Shown: positions 1 through 57,837 of the stretch, piece by piece
Layout: each line of letters opens with the position of its first letter
Position numbering within the stretch: the stretch's first letter is position 1
Source of the DNA: Acidobacteriota bacterium
GTDB lineage: Bacteria; Acidobacteriota; Aminicenantia; Aminicenantales; Saccharicenantaceae
Direction: 5' to 3'
NCBI GenBank assembly: GCA_029553365.1
Contig: JAKPCG010000233.1
Coordinates: 1 to 57,837 of the forward strand
Length of the DNA stretch: 57,837 nt
Translations under genes and position numbers: made by a program
The notes under the pieces: generated by a model
Seen by the model: only the letters and a program-made list of their open reading frames with translations
What the model was told of the DNA's origin: nothing
The model's database searches: none

Positions 1-175
1 AGAGAAAGAGAATCAGACACCGGCTGGAATTGGCTCCACTCTCTATCATCCATGGCTGAGACAAATCTGGTAGGCCGGGCTGCTTTGAGCAAAAAGAGAA
101 ATGTTATAGCTTCAAAAAAGATGGCAGTTATTTTTGTTTAGATTCAGAGCTGTTTAATTTATACTGTTCATTAAG

Positions 176-1408
176 GTGGAGACAATGGAAAAGAAAAAAA
201 TAACGGGCTGCTCGATTTTGATTCTGGTCAGCCTGGCTTTTCTGGCTTCTGCCCTTGGGGCTCAAGACCGGAATTTAAGAGTCCGCGTAGTTTCAGAACA
301 GGCCAACATACGGGTCAAGCCGGATATCAGCAGTGAGATGTTGTTTCAGGTGCCAGAAGGCACTGAATTTCAGGTTGAAAAAAAAGAGGGCGAATGGTTT
401 TTGATCTTGTTTGACAGAGCTGATCGTAGCAAAGGCAAGGGCTATATTCATGAAAGCCTGGTGGAGGTGATCAGCCCCTCTGGAGGGGATCAAGTTACTC
501 CGGTGAAAAAGGAAAAAGCGGCTGAAACCCGTCCGGCTGAGCCAGCCCGAGAGGTCAAAAAGCCTGAAGCCAGGACCAATACGACCCAGAAAAGCAGTAC
601 GAGTGGAGTTACTGTCGCTTCAGTTTTGAAAAAAATGTCTCTGTCTGTTCACGGCTTGCTGACTTATCTTTCACCCTCTGATTTAAACCAGGCAGCAGAA
701 GGTGTGACCAATTATTATTATCAGACTTTCGGTTATAACCGACAGGCCGATCTGACCGGACTTCATTTTGGTGCTGGTTACGGACTCGACCTGTTTTATA
801 AATTTTATCCAGGCTTATATATTGGTCTTGGTTTTGATTATTACCAGCCATCTAAAAGTAACAGGGCGAATTTTACCACCGGCGGGACGGATTATCTGAT
901 CTGGACAAAAGTTGGAGTGAAGGATTTACCTTTAAGAATTTCTTTAATGTTTCAGCCAGTAAAACGTTTTTATCTGAAAACAGGTATTGAGTATCATCTG
1001 GCTAAAGCTAATTATCTGTACTCTGTTTACCAGTCAGCCGGAACGCCGGAGCAAAGCTGGACCAGCTGGACGGGAAAATCTTCCGGGCATTCTTTTGGCT
1101 GGTTGGTGGCGGGCGGGCTGGAGCGCCCGGTTACTTCCTGGTTTAGCTTCTTTTTAGAAGGATTTTATCGTTCAGCGAAGATTAACAATTTCGACGGAGA
1201 AAATATCTATCTTGATTCGGATGGATTCGAGCAAAAAGAGAGCGGGAATCTTTATTACTGGCAGGTCCTGGCCTCACCTAACACTTCTTTCCCTGTCCTC
1301 TTTATTCGGGATCAGATACCGGCCGAGCCCGGCGTCCTTAACCCCAGAAAAGCCGAGATAGATTATTCTGGTTTCAGCCTGAAAATCGGTCTCCGTTTTA
1401 AATTTTAG
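176..1408 (+). CDS. Secreted SH3-domain protein with predicted C-terminal outer-membrane beta-barrel
   Basis: ORF with N-terminal signal-like segment, bacterial SH3-like stretch (VRVVSEQANIRVKPDISSEMLFQVPEGTEFQV), Pro/Lys linker, then aromatic-rich alternating strands ending in ...LKIGLRFKF (terminal Phe). Confidence 0.7.
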   Translation: METMEKKKITGCSILILVSLAFLASALGAQDRNLRVRVVSEQANIRVKPDISSEMLFQVPEGTEFQVEKKEGEWFLILFDRADRSKGKGYIHESLVEVISPSGGDQVTPVKKEKAAETRPAEPAREVKKPEARTNTTQKSSTSGVTVASVLKKMSLSVHGLLTYLSPSDLNQAAEGVTNYYYQTFGYNRQADLTGLHFGAGYGLDLFYKFYPGLYIGLGFDYYQPSKSNRANFTTGGTDYLIWTKVGVKDLPLRISLMFQPVKRFYLKTGIEYHLAKANYLYSVYQSAGTPEQSWTSWTGKSSGHSFGWLVAGGLERPVTSWFSFFLEGFYRSAKINNFDGENIYLDSDGFEQKESGNLYYWQVLASPNTSFPVLFIRDQIPAEPGVLNPRKAEIDYSGFSLKIGLRFKF

Positions 1409-1474
1409 GTTAATGAGAATTCCCATCCGGCCAATTTCCCTTTTATAAGTTCTGCTGTTTTTATCCAGCTGTCT

Positions 1475-1518
1475 GGAAGTGTTACGAGTTAGGATTTTGT
1501 AACACTCCAGCCTTTTTT
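1475..1518 (+). terminator. Rho-independent terminator downstream of the SH3/beta-barrel gene
   Basis: Inverted repeat GGAAGTGTTAC ... GTAACACTCC (10 bp, one bulged A) followed by AGCC and TTTTTT. Confidence 0.7.
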
Positions 1519-1522
1519 AGAA

Positions 1523-2212
1523 TTATTCTTCGAATTTATAGCCGAGCCCTCTGACACTCTGAATAAGCGAGGATAGCTTGCCAAGTTTCTGCCGCAGGTG
1601 GCGGATGTGGACATCAACTGTTCGGGTGACGACCACTTTCTCCTGCCCCCAGAGATGATCTAAAATCTCATCCCGGCTAAAAACCCGGCGCGGTCTGGAA
1701 GCCAGTAATTCTAAAATCTTGAATTCAGCTAGAGAGAGCTCTATCGGCTGGCCATTAACTCTAACTTCATGTTGTTCGGAATCAATAACCAGCTTGCCTC
1801 CGGCCAGAATTTTCGGGGCTGAGCTTTCAGCAGCTATGGGCTCTCGCCTCCGGAGGACTGCCTTAATTCTGGCTTCTAGCTCGCGGAGGGAAAAAGGCTT
1901 GGTGACATAATCATCTGCTCCCAGCTCCAGTCCCGTTACCCGGTCGGCTTCCTGGCTTCTGGCGGTCAGCATGATGATGGGAACAGAAGCTGTCTCCGGG
2001 CTTTTTTTAAGATACCGGCAAATCTCGAGGCCATCAGTCCCGGGAAGCATCAGATCTAGAAGAATTAAATCAGGTGGTTCCTTGGCCACTGTCTTTAAAA
2101 ACTTCTCCGGCTCAGCCAGAGCTACGACTTTAAAACCAGCTTTGGTCAGATAAGTGCGAAGAAGTTCCAGGATATCCTCTTCATCATCCAGCACCGCAAT
2201 TGTCCTGACCAT
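1523..2212 (-). CDS. OmpR/PhoB-family response regulator
   Basis: Receiver domain (DDEED, DLILLDLMLPGTDG, MLTARS, DDYVTKPFSLREL) plus winged-helix C-terminus (TVDVHIRHLRQKLG...VRGLGYKFE); directly downstream of phoU. Confidence 0.9.
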   Translation of the reverse strand: MVRTIAVLDDEEDILELLRTYLTKAGFKVVALAEPEKFLKTVAKEPPDLILLDLMLPGTDGLEICRYLKKSPETASVPIIMLTARSQEADRVTGLELGADDYVTKPFSLRELEARIKAVLRRREPIAAESSAPKILAGGKLVIDSEQHEVRVNGQPIELSLAEFKILELLASRPRRVFSRDEILDHLWGQEKVVVTRTVDVHIRHLRQKLGKLSSLIQSVRGLGYKFEE

Positions 2213-2351
2213 TGGATTGATTCCTCTATATGTTTATACGATTTTAGGCAGCTATTGTCCACTTCGACTTCACCGTTTTCTCTGAGGTGATTTGATTAAA
2301 TCTGGAATTGAGGATTTAAGGCTCCGGCCCTTCGGCTCTCAGGACAGGCTT

Positions 2352-3047
2352 TTAAAGGCGAGAGCGGGAAGTCAGCAGATGCTTGATAAACTCTCCCCGG
2401 ACTAAATAATAAGCTTCTTCAGCGATGTTTGTAGCCAGGTCTCCTATTTTTTCCAGGTGCCGGCTCAAGAGAATAAAGAAAACAGCCAGGGCCGGATCTA
2501 TCTCTTTTTTATTAACCCGGTCCAGGTACTTATTCATGACCAGGGTTTTAAGATCATCGACAAAAACGTCGAGGCCGATAGTCTGGCTGGCTAACCTGTC
2601 TTCTCTCTGGAGATAGGCCTCAATAGCTAACGTTAACATTTCCTTTACTCTGGAAACCATTTCATAAAGTTCTGCCGGTAGTTTTACCGGTAGAAAAGCC
2701 CTGACCTCCTCCAGACGCTGAACAAGATTCAGGCACTGATCAGGGATTCTTTCCAGCTCATGGGCGATGTTTATTGAAACGAGAAGGAATCGGAGGTCAA
2801 CTGCTACCGGCTGATAGCGGGCCATCAGAGTGGAGGCCTTTTCCTGGATTCCATTTTCCAGCAGGTCGGACTCCTTTTCCAGCCTGACTATTTCCGGTCT
2901 CAAAGATAGATCCTGTTCTGTCAATAGCTGGCTGGACGTATCCAGTACCCGACTGGTTATTCCGGCCAGATAAGCGACTTTTTCCCGGAGCTCATTTAAT
3001 TCCAGGTCGAAAGTTCTTTCGGTCATTCTTATTTCCCAATCATCCAA
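2352..3047 (-). CDS. phoU: Phosphate transport system regulatory protein PhoU
   Basis: PhoU-like helical repeats ([58 protein letters not shown]); in pst operon. Confidence 0.92.
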
Positions 3048-3837
3048 ATCTTCCAGTTATATAATCTTCGGTCAGTTTATTGGCCGGGTTGGTAAAGATC
3101 TTGTCAGTCCGGTCAAACTCAATAAGTTCCCCCAGCCAGAGAAAAGCCGTAAAATCAGATACCCGGGCTGCCTGCTGCATATTATGAGTGACAATGACCA
3201 CTGTGTAATTCTTCTTAAGTTGACGAATGAGTTCTTCAACTTTGGAGGTGGCGATAGGATCTATGGCTGAACAGGGCTCATCAAAGAGAATGATCTCTGG
3301 CTCGACGGCCAGAGTCCGGGCAATACATAACCTCTGCTGCTGGCCGCCAGACAGCTTCAGGGCATTCTGCTCTAAACGGTCTTTGATCTCTTCCCACAAA
3401 GCTGCCTGCCGCAGGCTTTTTTCAACCACTTTGTCCAGCTCGGCTTTAGGTCGGTGATGACCAATGGTCAAGCCATAAGCAACGTTATCAAAAATTGATT
3501 TAGGAAAAGGATTTGGTTTCTGGAAAACCATGCCTACCTTTTTACGCAGAGCGACTAAATCAATATCCGGGTCGTAGATATTCTCGTCATCTATTAAGAT
3601 TTTACCTTCCACCCTGGCTTCTGGAATGAGGTCATTCATCCGGTTAAGAGCACGGATAAAAGTGGATTTGCCGCAGCCGGAAGGACCGATAATGGCTGTA
3701 ACCTGATTTTCCGGAATGGCCAGGTTGATCCTTTTCAGGACCTGTTTCTGACCATAATAAAGATTCAGATCTTTAACCACTATTTTTGGCTTATAAACTG
3801 TATTGATATCTGTCTTATCCATGATCAATTTTTCCAC
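3040..3837 (-). CDS. pstB: Phosphate ABC transporter ATP-binding protein PstB
   Basis: Walker [61 protein letters not shown] typical of PstB. Confidence 0.97.
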
Positions 3838-4709
3838 TTTCGCCTGAGTCTTGACCTGATGATAACTGCCGTCAGGTTAAAAAGAATCACAAAGACAATA
3901 AGAACCAGAGCTGTCCCATAAGCTAAGGATTTAGCTCTGTCCAGGGAATGATGCTGGGTAGCCATGACATAAAGATGATAGGGAAGAGCCATGAACTGGT
4001 CTTTTAAGGAAGCCGGCAGAAATGGCAGGTAGAAGGCCACGCCAGTAAACATAATTGGAGCAGTTTCCCCGGCGGCTCTGGCCAGGCCAAGAATAGCCCC
4101 GGTCAGCATGCCTGGAATCGAATAAGGTAAAACATTGGTTCTGATCATCTGCCAGCGGGTAGCTCCCAGGGCCAGGGCTCCCTCGCGGTAAGAATCAGGC
4201 ACAGTTTTGAGCGCTTCTTCGCTGGCTGTAATTGTCCAGGGTAAAGTCAGTAAAGCCAGGGTCAAGCCAGCGGACAAAAGTGAAGTACCCAGCTTCAACA
4301 GGTTGACAAATAATATTACCCCGAATAAGCCATAGACCACTGAAGGAACTCCGGCCAGATTCCTGATTGACAACCTGATCAACCTGGTCAGCCGCCCCGC
4401 CCGGGCGTATTCATTAAGATAGATAGCCGCTGCCATGCCCAGAGGGACCGCCACGGCCGCGGTAATCAGGGTCACTAAAAAAGTGCCAAAAATAGCCGGG
4501 AAGATACCGCCTTCAGTCATGCCCTTCCTGGGAGCCTGGCTTAAAAATTCCCAGGAAATGACTTTGGACCCATGGCTCAAAACATCGTACAAGAAATAGA
4601 TGAGTACAAACAAAACGAGATAAACAGAGAGCCGGAGGACCAAAAAGCCCAGAAACTGAGTGAGCTGGCTCTTGGAGTTCTTTCTGCTTTTTCTAACCGA
4701 AGTTTTCAC
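3825..4709 (-). CDS. pstA: Phosphate ABC transporter permease PstA
   Basis: Permease motif ([50 protein letters not shown]). Confidence 0.95.
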
Positions 4710-5611
4710 TGGAGTTTCCTCTTCTGTTTTTCCAGAATGACGTCAGCCGACAGGTTGATGAAAAAAGTTATCAGGAAGAGAACCAACCCAAGAGCAAAGA
4801 GAGCGTAATAATGAGTTGAGAAAAACGGGACCTCCCCCAGTTCGATAGCAATGTTAGCGGTCAAGGTTCTAACTGATTGAAGAAAACCATGAGGGAAAGC
4901 CCGGGCATTACCTGTGGCCATCAGAACCGTCATGGTTTCGCCAATGGCCCGTCCCATACCCAGCATTAAGGAAGCAATTATGCCGGAGGCCGCTGCCGGG
5001 ATTTTTATCTTAATCAGAGTCTGCCAGACATTGGCCCCTAAAGCCAGGGAAGCTTCAGAGTAGGCGGCCGGGACGGCATTCAGAGAATCCTCAGAAATAC
5101 TGATGATGGTGGGTAAAGCCATAATAGCCAGAAGCAGGCTGCCATTGAGAGCATTTAGCCCGTTACTGAGATTGAAAATTCTGGCCAGAAAAGGGCCGAC
5201 CAGGGTCAGGCCAATAAAACCAACGACCACCGAAGGTATAGCTGCCAGCAATTCGACTATTGGTTTGACAATTTCTCTTACCCGGGGAGAAGCTACATCG
5301 GAAAGATAGGAAGCGACAGCCACCCCCAGGGGAAAAGCGAGGAGCATAGCTCCCATGGTAATCATAACCGTGCTGGCCAGCATGGACAGAAAGCCATATT
5401 CGGGTTTCTCGGGTGAAGTCGGATCCCAGCGGGTCGAGGTCAGAAACTCCTTAAAACCAATTTCTTTAAAAGCCGGAACCGAAGTGTAAATAAGAAGGGC
5501 CAGAATACCGGCCAGGATGAGAATGGCCAGCATCCCGCTGGCCTGAAAAAGCCGGTGAATGAAGCTTTCTCTTAAATCTCCAAAGACGCCCTTCTTCTTG
5601 ACCGATCTCAT
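4706..5611 (-). CDS. pstC: Phosphate ABC transporter permease PstC
   Basis: PstC signature (YSEASLALGANVWQTLIKIKIPAAASGIIASLMLGMGRAIGETMTVLMATGN). Confidence 0.95.
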   Translation of the reverse strand: MRSVKKKGVFGDLRESFIHRLFQASGMLAILILAGILALLIYTSVPAFKEIGFKEFLTSTRWDPTSPEKPEYGFLSMLASTVMITMGAMLLAFPLGVAVASYLSDVASPRVREIVKPIVELLAAIPSVVVGFIGLTLVGPFLARIFNLSNGLNALNGSLLLAIMALPTIISISEDSLNAVPAAYSEASLALGANVWQTLIKIKIPAAASGIIASLMLGMGRAIGETMTVLMATGNARAFPHGFLQSVRTLTANIAIELGEVPFFSTHYYALFALGLVLFLITFFINLSADVILEKQKRKLQ

Positions 5612-5636
5612 TTTCTTACTGCCTTGATGATCACTT

Positions 5637-6575
5637 TTATCTTAGATTCTTCTCGTTCTGTTCCATTAAGTCTTTTCCGATCCGGAAGAAGCCTTCTCTT
5701 TCGACGATAGCCTGGCCTTCCGGGCTGAGTTCAAACTGGAGAAACTGACTGACCGCAGCTGAAGGTTTCCCGTTAGTGGATTGATAGAGCGGCCGGGAAA
5801 TAGCGTATTTAGCTGAATAGACTGCATCTTTATCAAGTGGTGAATATTCAGGGGAATTTTCATCTTTTTTGATTTTTAAAACTTTTATTCCTTTTCTTAA
5901 CTGGCCCCGGTCATCATAAACATAACCAACTCCCACGTAACCAATACCAGCTGCATCCTGGGTGATCGCTTCTATAATCTGGGCATTGCCATTCATTTCT
6001 TTCACCTCAGGGGAATAGTTCTTATTGTTCAAGACATGTTCCTGCAGGAAAGAATAGGTGCCGGAGTTGGACTGCCGGCCGTAGAGTGAAATTTTTCCGT
6101 CCGGTCCACCCAGAACTTTCCAGTTTTTCATTTCACCCCGGAAAATTGAGCCAACTTGAGCCATAGTTAAGGTGTCAATCGGGTTTTTCTCATTGACCAC
6201 GATACTCAGGGCATCAACAGCAATGGCAAAAATTCTGGGTCTAACGCCTTTCTCATAGGCCAGGTCTAACTCTGATTTCTTCCAGTCGCGAGAATGGTTG
6301 GCCAGGTCACAGGTGCCGTTAATAATGGCGGTAATGCCGGTTCCCGAGCCGCCACCGACTACAGCTATAGCGGTGCCCGGATATTTGGTCATGTATTCTT
6401 CGGCCAGAATCTGGACTAAGTTGACCATGGTGTCAGAACCTTTAATCTGAACCATTTTTCTCTGAGCTGAGACTGGTGAAACCAGGAAGACAGCTAATAG
6501 AATCAGACTCAAGCCGGCAGTTAAAAGCCAGGCCACCGGTTTCTGGTGTTTTTTGATTTTAGATTGTCCTTTCAT
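5637..6575 (-). CDS. pstS: Phosphate ABC transporter substrate-binding protein PstS
   Basis: IKGSDTMVNLVQILAEEYM...GGGSGTGITAIINGTCDLANHSR; signal peptide; pst operon context. Confidence 0.95.
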   Translation of the reverse strand: MKGQSKIKKHQKPVAWLLTAGLSLILLAVFLVSPVSAQRKMVQIKGSDTMVNLVQILAEEYMTKYPGTAIAVVGGGSGTGITAIINGTCDLANHSRDWKKSELDLAYEKGVRPRIFAIAVDALSIVVNEKNPIDTLTMAQVGSIFRGEMKNWKVLGGPDGKISLYGRQSNSGTYSFLQEHVLNNKNYSPEVKEMNGNAQIIEAITQDAAGIGYVGVGYVYDDRGQLRKGIKVLKIKKDENSPEYSPLDKDAVYSAKYAISRPLYQSTNGKPSAAVSQFLQFELSPEGQAIVEREGFFRIGKDLMEQNEKNLR

Positions 6576-6599
6576 GTTTTTCTCCTTTTTAAATCATGA

Positions 6600-7691
6600 T
6601 TAAAAAGCCATCATAAAAGTTAGATTAAAAACTACATCATCCTTTTTGGCTGGGTCAGTGTAGTTGTAGAACCAGATATTGGGTTGAATCTTGAGGCTGC
6701 TGTGGATCGGAGTCCAGTCCAGGCCAGCTATGACTAAATTGATTTCGTCCTGGGAGAGTTTGTTATTTGGCTCATAACGGTCAAAGCGGGCAAAGACATT
6801 GAGTTTGTCCTGAATAGCTGTATAGCGGCCAAAAATGGAATAACCGGTTCGATCATAGCGTTCATCAATATTGACTGTATTGAGATCATTGCGGTAAACG
6901 AAATATTCAGCCCCGACCACCAGCTTCTTAATTGCTTCCAGGTAAAGATCGCCCTTATAAGTTAAAGCCTTAGCTCCTGGTGCCTGTTTTTCATAATCAG
7001 CATAACCAACAATGGACAGGCCGGGCAGAGGAATAAGCTGAATCTGGCCCATGAGTTTCTTGTACTTGTCGCCTTCCGGATGGGAATAGCCTGCTCCGTT
7101 GGTAACCATGAAACCATAGCGTAAGGGCCTGGCGATTTTCCCGGCCAGGCTGACACCCAGATCAGCACTGGAGGCATCAATCTCTTTGCCGGTAACATCT
7201 TTAAAATTGTCGAGCAGGGTCTTGGCCACACTGCGGTAACCCCAGCGGTCCTCAGCCAGTTTAAAAGTGAGGGTATCGGCCATTCCGACTTTGATATCTG
7301 AGTTGGGAATTATGTCAGTCAACTGAAAGTAGAGATGTTTGACAAACGGCCTGAACTTATCATCTTTTTTCCCCTGAGCATCGATTGCTTTGACATATTC
7401 TCCGTCGAAGGTCAGCCGGAAGCTTAAGTGATTGTTAATTTTGTTGTCGTAGCGGAAATAGGCCCGGCGGAAGGTGAAAAAATTGTTCTTAAAAGTCTCA
7501 TTCCCGGCGGGATTGGTAATCGGTCCTTTATTGGAGAGATAATAAGTGTAATCAAGGTAGATGGTAGTTGAAAACTTTTGCTGGGCTTGCGCCTGGTTCG
7601 TTACTAACCCCAGCAGGCCAATAGCCAGAACCAGGAGCCAGCCAGCCAGAGCCGGCTTTCTGCTTCTAGTAATCTTTCTTCTTAGATTCAT
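6600..7691 (-). CDS. Phosphate-operon-associated outer-membrane porin (OprO/OprP-like)
   Basis: Signal peptide, repeated amphipathic strands, terminal Phe (FNLTFMMAF); first gene of the pst cluster. Confidence 0.75.
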   Translation of the reverse strand: MNLRRKITRSRKPALAGWLLVLAIGLLGLVTNQAQAQQKFSTTIYLDYTYYLSNKGPITNPAGNETFKNNFFTFRRAYFRYDNKINNHLSFRLTFDGEYVKAIDAQGKKDDKFRPFVKHLYFQLTDIIPNSDIKVGMADTLTFKLAEDRWGYRSVAKTLLDNFKDVTGKEIDASSADLGVSLAGKIARPLRYGFMVTNGAGYSHPEGDKYKKLMGQIQLIPLPGLSIVGYADYEKQAPGAKALTYKGDLYLEAIKKLVVGAEYFVYRNDLNTVNIDERYDRTGYSIFGRYTAIQDKLNVFARFDRYEPNNKLSQDEINLVIAGLDWTPIHSSLKIQPNIWFYNYTDPAKKDDVVFNLTFMMAF

Positions 7692-7962
7692 TTTTCCTCC
7701 TGATCATGAGATTTTCAGCCGAGACATTGACCGGCGCCTGGCCAGGTCTCAGGCTTTTTCAGATGGGAAGTATAAATGGCGAAAATAAAGAAAAGGTGAA
7801 AGAATTGTTAATTCCAGGTTAAATTTTTCCTACCTTATGTCTTAATGATTGAGGCAGGACAAACATCGGCAGGGGTTCCAGCCAGGCTCCCGTCACTTTT
7901 GCTCTACATAAGATGGTCACCTCATATTCTGCCGGCTTTAATTTAAAATGAGATAACTATTT

Positions 7963-7973
7963 GCTATAATAAT
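7963..7973 (+). promoter_or_regulatory. Extended -10 promoter element upstream of purF
   Basis: TTTGCTATAATAAT about 25 nt before the purF ATG; GCTATAATAAT recurs at 21154 and 43890. Confidence 0.5.
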
Positions 7974-7998
7974 CACCTGAATTAAGGACTACGAGCTG

Positions 7999-9480
7999 AT
8001 GTGCGGTGTAATCGGTATCTGGGCTAACGATGAAGTGTTCCATGATCTTTATCAGGGCTTACTGTCTATTCAGCACCGTGGTCAGGATGCGGCCGGCATT
8101 ATAACTTATGACGGCAAATTTCATGAAAAAAAGGGTGGCGGCCTGGTTATGGACATCTTTGGCCCGGAAGAGGCCGCCCAGCTAAAAGGCAATATTGGCA
8201 TCGGGCATACCCGTTATCCGACAATCGGAGGTGGCGGGCAGGAAGATGCCCAGCCTTTTATGCTTAATTCTCCTTTCGGCATCGTTCTGGCCCACAACGG
8301 GAATGTCATCAATTATAAGCAGCTGAAAAAGGAACTATTTGAAAAGCATCAGCGTTTGCTTAACTCTACATGTGATGCTGAAGTTATCCTCAATATTTTT
8401 GCTCAGGAACTGGAAGAACAGCGGATAACAGCGGTCGGTCCAGAGAATATCTGTAAAGCCGTGGCCGGAGTTTACCGGCGAGTTAAGGGCAGTTATTCCG
8501 CAGTAGCTTATATCGCTGAACAGGGGATGGTAGCCTTCCGCGACCCCTATGGCATTAAGCCTTTGAGTTTTGGCCGGCGGAGAGATGGCCTGCTACCATC
8601 TTATGCTTTTGCCTCTGAGACAGTCAGCCTCAATCTGATGGGTTTTGATGAGATAGAACATATCGAAGCGGGTGAAGTTGTTTTTATCGATCGCAATCGC
8701 CAGCTTCATCGGCGGCGACTGGTTCATAAAAAGCACACTCCCTGTCTTTTTGAATGGGTTTATTTTGCCCGGCCCGATTCGGTAATTGACGGCGTGAATG
8801 TCTATAAAAGCCGGGTTAATCTCGGGCGTCTGCTGGCCGGTGAGATTAAAAAGAAAAATTTAGATATTGATGTGGTGGTGCCTGTCCCTGATTCCGCCCG
8901 GGATGCAGCCATTGAAATTGCCCGGCGGCTGAAGCTTAAATACAGTGAAGCCCTGGTGAAAAACCGATATATAGGCCGGACTTTTATCATGCCGGCCGAA
9001 GCCAAAAGGCAGAGTTCTGTCAGGCAGAAACTGAATCCAATCTGCTCGGAAATTGCCGGTAAGAAAGTTCTACTGGTCGATGATAGTATTGTCAGAGGGA
9101 ACACCTCCCGGGCTATTGTTGAAATGATCAGAGAATGTGGAGCAGAAAAGGTTTATTTTGCTTCTTACTCGCCTCCTCTCCGCTATCCCTGCGTTTATGG
9201 TATAGACATGCAGACCAAGACTGAGTTTGTGGCCAGAGAGGCGGATGAAAAATTGGTGGCCCGCCGTATTGGCGCCGATGAGGTTATTTACCAGACGCTG
9301 GACAATTTGAAAAGAGCCATCAGAATGGAAAATCCAAAATTAAGATATTTCTGTGCGGCCTGCTTTGATGGCCAATATCCAACCGGGGATGTAACGCCAG
9401 AACTGCTTAAATCAATAGAAGATGAGAGAAAGCTCATTCATGAAAACCAGCTGGAACTTGATATGAAAAAGACTAAATAA
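7999..9480 (+). CDS. purF: Amidophosphoribosyltransferase
   Basis: MCGVIGIW (N-terminal Cys nucleophile), IQHRGQDAAGI, GHTRYPTIGG, PRPP motif VLLVDDSIVRGNTSRAIV, C-terminal FCAACFDGQYPT. Confidence 0.97.
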   Translation: MCGVIGIWANDEVFHDLYQGLLSIQHRGQDAAGIITYDGKFHEKKGGGLVMDIFGPEEAAQLKGNIGIGHTRYPTIGGGGQEDAQPFMLNSPFGIVLAHNGNVINYKQLKKELFEKHQRLLNSTCDAEVILNIFAQELEEQRITAVGPENICKAVAGVYRRVKGSYSAVAYIAEQGMVAFRDPYGIKPLSFGRRRDGLLPSYAFASETVSLNLMGFDEIEHIEAGEVVFIDRNRQLHRRRLVHKKHTPCLFEWVYFARPDSVIDGVNVYKSRVNLGRLLAGEIKKKNLDIDVVVPVPDSARDAAIEIARRLKLKYSEALVKNRYIGRTFIMPAEAKRQSSVRQKLNPICSEIAGKKVLLVDDSIVRGNTSRAIVEMIRECGAEKVYFASYSPPLRYPCVYGIDMQTKTEFVAREADEKLVARRIGADEVIYQTLDNLKRAIRMENPKLRYFCAACFDGQYPTGDVTPELLKSIEDERKLIHENQLELDMKKTK

Positions 9481-9507
9481 GTTCAGGCTGCCAACCGGCG
9501 GAAATAT

Positions 9508-10464
9508 TCAGATTTCCTCTCGCCAGTAATTTAGAACATCCAGAAGTGATTGCTTCAAATTGATCTGCGGTTTCCAGCCAGTTAATTTTACCAGCCGATT
9601 AATATCCGCCAGAAGAATAGGTGGATCGGCCGGTCGGAGACGCTTTTCTTCAGTTTCGATGACAATCTTAGCCCTGGTCATACCCAGCAGAATTTTCAAT
9701 ATCTCATTTCCAAACCAGGCTTGACCTGAACCAAGATTATAGGCTTCCCCTTCCTCTCCTTTTTCTGCGACCTGCCAGAGAGCCCGAACCAGGTCCCTGA
9801 CATCAGTGTAGTCTCTCTTGTTTTCCAGATTGCCCGCATAGATAATTGGCTCTTTTTTCTTTTTTTCAATCTCAGCGATTTGTTTGGCCAGACTGGAGAT
9901 AAAATAATACTCGGGCTGCCTGGGACCAATGGTGCTGAAGAGGCGGGCTCGAATTATTTTTAAATTATGACTTTTAAAATATTGAAAACCAAGCAGATCC
10001 TGAGCTGCTTTGCTGACCCCGAAGGGATTAAGAGGCCTGAATAGAGAGTTTTCTTTCATCGGTAGTTCATCGGCTGAGGCCAGACCATAAGCTTCGCCGG
10101 CGCCGGCTATAACCAACCTGGGATTAAGACGGAGCTCTTTTATTGCTTCGAGCAAATTGATCGTGCCTATTAGGTTAACTTCGACTGTTCTGGCTGGCAA
10201 ACTCCAGGAAAAAGAAGGTGCTGTTTGACCGGCCAGATGAAAAATGAGATCTGGTCTGATTTCGTCCAGAGGGCTAAGGAGCGAGGTGAATTCCATCAAA
10301 TCAGCAGTATAATACCTGACCTGACTGGAAACCTTTTTAAGATTGGCGAGAGAAGAACGAGGTCTGATCAAACCATAAAGCTGAGATTGGTTTAGATTAG
10401 AACTCAAATATTCTGCTAAATGACTGCCGATGAAGCCCGAAATGCCTGTTATCAAGACTCTCAT
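9508..10464 (-). CDS. NAD-dependent epimerase/dehydratase (GDP-mannose 4,6-dehydratase/reductase-like)
   Basis: Rossmann GISGFIGSHLAEYL, FHLAGQTAPSFSW, NPFGVSKAAQD, KRDYTDVRDLVRAL. Confidence 0.88.
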   Translation of the reverse strand: MRVLITGISGFIGSHLAEYLSSNLNQSQLYGLIRPRSSLANLKKVSSQVRYYTADLMEFTSLLSPLDEIRPDLIFHLAGQTAPSFSWSLPARTVEVNLIGTINLLEAIKELRLNPRLVIAGAGEAYGLASADELPMKENSLFRPLNPFGVSKAAQDLLGFQYFKSHNLKIIRARLFSTIGPRQPEYYFISSLAKQIAEIEKKKKEPIIYAGNLENKRDYTDVRDLVRALWQVAEKGEEGEAYNLGSGQAWFGNEILKILLGMTRAKIVIETEEKRLRPADPPILLADINRLVKLTGWKPQINLKQSLLDVLNYWREEI

Positions 10465-10636
10465 GCTATCTCCCGCGCCAATTATGTTTAAGCTATTTCA
10501 GTTTGATTTTACAATTCTTATAGCTTTTTTAGTTTTACCTGTCAAATTCATTCCAGAAAAATATCCGGCGTGGCCGTTCAGAAACGCTTATTAGCATAAT
10601 GGTAGAGAGAACAGTGATTTAATTCCTGCCCGGGTC

Positions 10637-12838
10637 TTAAAAAGCAAATCCACCCAGGAAAGCCGAGCTGCGGCTGATATTTCCCAGCCCGACAGAAAAC
10701 CTGAACTGGGTTTCCGGCCTGAGCCGGTAGTTGAAGATTCTGAGGTCCAGTCCGAAGTCCAGGCATTGATAATGATAAGTACAGGATAGGCCGGCATAGA
10801 TGATTTTTTTAAGCAGGACATCATATTCGATCTGACCCTTAAAATCCAATCTGGCGGGCAGGCGAAAACCTGATTGAAGACCAACCTGATGACTGCGGAA
10901 AAAACTATCAGCAGCGAGGAGCTGGTAGCTTTTAGACCAGTTCAGCCCGAAGAAGAAATGGTCCTGGGGGGCACCATAATTGGCACTTAGTCTGAAACTA
11001 AAAAAATTGTTTTCGTAGGTATTATAATCAGCTCCAAGATCCAGGCTGAACTTTGTCTGAAAATAAAAGCGCAAAAACCCGTTAACCGGAGCCAGATGTC
11101 TTTGTGGATTCTGAGGATAATAAAATTTAAGGCGGCTGGTAGCCGGATCGAGATAATAAATCTGAGATAGCCCAAAAGTAACTATTTCCCGGCTGGTTTC
11201 ACCATCCTTAAGCAGGAGGTGCTGTGTAAATCCATATTTTAGATCGTTGTGACGGTAAAAGCCCAGAGGACTGATGATCCGAGAAGAAATATCCTCATTG
11301 AGCGGGGTGTCATAGCTGTAGGAGCAAAAAGGGACAATCAGGTGTTTTAAATATGGCTCCCTGCCTTTGAAAAAGATTTTGTAAAGGACAGGTCCTTCCA
11401 GGTTGAGGCCCAGCTGACCCTGGGCGGTGAGTAGAGGCTTATTTTCTCTAACCGCCGTACCAGGCGCGTAGCTCTGGAAATAACAGGTAAATAGGCCTGT
11501 AGTGGAAATGGACAGGTTTAAAAAGGAGGCCGGCGCCAGAGGCAAGTTTAAAGTTGGCCGGAAAAAGGCCTGTCCCAGAGAAAAACTGGTGTCTGGCTGG
11601 TTTTCATTCTGATAAGAATAATCCCAGTTGCTTAACCCGGATTCCCAGGAAAGGAAGATCTGAGAGAAAAGCCTGTATTTTAGCAGATTAAAATTGAGCT
11701 GGGGTAAATAGGTGGAAGTAACCTTCTGGCCACTGCTCGGGAAGTAAGTTTCAAAACGGGAGGTCCTCAGATTAAAGTTAAAATAAGACCAGTTTTTGGT
11801 CAGATTAAGCTGATAAGAGCGATTGTTGGTAGTGGACAGGCTAAAATTATTCTCATATTCCTTTAAAAAATCGAAGGAACTCGAATAATCGGCCTGGCCG
11901 TTAAAAAGGAAATCACCGGGCAGGGTTTGCTGGTGGGTCCAGCGGATTAAATAACCAGGGTCGCGTCGCTCAGAGCCTGGCTGCCGCTTGAAAAAAAAAG
12001 TATAGGCCCTGACCTCCCCCCTGGTTTTACCCCTGAGAAGATAGCTGTAATCCAAACCGGTTCCGATCCCCTGATTGGAATAATAGTCAGCGGTTAGAGT
12101 AGCTTCCCGGTTCCGGGCCAGGGCCCAGTAGAAGCTCTGACTGATGGTCAGTCCCTTAACCTGATTGAAGCCTATCTCCGGGATGAGAAAACCGCTGGCT
12201 CTTTCTTTTAAAGGGTATTTAAGGTAGGGAAGATAGAAGAACGGTATTTTTTTTATTGAGAAGACAGCTTTAGACATGGAGACATAGTCACCAGGTTTTA
12301 ATTCTGCCTCTTTAAAACTGAAAGACCAGCGGGGCACAGGCTGATTACAGGTGGTCAACCAGGCTTGCTTTAGATTCAGAATATTACCGGATTCCTGGCT
12401 GATTTTTCTGGCCCCAAATAAAAGGCTGGGGCGCGAAATAGCCTGAACTTCTTCGAGCTGGGCTTCTCTGGTTTTGAGATTATAGGCCAGCCGCTCACAA
12501 TTAATGACTTCAGATGGCAGTTGCAGACAAACCTGCCCTTCTGCCAGGAGATCATAATTAGCTGTATTGAGTTGCAGGCGATCGCAGAGAAGGACCAGAT
12601 CCTCAAAATGAAGCTCTACCTGACCTGAGGCCAGAATCATGTCTCCCTTTTTTTCCTGGTAGGTGGCCAGGACGCGGACTGTTGCGGTCGAAGGATAAGC
12701 AGAGTCCATCTGTTGAGCTGGAAGATAGAAACGCAGGCCGGTTAATAGGGAAAAAAAGAGAATAGCAAGCAGAACTGTTCTTCCCCCACCCGGTGTATTA
12801 TTAGATTTGTCTTGAATCATCTGTTGATTAATATACAA
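10637..12838 (-). CDS. lptD: LPS-assembly protein LptD
   Basis: N-terminal OstA-like domain (ATYQEKKGDMILASGQVELHFEDLVLLCDRLQLNTAN), CNQPVPRWSF, FFYLPYLKYPLKERASGFLIPEIG, large aromatic-rich barrel ending in FAF. Start uncertain (TTG at 12838 or ATG at 12820). Confidence 0.9.
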   Translation of the reverse strand: MYINQQMIQDKSNNTPGGGRTVLLAILFFSLLTGLRFYLPAQQMDSAYPSTATVRVLATYQEKKGDMILASGQVELHFEDLVLLCDRLQLNTANYDLLAEGQVCLQLPSEVINCERLAYNLKTREAQLEEVQAISRPSLLFGARKISQESGNILNLKQAWLTTCNQPVPRWSFSFKEAELKPGDYVSMSKAVFSIKKIPFFYLPYLKYPLKERASGFLIPEIGFNQVKGLTISQSFYWALARNREATLTADYYSNQGIGTGLDYSYLLRGKTRGEVRAYTFFFKRQPGSERRDPGYLIRWTHQQTLPGDFLFNGQADYSSSFDFLKEYENNFSLSTTNNRSYQLNLTKNWSYFNFNLRTSRFETYFPSSGQKVTSTYLPQLNFNLLKYRLFSQIFLSWESGLSNWDYSYQNENQPDTSFSLGQAFFRPTLNLPLAPASFLNLSISTTGLFTCYFQSYAPGTAVRENKPLLTAQGQLGLNLEGPVLYKIFFKGREPYLKHLIVPFCSYSYDTPLNEDISSRIISPLGFYRHNDLKYGFTQHLLLKDGETSREIVTFGLSQIYYLDPATSRLKFYYPQNPQRHLAPVNGFLRFYFQTKFSLDLGADYNTYENNFFSFRLSANYGAPQDHFFFGLNWSKSYQLLAADSFFRSHQVGLQSGFRLPARLDFKGQIEYDVLLKKIIYAGLSCTYHYQCLDFGLDLRIFNYRLRPETQFRFSVGLGNISRSSAFLGGFAF

Positions 12839-12959
12839 TTGCCACTAAGTCAAAAACAAGGTTAAGGTCGAATGGCATAAAGAAAACGTTCACTTGCCGG
12901 TTGAAAGCCGGCCCCTGATTGTGCTAAAAATTAAATGAACTGGCAGGACTTAAAGAGAG

Positions 12960-14201
12960 TTGAAAGGGAAAAAAGCAGTATTAATTATCAATCAGGTTTT
13001 TTTATTCCTGGGGCTATCTCTGGGCTGGGTGGAACCAACCGGGGCTGAGACTTGGAAAGCCAGGGAATTGCGTCTGGCCGCGGAGAGAGCTGCCTGGAGG
13101 TTCGGACCTCTAAAATTACAGCCGGCTATTCTAATTAAAGATGCTGGCTACGATTCAAATATCTATTATCAGCCAGATGCGGTCTCTGATTACTGGTTGA
13201 CAGCTGGCCCGGCCTTCGATGCCTATCTGGTGGCCAGAAGAAGACTGATCGTCCATGTTTTTGAATCGCCGCAGTATGTTTTTTTCTTTAAGACTAAAAG
13301 GGAAAGAACCTGGAATAATTATCTCAATGGTGATGTCTCTCTTAGTTTTAATCGATTTTTGCTGACTGTTGGAGGCAGCCTGAATAACGCCCGGGAACGC
13401 TGGAGTACGGAACTGGATATCAGGCCCCGGAGAAAAGAGAAAAGTGGCTTTGTCTCTTTGCTTTATCAGAAGTCCTATCGGCTATCTTTTGAATTCACAG
13501 CCCGAACCGTTGATTATACCTACGAAAGCCTGGAATACGATTCGGTCAATATTAATGAACGCTTAAGCCATTATGAGGATTATTTAAGCGGCCGGATTTA
13601 TTATCGGCTTAATCCTAGGATTCAGTTTTTTATCGAGGGACAAAAAGGTTCTTATGATTTCAAGGATCCGCTTAATCGAGGAGATTCCAGTAGCCAGACC
13701 ATTTATTCAGGCTTTCAATTTTCTCCAACCGGCAGGATTCACGGTCAGATCAGGCTTGGTTATAAGTCGTTTGAGACGCTGGAAGCAGAGCTCCCTGACT
13801 ACCAGGGGCTGGTTGGGGACACCACGGTCAGCTGGCAAATTATGAGGCCTGTTGTTCTTAGAGGGAGCTATCGGCGGGATATAAATTTTTCTGTCTGGTC
13901 TTATAGCCCGTACTATATTGGAACGACCTGGTCAGCCGGGCCTTCTTTTTATATTTTCAGAAAAAAATTCCGGCTTGACTATACCTTCAGTCAAACAAGA
14001 AATAAATATCCTCTGGGTGAAGCGCCTGACAGCCCCCCACGTTTGGATCGTTATACTTTAAATTCGGTGGCTGTTTATTATAGAATAGGGAAAACAGCTG
14101 GAATCGGCGTGACGGCGGGCAGCTGGAGAAGAGAAGTCAACGTCCTTAATTGGGATGCTGATAGAAAATTTATTGGCCTTAATTTAACTTATGATTTTTA
14201 G
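12960..14201 (+). CDS. Outer-membrane beta-barrel protein of the exopolysaccharide cluster
   Basis: TTG start, signal-like N-terminus, amphipathic strands ending in FIGLNLTYDF; immediately upstream of Wza-like gene. Confidence 0.7.
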   Translation: MKGKKAVLIINQVFLFLGLSLGWVEPTGAETWKARELRLAAERAAWRFGPLKLQPAILIKDAGYDSNIYYQPDAVSDYWLTAGPAFDAYLVARRRLIVHVFESPQYVFFFKTKRERTWNNYLNGDVSLSFNRFLLTVGGSLNNARERWSTELDIRPRRKEKSGFVSLLYQKSYRLSFEFTARTVDYTYESLEYDSVNINERLSHYEDYLSGRIYYRLNPRIQFFIEGQKGSYDFKDPLNRGDSSSQTIYSGFQFSPTGRIHGQIRLGYKSFETLEAELPDYQGLVGDTTVSWQIMRPVVLRGSYRRDINFSVWSYSPYYIGTTWSAGPSFYIFRKKFRLDYTFSQTRNKYPLGEAPDSPPRLDRYTLNSVAVYYRIGKTAGIGVTAGSWRREVNVLNWDADRKFIGLNLTYDF

Positions 14202-14237
14202 TTTGAAAATTTATAGACTCAAATAAAGGGAGAAGCA

Positions 14238-15140
14238 ATGGAAAGATACCGATCGGCTGCCGCGTGTTTTCTGGCCCTTCTGGTGTTCATCATCGCTGCT
14301 GTCTCAGGCGGTGCTCAGCAAGCGGTGCGGGTTGGTGGCAGCCAGGAAGAAAGTCAGGTTAACGGACGCGATTATTTTATCAGGGAATATGTCATCGGCC
14401 CCAGAGATCTGCTGGAAATAAAAGTGTTCGAGTTACCGGAATTTGATCATACTGTCAGGGTATCGGAAGATGGCTCAATCACCCTGCCGCTTGTTGGCAA
14501 TGTTCAGATTGGGGGCCTGACCAAGGATAAAGCTGAAAAAAAACTATCAGAACTGCTGGAAAAATATGTCAAAAAAGCTCAGGTTTCAATTTTTATTAAG
14601 GAATATCAAAGCAGCCGGGTAGCTATTATTGGGGCTGTGGAAAAACCTGGTATGTATGAGCTGGTCGGCAGGCAAACCTTGCTGCAGATGATCTCTCAAG
14701 CCGGTGGTTTTAAAGATACAGCTGCTGATGAGATTTATGTGCTGCGGGAAGGTCAGGATGGCACAACCGCTTCCATCAGCATTGATCTTGAAGATTTGTT
14801 GATAAATGGCAATCAAAATCTTAATATCCCTATTCAGCCCAATGATGTGATTAATGTGCCTGTTGATAAATTGATCAATATCTACGTCTTTGGAGAGGTC
14901 AAACAACCAGGTGCTTTGCAGGTCAAGATGTCAAAAAAGATCACCCTGCTTCAGGCTATCGCTCAGGCCGGCGGCTTAACCGAGAATGCTACCAAAAGGG
15001 GAGTGACCATTAAAAGAAGGGATAAAAGTGGTAAGGAAATTAATATCACTGTTAACCTGAATGATATTATCAAGGGCAAAAAGAAAGATATCCCCCTGCA
15101 AGAAGGAGATGTGGTCATAGTCAAACAGAGTATTTTCTAA
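14238..15140 (+). CDS. Polysaccharide export protein (Wza family, SLBB domains)
   Basis: YVIGPRDLLEIKVFELPEFDHTVRVSEDGSITLPLVGNVQIGGLT, then SLBB repeats (GAVEKPGMYEL; GEVKQPGALQV). Confidence 0.93.
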   Translation: MERYRSAAACFLALLVFIIAAVSGGAQQAVRVGGSQEESQVNGRDYFIREYVIGPRDLLEIKVFELPEFDHTVRVSEDGSITLPLVGNVQIGGLTKDKAEKKLSELLEKYVKKAQVSIFIKEYQSSRVAIIGAVEKPGMYELVGRQTLLQMISQAGGFKDTAADEIYVLREGQDGTTASISIDLEDLLINGNQNLNIPIQPNDVINVPVDKLINIYVFGEVKQPGALQVKMSKKITLLQAIAQAGGLTENATKRGVTIKRRDKSGKEINITVNLNDIIKGKKKDIPLQEGDVVIVKQSIF

Positions 15141-15175
15141 AACGGGGAAATAAGAATGGAAAAACGAGGCATGAG

Positions 15176-17368
15176 ATGAACGAAAATAATGTTGAGCTGG
15201 AAGCAGTCGAAGGCGGAGAAATTGATTTAAGAAAATACATTGATATCATCGTCCGCCAGCGCTGGGTCATCATCTCTGTGACCATTATCGCCATGGTCAT
15301 CACTCTCCTGGTATCGTTCACCATGAGGCCAGTTTACACTGCCAGGGGAACTGTCATGATTGAAAAAGAGCCGAATATCCTGAGTTTCGAAGAAATTTTT
15401 CAGGTCGAAACTTTTCGGGATGATTATTTTCAGACTCAGTATAAACTCTTACAAAGCCGCAGTCTGGCCGAAAGAACAATTGAGAAACTCAAGCTCTGGC
15501 AAAAAGAGGAATTTTCTGGCAGGAAACCGGCAACAGCTGTAAATTGGAATGAACCTGTTTTCCGGCGGAAACTCATTGATGAATTTCTTGGCCGGCTAGA
15601 AGTAAAACCCATCAGGATGACCAGGCTGGTGGAAGTGGCTTTTAAAGCCCATGACCCGCAGCTGGCAGCTGACTGCGTCAATACCCTTTTTGATTGCTTT
15701 GTGGATATGAATATAGAGACCAAATATGAAGCTACCGAGCAGGCCACCGAGTTTTTGAGCCAGCAAATTGAAGACCTGAAAAAGGAAATAAGCCAGAAAG
15801 AGCAGGAACTTCAGAACTACGGCCAGGAGAAAGACATTGTCATTTTGAGCGATAAGGAAACGACTATCCTGGATAAATTGAACGAGGTCAATAAAGCTCT
15901 GACTGAAGCTCAAATTGATCGTGTGCGCAAGGAAGCCTACTATAACGAGATTAAAAATGCCAGTCCGGAGTATATTCCAGAAGCATTGAGCAATCCTTTG
16001 ATCCAGCGGCTAAGAGAGGACTATCTAAAGCTCAGTCGTGAATATGCTAAAATGCAGGAGCAATTTCAGCCTGATTATCCAGAGATGCAAAGACTCAAGG
16101 CTGAGCTGGACACCGCTCGTGCTTTGCTGAAAAATGAGACAGAAGGATTGGTCAAGGCTGCTTATTCCGAGTATCAGGCAGCTCTAAAAAAAGAGAGATC
16201 ACTTAAAGAACTCTTTGAACGCCAGAAAGAAGAAGCCTTCCGCCTTAATTCCAATGCTATTCTCTATAACAGCCTCAAAATTGAACTTGAGAATAAAAAA
16301 AGCCTGCTCGAATCCTTGCTAAAAAGGCAGAGCGAGACTGGTGTATCCGCCCGCCTGAGAGGCTTAAGAACCTCTAATATCAGGGTGGTGGATCGGGCTG
16401 ATCTGCCAATTAGCCCTTCCAGTCCGAAGAAGCTCAGAAACCTCCTCCTGGCTCTCTTCCTGGGGCTTTTTGGCGGGGTTGGTCTGGCTTTTGTCATGGA
16501 ATACCTGGATAATACAGTGAAAAGCGCTGAAGAGGTTGGACGTTATACCGGCCTTCCTACCCTGGGTGTGGTGCCGGCGTTTGGCGAGGATGCCAATCAA
16601 GGGTATGGCTATTATGCTTACGGGCGAAAAAAAGGAGAAGGTCAGAGCCAGGAGAAAAAGGAAGGAGGCGAAAAGTTTCAAAATATCGAACTAATTGTCC
16701 ATTTTGCTCCAGAATCGGCTTTTTCCGAGAACTATCGTTCTCTGCGGACAGCCCTGCTTCTTTCCAGCCCGCAGAGCAGCCTTAAAACCATCATGGTGAC
16801 CAGTCCTCTACCGGAGGAAGGCAAATCGGCTACCATTTCCAATCTGGCTGTCAGCCTCGCTCAGACCGGCAAAAAGACTCTCCTCATAGATGCTGACCTC
16901 AGGAGGCCTAAACAGCATCAGATCTTTAAAATGAAAAATCATGAGGGGTTAACCAGTTACCTGGCTCTGGATTTAACTCTCGAAAAATTGATCAAGCCAA
17001 CGATAGTACCTTCACTCTATTTGATCAATTCTGGGCCGATTCCGCCTAATCCAGCCGAACTCCTCGGTTCGGATAAGATGGCCAGGTTACTGTCTTTTTT
17101 AAAGAATCAATTTGACTTTATATTGATTGATACCCCGCCCATTCTGACGGTGACTGATGCTCAGATTGTCGGAAAATTAGTTGACGGATTGGTACTCGTG
17201 GTCCAGGCCGGGAAAACTCCGCGCGACGCTCTGGTGCAGACCAGAGAATTAATTGATCTCCTTAAACTTAGGACTTTTGGGGTAGTGGTTAATGGCCTCA
17301 ATCTTGATAGCCATGGCTATTATTACCGCCACTATTATCGCCGTTATTATAGGGAATACAGAGGTTAG
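15176..17368 (+). CDS. Polysaccharide chain-length determinant fused to BY-kinase (Wzc-like)
   Basis: Wzz domain (IDLRKYIDIIVRQRWVIISVT), long coiled coil, Walker-type MVTSPLPEEGKSATISNLAVSLAQTGKKTLLIDADLRRP, FILIDTPP, Tyr-rich tail GYYYRHYYRRYYREYRG. Confidence 0.95.
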   Translation: MNENNVELEAVEGGEIDLRKYIDIIVRQRWVIISVTIIAMVITLLVSFTMRPVYTARGTVMIEKEPNILSFEEIFQVETFRDDYFQTQYKLLQSRSLAERTIEKLKLWQKEEFSGRKPATAVNWNEPVFRRKLIDEFLGRLEVKPIRMTRLVEVAFKAHDPQLAADCVNTLFDCFVDMNIETKYEATEQATEFLSQQIEDLKKEISQKEQELQNYGQEKDIVILSDKETTILDKLNEVNKALTEAQIDRVRKEAYYNEIKNASPEYIPEALSNPLIQRLREDYLKLSREYAKMQEQFQPDYPEMQRLKAELDTARALLKNETEGLVKAAYSEYQAALKKERSLKELFERQKEEAFRLNSNAILYNSLKIELENKKSLLESLLKRQSETGVSARLRGLRTSNIRVVDRADLPISPSSPKKLRNLLLALFLGLFGGVGLAFVMEYLDNTVKSAEEVGRYTGLPTLGVVPAFGEDANQGYGYYAYGRKKGEGQSQEKKEGGEKFQNIELIVHFAPESAFSENYRSLRTALLLSSPQSSLKTIMVTSPLPEEGKSATISNLAVSLAQTGKKTLLIDADLRRPKQHQIFKMKNHEGLTSYLALDLTLEKLIKPTIVPSLYLINSGPIPPNPAELLGSDKMARLLSFLKNQFDFILIDTPPILTVTDAQIVGKLVDGLVLVVQAGKTPRDALVQTRELIDLLKLRTFGVVVNGLNLDSHGYYYRHYYRRYYREYRG

Positions 17369-17371
17369 CCG

Positions 17372-18151
17372 ATGATCGACCTCCACTGTCACCTATTACC
17401 TGAATGGGACGACGGGCCGGAGTCCTGGGAAGAGGTTGACCGGATGATTGCTCTGGCGGTTGAAGATGGGACCGAAGCTATCTGTATAACTCCTCACTAT
17501 TTGCGTTTTTCCAGGCACGGGAACAATCCGGAAATTCTGCAGTCGAAATTTGAAGAATTTTTTGAAAGGTACAAAGACGAAACAAGAATCAGATTTTATC
17601 GTGGGGCAGAGGTGTTCGTTCATCCCGATATGATCAAGCATGTAAAGCGAGAAAACCTCAGTCTGAATGGCAGCGAATATGTGTTTGTCGAATTTCCGTC
17701 TGATCAGGTCCCGGCCGGGACTAAGGATCTATTTTACCGGATGATGCTGGCTGGTCTGACTCCGGTCATCAGTCATCCGGAAAGAAATGCTGTTTTTGGC
17801 AGCCAGCCCGAGCTTCTGTATGATCTAATTGGCCGTGGTTGTCTGGCTCAGGTTACAGCCATGAGTCTGACCGGGCAGTTTGGTACAGCTGTCTATAAAA
17901 GGTCAGAATTGTTTTTAAAAAATAACCTGGTGCAATTCATAGCGACCGATGCTCATGATTCAAAAAAAAGGAAGCCGGTGTTAAGCAAAGCAGTCAAGGT
18001 GGCCGCTTCACTGGTGGGAAAAGAAAAAGCCCAGGCCATGGTCGATGATATTCCTCTGGCCATTTTAAACAATGAGGTCATTCCGGATTGGGGTTCTCCT
18101 CTCAGGCCGGGCAAAGGTAGGCGGAGATTCTTCATTTTAGGAAGAAAATAA
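17372..18151 (+). CDS. CpsB/YwqE-type protein-tyrosine phosphatase (PHP family)
   Basis: MIDLHCHLLPEWDDGPESWEEV...ITPHYL...PVISHPERN...FIATDAHDSKKRKP; directly after the BY-kinase gene. Confidence 0.93.
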   Translation: MIDLHCHLLPEWDDGPESWEEVDRMIALAVEDGTEAICITPHYLRFSRHGNNPEILQSKFEEFFERYKDETRIRFYRGAEVFVHPDMIKHVKRENLSLNGSEYVFVEFPSDQVPAGTKDLFYRMMLAGLTPVISHPERNAVFGSQPELLYDLIGRGCLAQVTAMSLTGQFGTAVYKRSELFLKNNLVQFIATDAHDSKKRKPVLSKAVKVAASLVGKEKAQAMVDDIPLAILNNEVIPDWGSPLRPGKGRRRFFILGRK

Positions 18152-18157
18152 AAAGAC

Positions 18158-18186
18158 TTGATTTTTTAAAATTTAGTTGTTATATT
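18158..18186 (+). promoter_or_regulatory. Candidate sigma70-type promoter for the carboxypeptidase-regulatory-like gene
   Basis: TTGATT - 17 nt - TATATT directly upstream of SD AAGGGAGG and ATG at 18207. Confidence 0.5.
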
Positions 18187-18206
18187 TTCTTGAAAGGGAG
18201 GTCAAA

Positions 18207-18752
18207 ATGCTCCGAAAAGAAATTTTTCGTTCTCCAGCCTTGCTGGTTCTGACTATTTTTTCTTTCATGTTGATTATGCTGCCGGTAGAATCTCTGGCTC
18301 AATCCACGGCTCCGGCAGGCTCGCTGGTTGGCTTTATCTATGGTAGCGATATGAAGACGCCGGTTCAAAACGCAGTGGTAAAGATTCGCAATCTGGACAA
18401 TGGGCAGGAATATGCTTCTGGCCCGACTGATAATAGTGGTGCCTATAAGATTGGTCAGGTTAAGGAAGGCAAATATATTCTGGGCATCAATACTCCAAAT
18501 GGTGACTACAATTTTGATTATGTCCTGGTGGTTAAGGGCGGAGAGATGGGCAAACTATCCCTGGCCTTGAAAAGCGGCGAAGCTGAAACTCTGAGTGCCC
18601 AGGGGCAAGAACGTCCAGCCGAGAAAGAAAAAGTTTCATTCTTCAGGACACCAGCCGGCATAGCTGTTCTGATGGTAGCCACCACTCTGGCTCTTTACGG
18701 CGTTTTTAAGCTGCTGGAAGGCGAAGAAGAAGCTTCACCCACCAAAAAATAA
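18207..18752 (+). CDS. Membrane-anchored carboxypeptidase-regulatory-like domain protein
   Basis: Signal peptide, VGFIYGSDMKTPVQNAVVKIRNLDNGQEYASGPTDNSGAYKIGQVKEGKYILGI, C-terminal TM (GIAVLMVATTLALYGVFKLL). ATG with SD at 18207 preferred over the TTG at 18177. Confidence 0.7.
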   Translation: MLRKEIFRSPALLVLTIFSFMLIMLPVESLAQSTAPAGSLVGFIYGSDMKTPVQNAVVKIRNLDNGQEYASGPTDNSGAYKIGQVKEGKYILGINTPNGDYNFDYVLVVKGGEMGKLSLALKSGEAETLSAQGQERPAEKEKVSFFRTPAGIAVLMVATTLALYGVFKLLEGEEEASPTKK

Positions 18753-18871
18753 AGTCAGGCAAAAAAGCAAAATCTAATTAATCAGTTCCGCCGGGTTCTA
18801 AATCTCGAGTCAGAGAGTTTATCTTCCACTTGTTCTTTTATTTTAGCCTGCCTTTTATATAATAAAAAATA

Positions 18872-20320
18872 ATGAACTGGTTGTTAGTCGCTCTGTGTCT
18901 GATTGCGGTTTTTTTACCCTTGCCATTTGGCGGGAATATCGAATGGGCAATTTTTGGGTTTGAACTCAGCGTCTTTATTATTTGTTTGCTATATCTACTA
19001 GCCCGAGATAGCAGAAACTCAAAAATTCGATCTAAACCTGAAGAAAAAAGAATCATTCCGTTAATACCATGGTGTTTGATTATCATCTTTTTAATGGCTG
19101 GATTGTTTCAGATCATTCCTCTGCCGGCAGCGGCCATCCAGAGACTATCTCCGGTCGGCTATAACTGGAGACAGACGCTGGTTTCCTCGGGCCTGGTCGA
19201 ACAATCCCGGCTAAGATGGCAAACCATTTCTCTATCACCGGCCGACAGTCTTTACGAGCTGGCCAAATATTTAGCCTATGGTCTCTTTGCCTGGCTGCTC
19301 GCCAGGGCTATTAATACGAGGAAAAAGGCTACTGCCTTAACTCTGACTTTGATAGGAGCAGGTGTTTTCCAGTCGCTTTATGGACTTTCTGAGCATTTTA
19401 GTGGCAGCCATCGGATATTTACCTGGGTAAATAGATACTATGCTGGCAGTGCTTTTGGTACTTTTGTCAACCGCGATCATTATTCAGCTTTTCTCGAAAT
19501 GATTTTTCCCTTGAGCCTCGGTTATTTTCTGGCCAGGGCTGATTATTTTGGCTGGCCTTCTGGACTGTCCTTAAGACAGAAAATTGCCTGGTTTGGGCAG
19601 GAGAAATTGCAAAAATCGATTTTATTTATTCTGCCGCCGCTCATCATTGGGGTCGGCCTTTTTTTCTCCCGCTGCCGTTCGGGGATTATTATTTTTCTGC
19701 TGACTTTTTTCTTGATCCTTCTTTTGCTGTCAGTAAGCAGCGTTACCGGCAAAAGAAAGACAGAGAGAAGGCTGGTTTATACGATTATTCTGGTCGTTTT
19801 GATTGGGGTCATACTGATTGGCATCCAGCCCATCCTGGAAAGATTTACCAACCAGAAACTACTGGATGAAAGTCGCTGGCTGTATTATCAGTATACCCTT
19901 GGTTTGATAAAAGACTACCCTTATCTGGGTTCTGGCCTCGGGACATATGTAAAAGCTATCAATCATTATCTTGGAAAAGACTTTTATGTCATTATTAATC
20001 ATGCCCACAATGATTACCTGGAAATGCTGGGGGAAGCTGGCCTGATTGGTGGCGGGGCTCTAATTCTCAGCGGGTTTTTATTATTGGGGTTGGGGGTTAA
20101 ACGTTATTTTAGGACCCGCGATTCGCTAACCCGCGGTATTTCTCTGGGGGCCCTGATGGGGGTGGCGGCTCTATTCCTCCACAGTTTGACCGATTTTAGC
20201 CTTAGAATGCCGGGCAATGCTGTTGTCTGGCTATCTTTGTTTGTTCTTTGCCTTAAGGTCCCGCTGCTCAGCCCAGCTCAATACTACAGCGGAGAGCGGG
20301 AAGAGGATAAAGATGACTGA
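18872..20320 (+). CDS. O-antigen ligase/polymerase-like membrane protein (Wzy/WaaL family)
   Basis: Multi-TM; FGTFVNRDHYSAFLEMIFPLSLGYFLA, YLGSGLGTYVKAINHYLG...NHAHNDYLEMLGEAGLIG. Confidence 0.88.
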   Translation: MNWLLVALCLIAVFLPLPFGGNIEWAIFGFELSVFIICLLYLLARDSRNSKIRSKPEEKRIIPLIPWCLIIIFLMAGLFQIIPLPAAAIQRLSPVGYNWRQTLVSSGLVEQSRLRWQTISLSPADSLYELAKYLAYGLFAWLLARAINTRKKATALTLTLIGAGVFQSLYGLSEHFSGSHRIFTWVNRYYAGSAFGTFVNRDHYSAFLEMIFPLSLGYFLARADYFGWPSGLSLRQKIAWFGQEKLQKSILFILPPLIIGVGLFFSRCRSGIIIFLLTFFLILLLLSVSSVTGKRKTERRLVYTIILVVLIGVILIGIQPILERFTNQKLLDESRWLYYQYTLGLIKDYPYLGSGLGTYVKAINHYLGKDFYVIINHAHNDYLEMLGEAGLIGGGALILSGFLLLGLGVKRYFRTRDSLTRGISLGALMGVAALFLHSLTDFSLRMPGNAVVWLSLFVLCLKVPLLSPAQYYSGEREEDKDD

Positions 20321-20987
20321 GAAAGCCGAACGCAGCTCAAGAGGGAAAAAGATTTTCCTCATATTTGTCTGCCTGGCCGGTCTGACTGTATCTATCTGCT
20401 CATACCTGGGGTACTATTATTTCAATCTTTATCAGTCTGAAAGACGCACCATGCGCAGCCTGGAAAGAGACTTTGAACAATTACAGGCGCGACTGCAAAA
20501 AGCGGTTAACTGGTATCCTTCACCTGAATTTTATTTGGAGCTCGGCCGGCTGCGTTTGCTCAGAGCCATGGCAGAAATCGAATTTGGCCAGCCAGAAGAG
20601 AGTGATTTGTATCTTAGTCAGGCCTCAGAGGTTTTAAAGCAGGCTATTTATCTAAGGCCGGTTGATTACTCTGCTTTCTGGGAACTCAGCAAGGTCTATT
20701 TTCTGATGAACTATCCTTTGCCTGTATATGCTGACAAAGGCCGCCAGCTCTGCTGGGAGGCCATCAAAAGGGCTCCCCATGACGAGTTTCTCATCAGCAA
20801 TGCCCTGATTGTTTTTTTTGAGCAGTGGCTCCTTCTCTCTGAGGAAGAGAAGACCAATGTTAAGCAGAAGATAAAAGATATGGAGATGGCCAATCCTAGC
20901 TTTCTTGAACGTTTTAAGAGGAAATGGCGAGCGGGACATGGAGATGAGACAGAACTGGCTTCCTACCTTGGCGAATTAGGCTTTTAG
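20313..20987 (+). CDS. Hypothetical membrane-anchored protein, possibly TPR-like
   Basis: ATG at 20313 overlaps the upstream stop by 8 nt; single N-terminal TM; helical repeats. Confidence 0.6.
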   Translation: MTEKAERSSRGKKIFLIFVCLAGLTVSICSYLGYYYFNLYQSERRTMRSLERDFEQLQARLQKAVNWYPSPEFYLELGRLRLLRAMAEIEFGQPEESDLYLSQASEVLKQAIYLRPVDYSAFWELSKVYFLMNYPLPVYADKGRQLCWEAIKRAPHDEFLISNALIVFFEQWLLLSEEEKTNVKQKIKDMEMANPSFLERFKRKWRAGHGDETELASYLGELGF

Positions 20988-21153
20988 TCTGTAAATCATT
21001 TATTCTTTCACAGTTAATTATTCTCAAGTAGAACCTGGGACCAGAGGATCAGTCTTCTGGCCGGTTGATTATAGATGACTAGAAAGCGTTAGTTTTTATC
21101 AGAACAGGGCTCCAGAAGACTGACAGCACGGCCGGAAAAAATAACTAAAAGCA

Positions 21154-21164
21154 GCTATAATAAT
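21154..21164 (+). promoter_or_regulatory. -10 element GCTATAATAAT upstream of the DNA glycosylase gene
   Basis: GCTATAATAAT 28 nt upstream of the ATG at 21193. Confidence 0.4.
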
Positions 21165-21192
21165 AGGCCAGAATAAAAATATTAGATTAATC

Positions 21193-21777
21193 ATGAGAAG
21201 CAGAAGGTTAGGCAGGAAATTTTATCAACAGCCGACTTTAACAGTAGCTCGGGAGCTGCTGGGCAAGTATCTGGTGAGAAAAGTCGGTTCGAAAAAACTG
21301 GTCGGTAAGATTATTGAAACGGAGGCTTATATAGGACCCAGGGATAAAGCTTCACATGCTTACGGAGGCAAGGTAACTCCCCGCAACAGGGTTGAATATG
21401 AGGAGGGTGGGCATGTATATATTTATCTCGTGTATGGCCTATACTGGCAGTTGAATATTATCACCAGCCGGGCGGGGAAACCGGAATGTGTCTTAATCAG
21501 AGCGCTGGAAGTGCCGGGGGAAGATAAGAACGTGGCCTCCGGGCCGGGCAAGTTATGCAGTTATCTGCAGCTAGATAAGTCTTTTTACGGAGAAGATTTA
21601 ACCAGATCAAAAAGAATCTGGATTGAGGATAGGGGAGAGACGGTTAGTCCTGCTCAAATCCAAAGGACGCCCAGAATAGGAATTGATTATGCCGGGCCTT
21701 ACTGGTCCCGGAAAAAATGGCGGTTTCTGGTTAAACCAGAAAAAAATAAGAAACAGGCAAAAAGGAAAGAAAAATGA
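21193..21777 (+). CDS. DNA-3-methyladenine glycosylase (AAG/MPG family)
   Basis: ARELLGKYLVRKV, IIETEAYIGPRDKASHAYGG, GHVYIYLVYGLYWQLNI, VLIRALEP-like motif, GPGKLC. Confidence 0.95.
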   Translation: MRSRRLGRKFYQQPTLTVARELLGKYLVRKVGSKKLVGKIIETEAYIGPRDKASHAYGGKVTPRNRVEYEEGGHVYIYLVYGLYWQLNIITSRAGKPECVLIRALEVPGEDKNVASGPGKLCSYLQLDKSFYGEDLTRSKRIWIEDRGETVSPAQIQRTPRIGIDYAGPYWSRKKWRFLVKPEKNKKQAKRKEK

Positions 21778-22943
21778 CCGGGAAAAAAAGAAAATTAACA
21801 GTTCTTTTGATTTTAATTCTGGTTCTGCTGGCTAATTCTTACGGCGCTCAGGTCCAGATCCAGGGAGGCCAGGCCTCGGTTTCAGCCAGTCGCTATAGCC
21901 ATTTTCTTCGCGGAATAAATTTGCCTTACTGGTTCTGGCTTAACCAGGGTAAGGTGCAACCACTGGAAAAAAGGTTTTCCTCAGCCGATCTCAACCTGAT
22001 CAAAGAACTGGGCCTGACCTTTGTCCGGATTCCCGTTGATATGGCTAATATTTATGATCCACAGCGGAAAGACAAACTCAATCCAGTTGCCCTCCAGATT
22101 TTACTCTCAGGGATAGAAAAGATCCTGAAAAGTGGCCTGGCGGTAAATTTTGATCTCCACAGCATTTCACAGGAGGCCGGTGGTTCCAATTATTCCGGTC
22201 CACTTGGACAGGATGAAAAATTCACCGCTGAATTTGTTAATTTCTGGCAGCGGCTGGCTGAAAAGCTGGCTATCTTCGACCCGGACAGAATGCTGATAGA
22301 ACCAATGAATGAACCTGTTTTCCTGGGTGAAGAATATAAATGGCCGCCAATTCAGAAAGAATTGCTTCAAGCTATAAGAAAAATATTGCCTGAACATACT
22401 CTTCTAGCGACAGGTGCCTTCTGGTCAAATCTCCCGGGATTGCTCGCCTTAGAGCCAGTTGATGATCCTAATGTCTGGTATAACTTCCATTTTTATGAGC
22501 CTCATATCTTTACCCATCAGGGGGCAACCTGGGGGGAAGGCTATGAGAAATATCTCAGACAGGTACCTTACCCATCCTCCCCGGAGTCGGTTGAACAGGC
22601 CATTTTGCTGGTCCAGGATGAAACTTTGAAGCAATATTTGCGGGCCTATGGGGAACAACGATGGAACGGTCAAAAGATAGAGGCAGAAATTCTAAAAGCC
22701 GTAGCCTGGGCAGAAAAATATGGAGTCAGATTGCTGTGTAACGAATTTGGTGCCTATCGAGACTATTGTTTGCCGCCTTTCCGGCAGGCCTGGATAAAGG
22801 ATGTCAGGCTGGCACTCGAGAAGTATCAAATTGGTTGGGCTATGTGGGAGTTTGATGGGAGTTTTGGCCTGGTATTCCGTAAAGATGGACGACCAATCGT
22901 CGATAAAGCTCTGGCCTCAGCCCTGGGCTTAAGGCTCAGATGA
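21774..22943 (+). CDS. Glycoside hydrolase family 5 (cellulase-like)
   Basis: Signal peptide; RGINLPYWFW; LTFVRIPVD; FDLHS; IEPMNEPVF (acid/base Glu); LLCNEFGAYRD (nucleophile Glu); WAMWEFDGSFGL. Confidence 0.9.
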   Translation: MTGKKRKLTVLLILILVLLANSYGAQVQIQGGQASVSASRYSHFLRGINLPYWFWLNQGKVQPLEKRFSSADLNLIKELGLTFVRIPVDMANIYDPQRKDKLNPVALQILLSGIEKILKSGLAVNFDLHSISQEAGGSNYSGPLGQDEKFTAEFVNFWQRLAEKLAIFDPDRMLIEPMNEPVFLGEEYKWPPIQKELLQAIRKILPEHTLLATGAFWSNLPGLLALEPVDDPNVWYNFHFYEPHIFTHQGATWGEGYEKYLRQVPYPSSPESVEQAILLVQDETLKQYLRAYGEQRWNGQKIEAEILKAVAWAEKYGVRLLCNEFGAYRDYCLPPFRQAWIKDVRLALEKYQIGWAMWEFDGSFGLVFRKDGRPIVDKALASALGLRLR

Positions 22944-22968
22944 TAACCTTCTGAAGCTTGAAACTTGT

Positions 22969-23481
22969 TCAGCCCGAGATCAAAACTTTATAAGTGTCGC
23001 AGATCTCTTTGAATTTGTCTTTGACTGCCTGAGGCAGTGAAGAAGATGAGATGCGAGGGAAAAGTTTCAGCCGGGAAATTTGTTCTAGATAGCGTTCAAC
23101 CTCATCATTTTTTCCTAACTGATAAGCAGATACAGTTAGATAAACATAGGCCTGGCCAAGGAGGTCTGGTTCGTCGAGCAGCCCGAAAGCAGCAATCTTA
23201 AAATTTTCAAAGGCTTTTTTGTAGTCTCCCCGATCAAAGTTAATTTTCGCTTCTTCGAACACTTTGAGGTAGAAAGGGTCTATAACCGGCTGCCGGCCTG
23301 GTGAAGCTGCCTGGGCGACCAATTGGCTGCTGCTACCGGCCAGGCAGGTAATAAACAGACCCAGCATAAGTGTTAATATAAAATACCTTTTCAGGCGACA
23401 AGCTTTCAATTTTCTTCCTCCATGGCTGACCAGACTTTTACCCTTTTCCTGTTGATAAAAAAGCCGGCTAAGACTTATCAT
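22969..23481 (-). CDS. Hypothetical secreted TPR-like protein
   Basis: Hydrophobic signal segment (YFILTLMLGLFITCLAG) and TPR-like helices (FEEAKINFDRGDYKKAFENFKIAAF). Exact start uncertain. Confidence 0.55.
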   Translation of the reverse strand: MISLSRLFYQQEKGKSLVSHGGRKLKACRLKRYFILTLMLGLFITCLAGSSSQLVAQAASPGRQPVIDPFYLKVFEEAKINFDRGDYKKAFENFKIAAFGLLDEPDLLGQAYVYLTVSAYQLGKNDEVERYLEQISRLKLFPRISSSSLPQAVKDKFKEICDTYKVLISG

Positions 23482-23541
23482 TTAGTATATTATATTAATT
23501 ATTGCAAGCCAAAGGCAATTTTAATCAAAGGAGCAGAATAC

Positions 23542-23787
23542 TTGGCCCGTCCTGATTTTAAAAAAATGGCTGCTATCTCTTCCCTGGCGCTAATTCTACC
23601 CTCATCAATTGCGGTCGGACTGACGATAGGTTATCTTCTGGACCGCTGGTTTAAAACTGAGCCTTATATGTTGCTTATCTGGCTCCTGTTCGGGATAATA
23701 TCAGGCTTGATGAGCCTTTTTCGAGGAATAAAAAAATATTTAAAGGAAAACGAGCTGGCGGAGGGCAATGAGCGGGCCGGCAAATAG
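23542..23787 (+). CDS. AtpZ/AtpI-type ATP synthase accessory protein
   Basis: Two TM helices (SSIAVGLTIGYLLDRWF; MLLIWLLFGIISGLMSLFR); TTG at 23542 preceded by SD AAAGGAG; upstream of atpI-atpB-atpE. Confidence 0.7.
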   Translation: MARPDFKKMAAISSLALILPSSIAVGLTIGYLLDRWFKTEPYMLLIWLLFGIISGLMSLFRGIKKYLKENELAEGNERAGK

Positions 23788-23801
23788 ACGGCAGGTATTA
23801 T

Positions 23802-24203
23802 ATGGAAGAAAAAGAATCAGCTGAACTGTTTGAAAAATCTTTAAAAAGAATTCCAGTGGAAACGATAGCGCTGGGCTGTCTGGCTTCAATTCTGGGTTTA
23901 ATCTTTTTTGATCTGATTTCGGCCGCCTTACTGGTGGCCGGAGCCCTGGTAGCAGCGGCTGGCTTTATCAGCCTGAGATCTTTTGTCAATCGCTATGTCT
24001 TTCGAGAAAAAACCGTCTTCAGGAAGCGAGCTTTAATCCTTTACAGCCTCCGCCTTTTATTGATTTGCCTGGTCTTTTTGGCTATAATTTTTATCTTTAG
24101 AAGTAAGGTAATCGCTTTTGTCGCCGGCTTTTCCTCGTTGGTAGTGGCCGTCTTGATCGAAGCTATCAGAAATCTGGTGAACATAAGGCAATGGAAGGCT
24201 TAG
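23802..24203 (+). CDS. atpI: ATP synthase subunit I
   Basis: Four hydrophobic segments; positioned directly upstream of, and overlapping, atpB. Confidence 0.65.
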   Translation: MEEKESAELFEKSLKRIPVETIALGCLASILGLIFFDLISAALLVAGALVAAAGFISLRSFVNRYVFREKTVFRKRALILYSLRLLLICLVFLAIIFIFRSKVIAFVAGFSSLVVAVLIEAIRNLVNIRQWKA

Positions 24204-24934
24204 AACACACTCTCCCCCTGGTTAATGGATTTAACCTGATTTTTGGCCCGGTGGTAGCTTTTATTTTGAGGATCTTTGGCCGGGAAGTTCAGGATCCATA
24301 CCATTTAATACCTGACTATATTGTCATGTGTATTATTGTGGTCATTCTATTGTCTGTTCTTCTTGGTGTCCTGGGGCGACGCTCGCAATTGATTCCCTCT
24401 AGAATCCAGGTGATACTGGAAGCAATCATTGACTTCTTTGAGGGAGTGATCGATGACACTATGGGGATAGCTGGAAGGAAATATCTACCCCTGGTAGGTT
24501 CAGTGGGTCTATTTATTGTCACTGCTAATCTGCTGGGCCTAATTCCAGGTTTTATGTCGCCGACCAGCAAGTTGAATGTGACCCTGGGCTGCGCTCTGGC
24601 TGTCTGGCTTTATTATCACTGGCAGGGAATCAAGACCTTAGGTCTTTTTGGTTATCTGAAACATTTTACCGGTGCCAATCCATTCCTAGCGCCGCTGCTC
24701 TTGCCGATCGAGATCATTTCTCATCTATCCAGGCCTATTTCATTGTCCATGCGTCTTTTTGGCAATATTTTTTCTGAAGAATTGTTAATTTTGATCATGC
24801 TTTCTATCATTCCCTATTTATTACCTTTGCCCTTTATGGCTATCGCTATTTTTACCGCTGTTATTCAGGCCTATGTTTTTGTGTTGCTAACCTGTATTTA
24901 TTTAGCCGGGGCAATTGAGGAAGAACAAGAATGA
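24191..24934 (+). CDS. atpB: F0F1 ATP synthase subunit a
   Basis: ISHLSRPISLSMRLFGNIFSEELLILIM and IQAYVFVLLTCIYLAGAI. Confidence 0.95.
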   Translation: MEGLEHTLPLVNGFNLIFGPVVAFILRIFGREVQDPYHLIPDYIVMCIIVVILLSVLLGVLGRRSQLIPSRIQVILEAIIDFFEGVIDDTMGIAGRKYLPLVGSVGLFIVTANLLGLIPGFMSPTSKLNVTLGCALAVWLYYHWQGIKTLGLFGYLKHFTGANPFLAPLLLPIEIISHLSRPISLSMRLFGNIFSEELLILIMLSIIPYLLPLPFMAIAIFTAVIQAYVFVLLTCIYLAGAIEEEQE

Positions 24935-24964
24935 TTGAGAATATCACCCGAAGGAGAATTTTAC

Positions 24965-25300
24965 ATGACAAAAAAAGGTAAGATTTTAGCCCTGCTGTCT
25001 TTTGTCCTGCTGGTTTCTTTTAGCCCGCTGGCTGCTCAGACAGTAGATCCGGCTCGTGCTTCTTTATTTAAGCTGTCGCTAATCGTGGGTGGAGCGGTCA
25101 TTACAGTGGCCGTGGTAGCTGGAGCCTTTGGCCAGGCCAAGGCTATAACTTCAGCTTGTGAGAGTATATCTCGAAATCCGGCTGGCGGGCAGAACATCCG
25201 CGGCATTCTGATTTTTGGACTGGTGCTGATTGAAACTCTGGTTATTTATGCTCTGCTCATCACGATCATCATCCTTATGGTCAAATGGGGCGCTTACTGA
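24965..25300 (+). CDS. atpE: F0F1 ATP synthase subunit c
   Basis: Signal-like N-terminal extension, AFGQAKAITSACESISRNPAGGQNIRG loop, LIETLVIYALLI. ATG at 24965 with SD GAAGGAG. Confidence 0.93.
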   Translation: MTKKGKILALLSFVLLVSFSPLAAQTVDPARASLFKLSLIVGGAVITVAVVAGAFGQAKAITSACESISRNPAGGQNIRGILIFGLVLIETLVIYALLITIIILMVKWGAY

Positions 25301-25328
25301 TCGAGCTACCCTCCAGCTGACCTGATAG

Positions 25329-26216
25329 ATGGCTGCCAATTTTTTCCAGATTTTATTAGCTTCGTGGAAAAGGTTTAACGAAGACCGCTGCTTTACGGCG
25401 GCTATTGTTATTTCTTATTTTTCACTGCTGTGCCTGGTACCCTTAATAGCTCTCTTTGCTTTTCTCGGGGCAAAAATTCTGGGTAACCCTGAGCTGATTT
25501 TCCACAGTCTGAATATTTTCACCGATGAATTTTTTGCTCGGATGGATCCAGCCTTTTTTAAGAAACTCCAGGCCCTGGGCGGTAGCCTGTCCAATCTGGG
25601 CTGGTTCGGGGTTATTGGCTCTCTGATCGCTGCTTCTTTTCTCTTTTCCAATCTAATTTCTACCATTAATAGAATCTTCAGAGCAAAATATAGCCATTCT
25701 TTTATTTATAACCGCTTGATGGAATATGTGGTGATGCTTCTGGCTGGCGTTTTTCTGCTTTTGTCTTTATCAATAACTGCCCTCTGGATTGCCCTGCAGC
25801 AGTTGCTCCGTCAGAGCCCGGTTTTTTCTGGATTCATTAATCCACAGGTAATTAGCATTCTGAATAATTTTTTCTTCCAATATCTTCTGCCTTTTGGGCT
25901 GACCTTTTTGATGGTTTTTATCCTTTATAAATTCATCCCGGAGGTCAAAGTTCATACCGGCAGTGCCTTGCTGGGGGCGGCCATTACTTCCTTCTTCTGG
26001 GAGATCTTTAAAAGAGGCTTTGCCTTTTATGCTATTCATCTCTCAGCAGTTGGGCTGGTCATGTCCAAGGTGCTGGCTGGAACCCTGACTTCTGTCATTT
26101 TCTTTCTGCTCTGGATCTCCTCATCTCTGGTCATCCTCCTCTGGGGAGCAGAGCTGGTGGCTATAATGAATGAGCGCTATGAAACAGATGGGCGTCACCA
26201 AACTCAGCCAGAATAA
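25329..26216 (+). CDS. YihY/virulence factor BrkB family membrane protein
   Basis: AIVISYFSLLCLVPLIALFAFL ... KFIPEVKVHTGSALLGAAITSFFWEIFKRGFAFY ... LLWISSSLVILLWGAELVA. Confidence 0.9.
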   Translation: MAANFFQILLASWKRFNEDRCFTAAIVISYFSLLCLVPLIALFAFLGAKILGNPELIFHSLNIFTDEFFARMDPAFFKKLQALGGSLSNLGWFGVIGSLIAASFLFSNLISTINRIFRAKYSHSFIYNRLMEYVVMLLAGVFLLLSLSITALWIALQQLLRQSPVFSGFINPQVISILNNFFFQYLLPFGLTFLMVFILYKFIPEVKVHTGSALLGAAITSFFWEIFKRGFAFYAIHLSAVGLVMSKVLAGTLTSVIFFLLWISSSLVILLWGAELVAIMNERYETDGRHQTQPE

Positions 26217-26230
26217 GCGGCTGGCTGATT

Positions 26231-26566
26231 TCAGGTCAGCTGGAGGTGCTGTCCTAAAAAAGCTTCCAGCTTTCGTTTGGTAGCAGCCCCAATGATCGAG
26301 TCAACTGGCTGTCCGTTTTTGAACAGGATCATGGTGGGGATACTCAGGATCTGATAGCGGCTGGAAAGGTTGGCATTATCGTCAACATTGAGTTTGGCTA
26401 CCTTTAGCTGGCCCTGGTAACTTTCAGCTATTTCTTCGATGATGGGGGCAACCATTTGGCAGGGGAGGCACCATGGTGCCCAGAAATCGACCAGCACCGG
26501 GCAGTCGGACTTCAGTACTTCCTGTTCGAAATTGTTTTCGTTGAGCTGAACTACTTTGTTGCTCAT
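26231..26566 (-). CDS. trxA: Thioredoxin
   Basis: VLVDFWAPWCLPCQMVAPIIEEIA ... SIPTMILFKNGQ; strong SD AAGGAGG. Confidence 0.93.
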   Translation of the reverse strand: MSNKVVQLNENNFEQEVLKSDCPVLVDFWAPWCLPCQMVAPIIEEIAESYQGQLKVAKLNVDDNANLSSRYQILSIPTMILFKNGQPVDSIIGAATKRKLEAFLGQHLQLT

Positions 26567-28020
26567 ATTGACCTCCTTTTTAACCTGACTGCTTTTTGAT
26601 AGAGAATTTCGTATTGGGGGATAACTTTTGCCCAGGAATTATCCTGGATGAGGCAGCGGGCGATGATTTCTGTCCAGATCCGGGGCTGATTATAGAAAGA
26701 AAGAGCTTCTCGCACTGCCTGTAAAAAGGCTGAGGCAGAGTAATCTTCAAAAGCAAAGCTATAGCCAGAACTATTCTGGCTGGAAAAAGGTTCCATTGAT
26801 TCTTTTAAACCACCGACTGCCCTGGCTACCGGGACAGTTCCATATCTTAGCGCTTGCATCAAGGTCAATCCGCAGGGTTCCTCGATTGAGGGCATCAAAA
26901 GGAAATCGGCTCCAGCTATCACCCGGTGGAAAAGACCCGGGCTCAAATCGAGCTGGACACCCAGTTTCCCAGGGTGGAATTCCTTCAGCTTCAAAAGTGC
27001 CTGCTCATAGATTTCATTTCCTTGCCCGGCCACTACCAGCTGGCAGCCCGAGGCCAGGAGATCATTTATAGTTTCAATAATGAGCTCCAAACCCTTCAAT
27101 CTGGTCAGATAGCCGACCACAGCCAGAAGTGGTCTTGATTCATCAAGTTCAAGCCCGAACTCTTTCATCAGCTGTCTTTTACAGGTTCTTTTCCCGGTAA
27201 GGTCATCGGCAGAAAAATTGGCCGGGATTAGTGGATCAGTGGCCGGGTTCCACTCTTCAATATCGAGACCATTTCTGAGACCATAGAGTGGTTTGTTTTT
27301 ATTGGAAAAAAAACTGTTGACATCATGGTGAAACTGCAAAACTTCATTCCGGTAAGTCAGACTGACTGTGTTGACCACTTCTGAAAACAGAATGCCAGCC
27401 TTGAGAAAATTAAACTTCCCTCTGAAAGCTAGTTGATGAGAATTCAAATAATTCCAGCTGAGACCGGTCAGGCCGAGAGATTCGGCCGGAAACTCCCCCT
27501 GATAGGAAAAGTTGTGAATGGTCAGAAGGGTGGCCGCCTTTTTCAGGTTTGCTTTTTTTTGATAGCTTGATTTCAGGAAAAGCGGAGCCACTGCCGCTGC
27601 CCAGTTGTGGCAATGAACTACATCAGGCTTCATTCTGGATGAAGCCAGAAATTCGCAAACAGCCCGGTTGAAGAAAATAAACCTTTCATCATTGTCAAGG
27701 TAATCGCCCTTAGGCGAGCCATAAATGTAATCCCGGTGGAAATACTTGGGCTGATCAATTAGATACAGGCAATATTTATCGACTTCAGCTTTAAAAACCG
27801 TTGTCTGGAGTTTTTTAGACCCGATTGGTACCTGCAGTTCTGGCTCAAGGGCTTTTTTGTTAAGAGATTCAAGTTCTGGTCGCCGATAATTGGGCAGAAA
27901 AATAGCCACTTCGTGACCGGCCCGGGATAGATACTTGGCCAGCCCAGCAGTAGCTTCAGCCAGCTCTCCCGAGCGGGCATAAGGAGATAATTCAGGGGTA
28001 AGAATAGCTATTTTGAACAT
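26563..28020 (-). CDS. glgA: Glycogen/starch synthase (GT5)
   Basis: PYARSGELAEATAGLAKYLSRAGHEVAIFLPNY; VHCHNWAAA; LPSIEEPCGLTLMQALRYGTVPVARAVGGLKE. Confidence 0.92.
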   Translation of the reverse strand: MFKIAILTPELSPYARSGELAEATAGLAKYLSRAGHEVAIFLPNYRRPELESLNKKALEPELQVPIGSKKLQTTVFKAEVDKYCLYLIDQPKYFHRDYIYGSPKGDYLDNDERFIFFNRAVCEFLASSRMKPDVVHCHNWAAAVAPLFLKSSYQKKANLKKAATLLTIHNFSYQGEFPAESLGLTGLSWNYLNSHQLAFRGKFNFLKAGILFSEVVNTVSLTYRNEVLQFHHDVNSFFSNKNKPLYGLRNGLDIEEWNPATDPLIPANFSADDLTGKRTCKRQLMKEFGLELDESRPLLAVVGYLTRLKGLELIIETINDLLASGCQLVVAGQGNEIYEQALLKLKEFHPGKLGVQLDLSPGLFHRVIAGADFLLMPSIEEPCGLTLMQALRYGTVPVARAVGGLKESMEPFSSQNSSGYSFAFEDYSASAFLQAVREALSFYNQPRIWTEIIARCLIQDNSWAKVIPQYEILYQKAVRLKRRSI

Positions 28021-28114
28021 CTTGCCTTAGATAAAAATAATAGCTGTCTTGCCCTCAAAAATCAAACCAGCAGGCGGGAATATTTGAATGGATCAGAGGA
28101 ACGGGTCGGAGCCT

Positions 28115-28972
28115 TTATTCAGCCCAGCCCAGCTTTTCCTTGACCAGGTTGTAGTAGCTGCGCCAGGGAGAGGTGACCAGTTTCAATTCGAGTGCTGATT
28201 TTTTGACCTCAATTATTTCGTCTTTATCCAGAGCTTGTCCCCTTTGTCCATCTATGGTGATATACACTGGTTCTTGAGGCGTTAATAGTTTGAGCTTGAT
28301 ATTGGAAACAGCAGGAATAAGCAAGGGGCGGAAAGACAGTGTATGAGGGCAGATGGGGGTTAGAATAATGGTCTCAACCGCCGGATGAACAATTGGCCCG
28401 CCAGCCGCTAGAGAATAAGCCGTAGAGCCGGTTGGGCTGGAGAGAATTATTCCGTCCCCTTTTAATCTGGTCACTTCCTGACCGTTAATAGAAATCTGCA
28501 GCTCAATCATCCGGGCCAGGGCTCCTTTATTCAAAACAACGTCATTTAAGCAGAGGTCGGTCTGATCTTTATAGGAAACCTCAAGCAAAGTTCGCCGGCT
28601 GACAAACCCATTTTTATCTTTTAGAAATACTTCCAGTACCGGCAGGGCTTCATCGACAGGAATTTCAGTCAAAAAGCCCAGCCGACCGAGATTCAAACCA
28701 ATGACCGGAACATCCGCTCTGGCCGCAGCGGCTGCCACGCTCAGCAACGTCCCATCTCCACCCAGCACTATTATCGCCTGACTTAAACCGGGGAGCTCTT
28801 CACGCCGAAAGCCTCCAGGCCGGTTGATCTTGCGGGCAGCTACCTCTTCCAGCAGGCACTCTATTCCCTGCCGTTCGAGATAACTCATCAGCTCCTTGAG
28901 GATTTTTTCGATTCCTGGAGCATGCGGTTTAATGGCAATTCCTATTTTTTTAATCCTGTTCTTCGTTTCCAT
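28115..28972 (-). CDS. nadK: NAD kinase
   Basis: AIIVLGGDGTLLSVA, GLNLGRLGFLTEI, LNDVVLNKG, GDGIILSSPTGSTAYSLAAGGPIVHP. Confidence 0.96.
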   Translation of the reverse strand: METKNRIKKIGIAIKPHAPGIEKILKELMSYLERQGIECLLEEVAARKINRPGGFRREELPGLSQAIIVLGGDGTLLSVAAAAARADVPVIGLNLGRLGFLTEIPVDEALPVLEVFLKDKNGFVSRRTLLEVSYKDQTDLCLNDVVLNKGALARMIELQISINGQEVTRLKGDGIILSSPTGSTAYSLAAGGPIVHPAVETIILTPICPHTLSFRPLLIPAVSNIKLKLLTPQEPVYITIDGQRGQALDKDEIIEVKKSALELKLVTSPWRSYYNLVKEKLGWAE

Positions 28973-29749
28973 TGGCTAATATCTCCTGGATAAGCTTTTT
29001 AAAGTCAAGCTGAATAAGCCCCTCGGCAGCCGGTTTTAACCAGACCAGAAATTCCTGATTGCCTTTTTGCCCCAGAATCGGACTGGGTAACAGTCCCTGT
29101 ACTTTAAAACCAATAGCTTGCACTCCTTCCAGTACCTGCTCCAGCACCCGACGATGAGTCTCTTTATTCCTGATTATACCTTTTTTCCCTACCTGATTTC
29201 GACTGGCTTCAAACTGAGGCTTGATGAGGACTATTAAATCTCCTTTTTGATGATCTTCTGTACGGCTGGCAGTATTTTGAGAATGGAGATAAAAGAAACA
29301 TCCATAACCACCAGCTGCGGAATCTCGGGCAGGTCTGATGGCTCAAGATAACGGGCATTTTTTTCAATTGCCTGGACTCTGGGATCATGGGCTACTTTCC
29401 AATCAAGTTGTTTGATATTAACATCAACTGCATAGACTTTGCTGGCTCCAGCCTGTAGCAAGCAATCGGTAAAGCCGCCAGTTGAAGAGCCGATGTCGAG
29501 AGCTATTACACCTTTAACCTGGATGTGAAAAGCCTCCAGAGCTCTGGCCAATTTGGCCCCAGCCCGGCTGACATATGGGAAAGGCTGGTCAATGGTCAGA
29601 ATTGAATCGGGGTTAACCGGTGTCCCGGCTTTGGTGATTATCTGGCCATTGACTTTAACCAGACCAGCGATAATCAGGGCCTGAGCCTTCTCCCGGCTTG
29701 GGGATAAACCCTGTTCAACCAGAAGGAGGTCCAGTCTTTTTTTATTCAT
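28950..29749 (-). pseudogene. tlyA: TlyA-family rRNA 2'-O-methyltransferase/hemolysin-like, interrupted by an apparent -1 frameshift
   Basis: Frame 1 (29234..29749): S4-like KRLDLLLVEQGLSPSREKAQALIIAG + ALDIGSSTGGFTDCLLQAGASKVYAVDVN, ends ...VQKIIKKEI*. The -1 frame continues GDLIVLIKPQFEASRNQVGKKGIIRNKETHRRVLEQVLEGVQAIGFKVQGLLPSPILGQKGNQEFLVWLKP to 28950. Could also be an assembly error or programmed frameshift. Confidence 0.85.
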
Positions 29750-29771
29750 TTTTTAGAGGTCGGTAATTGTT

Positions 29772-31649
29772 TTAGCCAGAATAGAAACGACTGATGTCTT
29801 CGACCAGGCTATCAACATCAAGTCTCAGTAGTTTTCTGATCTCATCAGGCTTGCCCAGAGGATAAAGGGCGGTTGGCAGTCCAAAGCTTTTGAATCTTGC
29901 CTGATAAAGTCCATGGCGATCAAGTAGCTCTCTGACCGCGCTGCCGAACCCCCCCTCGATGATACCTTCTTCCAGAGTAAAAATTGTCCTGGCCTGCCGG
30001 GCCTGCTCAATAATTAGATTTTCATCAAGCGGCCGGGCAAAGCGGGCATTGATGACCGCCAGTGACAGACCTTTTTCTTCCAATCGCCTGGCTACCTCCA
30101 GCGCCGTATAGACCATATTCCCATAGGCAATGATCAAGTCGCGGCCCGGCTTCAGCAGCTCTGCCTGACCGGCTGGTATAAAATTGAAGTCACTCTCAAT
30201 TCTGACACCAAAACCTTTCCCTTTGGGAAACCTGATCGCTACCGGATGGCCGTACTGAAAGGCAGAATAAATCATCTGCCGTAGTTCATTTTCATCTTTG
30301 GGAGCCATCAGGATCATATGAGGCATGTGGCGAAGATAGGCAATGTCGTTAATCCCCTGATGGGTTGGTCCATCTTCTGCCACAATGCCTGCCCGGTCAA
30401 GGGCGAAGACCACCGGCAGGTCCATTAAACATACATCATGAAAAATCTGGTCATATGCTCTCTGCAGGAAAGTGGAATATATAGCAACGACCGGCTTAAG
30501 ACCGGCTATGGCCAGACCGGCCGCAAAGTTAACAGCATGCTGCTCGGCTATGCCGACATCAAAAAATCGATCAGGGTGTTCCGCTGCGAATTTATTGAGG
30601 CCTGTACCATCAGTCATGGCGGCCGTAATAGCCATGATGGAGTCGTCGCTTCTGCCCAGGTCAGCTATAGCTTCTCCGAATACTCTGGAAAAAGTCGGGC
30701 CGTTGTCCTGGCAGAGAGGCTGACCAGTCTCGACATTAAAAGGTGAGGCGCTGTGAAATTTCTCAGGATCCAGCTGAGCCGGACGGTAACCCTTTCCTTT
30801 CTGGGTAACGCAGTGGACCAGCACTGGCCCTGGATAATTCCTGGCATTTTCAAAGGCCTCCAGCAGGGAATGAAGACTGTGGCCGTGAATGGGCCCAACA
30901 TAGCGAATACCGAGTTCCTCAAAAAAGATGCCGGGGAAAAAGGTCTTCTTAAGCAGCTCTTCAAAGGCCCGGGCAGCTTTAATTAGAGGCCGGCCGATTT
31001 TTGGAATCGATCTAAGAACTGATTTGGCCTGCTCTTTCATCTTAAGAAAAGGCTGGCCAGAAACCATATAGGACAGGTAGCTGGAAAGAGCCCCAACACT
31101 GGGCGAGATACTCATTTCGTTATAATTCAGGACAATGATTAATTTCTTCCGGAGATGCCCGATTTGATTCAAAGCCTCATAGGCAACTCCGCCGGTCAGA
31201 CTTCCATCCCCCACTACGGCAATGACATTGTAGTCTTCATTTTTCTTATCTCTGGCCACCGCCAGTCCCAGGGCTGCAGACAGAGCGGTTGAGGCATGAC
31301 CGGTATTGTAAATATCATGCTCGCTTTCTTCCCGGCAGGGGTATCCCAGCAAACCTCCCGACTGACGGAGGCGGCTGAAGGCTTCCCGCCGGCCCGTCAC
31401 GAGTTTATGAGTATAACACTGATGGCCAACATCCCAGATAATCTTGTCTCGCGGTGATTCAAAGACGTAGTGAAGGGCCAGGGTAAGTTCAACTGCCCCC
31501 AGGTTTGAAGCCAGGTGGCCACCATTTCTGGCCACCGTTTCTATAATTGTTGCTCTGATTTCTGAGGCCAATTGCTTTAGCTCATCGAGCGACAGCTGCT
31601 TTAAATCCTGAGGAGAATTGATTCTGGGCAAAATTTTTTCTGAACTCAT
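29772..31649 (-). CDS. dxs: 1-deoxy-D-xylulose-5-phosphate synthase
   Basis: GGHLASNLGAVELTLALHYVF, WDVGHQCYTHKLVTGR, GDGSLTGGVAYEALN, DRAGIVAEDGPTHQGINDIAYLRHMPHM. Confidence 0.97.
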   Translation of the reverse strand: MSSEKILPRINSPQDLKQLSLDELKQLASEIRATIIETVARNGGHLASNLGAVELTLALHYVFESPRDKIIWDVGHQCYTHKLVTGRREAFSRLRQSGGLLGYPCREESEHDIYNTGHASTALSAALGLAVARDKKNEDYNVIAVVGDGSLTGGVAYEALNQIGHLRKKLIIVLNYNEMSISPSVGALSSYLSYMVSGQPFLKMKEQAKSVLRSIPKIGRPLIKAARAFEELLKKTFFPGIFFEELGIRYVGPIHGHSLHSLLEAFENARNYPGPVLVHCVTQKGKGYRPAQLDPEKFHSASPFNVETGQPLCQDNGPTFSRVFGEAIADLGRSDDSIMAITAAMTDGTGLNKFAAEHPDRFFDVGIAEQHAVNFAAGLAIAGLKPVVAIYSTFLQRAYDQIFHDVCLMDLPVVFALDRAGIVAEDGPTHQGINDIAYLRHMPHMILMAPKDENELRQMIYSAFQYGHPVAIRFPKGKGFGVRIESDFNFIPAGQAELLKPGRDLIIAYGNMVYTALEVARRLEEKGLSLAVINARFARPLDENLIIEQARQARTIFTLEEGIIEGGFGSAVRELLDRHGLYQARFKSFGLPTALYPLGKPDEIRKLLRLDVDSLVEDISRFYSG

Positions 31650-32506
31650 GATTCTTTCTCTGCTTTGAACTCAAGCTGATGGGCAAAATATTCCAGAGGA
31701 CCGGAATTGATTTCAGCTTTTTTTAGTGCTTCCACCGCTTGCTCTAACCAGCGGTTAACCTGTTCCCTGGCCTTCTGGGCGCCGAGGACTCTGGCCAGAT
31801 TAGGGCGAAAGCCGGTGGTGGACTCATCCTGAAAAATATCTTCCAGGTCGTCTCTCAGTTGCCAGGCCAGTCCCAGATTTGTCCCGTAAGCTTCCAGGGC
31901 AGCGATTTGGGCCGAATCAGTTCCTGCCAGTCTGGCTCCGCTGGCCACCGAGACCCGAATCAATCCGGCTGTCTTTTTTTGAGCCAGCCGTTCGTAGGCG
32001 GCCAGGTCTGTTTCCTCGGGCTGGAAACTCAGGTCCAGCCATTGGCCGGCAATCAGACCAGCCGGACCTACGGCCAGGGCCACCTGCCGGCAGACTTCTT
32101 CTTTAAGCCCTGGTCCACCTGGCGGCCAGGGAGCGGCCAACAGAATCTCAAAAGCTAAAGATAGTAAGCCGTCACCAGCCAGAATAGCTACCGCCTCGCC
32201 AAATTTTTTATGGCAGGTCGGTTGCCCGCGCCGGGTGTCATCATTGTCCATAGCCGGTAAATCATCATGAACCAGAGAATAGTTATGAATAAGTTCTATC
32301 GCACAGGCGTAAGGCAATAAAATCTCTTCAGCCAGACCAAAATAATCTCCTGAAGTCAGCAATAACAGGGGACGAAATCTCTTGCCGCCGGAGAAGACGG
32401 CATAACGCATGGCAGTGAATATCGCTGAATCCTCACCCATCAGGAATGATCTGAGGGCTGCCTCAAGACGAGCTTTCTTTTGCTGGAGATAAAGGTAAGT
32501 ATCCAT
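31646..32506 (-). CDS. ispA: Polyprenyl (geranylgeranyl/farnesyl) diphosphate synthase
   Basis: SGGKRFRPLLLL, IHNYSLVHDDLPAMDNDDTRRGQPTCHKKFGEAVAILAGDGLL, LRDDLEDI. Start at 32506 (MDTYLYLQQ); the longer ORF start overlaps xseB. Confidence 0.94.
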   Translation of the reverse strand: MDTYLYLQQKKARLEAALRSFLMGEDSAIFTAMRYAVFSGGKRFRPLLLLTSGDYFGLAEEILLPYACAIELIHNYSLVHDDLPAMDNDDTRRGQPTCHKKFGEAVAILAGDGLLSLAFEILLAAPWPPGGPGLKEEVCRQVALAVGPAGLIAGQWLDLSFQPEETDLAAYERLAQKKTAGLIRVSVASGARLAGTDSAQIAALEAYGTNLGLAWQLRDDLEDIFQDESTTGFRPNLARVLGAQKAREQVNRWLEQAVEALKKAEINSGPLEYFAHQLEFKAEKES

Positions 32507-32534
32507 GATCGGTAAGTAAGTAATTGGTGGCCGT

Positions 32535-32849
32535 TTATTTCTGATCTTCCTCTTCCGATTCTTTTCCCTCAGTTTCTTCTTCCGGCTCTTCCAGGTTGAA
32601 ATCAGCTTCAAGATCTTCAGGTTCAAATTCCTGGGGTTTCAGTTCCCCTTTTTCATTTTTTATCAATATTTCAACTTTTCGTTCGGCTTTATCCAGCTCT
32701 GCTCTCAAAAATCGGGCTAACTTTATGCCTTTTTCGAACAGAGCCAGTGATTCATTGAGTGACAGGCCACCTTTTTCCAGCTTGTTGACAATCTGCTCGA
32801 GTTCGGTCAGAGCCTTTTCAAAATTCATCTCTCGCCCTTTGCTGTTCAT
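32535..32849 (-). CDS. xseB: Exodeoxyribonuclease VII small subunit
   Basis: [40 protein letters not shown] (start may be 32828); adjacent to xseA. Confidence 0.94.
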
Positions 32850-34246
32850 TTTGACTCCTTGATAAATCTTGATTCTATTTTGATTCGGGGATCGATATCC
32901 TTTACCTGACAGTTAATCTGCCCACGGTAAAAAGAAACAATCAGATCATCTCCTGCTTCCACTTCAGTTGCTTTCATCACTGGCATCAGACCGCCTTCCT
33001 TCCAGCAAATTGTATAACCTTTTTTCAGGATGTTCAAAGGTGAAAGATTAGAAAGAGAAGAAGCCAGTCTTTCCCAGCTCGCTTCATGATCTTTCATTTT
33101 TAGCTCGAGCAGATGTTTGAGCTTTTCCGCCTGGGATTCAACCCGTGACCGGCTTTCGCCAATGCGCCTTTTTTCCTCCAGCATGGCCCGTACCGACCTG
33201 GCTTTCAGTTCATCAACTCGCTGGGCTAAAGTCATCAGTCTCAGCTGCCAGCGACGATAGATGTATTCCTCAGCCAGGAGATTAACACGGTTTCGCTTGA
33301 CCTCCAGCAGGTATTTTTCAGCCTGAATCAACCTGGTGACCAGCTGGTCGATCTTACTTCTGAACTCTTCTTCTTTGGCCACCACCATTTCGGCGGCAGC
33401 GGAAGGAGTAGAAGCTCTGATATCGGCTACAAAATCAGCAATGGTAAAATCTATTTCATGGCCAACCGCCGATATGACTGGCTTGGTTTTCATACAGTTA
33501 AAAATAGCCCGGGCTACTATCTCTTCATTGAAGGCCCACAGGTCTTCCATTGAACCACCGCCCCGGCCGACGATGACCACATCAATGTCATCACGCTGAC
33601 TGAAATAATCGAGTCCGCTGGCAATCTGCTGGGCTGCTCCTTCTCCCTGCACCTGAGCCGGGTAGATGACCAGGTGAAGTCGATTAAAGCGACGCTCCAG
33701 TATGCGCAGGATATCTCTGATAGCAGCTCCGGTCGGAGAGGTGACAATTCCTATTTTTTTGGGCAGCAGAGGAAGTTTCTTTTTGTATTTTTCATCAAAG
33801 AGGCCTTCTGCCTTGAGCTTTTCCTTGAGCTGTTCGAAAGCCAGCTGTAAGGCACCTTTGCCTCGTAGCTCGAGCTTTTCGACCACCAGCTGATACTCAC
33901 CACGGGGTTCGTAAACGGTAATTCTCCCGCCGCAGATAACTTTAATACCGTTCTTCAACTCAAATTTAGGCAAAAGGGAGTTTCTCTTATTCTCAGTCTG
34001 AATCCGGAAAGCATCGGATTTGAACAGAACTGCCTTTAACTGGGCATCTTCCCCGGCTTCATCATCCTTCAGGGTAAAATAAAAATGCCCGGATGACGGC
34101 TGCCTAAAATTGGAAATTTCACCCTCTACCCAGACGAAGGGGAAAGAACTTTCCAGCTCCAGGCGAATCAGCTTGGTCAATTCACTAACTTTATAGATTC
34201 TGTTACCGACAATCAGGTCTTCAGCTTTCAAAGTCATCCTCGACAA
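32846..34246 (-). CDS. xseA: Exodeoxyribonuclease VII large subunit
   Basis: [90 protein letters not shown]. Confidence 0.97.
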
Positions 34247-35024
34247 GCATTTCTCTCTTTATAGTTAAAGCTTTTCCGTTTTGCGGGTCAATCTCGATAA
34301 GAACACAACCTAGCAGCAACCCCTCACTGGCCGGTTCAAACTTTTGCGGGCGGGCGGTTAGAAACCGGTTCAGGGCCTGCTCGGGCTTCATGCCAATAAC
34401 CGAATTCAGTCCGCCGGCCATGCCCACATCGGAAATATAGGCGGTTCCACCTGGGAGAATCCTCTCGTCAGCCGTCTGGATATGGGTGTGTGTACCCAGG
34501 ATGGCCGAGACCTGTCCATTCAGGAACCAGCCGAGAGCCTGTTTTTCGGAGGTAGCCTCAGCATGGAAATCGATAATGACGGTGGGAGTCAGAGGCAGAA
34601 TGGCTTCCAGTTCTTTCTCTGCTCGACGGAAGGGACAATCTACCGGCTCCATGAAAACCCGACCCTGGAGATTAAGGATAGCCGCCTTTATGCCGTTTTC
34701 ATTCTCAAAGATATGATAGCCATGGCCAGGATTTCCTTCCGGATAATTGGCTGGTCGAACAAGTCGCGGTTCTTTCTCCAGATAATTGAAAACCTCTTTT
34801 TTATCCCAGATGTGATTACCTGAAGTCAGAACATCAACCTGCAATAGAAGTTCGCGAGCTATTTCTTCTGTCAGGCCAATCCCGCCAGCCGCATTTTCGC
34901 CATTGGCAATGACCAGCGAGGGGCGGTATTTCTTTTTAAGCTCGGGCAAAAACCGGCTCAGGGCCCGTCGCCCAGGGCGGCCGACGATATCTCCAATAAA
35001 AAGAACTATAAAATTATCTGGCAT
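34221..35024 (-). CDS. ymdB: YmdB-family metallophosphoesterase
   Basis: [110 protein letters not shown]; next to rny. Confidence 0.95.
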
Positions 35025-36582
35025 ATTCCACCGCCCTCATTTCGCGAATGACCATGACCTTAATCTGACCGGGATAATCAAGCTCATCTTTGATTTTTTG
35101 AGCGATATCCCTGGCGATGACGGCGGCTCTGTCATCAGAGATTTTCTTAGCATCGACGATGATCCGTATCTCGCGTCCGGCCTGCAGGGCAAAAGCTTTG
35201 GCCACACCTTCAAAGGAGTTGGCGATTTCTTCCAGTTTCTCCAGTCTCTGAACATAAGTTTCCAGGAGTTCCCGACGGGCGCCAGGTCTGGCTGCAGAAA
35301 GAGTGTCGGCAGCCTGTACCAGCACCGCTTCCACCGAAGGAAAATCTATATCTCGGTGATGAGAAGCAATAGCCTGAACCACTGCTTCGCTCTCTCCGTA
35401 TTTTTTGGTTAGCTCAACTGACAGTTCGGTATGAGTCCCTTCATAATCTTTATCGACAGCTTTTCCGATATCATGCAGCAACCCGGCCCGCAGAGCGACG
35501 GTCACATCGAGGCCTAATTCCCGGGCCATCAAGGCCGCCAGCAAAGCTACTTCTTTGGAATGCTGGAGGACATTTTGTCCGTAGCTCGTCCGGTATTTCA
35601 GTTTTCCCAGGTATTTAACCAGCTCTGGATGCATGTTCTGAATGCCCAGTTCAAGTAAGGTGTTTTCGCCTTCCTGCTTTATTTTTTCTTCCAGTTCCAC
35701 TTTGACCTGCTCTACGATATCTTCAATTCTGGCCGGATGAATACGGCCATCAGCCACCAGCTTTTCTATGGCCATTCTGGCCAGCTCGCGCCGCAGAGGG
35801 TCAAAACTCGACAGGATGACAGCCTCAGGTGTATCATCAATGATGATATCCACCCCGGTGGCCATTTCCAGAGCCCGAATATTGCGCCCTTCCCGGCCGA
35901 TAATCCTGCCCTTCATGTCATCTGAAGGCAAATCAACGACAGATACGGTCGTCTCGACGACATGTTCAGCCGCCGAGCGCTGGATAGCATTGGAAATGAT
36001 TTCTCTGGCCAGAGTTTTGCTTTTTTCTTTGGTTTCTTCTTCTATTCTACGGACGGTCTGAATAGCCTGGAGTTTGGCTTCATCCTCGATTTTTCGAATC
36101 AACATGTTTTTGGCTTCTTCCTGAGTCAAGCCGGATATTTTTTCCAGTTCCTTGGTCTGTTTTTCCAGAGTCTCATTTATCTTTTGTTCGAGTTGCTCCA
36201 GTTCTTTTTCCTTGGCATAGAGACGGCGCTCTTTAGCTGAAAATTCTTTTTCTTTTCTTTCTAGGTTCTGATATCGCCTTTCCAGTGCCTCTTCTTTATG
36301 AAGTAGCCGGCGTTCCTGCTCTGTTAATTTGTACCTTTTTTCTTTGGTCTGGGCTTCAAACTCAGCCTGCCGGGTAGCATCTCTTTCCCGGGCCTCAAGT
36401 TCGGCCTGTCTTTTGATTTTTTCAGCTTCTTGTTCGGCTCTGGCAATGATTTCTTTCGCTTTTTCTTCGGCCTTCAAGATGCCTTTTAATCCCTGGCTTC
36501 TCTTGAGAAAAACGATGATCAGAACAATCAGTAAAATAGCTAAAAGTGGGATTCCCACCATTAGTAGTGTTTTCATCTTCAA
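35014..36582 (-). CDS. rny: Ribonuclease Y
   Basis: N-terminal TM, long coiled coil, KH domain ([41 protein letters not shown]), HD domain ([13 protein letters not shown]). Confidence 0.97.
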
Positions 36583-36771
36583 ACCTCCTCGCCGGACTGC
36601 TGATCAAAAGAGTTAACAAGGAGGTCAGGTAATGGTTATGACGTTAGATAGCCGCTGGACGGACACCCCTTGAGCTGGCGGATATGATTAAGGCTATTGC
36701 TTTCTTGCTGGCTGTCGGATATAGACCTTAGATCTAATTTATCATAAGAATTTACAGACAATTCTCTCCAA

Positions 36772-37101
36772 TTAAGGGGTGAGTTTTTCCAGAGGATTAA
36801 AATCAAATTCATAGTTATTTACCTGAGCCTCAAGTTGTGCCAGCTTTTTTTCCAGCCGGTCAAAAGCCTCTTTTAAACCGGCTACCTCCCTTTCGGCCAA
36901 AGACAGCTCGTCAGCCAGATTCAAAGCAGTTAAAACTGCAATTTTGGATAAATCTGACGACCGGGATTTGGCTGCTACTTCCCGCATTTTCTGATCAACA
37001 TAGGAGGTCAGCTGGCCGATATATTCTTCGTCTTCTTCTCCTTTGACGCAGATCCTGTATTTATTTCCAAAAATTTCAATTTCTATAATTTTTTCGCTCA
37101 T
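36772..37101 (-). CDS. zapA: Cell division protein ZapA
   Basis: IEIEIFGNKYRICVKGEEDEEYIGQLTSYVDQKMREVAAKS...VLTALNLADEL. Confidence 0.9.
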   Translation of the reverse strand: MSEKIIEIEIFGNKYRICVKGEEDEEYIGQLTSYVDQKMREVAAKSRSSDLSKIAVLTALNLADELSLAEREVAGLKEAFDRLEKKLAQLEAQVNNYEFDFNPLEKLTP

Positions 37102-37358
37102 ATTCCCAATTTTTCTATCTGGGCAATGAGAGCTTCCAGTTTTTCCTTAACCTCTTCCTTTTCCTCACGCAGTTGTTTAAGTTCTTCTTCCATCTGGCTA
37201 AAAGCCTTAAGTTTCTCTTCCAGCTCTTTTTTTTCGCTTTTAGCCTGTTTCAAGTCTTCTTTCAAGCGGGCATTATCAGAAGACAGGCGGCTCACATGTT
37301 CTATAATCTGAGAAATCTTGCCCTCCAGTATTTTAATCCGCTCGATCTCGCTTGTCAA
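37098..37358 (-). CDS. ZapB-like small coiled-coil protein
   Basis: 86-aa heptad-rich helix overlapping zapA start; EQ/EK-rich. Confidence 0.55.
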   Translation of the reverse strand: MTSEIERIKILEGKISQIIEHVSRLSSDNARLKEDLKQAKSEKKELEEKLKAFSQMEEELKQLREEKEEVKEKLEALIAQIEKLGI

Positions 37359-37368
37359 TTTGCCCTCC

Positions 37369-39411
37369 TTACCTCAGTTGAATCTTCAGACTGGATTTTA
37401 ACTGAGAAATAATGTCCAGCATGGCCCGATCCACCTCTTCTGCCTGAAGGGTTCGGGATTCGTGCCGGAAAAAGAACCTGACCGAATAACTGACCTGGTT
37501 GGGTGCCAGGCTTTCCCCCTCAAACCGGTCATAAATTTCAAATCTTTCCAGATAAGGAACATTCAGTTTCTTTAACTGGCTATAAATATCCTGAAAATTG
37601 ATCGTGGAGTCGACCAGGAAGGATAGATCACGCACCACTCCCGGAAATCTAGGAACAGGGGCAAAAGCGAAAGGTCGAGGCTGGCGATCAAACAGAACTT
37701 CCAGATTGAACTCAGCGCCGTAAGCCAGTTTGTCCAGCCCATAGGCCTGTCTGATTTCTGACTTTAACAGCCCAAGATAACCAACGGGTTCTTTTTTGAT
37801 CGAAATTTTCACAGCCTGGCCTGTCTGAAAAAAGCTATGGTCTTCAGGCTCAAAAGAAGGTGCTTCATAGCCAAGATAAAAAAACAGGTCTTCGATGGCC
37901 CCTTTTAGAAAGAAATAATCGGTTTCCCGGGCAGGCTGATTCCAGGTTTTTGCCTCTCGCTGACCGCTGGTCAACAGTCCGAGATGCCATTCTTCTCGTT
38001 GTTTTCCATCTTCTTCCCAGAAATAGATCTTGCCTGTTTCGAAGATGTGCACCCCATCTGCCTCCCGATTATAGTTCCAGACAGTATTCTCAACCAGTCC
38101 GGGAAGAAGTGAGGTCCTGAGAATCGAAGCCCGGGAAGAAATCGGATTCTGCAGCTCGATTGGGTCATAGCCAGTATGCCAGATTTTTTCTTTTTCCCGA
38201 TCTCCGAAACTGAAATTAATAACTTCATCAAAACCATAATGAAATAAAATTTCTTTTAATAGCCAGAGACAGTCCTGCCGCTCGTCTGCTGGCAGTTCAA
38301 AAGACCTGGCTGGCGTTACTTCCGTTGGAATGCGGTCATAGCCGAAAAACCTGGCAATTTCTTCAATAAGATCAGCCTCCCGCTCCAGATCAACCCGGAA
38401 ACTGGGAATTTCAGTTACCCACACCCCGGGTTTCTGCTCATTTAGTTTCAGGCCAAGAGCAGTTAGCGTTCGAACCACAAATTCCTCCGGGATTTCGATT
38501 CCAAGTAGCTCCCCGACTCTTTTCAGTCGCAAAGGAACAGATTTGGGTTTTCTGGGGTTAGGATAAACGTCCAGCAGCCCTCTGGAGGCTTTTCCGCCAA
38601 ACTGACCCAGAAGGGAAGCTGCCATTTTAGCTCCCAGCGGGGCGGCATTGATATCAACGCCTCGTTCGAACCGATAGGAAGCATCCGTCATCAGGCCAAG
38701 CTTTTTAGCTGTCAGCCTGATTGAAACCGGGTCAAAATTGGCGCTCTCAATAAAAACATCGGTCGTTTTTTCACTGATACCTGACTCTTCGCCACCAATA
38801 ATACCGGCCAGAGCTACGGGCTTACTTTCGTCCGCTATGACCAGCATGTCAGGGGTTAGCTCTAATAGCTGTCCATCCAGGGTACGAAGAGTTTCACCTT
38901 TCCTGGCTCTTCTAACAATGATTCTGGCTTCCTTTAACTGGCTGAAATCAAAAGTATGGAGTGGTTGACCAAGTGAAAAACAGACATAATTGCTGATATC
39001 AACCACATTATTTATGGGGCGGAGACCAACCGCTTCAATTCTTCTTTTTAGCCACTCAGGAGAAGGGCCAACCTGCACTCCTTTTACCACCAGTCCGCAA
39101 TAGCGAGGACAGAGCTGGCTGTCCAGCACTTGAATATCAACCAGCTCGGTAGTTAACCGGTCAAGTTCAGCCAGCGGCCAGGAAGGCGATTTTAAAGGCA
39201 GTCCGAAGAGAGCAGCCAGTTCTCGGGCCACGCCGAGGTGGCCGAGGGTATCAGGTCGGTTGGCGTAAGTCTCAATTTCGTAAACAGTGTCGCCATCGAT
39301 CTCTTTGACCGCTTCAACCATTAAACCGATCTGATCAAAATATTTAGCCAGTTCCCGGGGGGAAAGATTAAGGTCGAGATATTCTATTAGCCAGTCGTAT
39401 GAAATGTTCAT
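37369..39411 (-). CDS. pheT: Phenylalanine-tRNA ligase beta subunit (lacking an extended N-terminal tRNA-binding domain)
   Basis: [77 protein letters not shown]-like, C-terminal FDX-ACB. Confidence 0.95.
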   Translation of the reverse strand: MNISYDWLIEYLDLNLSPRELAKYFDQIGLMVEAVKEIDGDTVYEIETYANRPDTLGHLGVARELAALFGLPLKSPSWPLAELDRLTTELVDIQVLDSQLCPRYCGLVVKGVQVGPSPEWLKRRIEAVGLRPINNVVDISNYVCFSLGQPLHTFDFSQLKEARIIVRRARKGETLRTLDGQLLELTPDMLVIADESKPVALAGIIGGEESGISEKTTDVFIESANFDPVSIRLTAKKLGLMTDASYRFERGVDINAAPLGAKMAASLLGQFGGKASRGLLDVYPNPRKPKSVPLRLKRVGELLGIEIPEEFVVRTLTALGLKLNEQKPGVWVTEIPSFRVDLEREADLIEEIARFFGYDRIPTEVTPARSFELPADERQDCLWLLKEILFHYGFDEVINFSFGDREKEKIWHTGYDPIELQNPISSRASILRTSLLPGLVENTVWNYNREADGVHIFETGKIYFWEEDGKQREEWHLGLLTSGQREAKTWNQPARETDYFFLKGAIEDLFFYLGYEAPSFEPEDHSFFQTGQAVKISIKKEPVGYLGLLKSEIRQAYGLDKLAYGAEFNLEVLFDRQPRPFAFAPVPRFPGVVRDLSFLVDSTINFQDIYSQLKKLNVPYLERFEIYDRFEGESLAPNQVSYSVRFFFRHESRTLQAEEVDRAMLDIISQLKSSLKIQLR

Positions 39412-40442
39412 TTTCGGTTAAACTGCCTCAAAAATCTCAAATCATTTTCATAAAAATAACGCATCTCAGGGATTTCATAAGCCAGCATGGCTGTCCGGTC
39501 AATGCCCAGGCCAAAAGCCCAACCGCTGTATTTTTCCGGGTCGATATTGACATTTTTGAATACCTGGGGATCAACCAGGCCGGCTCCCAGAATTTCCTTC
39601 CAGCCGGTTCCACCACATACCCGACATTGAGCATCCTGGCCATGACAGGCAAGGCATTCAATGTCCACTTCGGCTGATGGTTCAGTAAAAGGAAAAAAAC
39701 TGGGACGAAAGCGGATCTTTATTTTTTCCCCAAAAAGGGCCTTGATGAAATAGTCCAGTGTCCCCTTAAGATGGGCGAAGGTTATTCCCCGATCAACGAC
39801 CAGCCCCTCAACCTGATGGAACATAGGTAAATGAGTCGGGTCGGGCGTTTCTCGCCGGTAAACCTTGCCAGGAATAATAATCCGGATAGGCGGTTTCTTT
39901 TTCTCCATGACACGGATTTGAACCGGCGAAGTGTGAGTTCGTAACAGCAGTTTGTCATTTATATAAAGAGTATCCCAGCTATCTCGAGCCGGATGATATG
40001 GAGGAAAATTAAGTGCTTCGAAATTATAATAATCAGTTTCGATTTCAGGGCCTTCCTCCACCGAAAAGCCCATCGAGACAAATATTTTTTCTATCTTTTT
40101 CTGAAAAAGAGTCAGGGGATGAGGAGCTCCCCAGTAGATTTTTTTACCGGGGAGAGTCAGATCAGTCGGCGGCTTCTCAGCCTCTGGCCTTCGGCATCGC
40201 TCTTCTAATTCAGACAGGGCTTGCTGGATTTCTGTCTTAAATTTGTTCAGGGCTTCTCCCGCGCTCCTTTTGTCGTCTGGTGGCAACTGTTTTAGTTCGT
40301 CGAAAAGCAGAGTTAAATAGCCCTTCTTCCGGCCGAGAAAAGTCTGTTTTAACTCCTCTACTTCTTTGCTATTTTTGGTTTTGGCGGCCAGATCATTAAA
40401 AAGCTGGCGGTACTGCTCTAATTTCTCTTGAAGGCTGCTCAT
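39408..40442 (-). CDS. pheS: Phenylalanine-tRNA ligase alpha subunit
   Basis: [110 protein letters not shown]. Confidence 0.97.
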
Positions 40443-40807
40443 GTCCTTGAAGAAGCCTGGACCTGTTTAGCCTGTTCAGCCAGATAAGCAAAGGTAGCCG
40501 GTGCTTTAACTGCCAGTTCAGCCAGAATTTTCCTATCGAGTTCAATCTGCAGATTTTTAAGTCCTCTGATAAACTGATTATAGGAAATGCCGTTGGCCTG
40601 AGCGCCGGCTTTAATCCTTATTATCCATAATTGCCGGAAGTCTCTTTTTTTATTCCGGCGATCACGATAGGCATATTGCATCGACTTCTCTACGGCTTCC
40701 TTGGCCGCCCGGTAATTGCTTTTTTTGGTTCCCCAGTAACCTTTAGCCTGGGCTAATATTTTTTTCCGGCGCTCTTTTTTCTTAGAGCCTCTTTTTACTC
40801 TTGGCAT
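40439..40807 (-). CDS. rplT: 50S ribosomal protein L20
   Basis: [65 protein letters not shown]. Confidence 0.98.
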
Positions 40808-40858
40808 AATGTTTCTCCTTTCCTGCTGGTGCTTTCTGCCATGTGTTCAGGCTGGCTA

Positions 40859-41059
40859 TTAAAAGTCATAAGGCAGCATCTTTTTGACCTTCTTCAGATC
40901 AGCCGGACTCAACTCAACTTTCTTGCCCAGCTGTCTGATTCTTTTAGATGACTTTTTGGTCAAAATATGGCTTTTATTAGCTTTTTTGTGGAGCACCTTC
41001 TTGTTTGCGGTTATTTTGAACCTCTTTTTCGCTGCCCGGTTGGTTTTTAGCTTTGGCAT
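40859..41059 (-). CDS. rpmI: 50S ribosomal protein L35
   Basis: MPKLKTNRAAKKRFKITANKKVLHKKANKSHILTKKSSKRIRQL. Confidence 0.97.
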   Translation of the reverse strand: MPKLKTNRAAKKRFKITANKKVLHKKANKSHILTKKSSKRIRQLGKKVELSPADLKKVKKMLPYDF

Positions 41060-41615
41060 CTTTTCCTCCTGTTTTTATCGGCACAATCAGAGCGGTGCTG
41101 GCCCAGTCCTGATTTTTTACTTCTCCGTCCAGGCGGGCTATGTCAGAGACGTCTGATAAAATTCTATCCATAACCTGGTAGGCCATTTCGGGATGAGACC
41201 TTTCCCGGCCCCGAATCATGATGGTAATTTTAACCTTATCTCCATCCTCAATGAAGCGGCGAATGTGTTTTAACTTAAAATTGTAATCATGGATGCTTAT
41301 TTTTGGCCTGAATTTAATTTCCTTAATCTGAGCCTGTTTCTGGTGTTTCTTGGCTTCATGCTCTTTTTTGTGGAGTTCATAAAGAAACTTGCCATAATCC
41401 ATGATCCGGCAGACAGGGGGAGTGGCTTGAGGGGCGATTTCAACCAGATCCAGTCCTTTCTCCCGGGCGATAGCCAGGGCCTGAGGGACAGACATTACCC
41501 CTAATTGATTCTTATCTTCATCAATTACTCTAATTTCTGGTGCCCTGATCATTTCATTTATCCTGTGGGGATGCTCCTTAGCTTTTGGGGGACGATAAGG
41601 TTCTCTTTGGAAAAT
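40977..41615 (-). CDS. infC: Translation initiation factor IF-3, predicted AUU start
   Basis: Conserved RINEMIRAPEIRVIDEDKNQLGV...; conserved RINE lies upstream of the first ATG (41552). In-frame ATT at 41615..41613 lies 6 nt after SD AGGAGG (complement of 41622-41627). ORF track starts at the internal ATG. Confidence 0.9.
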   Translation of the reverse strand: MFQREPYRPPKAKEHPHRINEMIRAPEIRVIDEDKNQLGVMSVPQALAIAREKGLDLVEIAPQATPPVCRIMDYGKFLYELHKKEHEAKKHQKQAQIKEIKFRPKISIHDYNFKLKHIRRFIEDGDKVKITIMIRGRERSHPEMAYQVMDRILSDVSDIARLDGEVKNQDWASTALIVPIKTGGKDAKAKNQPGSEKEVQNNRKQEGAPQKS

Positions 41616-41625
41616 AGGTGACCTC

Positions 41626-43548
41626 CTATATTTTTATTTCTAAAGATTTTTCTTGAATTAACTGTTTTAGTCTGGGGAGTAAGGTGTCTATCTTCATCTC
41701 ACCCAGATCGCCCTGACCATGTATTCTCAAGGAGAGACTGCCGCCGTTCATTTCTTTGTCACCGACAATGGCCATGAGTGGAATCTTTTCCATTTCGGCC
41801 TGCCGAATTTTCTTCCCGATTTTTTCTCTGGACTCATCGATCTTAGCTCTCAGGCCTTCGGCTACCAGCCTGGACTGAATTTCTCTGGCATAGGCTTCGT
41901 GGCGGTCGGCAATGGGTAAAATGATCATTTGAACTGGCGCCAGCCAGAGGGGGAAATTCCCCATATAATGCTCAATTAATACCCCGAAAAACCTTTCCAG
42001 GGAACCTAAAAGAGCTCGATGAACCATAAAGGGACGGTGGAAGTTACCATCTTCTCCAACATAGGTCAGATCAAACCTTTCCGACAGGTTAAAGTCCAGC
42101 TGGACGGTTGTACATTGCCATAAACGGCCGATGGCATCTTTGATCTTGATATCTATTTTCGGGCCATAAAAAACGCCTTCACCCTGATCTATCTGATAAG
42201 ACAGGCCTGAGCTTTTTAAAGCTTCTTCCAGGGCCTTTTCCGCCTTGTCCCAGTCGGCCAGGCTGCCCACGTATTTTTCAGGTCTGGTAGCTAAATAAAC
42301 CTGATAATTTTCAAAGCCAAAAGCCCGCAACAGCCTGATGGCCAGGCGAATGACTCCTTTGATTTCATCTTCGAGCTGATCCTCGCGGCAGAAGATATGA
42401 GCATCGTCCTGGGTGAAGCCTCTGACCCGAAGCAGACCGTGGAGAACCCCGCTCCTTTCGTATCTGTAAACTGTACCGAGCTCCGCCCAGCGCAAAGGCA
42501 GCTCCCGGTAAGAGCGTTGCCGGGATTTGTAAGCAATGATATGAAAAGGACAGTTCATAGGTTTGAGTTGATATTGACAGCCTTCCAGTTCCAGGGGCGG
42601 ATACATGGCTTCGTAAAATTCAGTGTGGCCGCTCTTCTTCCAGAGATCAAGTTTGGCTATATGTGGAGAATAGATAAAATCATAGCCATCTTTCAGGTGT
42701 TCTTCTTTCCAGAAATTTTCAATCAAATAGCGAATAATTGCCCCTTTTGGCTGCCAGATGACCAGGCCGGCTCCGAGATCGTCACTGGTATGGAAGAGCC
42801 CGAGTTCCTGGCCCAGGCGGCGGTGATCACGTTTTCTGGCTTCTTCCAGAAAATTCAGATAATCATCAAGTTCTTTCTGGCTGAAGAAGGCCGTTCCATA
42901 AATTCTCTGTAACTGAGGGCCGCGTTCATCACCCTTCCAGTAGGCACCTGAAACCGACAGTAACTTAACATATTTGATATAGCCAGTCGATGGCAGATGT
43001 GGACCGAGGCAGAAATCAATAAAATCTCCCTGTTCATAACAGGTGACTTCAGCTCCACCTTTTTCCTGTATCAGCTCTACCTTTAGCTTCTGGCCGCGGT
43101 CTTCAAAAATCTTGATGGCCTCTTCTTTTTTTAAAACCCGCCGCCGGATAGGCAGGTCCTGGGCCGCTATTTCCCGCATTCTTGACTCAATAGCCACCAG
43201 ATCCTCAGGAGTGAAGGCTTGATCACGAAGAAAATCATAATAGAAACCGGTCTCGGTGGCTGGACCAACTCCGGCCTGGACTCCTGGAAAAAGTTCAAGT
43301 ACGGCCTGGGCCAGAAGGTGAGATGCACTGTGCCAGAGAATCTCCAGAGCTTCGGGATCGCTGGCGGTTACAGGTTCGAGCTCGCGATCGTGGTCGGCCG
43401 GATAGCTCAGATCCAGAAGCTCCTGACCACTTCGGAACAACAGAGGTTTTTCTTCAAGTCTGAGCTGTGGTCTAAGTTCTGATAGAGGTGTCCCTTTGGG
43501 TAAAGAAAAAATAGACTTCCCAACTTTAATTTTGATTAATTCTTCCAT
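41626..43548 (-). CDS. thrS: Threonine-tRNA ligase
   Basis: TGS domain, LWHSASHLLAQAVLELFP, YKSRQRSYRELPLRWAELGTVYRYERSGVLHGLLRVRGFTQDDAHIFCREDQ, PFMVHRALLGSLERFFGVLIEHY. Confidence 0.97.
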   Translation of the reverse strand: MEELIKIKVGKSIFSLPKGTPLSELRPQLRLEEKPLLFRSGQELLDLSYPADHDRELEPVTASDPEALEILWHSASHLLAQAVLELFPGVQAGVGPATETGFYYDFLRDQAFTPEDLVAIESRMREIAAQDLPIRRRVLKKEEAIKIFEDRGQKLKVELIQEKGGAEVTCYEQGDFIDFCLGPHLPSTGYIKYVKLLSVSGAYWKGDERGPQLQRIYGTAFFSQKELDDYLNFLEEARKRDHRRLGQELGLFHTSDDLGAGLVIWQPKGAIIRYLIENFWKEEHLKDGYDFIYSPHIAKLDLWKKSGHTEFYEAMYPPLELEGCQYQLKPMNCPFHIIAYKSRQRSYRELPLRWAELGTVYRYERSGVLHGLLRVRGFTQDDAHIFCREDQLEDEIKGVIRLAIRLLRAFGFENYQVYLATRPEKYVGSLADWDKAEKALEEALKSSGLSYQIDQGEGVFYGPKIDIKIKDAIGRLWQCTTVQLDFNLSERFDLTYVGEDGNFHRPFMVHRALLGSLERFFGVLIEHYMGNFPLWLAPVQMIILPIADRHEAYAREIQSRLVAEGLRAKIDESREKIGKKIRQAEMEKIPLMAIVGDKEMNGGSLSLRIHGQGDLGEMKIDTLLPRLKQLIQEKSLEIKI

Positions 43549-43622
43549 TGACTCAACTTAGCTTTGATCTTTATTCTACCATAAACAAAACTGACCTTTA
43601 TACCCGCAAAAATCAGAGGTAA

Positions 43623-43697
43623 TGGTAGGCGCGGAGGGGATTGAACCCACGGCCTCTTCCGCGTCAAGGAAGCGCTCTCCCACTGAGCTACGCGCCT
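43623..43697 (-). tRNA. tRNA-Val (anticodon GAC)
   Basis: AGGCGCG TA GCTC AGTGGGA GAGC G CTTCC TTGACGC GGAAG AGGCC GTGGG TTCAATC CCCTC CGCGCCT A CCA; full cloverleaf with one T-T mismatch in the T stem; encoded CCA. Confidence 0.96.
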
Positions 43698-43889
43698 GCC
43701 AGCTATTTCAAGGCTTCTATATATTAATGAAATCCCCCTTAACCTGTCAAGTTAGGGGCTGGCTGAGCTCTATAGTAGCTGAAATGAAACCTTAAACATT
43801 TAAAAAAAGAAAAATCCAGCTGGATAACCTGTGCAGCTTTTGAGTAAATAATCGGCAGCAGGCTTTTTATGCTCTTAAAGCCAGACTGA

Positions 43890-43900
43890 GCTATAATAAT
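43890..43900 (+). promoter_or_regulatory. -10 element GCTATAATAAT immediately before the phosphodiesterase ATG
   Basis: Exact copy of the purF element; TATAAT 43892-43897, ATG at 43904. Confidence 0.45.
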
Positions 43901-43903
43901 AGT

Positions 43904-44374
43904 ATGATCGGGATTATGTCAGATTCGCATGACAATCTGGTAGCCATTAACAAAGCTATCGACATCTTTAATCGAGCTGATTGCTCACTGGTAATACATG
44001 CCGGGGACATCATTGCTCCTTTTGCTGCCCAGGAGTTAAGGAAACTGAAATGCCCGGTTAAAGCTGTTTTTGGCAATTGTGACGGAGAAAAGGATGGTTT
44101 GATTAAAGTTTTTAAGGATCTGGGGGAAATCAAGCCTGCTCCTTTTAGCTTTATTGAAGATAACAGGCGCTTTATTGTCTCCCACTATCCTCTTGAAGAT
44201 GTTCAGGAAGAAGTAGATATCATCGTTTTTGGCCATACTCATCGTTCTCAGGTAAGCCAGCAGGGAGAACTTTTGGTCATTAATCCCGGCGAAACAGGTG
44301 GCTGGGTAAAAGGGGTTAGCACGGTTGTCCTGCTGGAAGCGGAAAAGATGTCGGCAGACATAATAATATTATGA
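43904..44374 (+). CDS. YfcE/MJ0936-family metallophosphodiesterase
   Basis: MIGIMSDSHDNLVAINKAI, VIHAGDIIAPFAA, AVFGNCDGE, IVFGHTHRSQV, LVINPGETGGW. Confidence 0.93.
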   Translation: MIGIMSDSHDNLVAINKAIDIFNRADCSLVIHAGDIIAPFAAQELRKLKCPVKAVFGNCDGEKDGLIKVFKDLGEIKPAPFSFIEDNRRFIVSHYPLEDVQEEVDIIVFGHTHRSQVSQQGELLVINPGETGGWVKGVSTVVLLEAEKMSADIIIL

Positions 44375-44464
44375 TCAGAGAGCTCAAGCCAGAAGCTTCG
44401 GCCTCCGCGGAGATTTATGTGAAGAGAGCCTTGGTCATAGAATAGATAAGGAAGAAGGAAACCA

Positions 44465-44605
44465 ATGGGTAAGGGACTTGGTAATCGTCAAAAGCCAGGC
44501 TGGCAACGGGTAAGAAAAGTTGAGTCTAAAAACCACAAAAAACTTTTAAAAGAGCTTCAAGGGGGGAAAAAGCCAGCCAGGCCCGTGAAAAAAGTTCCCC
44601 ATTAA
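44465..44605 (+). CDS. Small basic hypothetical protein (46 aa)
   Basis: MGKGLGNRQKPGWQRVRKVESKNHKKLLKELQGGKKPARPVKKVPH*; SD-like AAGAAGGAAA 4-5 nt upstream; absent from the supplied ORF track because of its length. Confidence 0.5.
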   Translation: MGKGLGNRQKPGWQRVRKVESKNHKKLLKELQGGKKPARPVKKVPH

Positions 44606-44699
44606 GGGTTTGCCTGTTTTTCGAAGAGAACTGCCAGACTCCCGAGAAGATAACCAGTTGGATTTCATCTGTGAAATAGCTCTAGCCGACAGGTTCAAT

Positions 44700-44729
44700 T
44701 AGACTTTAAGGCCCCATTTTTGCTATACT
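44700..44729 (+). promoter_or_regulatory. Promoter upstream of the cyclic-2,3-DPG synthetase-like gene
   Basis: TAGACT - 18 nt - TATACT with extended -10 (TTGCTATACT). Confidence 0.5.
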
Positions 44730-44789
44730 TATAGTTCTTAATAGCCGCCTGGTGGCTATCAAGTAAAAACTATTATAAGGAGCTTAAAA

Positions 44790-46094
44790 ATGAGAAAAGT
44801 CATTATCATGGGAGCTGCAGGCCGCGATTTTCACAATTTTAATGTCTATTTTCGCGACAATCCTGATTACCGGGTAGTTGCTTTTACTGCTACTCAGATT
44901 CCTGATATTGAAGGCAGAAAATATCCGGCTGCTCTGGCCGGGAAGCTCTATCCCAGGGGGATACCGATTTATTCGGAAGCGGAGTTGACCGATCTAATTA
45001 AGGAACATAAGGTTGATGAAGTACATTTTGCCTACAGTGACGTTCCCCATGAATATGTCATGCATAAAGCTTCCGAAGCAATGGCAGCCGGAGCCAGTTT
45101 TGTTCTGCTCGGGCCGGCTGATACCATGATCAAGAGCCGCAAACCGGTAATATCAGTTTGCGCGGTCAGAACCGGGTCAGGCAAGAGCCAGACAACCAGA
45201 AAAGTGGCTCTCACCCTGAAAGCCAAAGGACGCCGGGTAGTGGTTATCAGGCATCCCATGCCCTATGGTGATCTGGAAAAACAGAAAGTTCAGAGATTTG
45301 CTACCTACGAGGATCTCGATCGCCATGAATGTACGATTGAAGAAAGGGAAGAATACGAACCTCATATTGACAATGGCATTATTGTTTATGCTGGCGTTGA
45401 TTATGGAGCTATTCTGAAACAGGCCGAAAAAGAGGCGGATATCATCCTCTGGGATGGCGGCAACAATGATTTCCCTTTTTATAAATCAGATCTGGAAATT
45501 GTGGTGGTGGATCCACATCGGGCCGGTCATGAATTGAGCTATCATCCCGGGGAAACCAATTTCCGGCGGGCTGATGTTTATGTGGTCAATAAAATGGATA
45601 CGGCGGAGCCGGAAAAGGTTAAGCTGGTTATGGATAACATTAAGAAGATTAATCCGAAGGCAAAGGTCATAAAGGCCAACTCTCCAATTTTTGTCGAGGA
45701 TGGGTCTCAGATTAAGGGTAAGAGAGTGCTGGTCATTGAGGATGGCCCGACCCTGACCCACGGTGGCATGCGTTATGGGGCAGGCATTGTAGCTGCCCAG
45801 CAGTATCAGGCGGCGGAGATTATTGACCCCAGGCCCTATGCTGTGGGCAGCATCAAAAAGACCTTTGAAAAGTATAGTCATTTAGATAAAGTGCTCCCGG
45901 CCATGGGCTATGGAGAAAAGCAGACAAGAGAACTGGCTGCTACCATCAACAAAATAGACTGCGATCTGGTCATCAGCGCTACTCCGATCGATTTAAACCG
46001 GGTGATCAAAGTCAACAAGCCGATGCTTCGTGTTCGCTACGAACTGGAAGAAATTGGCCAGCCCAATCTCAAGTCTGTCCTGAAAGATTTTTAG
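44790..46094 (+). CDS. Cyclic 2,3-diphosphoglycerate synthetase-like P-loop protein
   Basis: MRKVIIMGAAGRDFHNFNVYFRDNPDYRVVAFTATQIPDIEGRKYP, P-loop CAVRTGSGKSQTTRKVA, WDGGNNDFPFYKSDLEIVVVDPHRAGHE; resembles archaeal CpgS-annotated proteins by memory, not by search. Confidence 0.8.
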   Translation: MRKVIIMGAAGRDFHNFNVYFRDNPDYRVVAFTATQIPDIEGRKYPAALAGKLYPRGIPIYSEAELTDLIKEHKVDEVHFAYSDVPHEYVMHKASEAMAAGASFVLLGPADTMIKSRKPVISVCAVRTGSGKSQTTRKVALTLKAKGRRVVVIRHPMPYGDLEKQKVQRFATYEDLDRHECTIEEREEYEPHIDNGIIVYAGVDYGAILKQAEKEADIILWDGGNNDFPFYKSDLEIVVVDPHRAGHELSYHPGETNFRRADVYVVNKMDTAEPEKVKLVMDNIKKINPKAKVIKANSPIFVEDGSQIKGKRVLVIEDGPTLTHGGMRYGAGIVAAQQYQAAEIIDPRPYAVGSIKKTFEKYSHLDKVLPAMGYGEKQTRELAATINKIDCDLVISATPIDLNRVIKVNKPMLRVRYELEEIGQPNLKSVLKDF

Positions 46095-46172
46095 ACCTGT
46101 TTGACAGCCGACAGCCGGTCTTAGGGTAAAAATTAAAGAGGGTAGAAAAGGCAAGTATTAAGGCGGCAAAAG

Positions 46173-47159
46173 ATGAAGGCGAAAATTGCACTGATCGCTT
46201 TTGGCGGCAATGCTATATTGCCTGAAAACCAGAAAGGTTTACAGGAAGAGCAAATGCACCAGGCCCAGAAGGCAGCTGAACTCATGGTGCAAATCATCAA
46301 AAAAGGCTATGAGCTCATTGTCGTTCATGGTAATGGCCCCCAGGTGGGGAATTTGCTGATTCAGATGGAAGAGGCTGCTAACAAGATTCCTCCTTTCAGT
46401 CTGGAAGTCTGTGATGCTATGACGGAAGGCAGTATGGGTTTCATGCTGGAAAAAGCTATTATCAATGAACTCCGCCGGCAGTCGATAGATAAGGATGTTG
46501 CTACCCTGATTACCGAGGTGGTAGTGGACAAAAATGATCCTGCTTTTGGGAAGCCGACCAAGCCAATTGGGCCTTTTTATCCTAAATTCAGGGCTCAGCA
46601 GCTGGCCCGGCAAAAAAAATGGACAATGGTAGAAGATGCGGGTCGCGGTTTTCGCCGGGTGGTTCCTTCTCCCCGGCCGATTGATATTGTGCCCAAGTGG
46701 ATCATCAGAGACCTGGTAATGTCTGGCCGGGTGGTGATCGCCGCTGGCGGCGGGGGTATACCGGTCATAATCAACAGCCGGGGCCTGTACGAAGGCGTGG
46801 AAGCCGTTATTGATAAAGATTATGCTTCCAGCTTGCTGGCCAGAGAAGTAGGAGTCGAGCTGTTTATCATTCTGACTGGCATTTCCAGGGTGTATTATCA
46901 TTTTGGCCAGCCGGACCAGAAACCGTTGTCTACCATTACGGTAGAAGAAGCCAAAAAATTCCTGGAGCAGGGAGAGTTTCCACCTGGTTCAATGGGTCCC
47001 AAGATCAGGGCAGCCATAGAATATATTGAGGCTGGAGGAAAGGAAGTCCTGATTACTTCAGCCAGCCATTTAAAGGCAGCACTGATCAATCGTTCCGGGA
47101 CAAGAATTGTGGCCAGTATTCCAGTAAGTTCAAATATAGAGATAGGAGGAGAACAATGA
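46173..47159 (+). CDS. arcC: Carbamate kinase
   Basis: IALIAFGGNAILPENQKG, VVHGNGPQVGNLL, FRRVVPSPRPIDIVPKWIIRDLV, VIAAGGGGIPVI, GSMGPKIRAAIEYIEAGGKEVLITS. Confidence 0.96.
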   Translation: MKAKIALIAFGGNAILPENQKGLQEEQMHQAQKAAELMVQIIKKGYELIVVHGNGPQVGNLLIQMEEAANKIPPFSLEVCDAMTEGSMGFMLEKAIINELRRQSIDKDVATLITEVVVDKNDPAFGKPTKPIGPFYPKFRAQQLARQKKWTMVEDAGRGFRRVVPSPRPIDIVPKWIIRDLVMSGRVVIAAGGGGIPVIINSRGLYEGVEAVIDKDYASSLLAREVGVELFIILTGISRVYYHFGQPDQKPLSTITVEEAKKFLEQGEFPPGSMGPKIRAAIEYIEAGGKEVLITSASHLKAALINRSGTRIVASIPVSSNIEIGGEQ

Positions 47160-48076
47160 AAAAAGATTTCATTACGATACATGAACTGAGCCGTTATGAG
47201 TTTAATGAAATCCTGGATTTAACCACCAAAATGAAAAAAAACCCGGAGAAATACCGCTCGGTCCTCAAAGATAAGATTCTGGCTATGATTTTCCAGAAGC
47301 CTTCTCTCCGGACAAGAATGACCTTCGAAGTTGGTATGCTCCAGCTGGGTGGTGAGGCTATTTATCTGGCACCTTCTGATATCCAGATGGGTTCGCGGGA
47401 AAGCGTGAGGGATATTGGGAAGAATCTGGAACGCTGGGTAGATGGCATTATGATCAGGACTTTTGGCCACCATATTATTCTCGAGCTGGCTGAAAGCACC
47501 AGAATTCCGGTTATCAATGCTCTAACTGATCTCCTCCACCCCTGCCAGGCCATGGCTGATGTCTTCACCCTGCTCGAAAAAAAAGGCAGTCTGGCTGGTT
47601 TGAAGCTGGCCTATGTTGGCGATGGAAACAATGTAGCTCACAGCCTGATGCTGGCCGCGGCCAAGGCAGGAATGAAAATGGCTGTAGCCACTCCTCCCGG
47701 TTATGAGCCGAAGAAGGAAATTATAGACTGGGCCAGAGAAGACGGACAGGGAACGGATTTTGAACTGACCATTACTCATGATCCGGTGGAGGCAGTTAGA
47801 GAAACTGACGCCGTTTATACGGATGTCTGGGCTTCGATGGGTCAGGAAGCAGAAAAGGAAATTAGGAAGAAGATTTTTTCTCCTTATCAGGTTAATCGTG
47901 AGCTGTTTTCCAAAGCGAAACCGGATGCTTATTTCATGCACTGTCTGCCAGCCCATCGAGGTGAAGAGGTGACTGATGAGATTATCGACTCACCGAATTC
48001 CATCGTCTATGATCAGGCTGAAAATAGATTGCATGTGCAAAAAGTTATCATGATGAATTTAATGGGGAAAAAATAA
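47156..48076 (+). CDS. Ornithine carbamoyltransferase
   Basis: FQKPSLRTRMTFEVGMLQLGG, LHPCQAMADVFTLLE, YTDVWASMGQE, YFMHCLPAHRGEEVTDEII. Anabolic (argF) vs catabolic (arcB) not resolvable. Confidence 0.94.
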   Translation: MKKDFITIHELSRYEFNEILDLTTKMKKNPEKYRSVLKDKILAMIFQKPSLRTRMTFEVGMLQLGGEAIYLAPSDIQMGSRESVRDIGKNLERWVDGIMIRTFGHHIILELAESTRIPVINALTDLLHPCQAMADVFTLLEKKGSLAGLKLAYVGDGNNVAHSLMLAAAKAGMKMAVATPPGYEPKKEIIDWAREDGQGTDFELTITHDPVEAVRETDAVYTDVWASMGQEAEKEIRKKIFSPYQVNRELFSKAKPDAYFMHCLPAHRGEEVTDEIIDSPNSIVYDQAENRLHVQKVIMMNLMGKK

Positions 48077-48079
48077 CCA

Positions 48080-50197
48080 ATGGATAAAGAAAATTTAAAA
48101 ATTACGGCCATAACTGCCGAAGATCTGGCTGTAATTGAACAGGAATTGACCAGGACCAATCGGCCTTTGACTACTGCTGAACTGGCAGAAAAGCTGGCTT
48201 TCGCCAAGACGGCCAGTGAACGGCATCAGGCGGTCAAAATTTATGATCCCAATGCCCGCTACGAAATTGGCGATTTTATCTATAAAGAATATGATGAAAA
48301 TCTTCAGGTCGGCAGCAAAGCTACCGAGCATTTTCAGGGCGGAGTGGTACTAAAAGTAATTAATAAGACCAGACTGCCCAATTTTCCTTATGAAATGCTG
48401 GAAGTTGATTACGACGGAGGAGGGCCCTTCCGCCGTTATCTGGACTACATGAAAAAGACCAAAACTGAGGTGTTGTTGCCTTCCAATCCTGAGGGGCAGG
48501 GAAAAGAACCGGAGATTCTGGGGGAAGAACGTGATCCGAGGCAGACCGAACTGCCCATGACCGAAAAAGATATAAAGACCTTAGAGCGAAACTTAAGGAA
48601 AGCCCTGAGTGGTTCCGCAGTTTTCTTCAGCTGGAATGATTTCTGGCAACTCAGTTCAAAAAGAATTGAAATCCCGGAAGAGAAAATTAAAGAAATTTCG
48701 GAGGAGCTGGCTGCCAGCAAAACTTCTATCTCGAGCGAAGAGATAGTTAAAAAGTATTTTGGCCTTGAGCCATCCAGCGATCTCTTTGAACTCTATTGCC
48801 TGTCCTTAAATTTTTTGCTCGAGAAGAAATATCGCAAAGATTTTATCTGTCTTTCAACCAGAAACTGGGGTAAGTGGCACCTGAAGAGTGTGCTCAATAA
48901 GCTACCTGAAGGCCTACCTATCTCCAGCCCTCTGGCTCCGGTACCTGATCTTGGACAGGGAGAAGGCCTGCAATATACCAGAGTTGATTCTTTCCCCTTT
49001 AAAGTTTATCTGACCTGGCGAGAAATTCTGTCCGGCGCCGTTCGCCTGCCACGCAGTCTCTCCCGTGAATTCACCTCCCGAGAATATCAGTTCGTTGATG
49101 ATGAGGACGGCAAATCCTATACTGTTTACTATTACCCCGAGGGTAATTTTCTTCTCGGACTGGCTGAGTATTTTCAGACCAATAATATTCCCCAGGGAAC
49201 AAGCCTGACCATTAACCGTAAAGCTGAAGACACTTTTACCTTCTGGATCAAAAAGTCCAAGAAGAAAACAGCTACATACCAACTGGAATATGATTCTGCC
49301 ACCGGACACTTTAGCCTGGGTCACGGAGAGGTCTTTACTCTGGCTATGGCCAACAAAAGCCTTAATCTCGATCGGGAAATTGTTGCCCACCTTTTGACCA
49401 TGCAGGATGAAAGTCAGGATCTGGATTTGAGGCAATTGCTGGTTAAGGTCTTTAAGACGCCAGAGCTGACAGGTAATAACCGGTCGCTGCATTTTCTGCG
49501 GGCCTATCACCTGGTGGACCTGCTGCGGGCAACAACGGCCGAAGATGTTGAATATGTCCTTAATAATGCACCTGAATTTGTGGCGTCGGAGAAAAAAGAA
49601 GGGATTTATATTTACCAGGAATCCCTTGAACCAAAGGAGGTTCCGGTTGAGGAAGAGAAGGCGGCGTCCTCTTTTCTCGAATCTCTGGCCGAGCAACTGG
49701 CTGGTAGCCGAGCCGAGGCCGAGATAACCATGAGTCAGGAAAGTGCAGCTCCCGAAGAGCAACAAGGTGCCGGGGTCGAAGAGGTGGCAGAAGAAATCCA
49801 GATAGAAACAGTTGCGCCTCCGCCCCAGGAAGCTGAGATTAAAGTTACACTTGAACCCGTTAAGAAAGAGAAAACCAGAGAAACAGAGAAAGAAGGAAAA
49901 CCAGGCAAAAAGAAAAAAGAACCGATGGAAGACAAGAAATTCAAGTCAAAAAAAAGTGATCGCCGTTTGATTGAAGAAAGAATTGTCGAAGAAGAATCTG
50001 AAATAGAAGCGCTGGAAGCAGTCAAGGCTCAGCAGGAAGAAACAGAAGAAGCCGAAGCAGAAAATAAAACTATCCAGGTTGAGCTGGAAGCAGCCAAGCA
50101 AGAAGCTAAATTTGGTTTCTTTGCAGAAATGTTGAAATCAGCTTTGACCAAGAAACAGCCGGAACAAAAAGAAGAAGAGAAGGAAGAAAAAAAATAG
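48080..50197 (+). CDS. Uncharacterised 705-aa protein with acidic/basic low-complexity C-terminus
   Basis: N-terminal wHTH-like LTTAELAEKLAFA + KIYDPNARYEIGDFIYKEY; central YQFVDDEDGKSYTVYYYPEGNFLLGLAEYFQTNNIPQGTSLTI; C-terminal about 180 aa E/K-rich. Confidence 0.8.
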   Translation: MDKENLKITAITAEDLAVIEQELTRTNRPLTTAELAEKLAFAKTASERHQAVKIYDPNARYEIGDFIYKEYDENLQVGSKATEHFQGGVVLKVINKTRLPNFPYEMLEVDYDGGGPFRRYLDYMKKTKTEVLLPSNPEGQGKEPEILGEERDPRQTELPMTEKDIKTLERNLRKALSGSAVFFSWNDFWQLSSKRIEIPEEKIKEISEELAASKTSISSEEIVKKYFGLEPSSDLFELYCLSLNFLLEKKYRKDFICLSTRNWGKWHLKSVLNKLPEGLPISSPLAPVPDLGQGEGLQYTRVDSFPFKVYLTWREILSGAVRLPRSLSREFTSREYQFVDDEDGKSYTVYYYPEGNFLLGLAEYFQTNNIPQGTSLTINRKAEDTFTFWIKKSKKKTATYQLEYDSATGHFSLGHGEVFTLAMANKSLNLDREIVAHLLTMQDESQDLDLRQLLVKVFKTPELTGNNRSLHFLRAYHLVDLLRATTAEDVEYVLNNAPEFVASEKKEGIYIYQESLEPKEVPVEEEKAASSFLESLAEQLAGSRAEAEITMSQESAAPEEQQGAGVEEVAEEIQIETVAPPPQEAEIKVTLEPVKKEKTRETEKEGKPGKKKKEPMEDKKFKSKKSDRRLIEERIVEEESEIEALEAVKAQQEETEEAEAENKTIQVELEAAKQEAKFGFFAEMLKSALTKKQPEQKEEEKEEKK

Positions 50198-50220
50198 TCT
50201 GAGCCTCTGACCAGGTTCAG

Positions 50221-51324
50221 CTAGAGGATTATCCTTTTCGAGCCACTGCGCCGGGTAAGGCCCAGTTCATCCAGAAATTCGAGCAGCGGGATGGCATATT
50301 TTCTGGATAAGCCGGTCAATTTTTTAAACTCGCCAACGGTTAATTCTCTCTGACCACTTTTTTTCCTTTTTTCCAGTTCTTTTTTGATCTCTTCCAGCCA
50401 GCTGGCATGAAGAATAAAACCATCCTGACTTTCGACTACTTTCTTTTTCTGGAGAAGGAGCTCAACCATCGTTTCGAGGCGTTGAGGGTGAACCTTAAAT
50501 TTTCTGGCCAGCTCTTCCAGAGAAGAGGCAGAAAACTTCTGTTCCAGAAGCATCTTCTCAATGGCCTGCATGATTTCATCTTCTTCTTTAGATAGGCTGG
50601 TTTCGAAACCGTGTTGCCGGACCTGTTCTCCGCTTATTTCCACCTGCCCGTCCTTGATGAGGCGGTTCAAAGCCAGCAGCAGAACAGGCCTGGGCAGCCT
50701 GAATCTCTCCTGGACCTTTTTAATTTCTGGACCGGTTTCGGCTGGTCGCCGCTGATGATAATCTTCAATGAAGCTCAACATTCTGGTCAGCAGAAAGTCA
50801 AAGCTTTTCCTGCTCAGAAGAAAAAGTGGAGAAAATTCCAGAATAAAAAGCTGCCCCTCCTTTTCGAGCTCCAGGGCTAATTGAGAAAGCTCCGAAGAGG
50901 ATAGCCGGCAAAAATCTTCCAGCTCTTTTTCCCTCAAACCTTGAAGGCCAGCTTCTTCGGTTAGGGCCAGCAGCATGGCTTTCTCATCAGCAGCATATTG
51001 GTCAAGCCGCTCGACGAGTTTTTCTTCTCGTTTGATTTTTGTCAGCTGATTGGCCAGTGGATAGATGACCCGAGCCGAGACAGGCTGGTTAAAACCAGGA
51101 AGCTTAATTTGAAGATTATCTCCCCATCTGAGCTCAAAAGGCAGCCTGGCTTTTATCTTTAAATAAGGCACCTTAGATTTTTTTGACGGCAGCTTACCCG
51201 GCTCGATTTTGGCCTGAAATTGTCCCTGGTTGACCAGAATCTGACCTGAGCGCTGTTCTTCTCCAGACAGCTCCAGCCATTCTCCACTGGGCAGGACATA
51301 AAAAACTGTTTCAACGGAAGTCAT
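50221..51324 (-). CDS. SelB C-terminal (winged-helix) domain-like protein lacking the GTPase domain
   Basis: C-terminus FKKLTGLSRKYAIPLLEFLDELGLTRRSGSKRIIL matches the SelB winged-helix signature; N-terminal ARLPFELRWGDNLQIKLPGFNQPVSARVIYP resembles SelB domain III; no G1-G5 GTPase motifs. Confidence 0.78.
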   Translation of the reverse strand: MTSVETVFYVLPSGEWLELSGEEQRSGQILVNQGQFQAKIEPGKLPSKKSKVPYLKIKARLPFELRWGDNLQIKLPGFNQPVSARVIYPLANQLTKIKREEKLVERLDQYAADEKAMLLALTEEAGLQGLREKELEDFCRLSSSELSQLALELEKEGQLFILEFSPLFLLSRKSFDFLLTRMLSFIEDYHQRRPAETGPEIKKVQERFRLPRPVLLLALNRLIKDGQVEISGEQVRQHGFETSLSKEEDEIMQAIEKMLLEQKFSASSLEELARKFKVHPQRLETMVELLLQKKKVVESQDGFILHASWLEEIKKELEKRKKSGQRELTVGEFKKLTGLSRKYAIPLLEFLDELGLTRRSGSKRIIL

Positions 51325-51342
51325 TTTCGCTTCTCATCATCT

Positions 51343-53418
51343 CTAATCAATCTTTTCAGCCAGGACGAATTCTACCTTTTTAAGAATGGGGTTACAGCTA
51401 ACCATCCTGACTCTAACTTTTTCGCCGAGGGAGAAAGTTACTCCACTTTGCCGGCCGCGCAGAGTTTTTTCATCTCTTCGCAAAAAGTAATCATCGCCCA
51501 GAGCGGAGTAAGGTATCAGTCCATCTATAAAGTAATCGTCAAGTTCAACCACCAGTCCAGCCCGGTTAATGTCGGTTATGATCCCGACGAATTCTTCACC
51601 CAGCTTATTTTTCAGGAGGCGGAGGATTCTCCACTGAATAAGAGCTCTTTCTGCTTCATCGGCCAGCCTTTCGCGCTGGGAGCAATGCAAGGCGATATCA
51701 GCCAGGGGTAGAGGTCTCGGTTTTTTCCTGGCCAGCGCTCTTTTGAGGAGACGATGAACAGTCAAATCGGGATAGCGACGAATAGGTGAGGTAAAGTGGG
51801 TGTAAACGGGCAGAGCCAGGCCGAAATGACCACAATTTTTATCTGAATAGACGGCCAGGCGCATGGCTCTCAGGACCTGAATGGTAATAAATTTTTCCTC
51901 AGGCTTGCCTTTAAAGCTCTCGATAATTTTCTGGAGATCAGCCGATTTAATCTGACTGGCCCGGGGCAGTTCCAGTCCGAAATGGACCAGCAGGCTTTTT
52001 AATTTTTCCAGGTCGGAGCGAGTCGGAGCAGGATGAACACGGTAAATACAACCATAATTATGTTCACTTAGATAAGTGGCAACGGCCACATTGGCGGCCA
52101 GCATGAATTCCTCCACGAGGCCATGAGCTTCGTTTCGCTCCGAAGGGACAACTGCCGTCAGTAATCCTTCCCGATAAACGAGTTCAGGTTCGAGCAAATC
52201 AAAATCAAGGCTGCCCTGGCGCAGACGCTTTCTTTTAAGAATCCGGGCCAGATGCCTCATAAGAAAAAGATCGTCAAGAAGATGCTGATAGCGATGTCGT
52301 TCTTCCGGGTCGCCCTGAAAGATTTTGAAAACCGAAGTATAGGTCATTCTTTCTGCTGTCTGAATAACCGAGGGGTGGAAATCACTCTGCAGAATTTCAC
52401 CCCGATCATCTATTTCCATGAGGGCAGAAACGGTGAGACGTGGTACCCTCGGCCTTAAGCTGCACAGATCGTTGGATAATTTTTCCGGCAGCATGGGTAG
52501 CGTCAGATCAGGAAAATAAACGCTGGTACCACGCTGGTAGGCCTCGCGGTCAAGAGCTGAACCCGGCCGGACATAATGCGAGACATCGGCAATATGGACG
52601 CCCAGCAGATAATGCCCGTTGCTCAGTTTCCTGATGCTGACTGCATCATCAAAGTCCTGGGCTTTCTCCCCATCTATGGTGACTGTCGTCCAGTTTCTGT
52701 AATCGGCCCGCCCCTCAAAATCTTGAGGCCCGGGCTCAGTCGGCAGAGCAACTGCCTCAGCCAGGGTCTCGCCAGCAAATTGTTCAAACAGGTTGTGTTG
52801 ATTGATAACCACCTTCAGATCCACTCCTGGTTCATCCTGGTAGCCAAGTACTTTTCTGACTTCCAGGCTGGTGCGGTCAATTTCCACAATTTGCCCTGGT
52901 TGTGGCTTTTTGCGGCTCTTAACTTTAACCAGAAACGGTTCTTCATGGATGGTATCCATTGGCAGAACAAATGGCTGATAATTTATCTCAAGGTACAGGC
53001 CGAAGATAGATGTTCGTCCCCTCTTTAAAATCCTGGTTACCCGTCCTTCGGTTTTCCCTTTTTGTCCTTCTGCTTTGACCAGGACTTCAACCAGGTCACC
53101 GGTTAGAGCGCCTGCTGTCTGTCCGGGCGGAATAAAAATATCCTCAGTACCCCCTTCGGCTGTTTCCGGCGTGACAAAAGCAAAACCACGCTTGTTTAAG
53201 GAGATGGTTCCTCTGATAACCTTATTCCGGGGCAAAGGCATAACCAGGTCACCCTTCAGTTTAAGCTGTCCCTGTTTTTCCAGATATCTGACCAGCCCTT
53301 TTAATTTCCTTTTCTCGCCTTTATTGAGCTTCAGGACCCGCCCTAACCTTTCCAGGCTGATTGGCTTTCTATTTTTTTCTAAATATTCAATTATTTCTTT
53401 TTCCATGTTTTTTTCCAT
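51343..53418 (-). CDS. rnr: Ribonuclease R
   Basis: TIDGEKAQDFDDAVSIRKLSNGHYLLGVHIADVSHYVRPGSALDREAYQRGTSVYFPDLTLPMLPEKLSNDLCSL; YTHFTSPIRRYPDLTVHRLL; S1 domain at C-terminus. Confidence 0.97.
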   Translation of the reverse strand: MEKNMEKEIIEYLEKNRKPISLERLGRVLKLNKGEKRKLKGLVRYLEKQGQLKLKGDLVMPLPRNKVIRGTISLNKRGFAFVTPETAEGGTEDIFIPPGQTAGALTGDLVEVLVKAEGQKGKTEGRVTRILKRGRTSIFGLYLEINYQPFVLPMDTIHEEPFLVKVKSRKKPQPGQIVEIDRTSLEVRKVLGYQDEPGVDLKVVINQHNLFEQFAGETLAEAVALPTEPGPQDFEGRADYRNWTTVTIDGEKAQDFDDAVSIRKLSNGHYLLGVHIADVSHYVRPGSALDREAYQRGTSVYFPDLTLPMLPEKLSNDLCSLRPRVPRLTVSALMEIDDRGEILQSDFHPSVIQTAERMTYTSVFKIFQGDPEERHRYQHLLDDLFLMRHLARILKRKRLRQGSLDFDLLEPELVYREGLLTAVVPSERNEAHGLVEEFMLAANVAVATYLSEHNYGCIYRVHPAPTRSDLEKLKSLLVHFGLELPRASQIKSADLQKIIESFKGKPEEKFITIQVLRAMRLAVYSDKNCGHFGLALPVYTHFTSPIRRYPDLTVHRLLKRALARKKPRPLPLADIALHCSQRERLADEAERALIQWRILRLLKNKLGEEFVGIITDINRAGLVVELDDYFIDGLIPYSALGDDYFLRRDEKTLRGRQSGVTFSLGEKVRVRMVSCNPILKKVEFVLAEKID

Positions 53419-53458
53419 CTATAGTTGGTTAATGCCGGCTGAATTTATCGCCACAGAT

Positions 53459-54097
53459 TCAATAATAAAAAAGAGAGACATAGGGAAGATGATAAAGCTG
53501 TCTCTTCTCTTTGACCAGCCTCGTCTGCAGAATTTCGGTCAGAGCCGCCTCTGGCTTGCCTGGAAATTCCCGTCGAATCTCCTTTAAGCCAGTCTTTTTC
53601 TCTTCCTCCAGAATAAGCTGGAAGATTAGCCGGTCAATTTCCTCATCCAGTTCTTCGAGTTTATTTTCATCCGGTTCGCTATTATTTAGAATGTCCAGAG
53701 CTATTTTATATGATTCCCTAAGCTTCTCCAATTCGGCCGGCAGTCCGCTGAGGAAAGCTTCTATCTCTGCCCTGGCTTTATTTATTTTTTTATCAGGTTC
53801 AATCTGAGGTGAGGCCTGACCGATAAGCCTTTCCTGATAGCTCGCATAAGCTTTTAAGACCTCTCTTTCACATTGGCTGAGTGAATAGATATTTCTCCTT
53901 TTTTTTCTTTTGAGCTGTCTGGCAAAAGTCCGGTCAATGCCCTCCAGAATTGGCTCCAGTGGTATGCCCAGCTTTTCCCAGTCGGAGATGAGAGCCAGGT
54001 CAGGCGGTGGCAGAAAAAACATGCTGGTCTGATGCCTTAAAAAGCGGCGGGCAATCTCCTGGTAATAGTACTGGCGGCTGACCTCATCCTGAGTCAT
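53459..54097 (-). CDS. Hypothetical protein (212 aa)
   Basis: Long ORF overlapping coaX by 4 nt in the same operon; helical; no family recognised. Confidence 0.65.
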   Translation of the reverse strand: MTQDEVSRQYYYQEIARRFLRHQTSMFFLPPPDLALISDWEKLGIPLEPILEGIDRTFARQLKRKKRRNIYSLSQCEREVLKAYASYQERLIGQASPQIEPDKKINKARAEIEAFLSGLPAELEKLRESYKIALDILNNSEPDENKLEELDEEIDRLIFQLILEEEKKTGLKEIRREFPGKPEAALTEILQTRLVKEKRQLYHLPYVSLFYY

Positions 54098-54873
54098 TTT
54101 TTCTCCCGAGGGCGGTTTTTCTCATAGAGTAGCTGCAAACCTGCCAGTACCAGATTTGGTTCAAAATGATCTATTGCCTTAATATCAGAGGCGATAAGCT
54201 CAGCCTGACCGCCGGTAGCTACAATCACCGGTTTTGTCTGGAGTTCGGCTGACATCTCATTGATAATTTGATTGACCAATCCGATATAGCCAAAGTAGAG
54301 TCCTGACTGCATGCTGGAGACAGTATTCCGGCCGATAGCTGCCCTGGGCTTTTTGATTTCAATCCGTGGTAAACGGGCTGTTCGCAAATACAGGGCCTCA
54401 GCTGAGATTTGAATGCCAGGGGCAATTGATCCACCCAGATATTCGCCGGCGGCTGAGACAGCATCAAAAGTGGTGGCTGTCCCAAAATCAACGATAAGGC
54501 AGGGACCTCCATACTTTTTATAGGCAGCGTAAGCAGCCACAATCCGGTCTGGACCAACCTCGGCCGGATTCTCATAAAGAATTGGTATGCCGGTTTTAAG
54601 TCCCGGTCCAACCAGCAGTGGTTTGACCTTGAAAAATTTCTCCATCGCCTGCTCGATAACAGGCGTGATAGGCGGAACCACGGAAGAAATAATGGCTCCC
54701 TTAATTTTCTGGCAGGAAAGCTTTTTGTATCCGAGCAGGTTACAAAGAATCAGCCCATATTCATCCGCAGTTTTTTCCCGGTCGCTTTTTATTTTCCAGT
54801 TGACCAGCAACTTTTTACCCCGAAAAATGCCAAGAGCAATGGTTGTATTGCCGATATCAAAAGTCATAATCAT
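54094..54873 (-). CDS. coaX: Type III pantothenate kinase
   Basis: MTFDIGNTTIALGIF, GAIISSVVPPITPVIEQAM, GPDRIVAAYAAYKKYGGPCLIVDFGTATTFDAVSAAGEYLGGSIAPGI, VIATGGQAELIA. Confidence 0.97.
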   Translation of the reverse strand: MIMTFDIGNTTIALGIFRGKKLLVNWKIKSDREKTADEYGLILCNLLGYKKLSCQKIKGAIISSVVPPITPVIEQAMEKFFKVKPLLVGPGLKTGIPILYENPAEVGPDRIVAAYAAYKKYGGPCLIVDFGTATTFDAVSAAGEYLGGSIAPGIQISAEALYLRTARLPRIEIKKPRAAIGRNTVSSMQSGLYFGYIGLVNQIINEMSAELQTKPVIVATGGQAELIASDIKAIDHFEPNLVLAGLQLLYEKNRPREKK

Positions 54874-54907
54874 CGTTTTCTCCTGGTCACGGTTTCAATT
54901 TATCACT

Positions 54908-55660
54908 TCAACCTAACACTCTCACTATTTCTGAGCCATAGTATTTTTTACTCTCCTGGCCGATTTGAAGAATTAAGCTCCCATCCTGAGCAAGACCGCT
55001 AAACTGGCCTGAGACCTCTCCTTCTCGCTCTTTAATAATCAGAGTCTGACCCGGAGAAAAGGAAAGCCTGGCCTCAAATCTGCGGACAATTAATTTTGCT
55101 TGCCCTTCTTTGAGCTTATTATACCAGAACTGAAATCTCTTACCAAGGAGCTGGAACAATTCTTCCGGTTGATAAGTTTTTCCGGTGATAAGAAGAAGCG
55201 AAGTAGCCAGCCCTGCTACTTCTTCGGGAAAATCTTCCTGCCGATGGTTAAGATTTACCCCGAAGCCGGCAATGACCTCAGCTTGACCGGTTTGTAAGGT
55301 CTCTGCCTCGCACAAAATCCCACCGATCTTTTTGCCTTTAAAGAGAAGATCATTAGGCCATTTTAGACTGATATCCACCCTGGCCAGCTCCTCTAGAGCC
55401 TCGGCTGCAGCCAGCCCGCCAGCCAATGGCAGAAGATGTAAAAACCCTGCCGGCGGCCGTAGCAGAAAAGATACATACAATCCCTTTTTAGCTGATGAAT
55501 GCCACGGGCGGCCTTTGGTGCCACGACCGGCTGTTTGCTCATCGGCCAGAACTGCTGTTCCCTCCGGAAAGCCGAGTCTGGCCAGCAGGCGACCAAAATT
55601 CATAGTCGAGTCCAGACTAGAAAATCTAAAGGATAGCTCGCCAAAGTTTATGGCACCCAT
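54908..55660 (-). CDS. birA: Biotin-[acetyl-CoA-carboxylase] ligase (no N-terminal HTH)
   Basis: LDSTMNFGRLLAR, VLADEQTAGRGTKGRPWHSSAKKGLYVSFLLRP, LKWPNDLLFKGKKIGGILCEAE, GFGVNLNH. Confidence 0.95.
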   Translation of the reverse strand: MGAINFGELSFRFSSLDSTMNFGRLLARLGFPEGTAVLADEQTAGRGTKGRPWHSSAKKGLYVSFLLRPPAGFLHLLPLAGGLAAAEALEELARVDISLKWPNDLLFKGKKIGGILCEAETLQTGQAEVIAGFGVNLNHRQEDFPEEVAGLATSLLLITGKTYQPEELFQLLGKRFQFWYNKLKEGQAKLIVRRFEARLSFSPGQTLIIKEREGEVSGQFSGLAQDGSLILQIGQESKKYYGSEIVRVLG

Positions 55661-55689
55661 GGTTTATGTTTTAAGCGGTTAGCCCGAAT

Positions 55690-57837
55690 CTAAAGCTTTC
55701 TCAGCTCTGATAAGCTTTTAAGTAACTTTTCCTTTTTAAGTTCAAGTTCCTGCCGTCGCTCTTCGTGTTCTGCCACCACTGGTTGAGGTGCCTTTTGTTT
55801 GAAATCAGGGTTTTCCAGCCGCCCGATAAGTTTGTTCAGGTCTTCTTCCAGACGGGTCAGTTCCTTCTGGAGGCGCTCGATTTCCTGCACTCTATCAATG
55901 GCTCTCGCCAGCTGTAAGCCGATTTCGGTTGTCCCGGCAACTCCTTTAAGAAGGTGTTCAGCGGATGGCATTTCTGTCACATATTCGATTCTCTCTACAC
56001 CAGCCAGAAGTCTCATAGCTTCTTCGTGTGGCCCGGCCAGTTTCTGACTTTTATCCCGGTCGCTTATCCAGAGGTTAACTTTTTCTCTAACTGGCAGTTG
56101 ATTTTCGGCCCGAATTCTTCTGACTTCAGAAATGAGCTCCTGCAGAAACTTCATAGTCTCTTCTGCTTCCTCATCCAGCCATTGCTGGTCTGCCACTGGC
56201 CAGCTCTCGGTGAGAAGCGATAATCCGCTGGCCGGCAGGTGATGCCAGATTTCCTCCGTAATAAAGGGCATAAAAGGATGCAGGAGCTTTAAAATTTGAT
56301 CCAGCGTATTTTCCATTACCGCCTGTGTATTTTTATTGCCCTGCTTGAGCTCGGGTTTGATAAATTCGATATACCAATCGCAGAATTCATGCCAGATAAA
56401 ATGGTAAATAGTCTCGGCTGCCTCATAGAATCTATAATTTTTCAAAGAATCATTTAGTTCATTAATAACCCTGGTCAGACGACTGCGAATCCAGCGGTTA
56501 GGCAGAGAAAGAGCCTCCTCATCGGCCTTGATTTTTTCCTGGCCCAGGTTCATCAAAACAAAGCGGGAGGCATTCCAGATTTTATTGGCAAAAGCCCGAT
56601 AGCCGGCCATTCTTTCTTCAGATAGAGCAATATCCATGCCAGGGACGGCCAGTGAAGCCAGGGTAAAGCGCAGAGCATCTGTCCCGTATTTGTCGATCAT
56701 TTCCAGCGGGTCGATAATATTGCCCTCGGATTTACTCATCTTCCTTTTTTTCATATCTCGGACCAGGCCGTTGATGAAAACCTCTCTAAATGGAACTTCT
56801 TTCATGAATTTGAGGCCCATCATAATCATTCTGGCTACCCAGAAGAAAATGATGTCAAAACCGGTGGACATCAGATCAGTCGGATAGAAAACTTTGAGAT
56901 CTTCAGTTTCTTCTGGCCAGCCCAGGGTGGCAAAAGGCCAGAGAGCAGAGGAAAACCAGGTATCAAGCACATCTTCATCCTGAACGACCGGCCCACCACA
57001 CTTTTCGCAGGCGGCTGGCTTGTCCATTGAGACCATAATATGCCGGCAATTCTGGCAATAATAAGCCGGAATGCGATGGCCCCACCACAGTTGCCGCGAA
57101 ATACACCAATCATGAATTTTATACATCCAGTCAAAATAGGTTTTAGTCCAGTTTTCTGGAATAAAGACAATTCTTCCGTCCTCGACGGCTTTGATGGCTT
57201 CCTTCGCCAGCGGCTCAATTCTGACAAACCACTGCCAGGAAAGATAAGGTTCGATAATTGTTTTGCAGCGGTAACAGTGCCCGACGGCGTGGCTGTAATC
57301 CTCAACTTTGACCAGGTAACCGAGCTCTTTGAGTTTTTCCACCACTTGCTGGCGGCAGACGAAACGATCCAGACCTTTGAATTCCGCCCCGGCTGCTTCC
57401 GTCATATGGCCGCTGCCGTCGATAACGATAATCTGCTCCAGGCCATGCTTTTTGCCCAGTTCAAAGTCAACCGGGTCATGAGCAGGCGTAACTTTAACTG
57501 CTCCCGTCCCGAAATCTTTTTCGACCTGTTCATCGGTGATGACCGGTATAAGGCGGTTCTGAAGTGGCAGCAGAACTTTCTTTCCATGAAACTTTTTATA
57601 GCGCTCATCATCGGGATGGACGGCTATAGCCGTGTCACCCAGCATCGTCTCGGGTCTGGTGGTGGCCACTATTATGGCTTCATCGGTGCCGGGCAGAGGA
57701 TATTTTATGTACCAGAGGTGGCCTTTAACCTCCTGATGCTCAATCTCAATATCAGAAAGAACCGTCTGGCAGCGAGGACAGCGGTTGACCAGATAGTAAT
57801 CACGATAAATAAGGCCTTCGCTGTAAAGTGAGACGAA
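55690..57837 (-). CDS. valS: Valine-tRNA ligase (N-terminal part beyond the window)
   Basis: Frame stays open past the tool's start at 57669 to the window edge (FVSLYSEGLIYRDYYLVNRCPRCQTVLSDIEIEHQEVKGHLWYIKYPLPGTDEAIIVATTRPETMLGDTAIAVHP); KMSKSEGNIIDPLEMIDKYGTDALRFTLAS. Confidence 0.97.
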   Translation of the reverse strand, partial: FVSLYSEGLIYRDYYLVNRCPRCQTVLSDIEIEHQEVKGHLWYIKYPLPGTDEAIIVATTRPETMLGDTAIAVHPDDERYKKFHGKKVLLPLQNRLIPVITDEQVEKDFGTGAVKVTPAHDPVDFELGKKHGLEQIIVIDGSGHMTEAAGAEFKGLDRFVCRQQVVEKLKELGYLVKVEDYSHAVGHCYRCKTIIEPYLSWQWFVRIEPLAKEAIKAVEDGRIVFIPENWTKTYFDWMYKIHDWCISRQLWWGHRIPAYYCQNCRHIMVSMDKPAACEKCGGPVVQDEDVLDTWFSSALWPFATLGWPEETEDLKVFYPTDLMSTGFDIIFFWVARMIMMGLKFMKEVPFREVFINGLVRDMKKRKMSKSEGNIIDPLEMIDKYGTDALRFTLASLAVPGMDIALSEERMAGYRAFANKIWNASRFVLMNLGQEKIKADEEALSLPNRWIRSRLTRVINELNDSLKNYRFYEAAETIYHFIWHEFCDWYIEFIKPELKQGNKNTQAVMENTLDQILKLLHPFMPFITEEIWHHLPASGLSLLTESWPVADQQWLDEEAEETMKFLQELISEVRRIRAENQLPVREKVNLWISDRDKSQKLAGPHEEAMRLLAGVERIEYVTEMPSAEHLLKGVAGTTEIGLQLARAIDRVQEIERLQKELTRLEEDLNKLIGRLENPDFKQKAPQPVVAEHEERRQELELKKEKLLKSLSELRKL

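Follow-up and report, generated by a model that had tools for sequence, protein, structure and literature searches.

A SelB-derived protein without the GTPase domain is kept across a class of Acidobacteriota independently of selenocysteine

During the delivery cycle of bacterial SelB, domain 4 holds the contact with the SECIS element throughout (PMC5311926). Here, we describe SBC, a stand-alone protein that shares with SelB (TIGR00475; structures 4zu9 and 5lzb) domain III and four winged helices in the same order, as well as the RKY motif of the fourth winged helix (WH4), but that differs from SelB in lacking the GTPase, domain II and any dependence on tRNA-Sec. GTPase-free winged-helix arrays with the SBC fold have been studied as C-terminal fragments of SelB (1lva, 1wsu, 2uwm and 2ply from Moorella; 2pjp from Escherichia coli), and several of these are SECIS-bound; however, the fragments are laboratory pieces, while SBC is naturally encoded, has an additional barrel and occurs in organisms in which no selenocysteine (Sec) machinery was found. 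Among published families, archaeal aSelBL comes closest; it is a SelB relative that is kept where Sec is not used, and in which the GTPase is degraded and the C-terminal SECIS-binding domain is lost (PMC3037878). SBC resembles aSelBL in being a SelB relative kept without Sec use; nevertheless, the two are mirror images, aSelBL keeping domains I-III and SBC only the C-terminal half, and SBC complements the archaeal family. That winged-helix arrays can sit on ribosomes is known from UFL1/DDRGK1 on the 60S subunit (8qfc, 8ohd), which has serial winged helices and weak Foldseek similarity to SBC (3e-4 to 7e-4); however, it is a eukaryotic UFMylation ligase, the TM-score is 0.21, and there is no evidence of homology beyond the winged helices. 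In the literature searched, we found no account of a family of stand-alone SelB C-terminal proteins. SBC represents the mRNA-binding half of SelB as a natural, universally kept gene that lacks the GTPase and belongs to organisms without selenocysteine use, and makes the range of recognition by SelB domain 4 directly testable.

The window, i.e., the whole stretch of 57,837 nucleotides that was analysed, contains the SBC gene and its neighbours as listed in Table 1; an Rfam scan of the window gave tRNA-Val only. An earlier note on this DNA, made from the letters alone, had described the 367-aa ORF, quoted its SelB motif and placed its start 18 nt after rnr. All three were confirmed, the motif being exact; the strand, which was left unstated there, is the minus strand, and rnr lies on the same strand. 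The 705-aa protein encoded convergently to SBC has no confident Pfam or NCBIfam family; its gene adjoins arcB across the class and is convergent with the SBC gene.

Table 1. Coordinates of SBC, its domains and its neighbours in the window
Feature	Position	Strand	Basis or remark
705-aa protein, convergent neighbour of SBC	48080..50197	+	Kept in relatives; outside the SBC system
SBC (stand-alone SelB domain III + WH1-4 protein), CDS	50221..51324	-	367 aa, ATG start; reads 51324..50221
SBC winged helix 4, aa 307-367	50224..50406	-	Pfam SelB-wing_3 1.2e-17; most conserved domain
Codons of R341-K342, start of WH4 recognition helix	50299..50304	-	Invariant in 31-sequence alignment
SBC winged helix 3, aa 241-306	50407..50604	-	AF2 model; phmmer alignment to 1wsu/1lva
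SBC winged helix 2, aa 172-240	50605..50811	-	Pfam SelB-wing_2 2.3e-7; AF2 model
SBC linker + winged helix 1, aa 96-171	50812..51039	-	AF2 secondary structure; Foldseek 1lva, 2v9v
SBC N-terminal beta-barrel, aa 1-95	51040..51324	-	SelB domain III homologue (hhalign); six strands in AF2 model
Spacer, rnr stop to SBC start	51325..51342	-	18 nt
rnr, RNase R, 691 aa, upstream neighbour of SBC	51343..53418	-	TIGR02063 696 bits (cut-off 598); PF00773 3.9e-114
Conserved genes upstream of rnr	53459..55660	-	Order common to relatives
212-aa protein between coaX and rnr	53459-54097	-	Without known family; kept across order
coaX	54094-54873	-
birA-like gene	54908-55660	-

The same note had read the protein as a SelB C-terminal region without the GTPase, with an N-terminus like the last SelB beta-barrel, serial winged helices in the middle and a SelB winged-helix motif at the end, and this reading was borne out by Pfam, phmmer, hhalign, AlphaFold2 (AF2) and Foldseek. 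Both Pfam matches in SBC, SelB-wing_3 and SelB-wing_2, are above the Pfam cut-offs, and the SECIS-type winged helix is retained at the C-terminus; by comparison, NCBIfam selB (TIGR00475) gives SBC 37.7 bits with a cut-off of 242. Among PDB sequences, phmmer matched SBC best to 1lva, the C-terminal fragment of Moorella SelB (8.8e-23, aa 124-366). A family profile (A1) built from 31 SBC relatives aligned colinearly with 17 full-length SelB proteins from domain III to the C-terminus (hhalign, 100%, 1.9e-43). Against a wider SelB set, the barrel alone matched domain III with an hhalign score of 58 and a probability of 95%, while 20 column-shuffled control profiles scored at most 15 with probabilities below 0.3%; the barrel is degenerate. 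The AF2 model consists of the barrel and four winged helices (mean pLDDT 89.3), and its top Foldseek match is SelB on the 70S ribosome (5lzb_z, 2.9e-15, 367 columns), with 1lva, full-length SelB (4zu9) and the fragments 2uwm, 2ply and 1wsu as further top matches. An EF-Tu-like GTPase domain I with a P-loop is absent from the SBC ORF, and so is the domain II barrel, the hhalign alignment starting at SelB domain III. SBC therefore shares with SelB the domain III barrel and the four C-terminal winged helices with the SECIS-binding-type WH4 motif, while neither the GTPase nor an association with the Sec trait was found when tested, and we conclude that SBC is a derivative of SelB and not a SelB.

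SBC is widespread in its own class, probably Aminicenantia. In the search of relatives, 97 of 100 genomes had an SBC match, the other three being 77-83% complete; in one further genome, G085, the sole match sits in a full SelB. With profile A1, a match was present in all 101 genomes searched of the class. The stand-alone matches are in short ORFs, most of which span 256-500 aa between stops, the exceptions being fragments at contig edges, longer ORFs in which the upstream frame is open by chance, and one fusion to pgi (see below). Among ~142 genomes of other Acidobacteriota classes, matches were in ORFs long enough for SelB (~590 aa or more), apart from short pieces in G151 and G167 that are probably contig-end fragments. 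Within Acidobacteriota, stand-alone SBC occurs in its own class, and the other classes yielded full-length SelB only, these pieces aside. The genome studied here is 74.5% complete and has a single SelB-wing_3 match; the claim that the gene is not a 5'-truncated SelB at this locus holds. Phage families gave no SBC match. Matches on plasmids were weak (22-27% identity over about half of the query); four of 12 lie under annotated selB genes and the rest where no gene is listed.

In phylogenies, the SBC proteins fall into a single clade separate from SelB (support 100/95 with 57 versus 33 rows, and 100/99 with a smaller set), and we conclude that SBC has a single origin, which dates to the base of the class or earlier. 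The AU test comparing an origin inside the class's own SelB with one from an older SelB gave p = 0.55 and favoured neither. SBC occurs in three forms: 467-471 aa in family f10, the common form of 350-390 aa, and a form of ~258 aa in families f2 and f7 and genus g14 that consists of winged helices only. Upstream of the last form, no barrel remnants were found. Domain III is degenerate and dispensable, and its loss without a remnant suggests that the function resides in the winged helices. The Foldseek alignments of the f10 form cover 443-464 columns for SelB and ~195 columns for EF-Tu (domains II-III), suggesting that this form may keep a second barrel (domain II); however, this is suggestive only, because the N-terminus of the 471-aa protein has low pLDDT and gave no significant hhalign match on its own.

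The dN/dS ratio of SBC is 0.12-0.15 between close relatives (0.06 for rnr), and SBC is under purifying selection. WH4 is net positive and has a mean majority-residue frequency of 0.72 compared with 0.36-0.55 in the other parts of the protein; R341, K342, P346, E349, L351, D352 and T357 are invariant. In the alignment with Moorella SelB, the counterparts of R341-K342 are R606-K607 (numbered after the 1lva/2v9v fragments), of which R606 is, we assume, a SECIS contact. The conserved WH4 residues are consistent with the binding of a SECIS or other RNA hairpin predicted for SBC; the conservation of WH4 could also be structural. In family f11, most of SBC outside WH4 is very divergent, and its function may have drifted there.

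We consider it probable that SBC is a structured-RNA clamp that derives from SelB, acts through WH4 and is kept as a Sec-independent housekeeping gene, plausibly one linked to translation. According to this model, SBC, a SelB derivative that has kept domain III and the four-winged-helix domain 4 but not the GTPase, would work as SelB domain 4 does: R341-K342 and the rest of the conserved recognition helix would let WH4 grip a structured RNA (a hairpin), while WH1-3 would serve as a bent spacer or scaffold. In the absence of a GTPase, SBC would not deliver tRNA in the manner of EF-Tu and would instead act as a stable clamp, the target of which would plausibly be an rRNA or mRNA hairpin met in translation. 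That GTPase-free pieces of SelB were solved with SECIS RNA (2uwm, 2ply, 1wsu) argues that this region can bind RNA on its own, and by analogy with SelB we infer RNA binding by SBC in a ribosome or translation context. The near-universal presence of SBC in the class, even where Sec machinery is lacking, suggests that the RNA-gripping part of SelB is reused for another job. More speculatively, SBC may be a previously undescribed, class-wide translation- or ribosome-associated clamp on a conserved hairpin outside Sec decoding, with the series from the f10 form via domain III plus winged helices to winged helices only reflecting the stepwise conversion of a translation factor into an RNA-binding protein; we regard this wider scenario as possible, with the odds somewhat against it.

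The neighbourhood of SBC bears on a suggestion of the earlier note, in which the position of SBC, co-directional with rnr, was taken to mean that SBC perhaps directs RNA decay or binds ribosomes. As an RNase R adaptor, SBC would be translationally coupled to rnr and would tether RNase R to structured RNA or the 30S subunit. Across its own order, SBC is kept directly downstream of rnr in the arrangement valS-birA-coaX-(212-aa protein)-rnr-SBC, convergent with the 705-aa gene, arcB and arcC, and roughly half of the loci in this order show a 4-nt overlap of the rnr stop with the SBC start. RNase R itself is known to act on 30S subunits and on ribosomes bound to tmRNA (PMC12320835). Moreover, the long K/R-rich C-terminal tail of f10 RNase R (L113, L114, L118) is mostly short or missing where rnr adjoins SBC. 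However, the adjacency holds for the order and not for the class: in the basal families f9, f10 and f12, pgi lies between the two genes (rnr-pgi-SBC) and SBC is coupled to pgi; in f8, the arrangement is pgi-SBC with rnr elsewhere; and in f11, SBC lies in an unrelated neighbourhood. In 10 of 15 f11 genomes, no RNB-domain gene (RNase R/II-type) was detected, while SBC is kept in all 15, and in G082 SBC was kept after rnr had gone from the operon, the only RNB protein being a distant one encoded elsewhere. We found no partner gene of SBC that is conserved across the whole class. The intervening pgi, the f8 and f11 loci and the f11 genomes in which no RNB-domain gene was detected make an obligatory partnership with RNase R unlikely, and the decay proposal is weakened to the point that we judge an adaptor role unlikely overall, although the conserved rnr-SBC co-expression is compatible with a helper role in the own order.

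Three further observations were made at these loci. A genome without any RNB-domain exoribonuclease is unusual for bacteria; the 10 f11 genomes concerned are 86-96% complete (e.g., G387, G402, G477, G178 and G220 among f11). Five f11 genomes, all from a single genus, encode an RNB protein that is shorter and distant. In G465 (f8), a single 889-aa ORF (L119:4989-7658) comprises phosphoglucose isomerase (PF00342) and SBC; this may be a true fusion or reflect a misassembly where stop and start codons overlap.

Besides RNA, winged helices can bind protein and, commonly, DNA, and SBC has weak Pfam similarity to FeoC and Rrf2; it might accordingly be a transcription regulator that reuses its winged helices on DNA. 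We consider this improbable, because the whole-length fold match of SBC is SelB, DNA-binding matches such as TFIIIC (8cli) superpose poorly (rmsd >20), the conserved WH4 is the part that contacts RNA in SelB, and none of the SBC neighbours are typical of a regulator and its target.

In the clamp model that we favour, SBC functions apart from Sec. A Sec-related function, as a decoding helper or as a competitor of SelB on SECIS elements, could be argued from the WH4 motif that SBC and SelB have in common and from relatives with selA, tRNA-Sec and full SelB that carry SBC beside the latter; the P-loop of these true SelBs is GHIDHGK[ST] or GHVDHGKT. However, all 19 genomes of the own genus have SBC, while none of the 19 has selA, a full SelB or a SelB GTPase half, and no selA was found in the f8-f12 genomes searched. 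With a query of SelB domains I-II, the best matches in the 19 genomes are of EF-Tu length (402 aa; 36-38% identity), and the remaining ones are longer translation GTPases, one of them IF-2, and short fragments; thus, a complementary GTPase half encoded elsewhere, which would have spoken against the reading of the earlier note, was not found in the genus. The tRNA-Sec model RF01852 gave matches in all genomes, including 14 of 14 controls, and weak matches (51-bit in the genus) therefore carry no information; the three loci checked in the genus are tRNA-Ser(UGA), in contrast to the true tRNA-Sec(UCA) of a Sec-using relative. Because SBC is kept in lineages without Sec genes, a Sec role is largely refuted as its general function, and we regard it as very improbable. 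We conclude that SBC is independent of selenocysteine and that a SelB-wing match (PF09107) should not be equated with the selenocysteine trait in annotation.

Finally, the series from the GTPase-less f10 form to winged helices only resembles progressive erosion, but the presence of SBC in each of the 101 class genomes searched, its dN/dS, the conserved gene order and the invariant WH4 residues make a functionless, decaying remnant of an old selB scarcely credible. The full-length SelBs of the own order (L073-L091) form a clade of their own with a divergent WH4 motif (SRKYAxAxLEYFD, compared with RKYAIPLLE in other Acidobacteriota), and on the basis of these sequences, horizontal acquisition of this SelB is possible.
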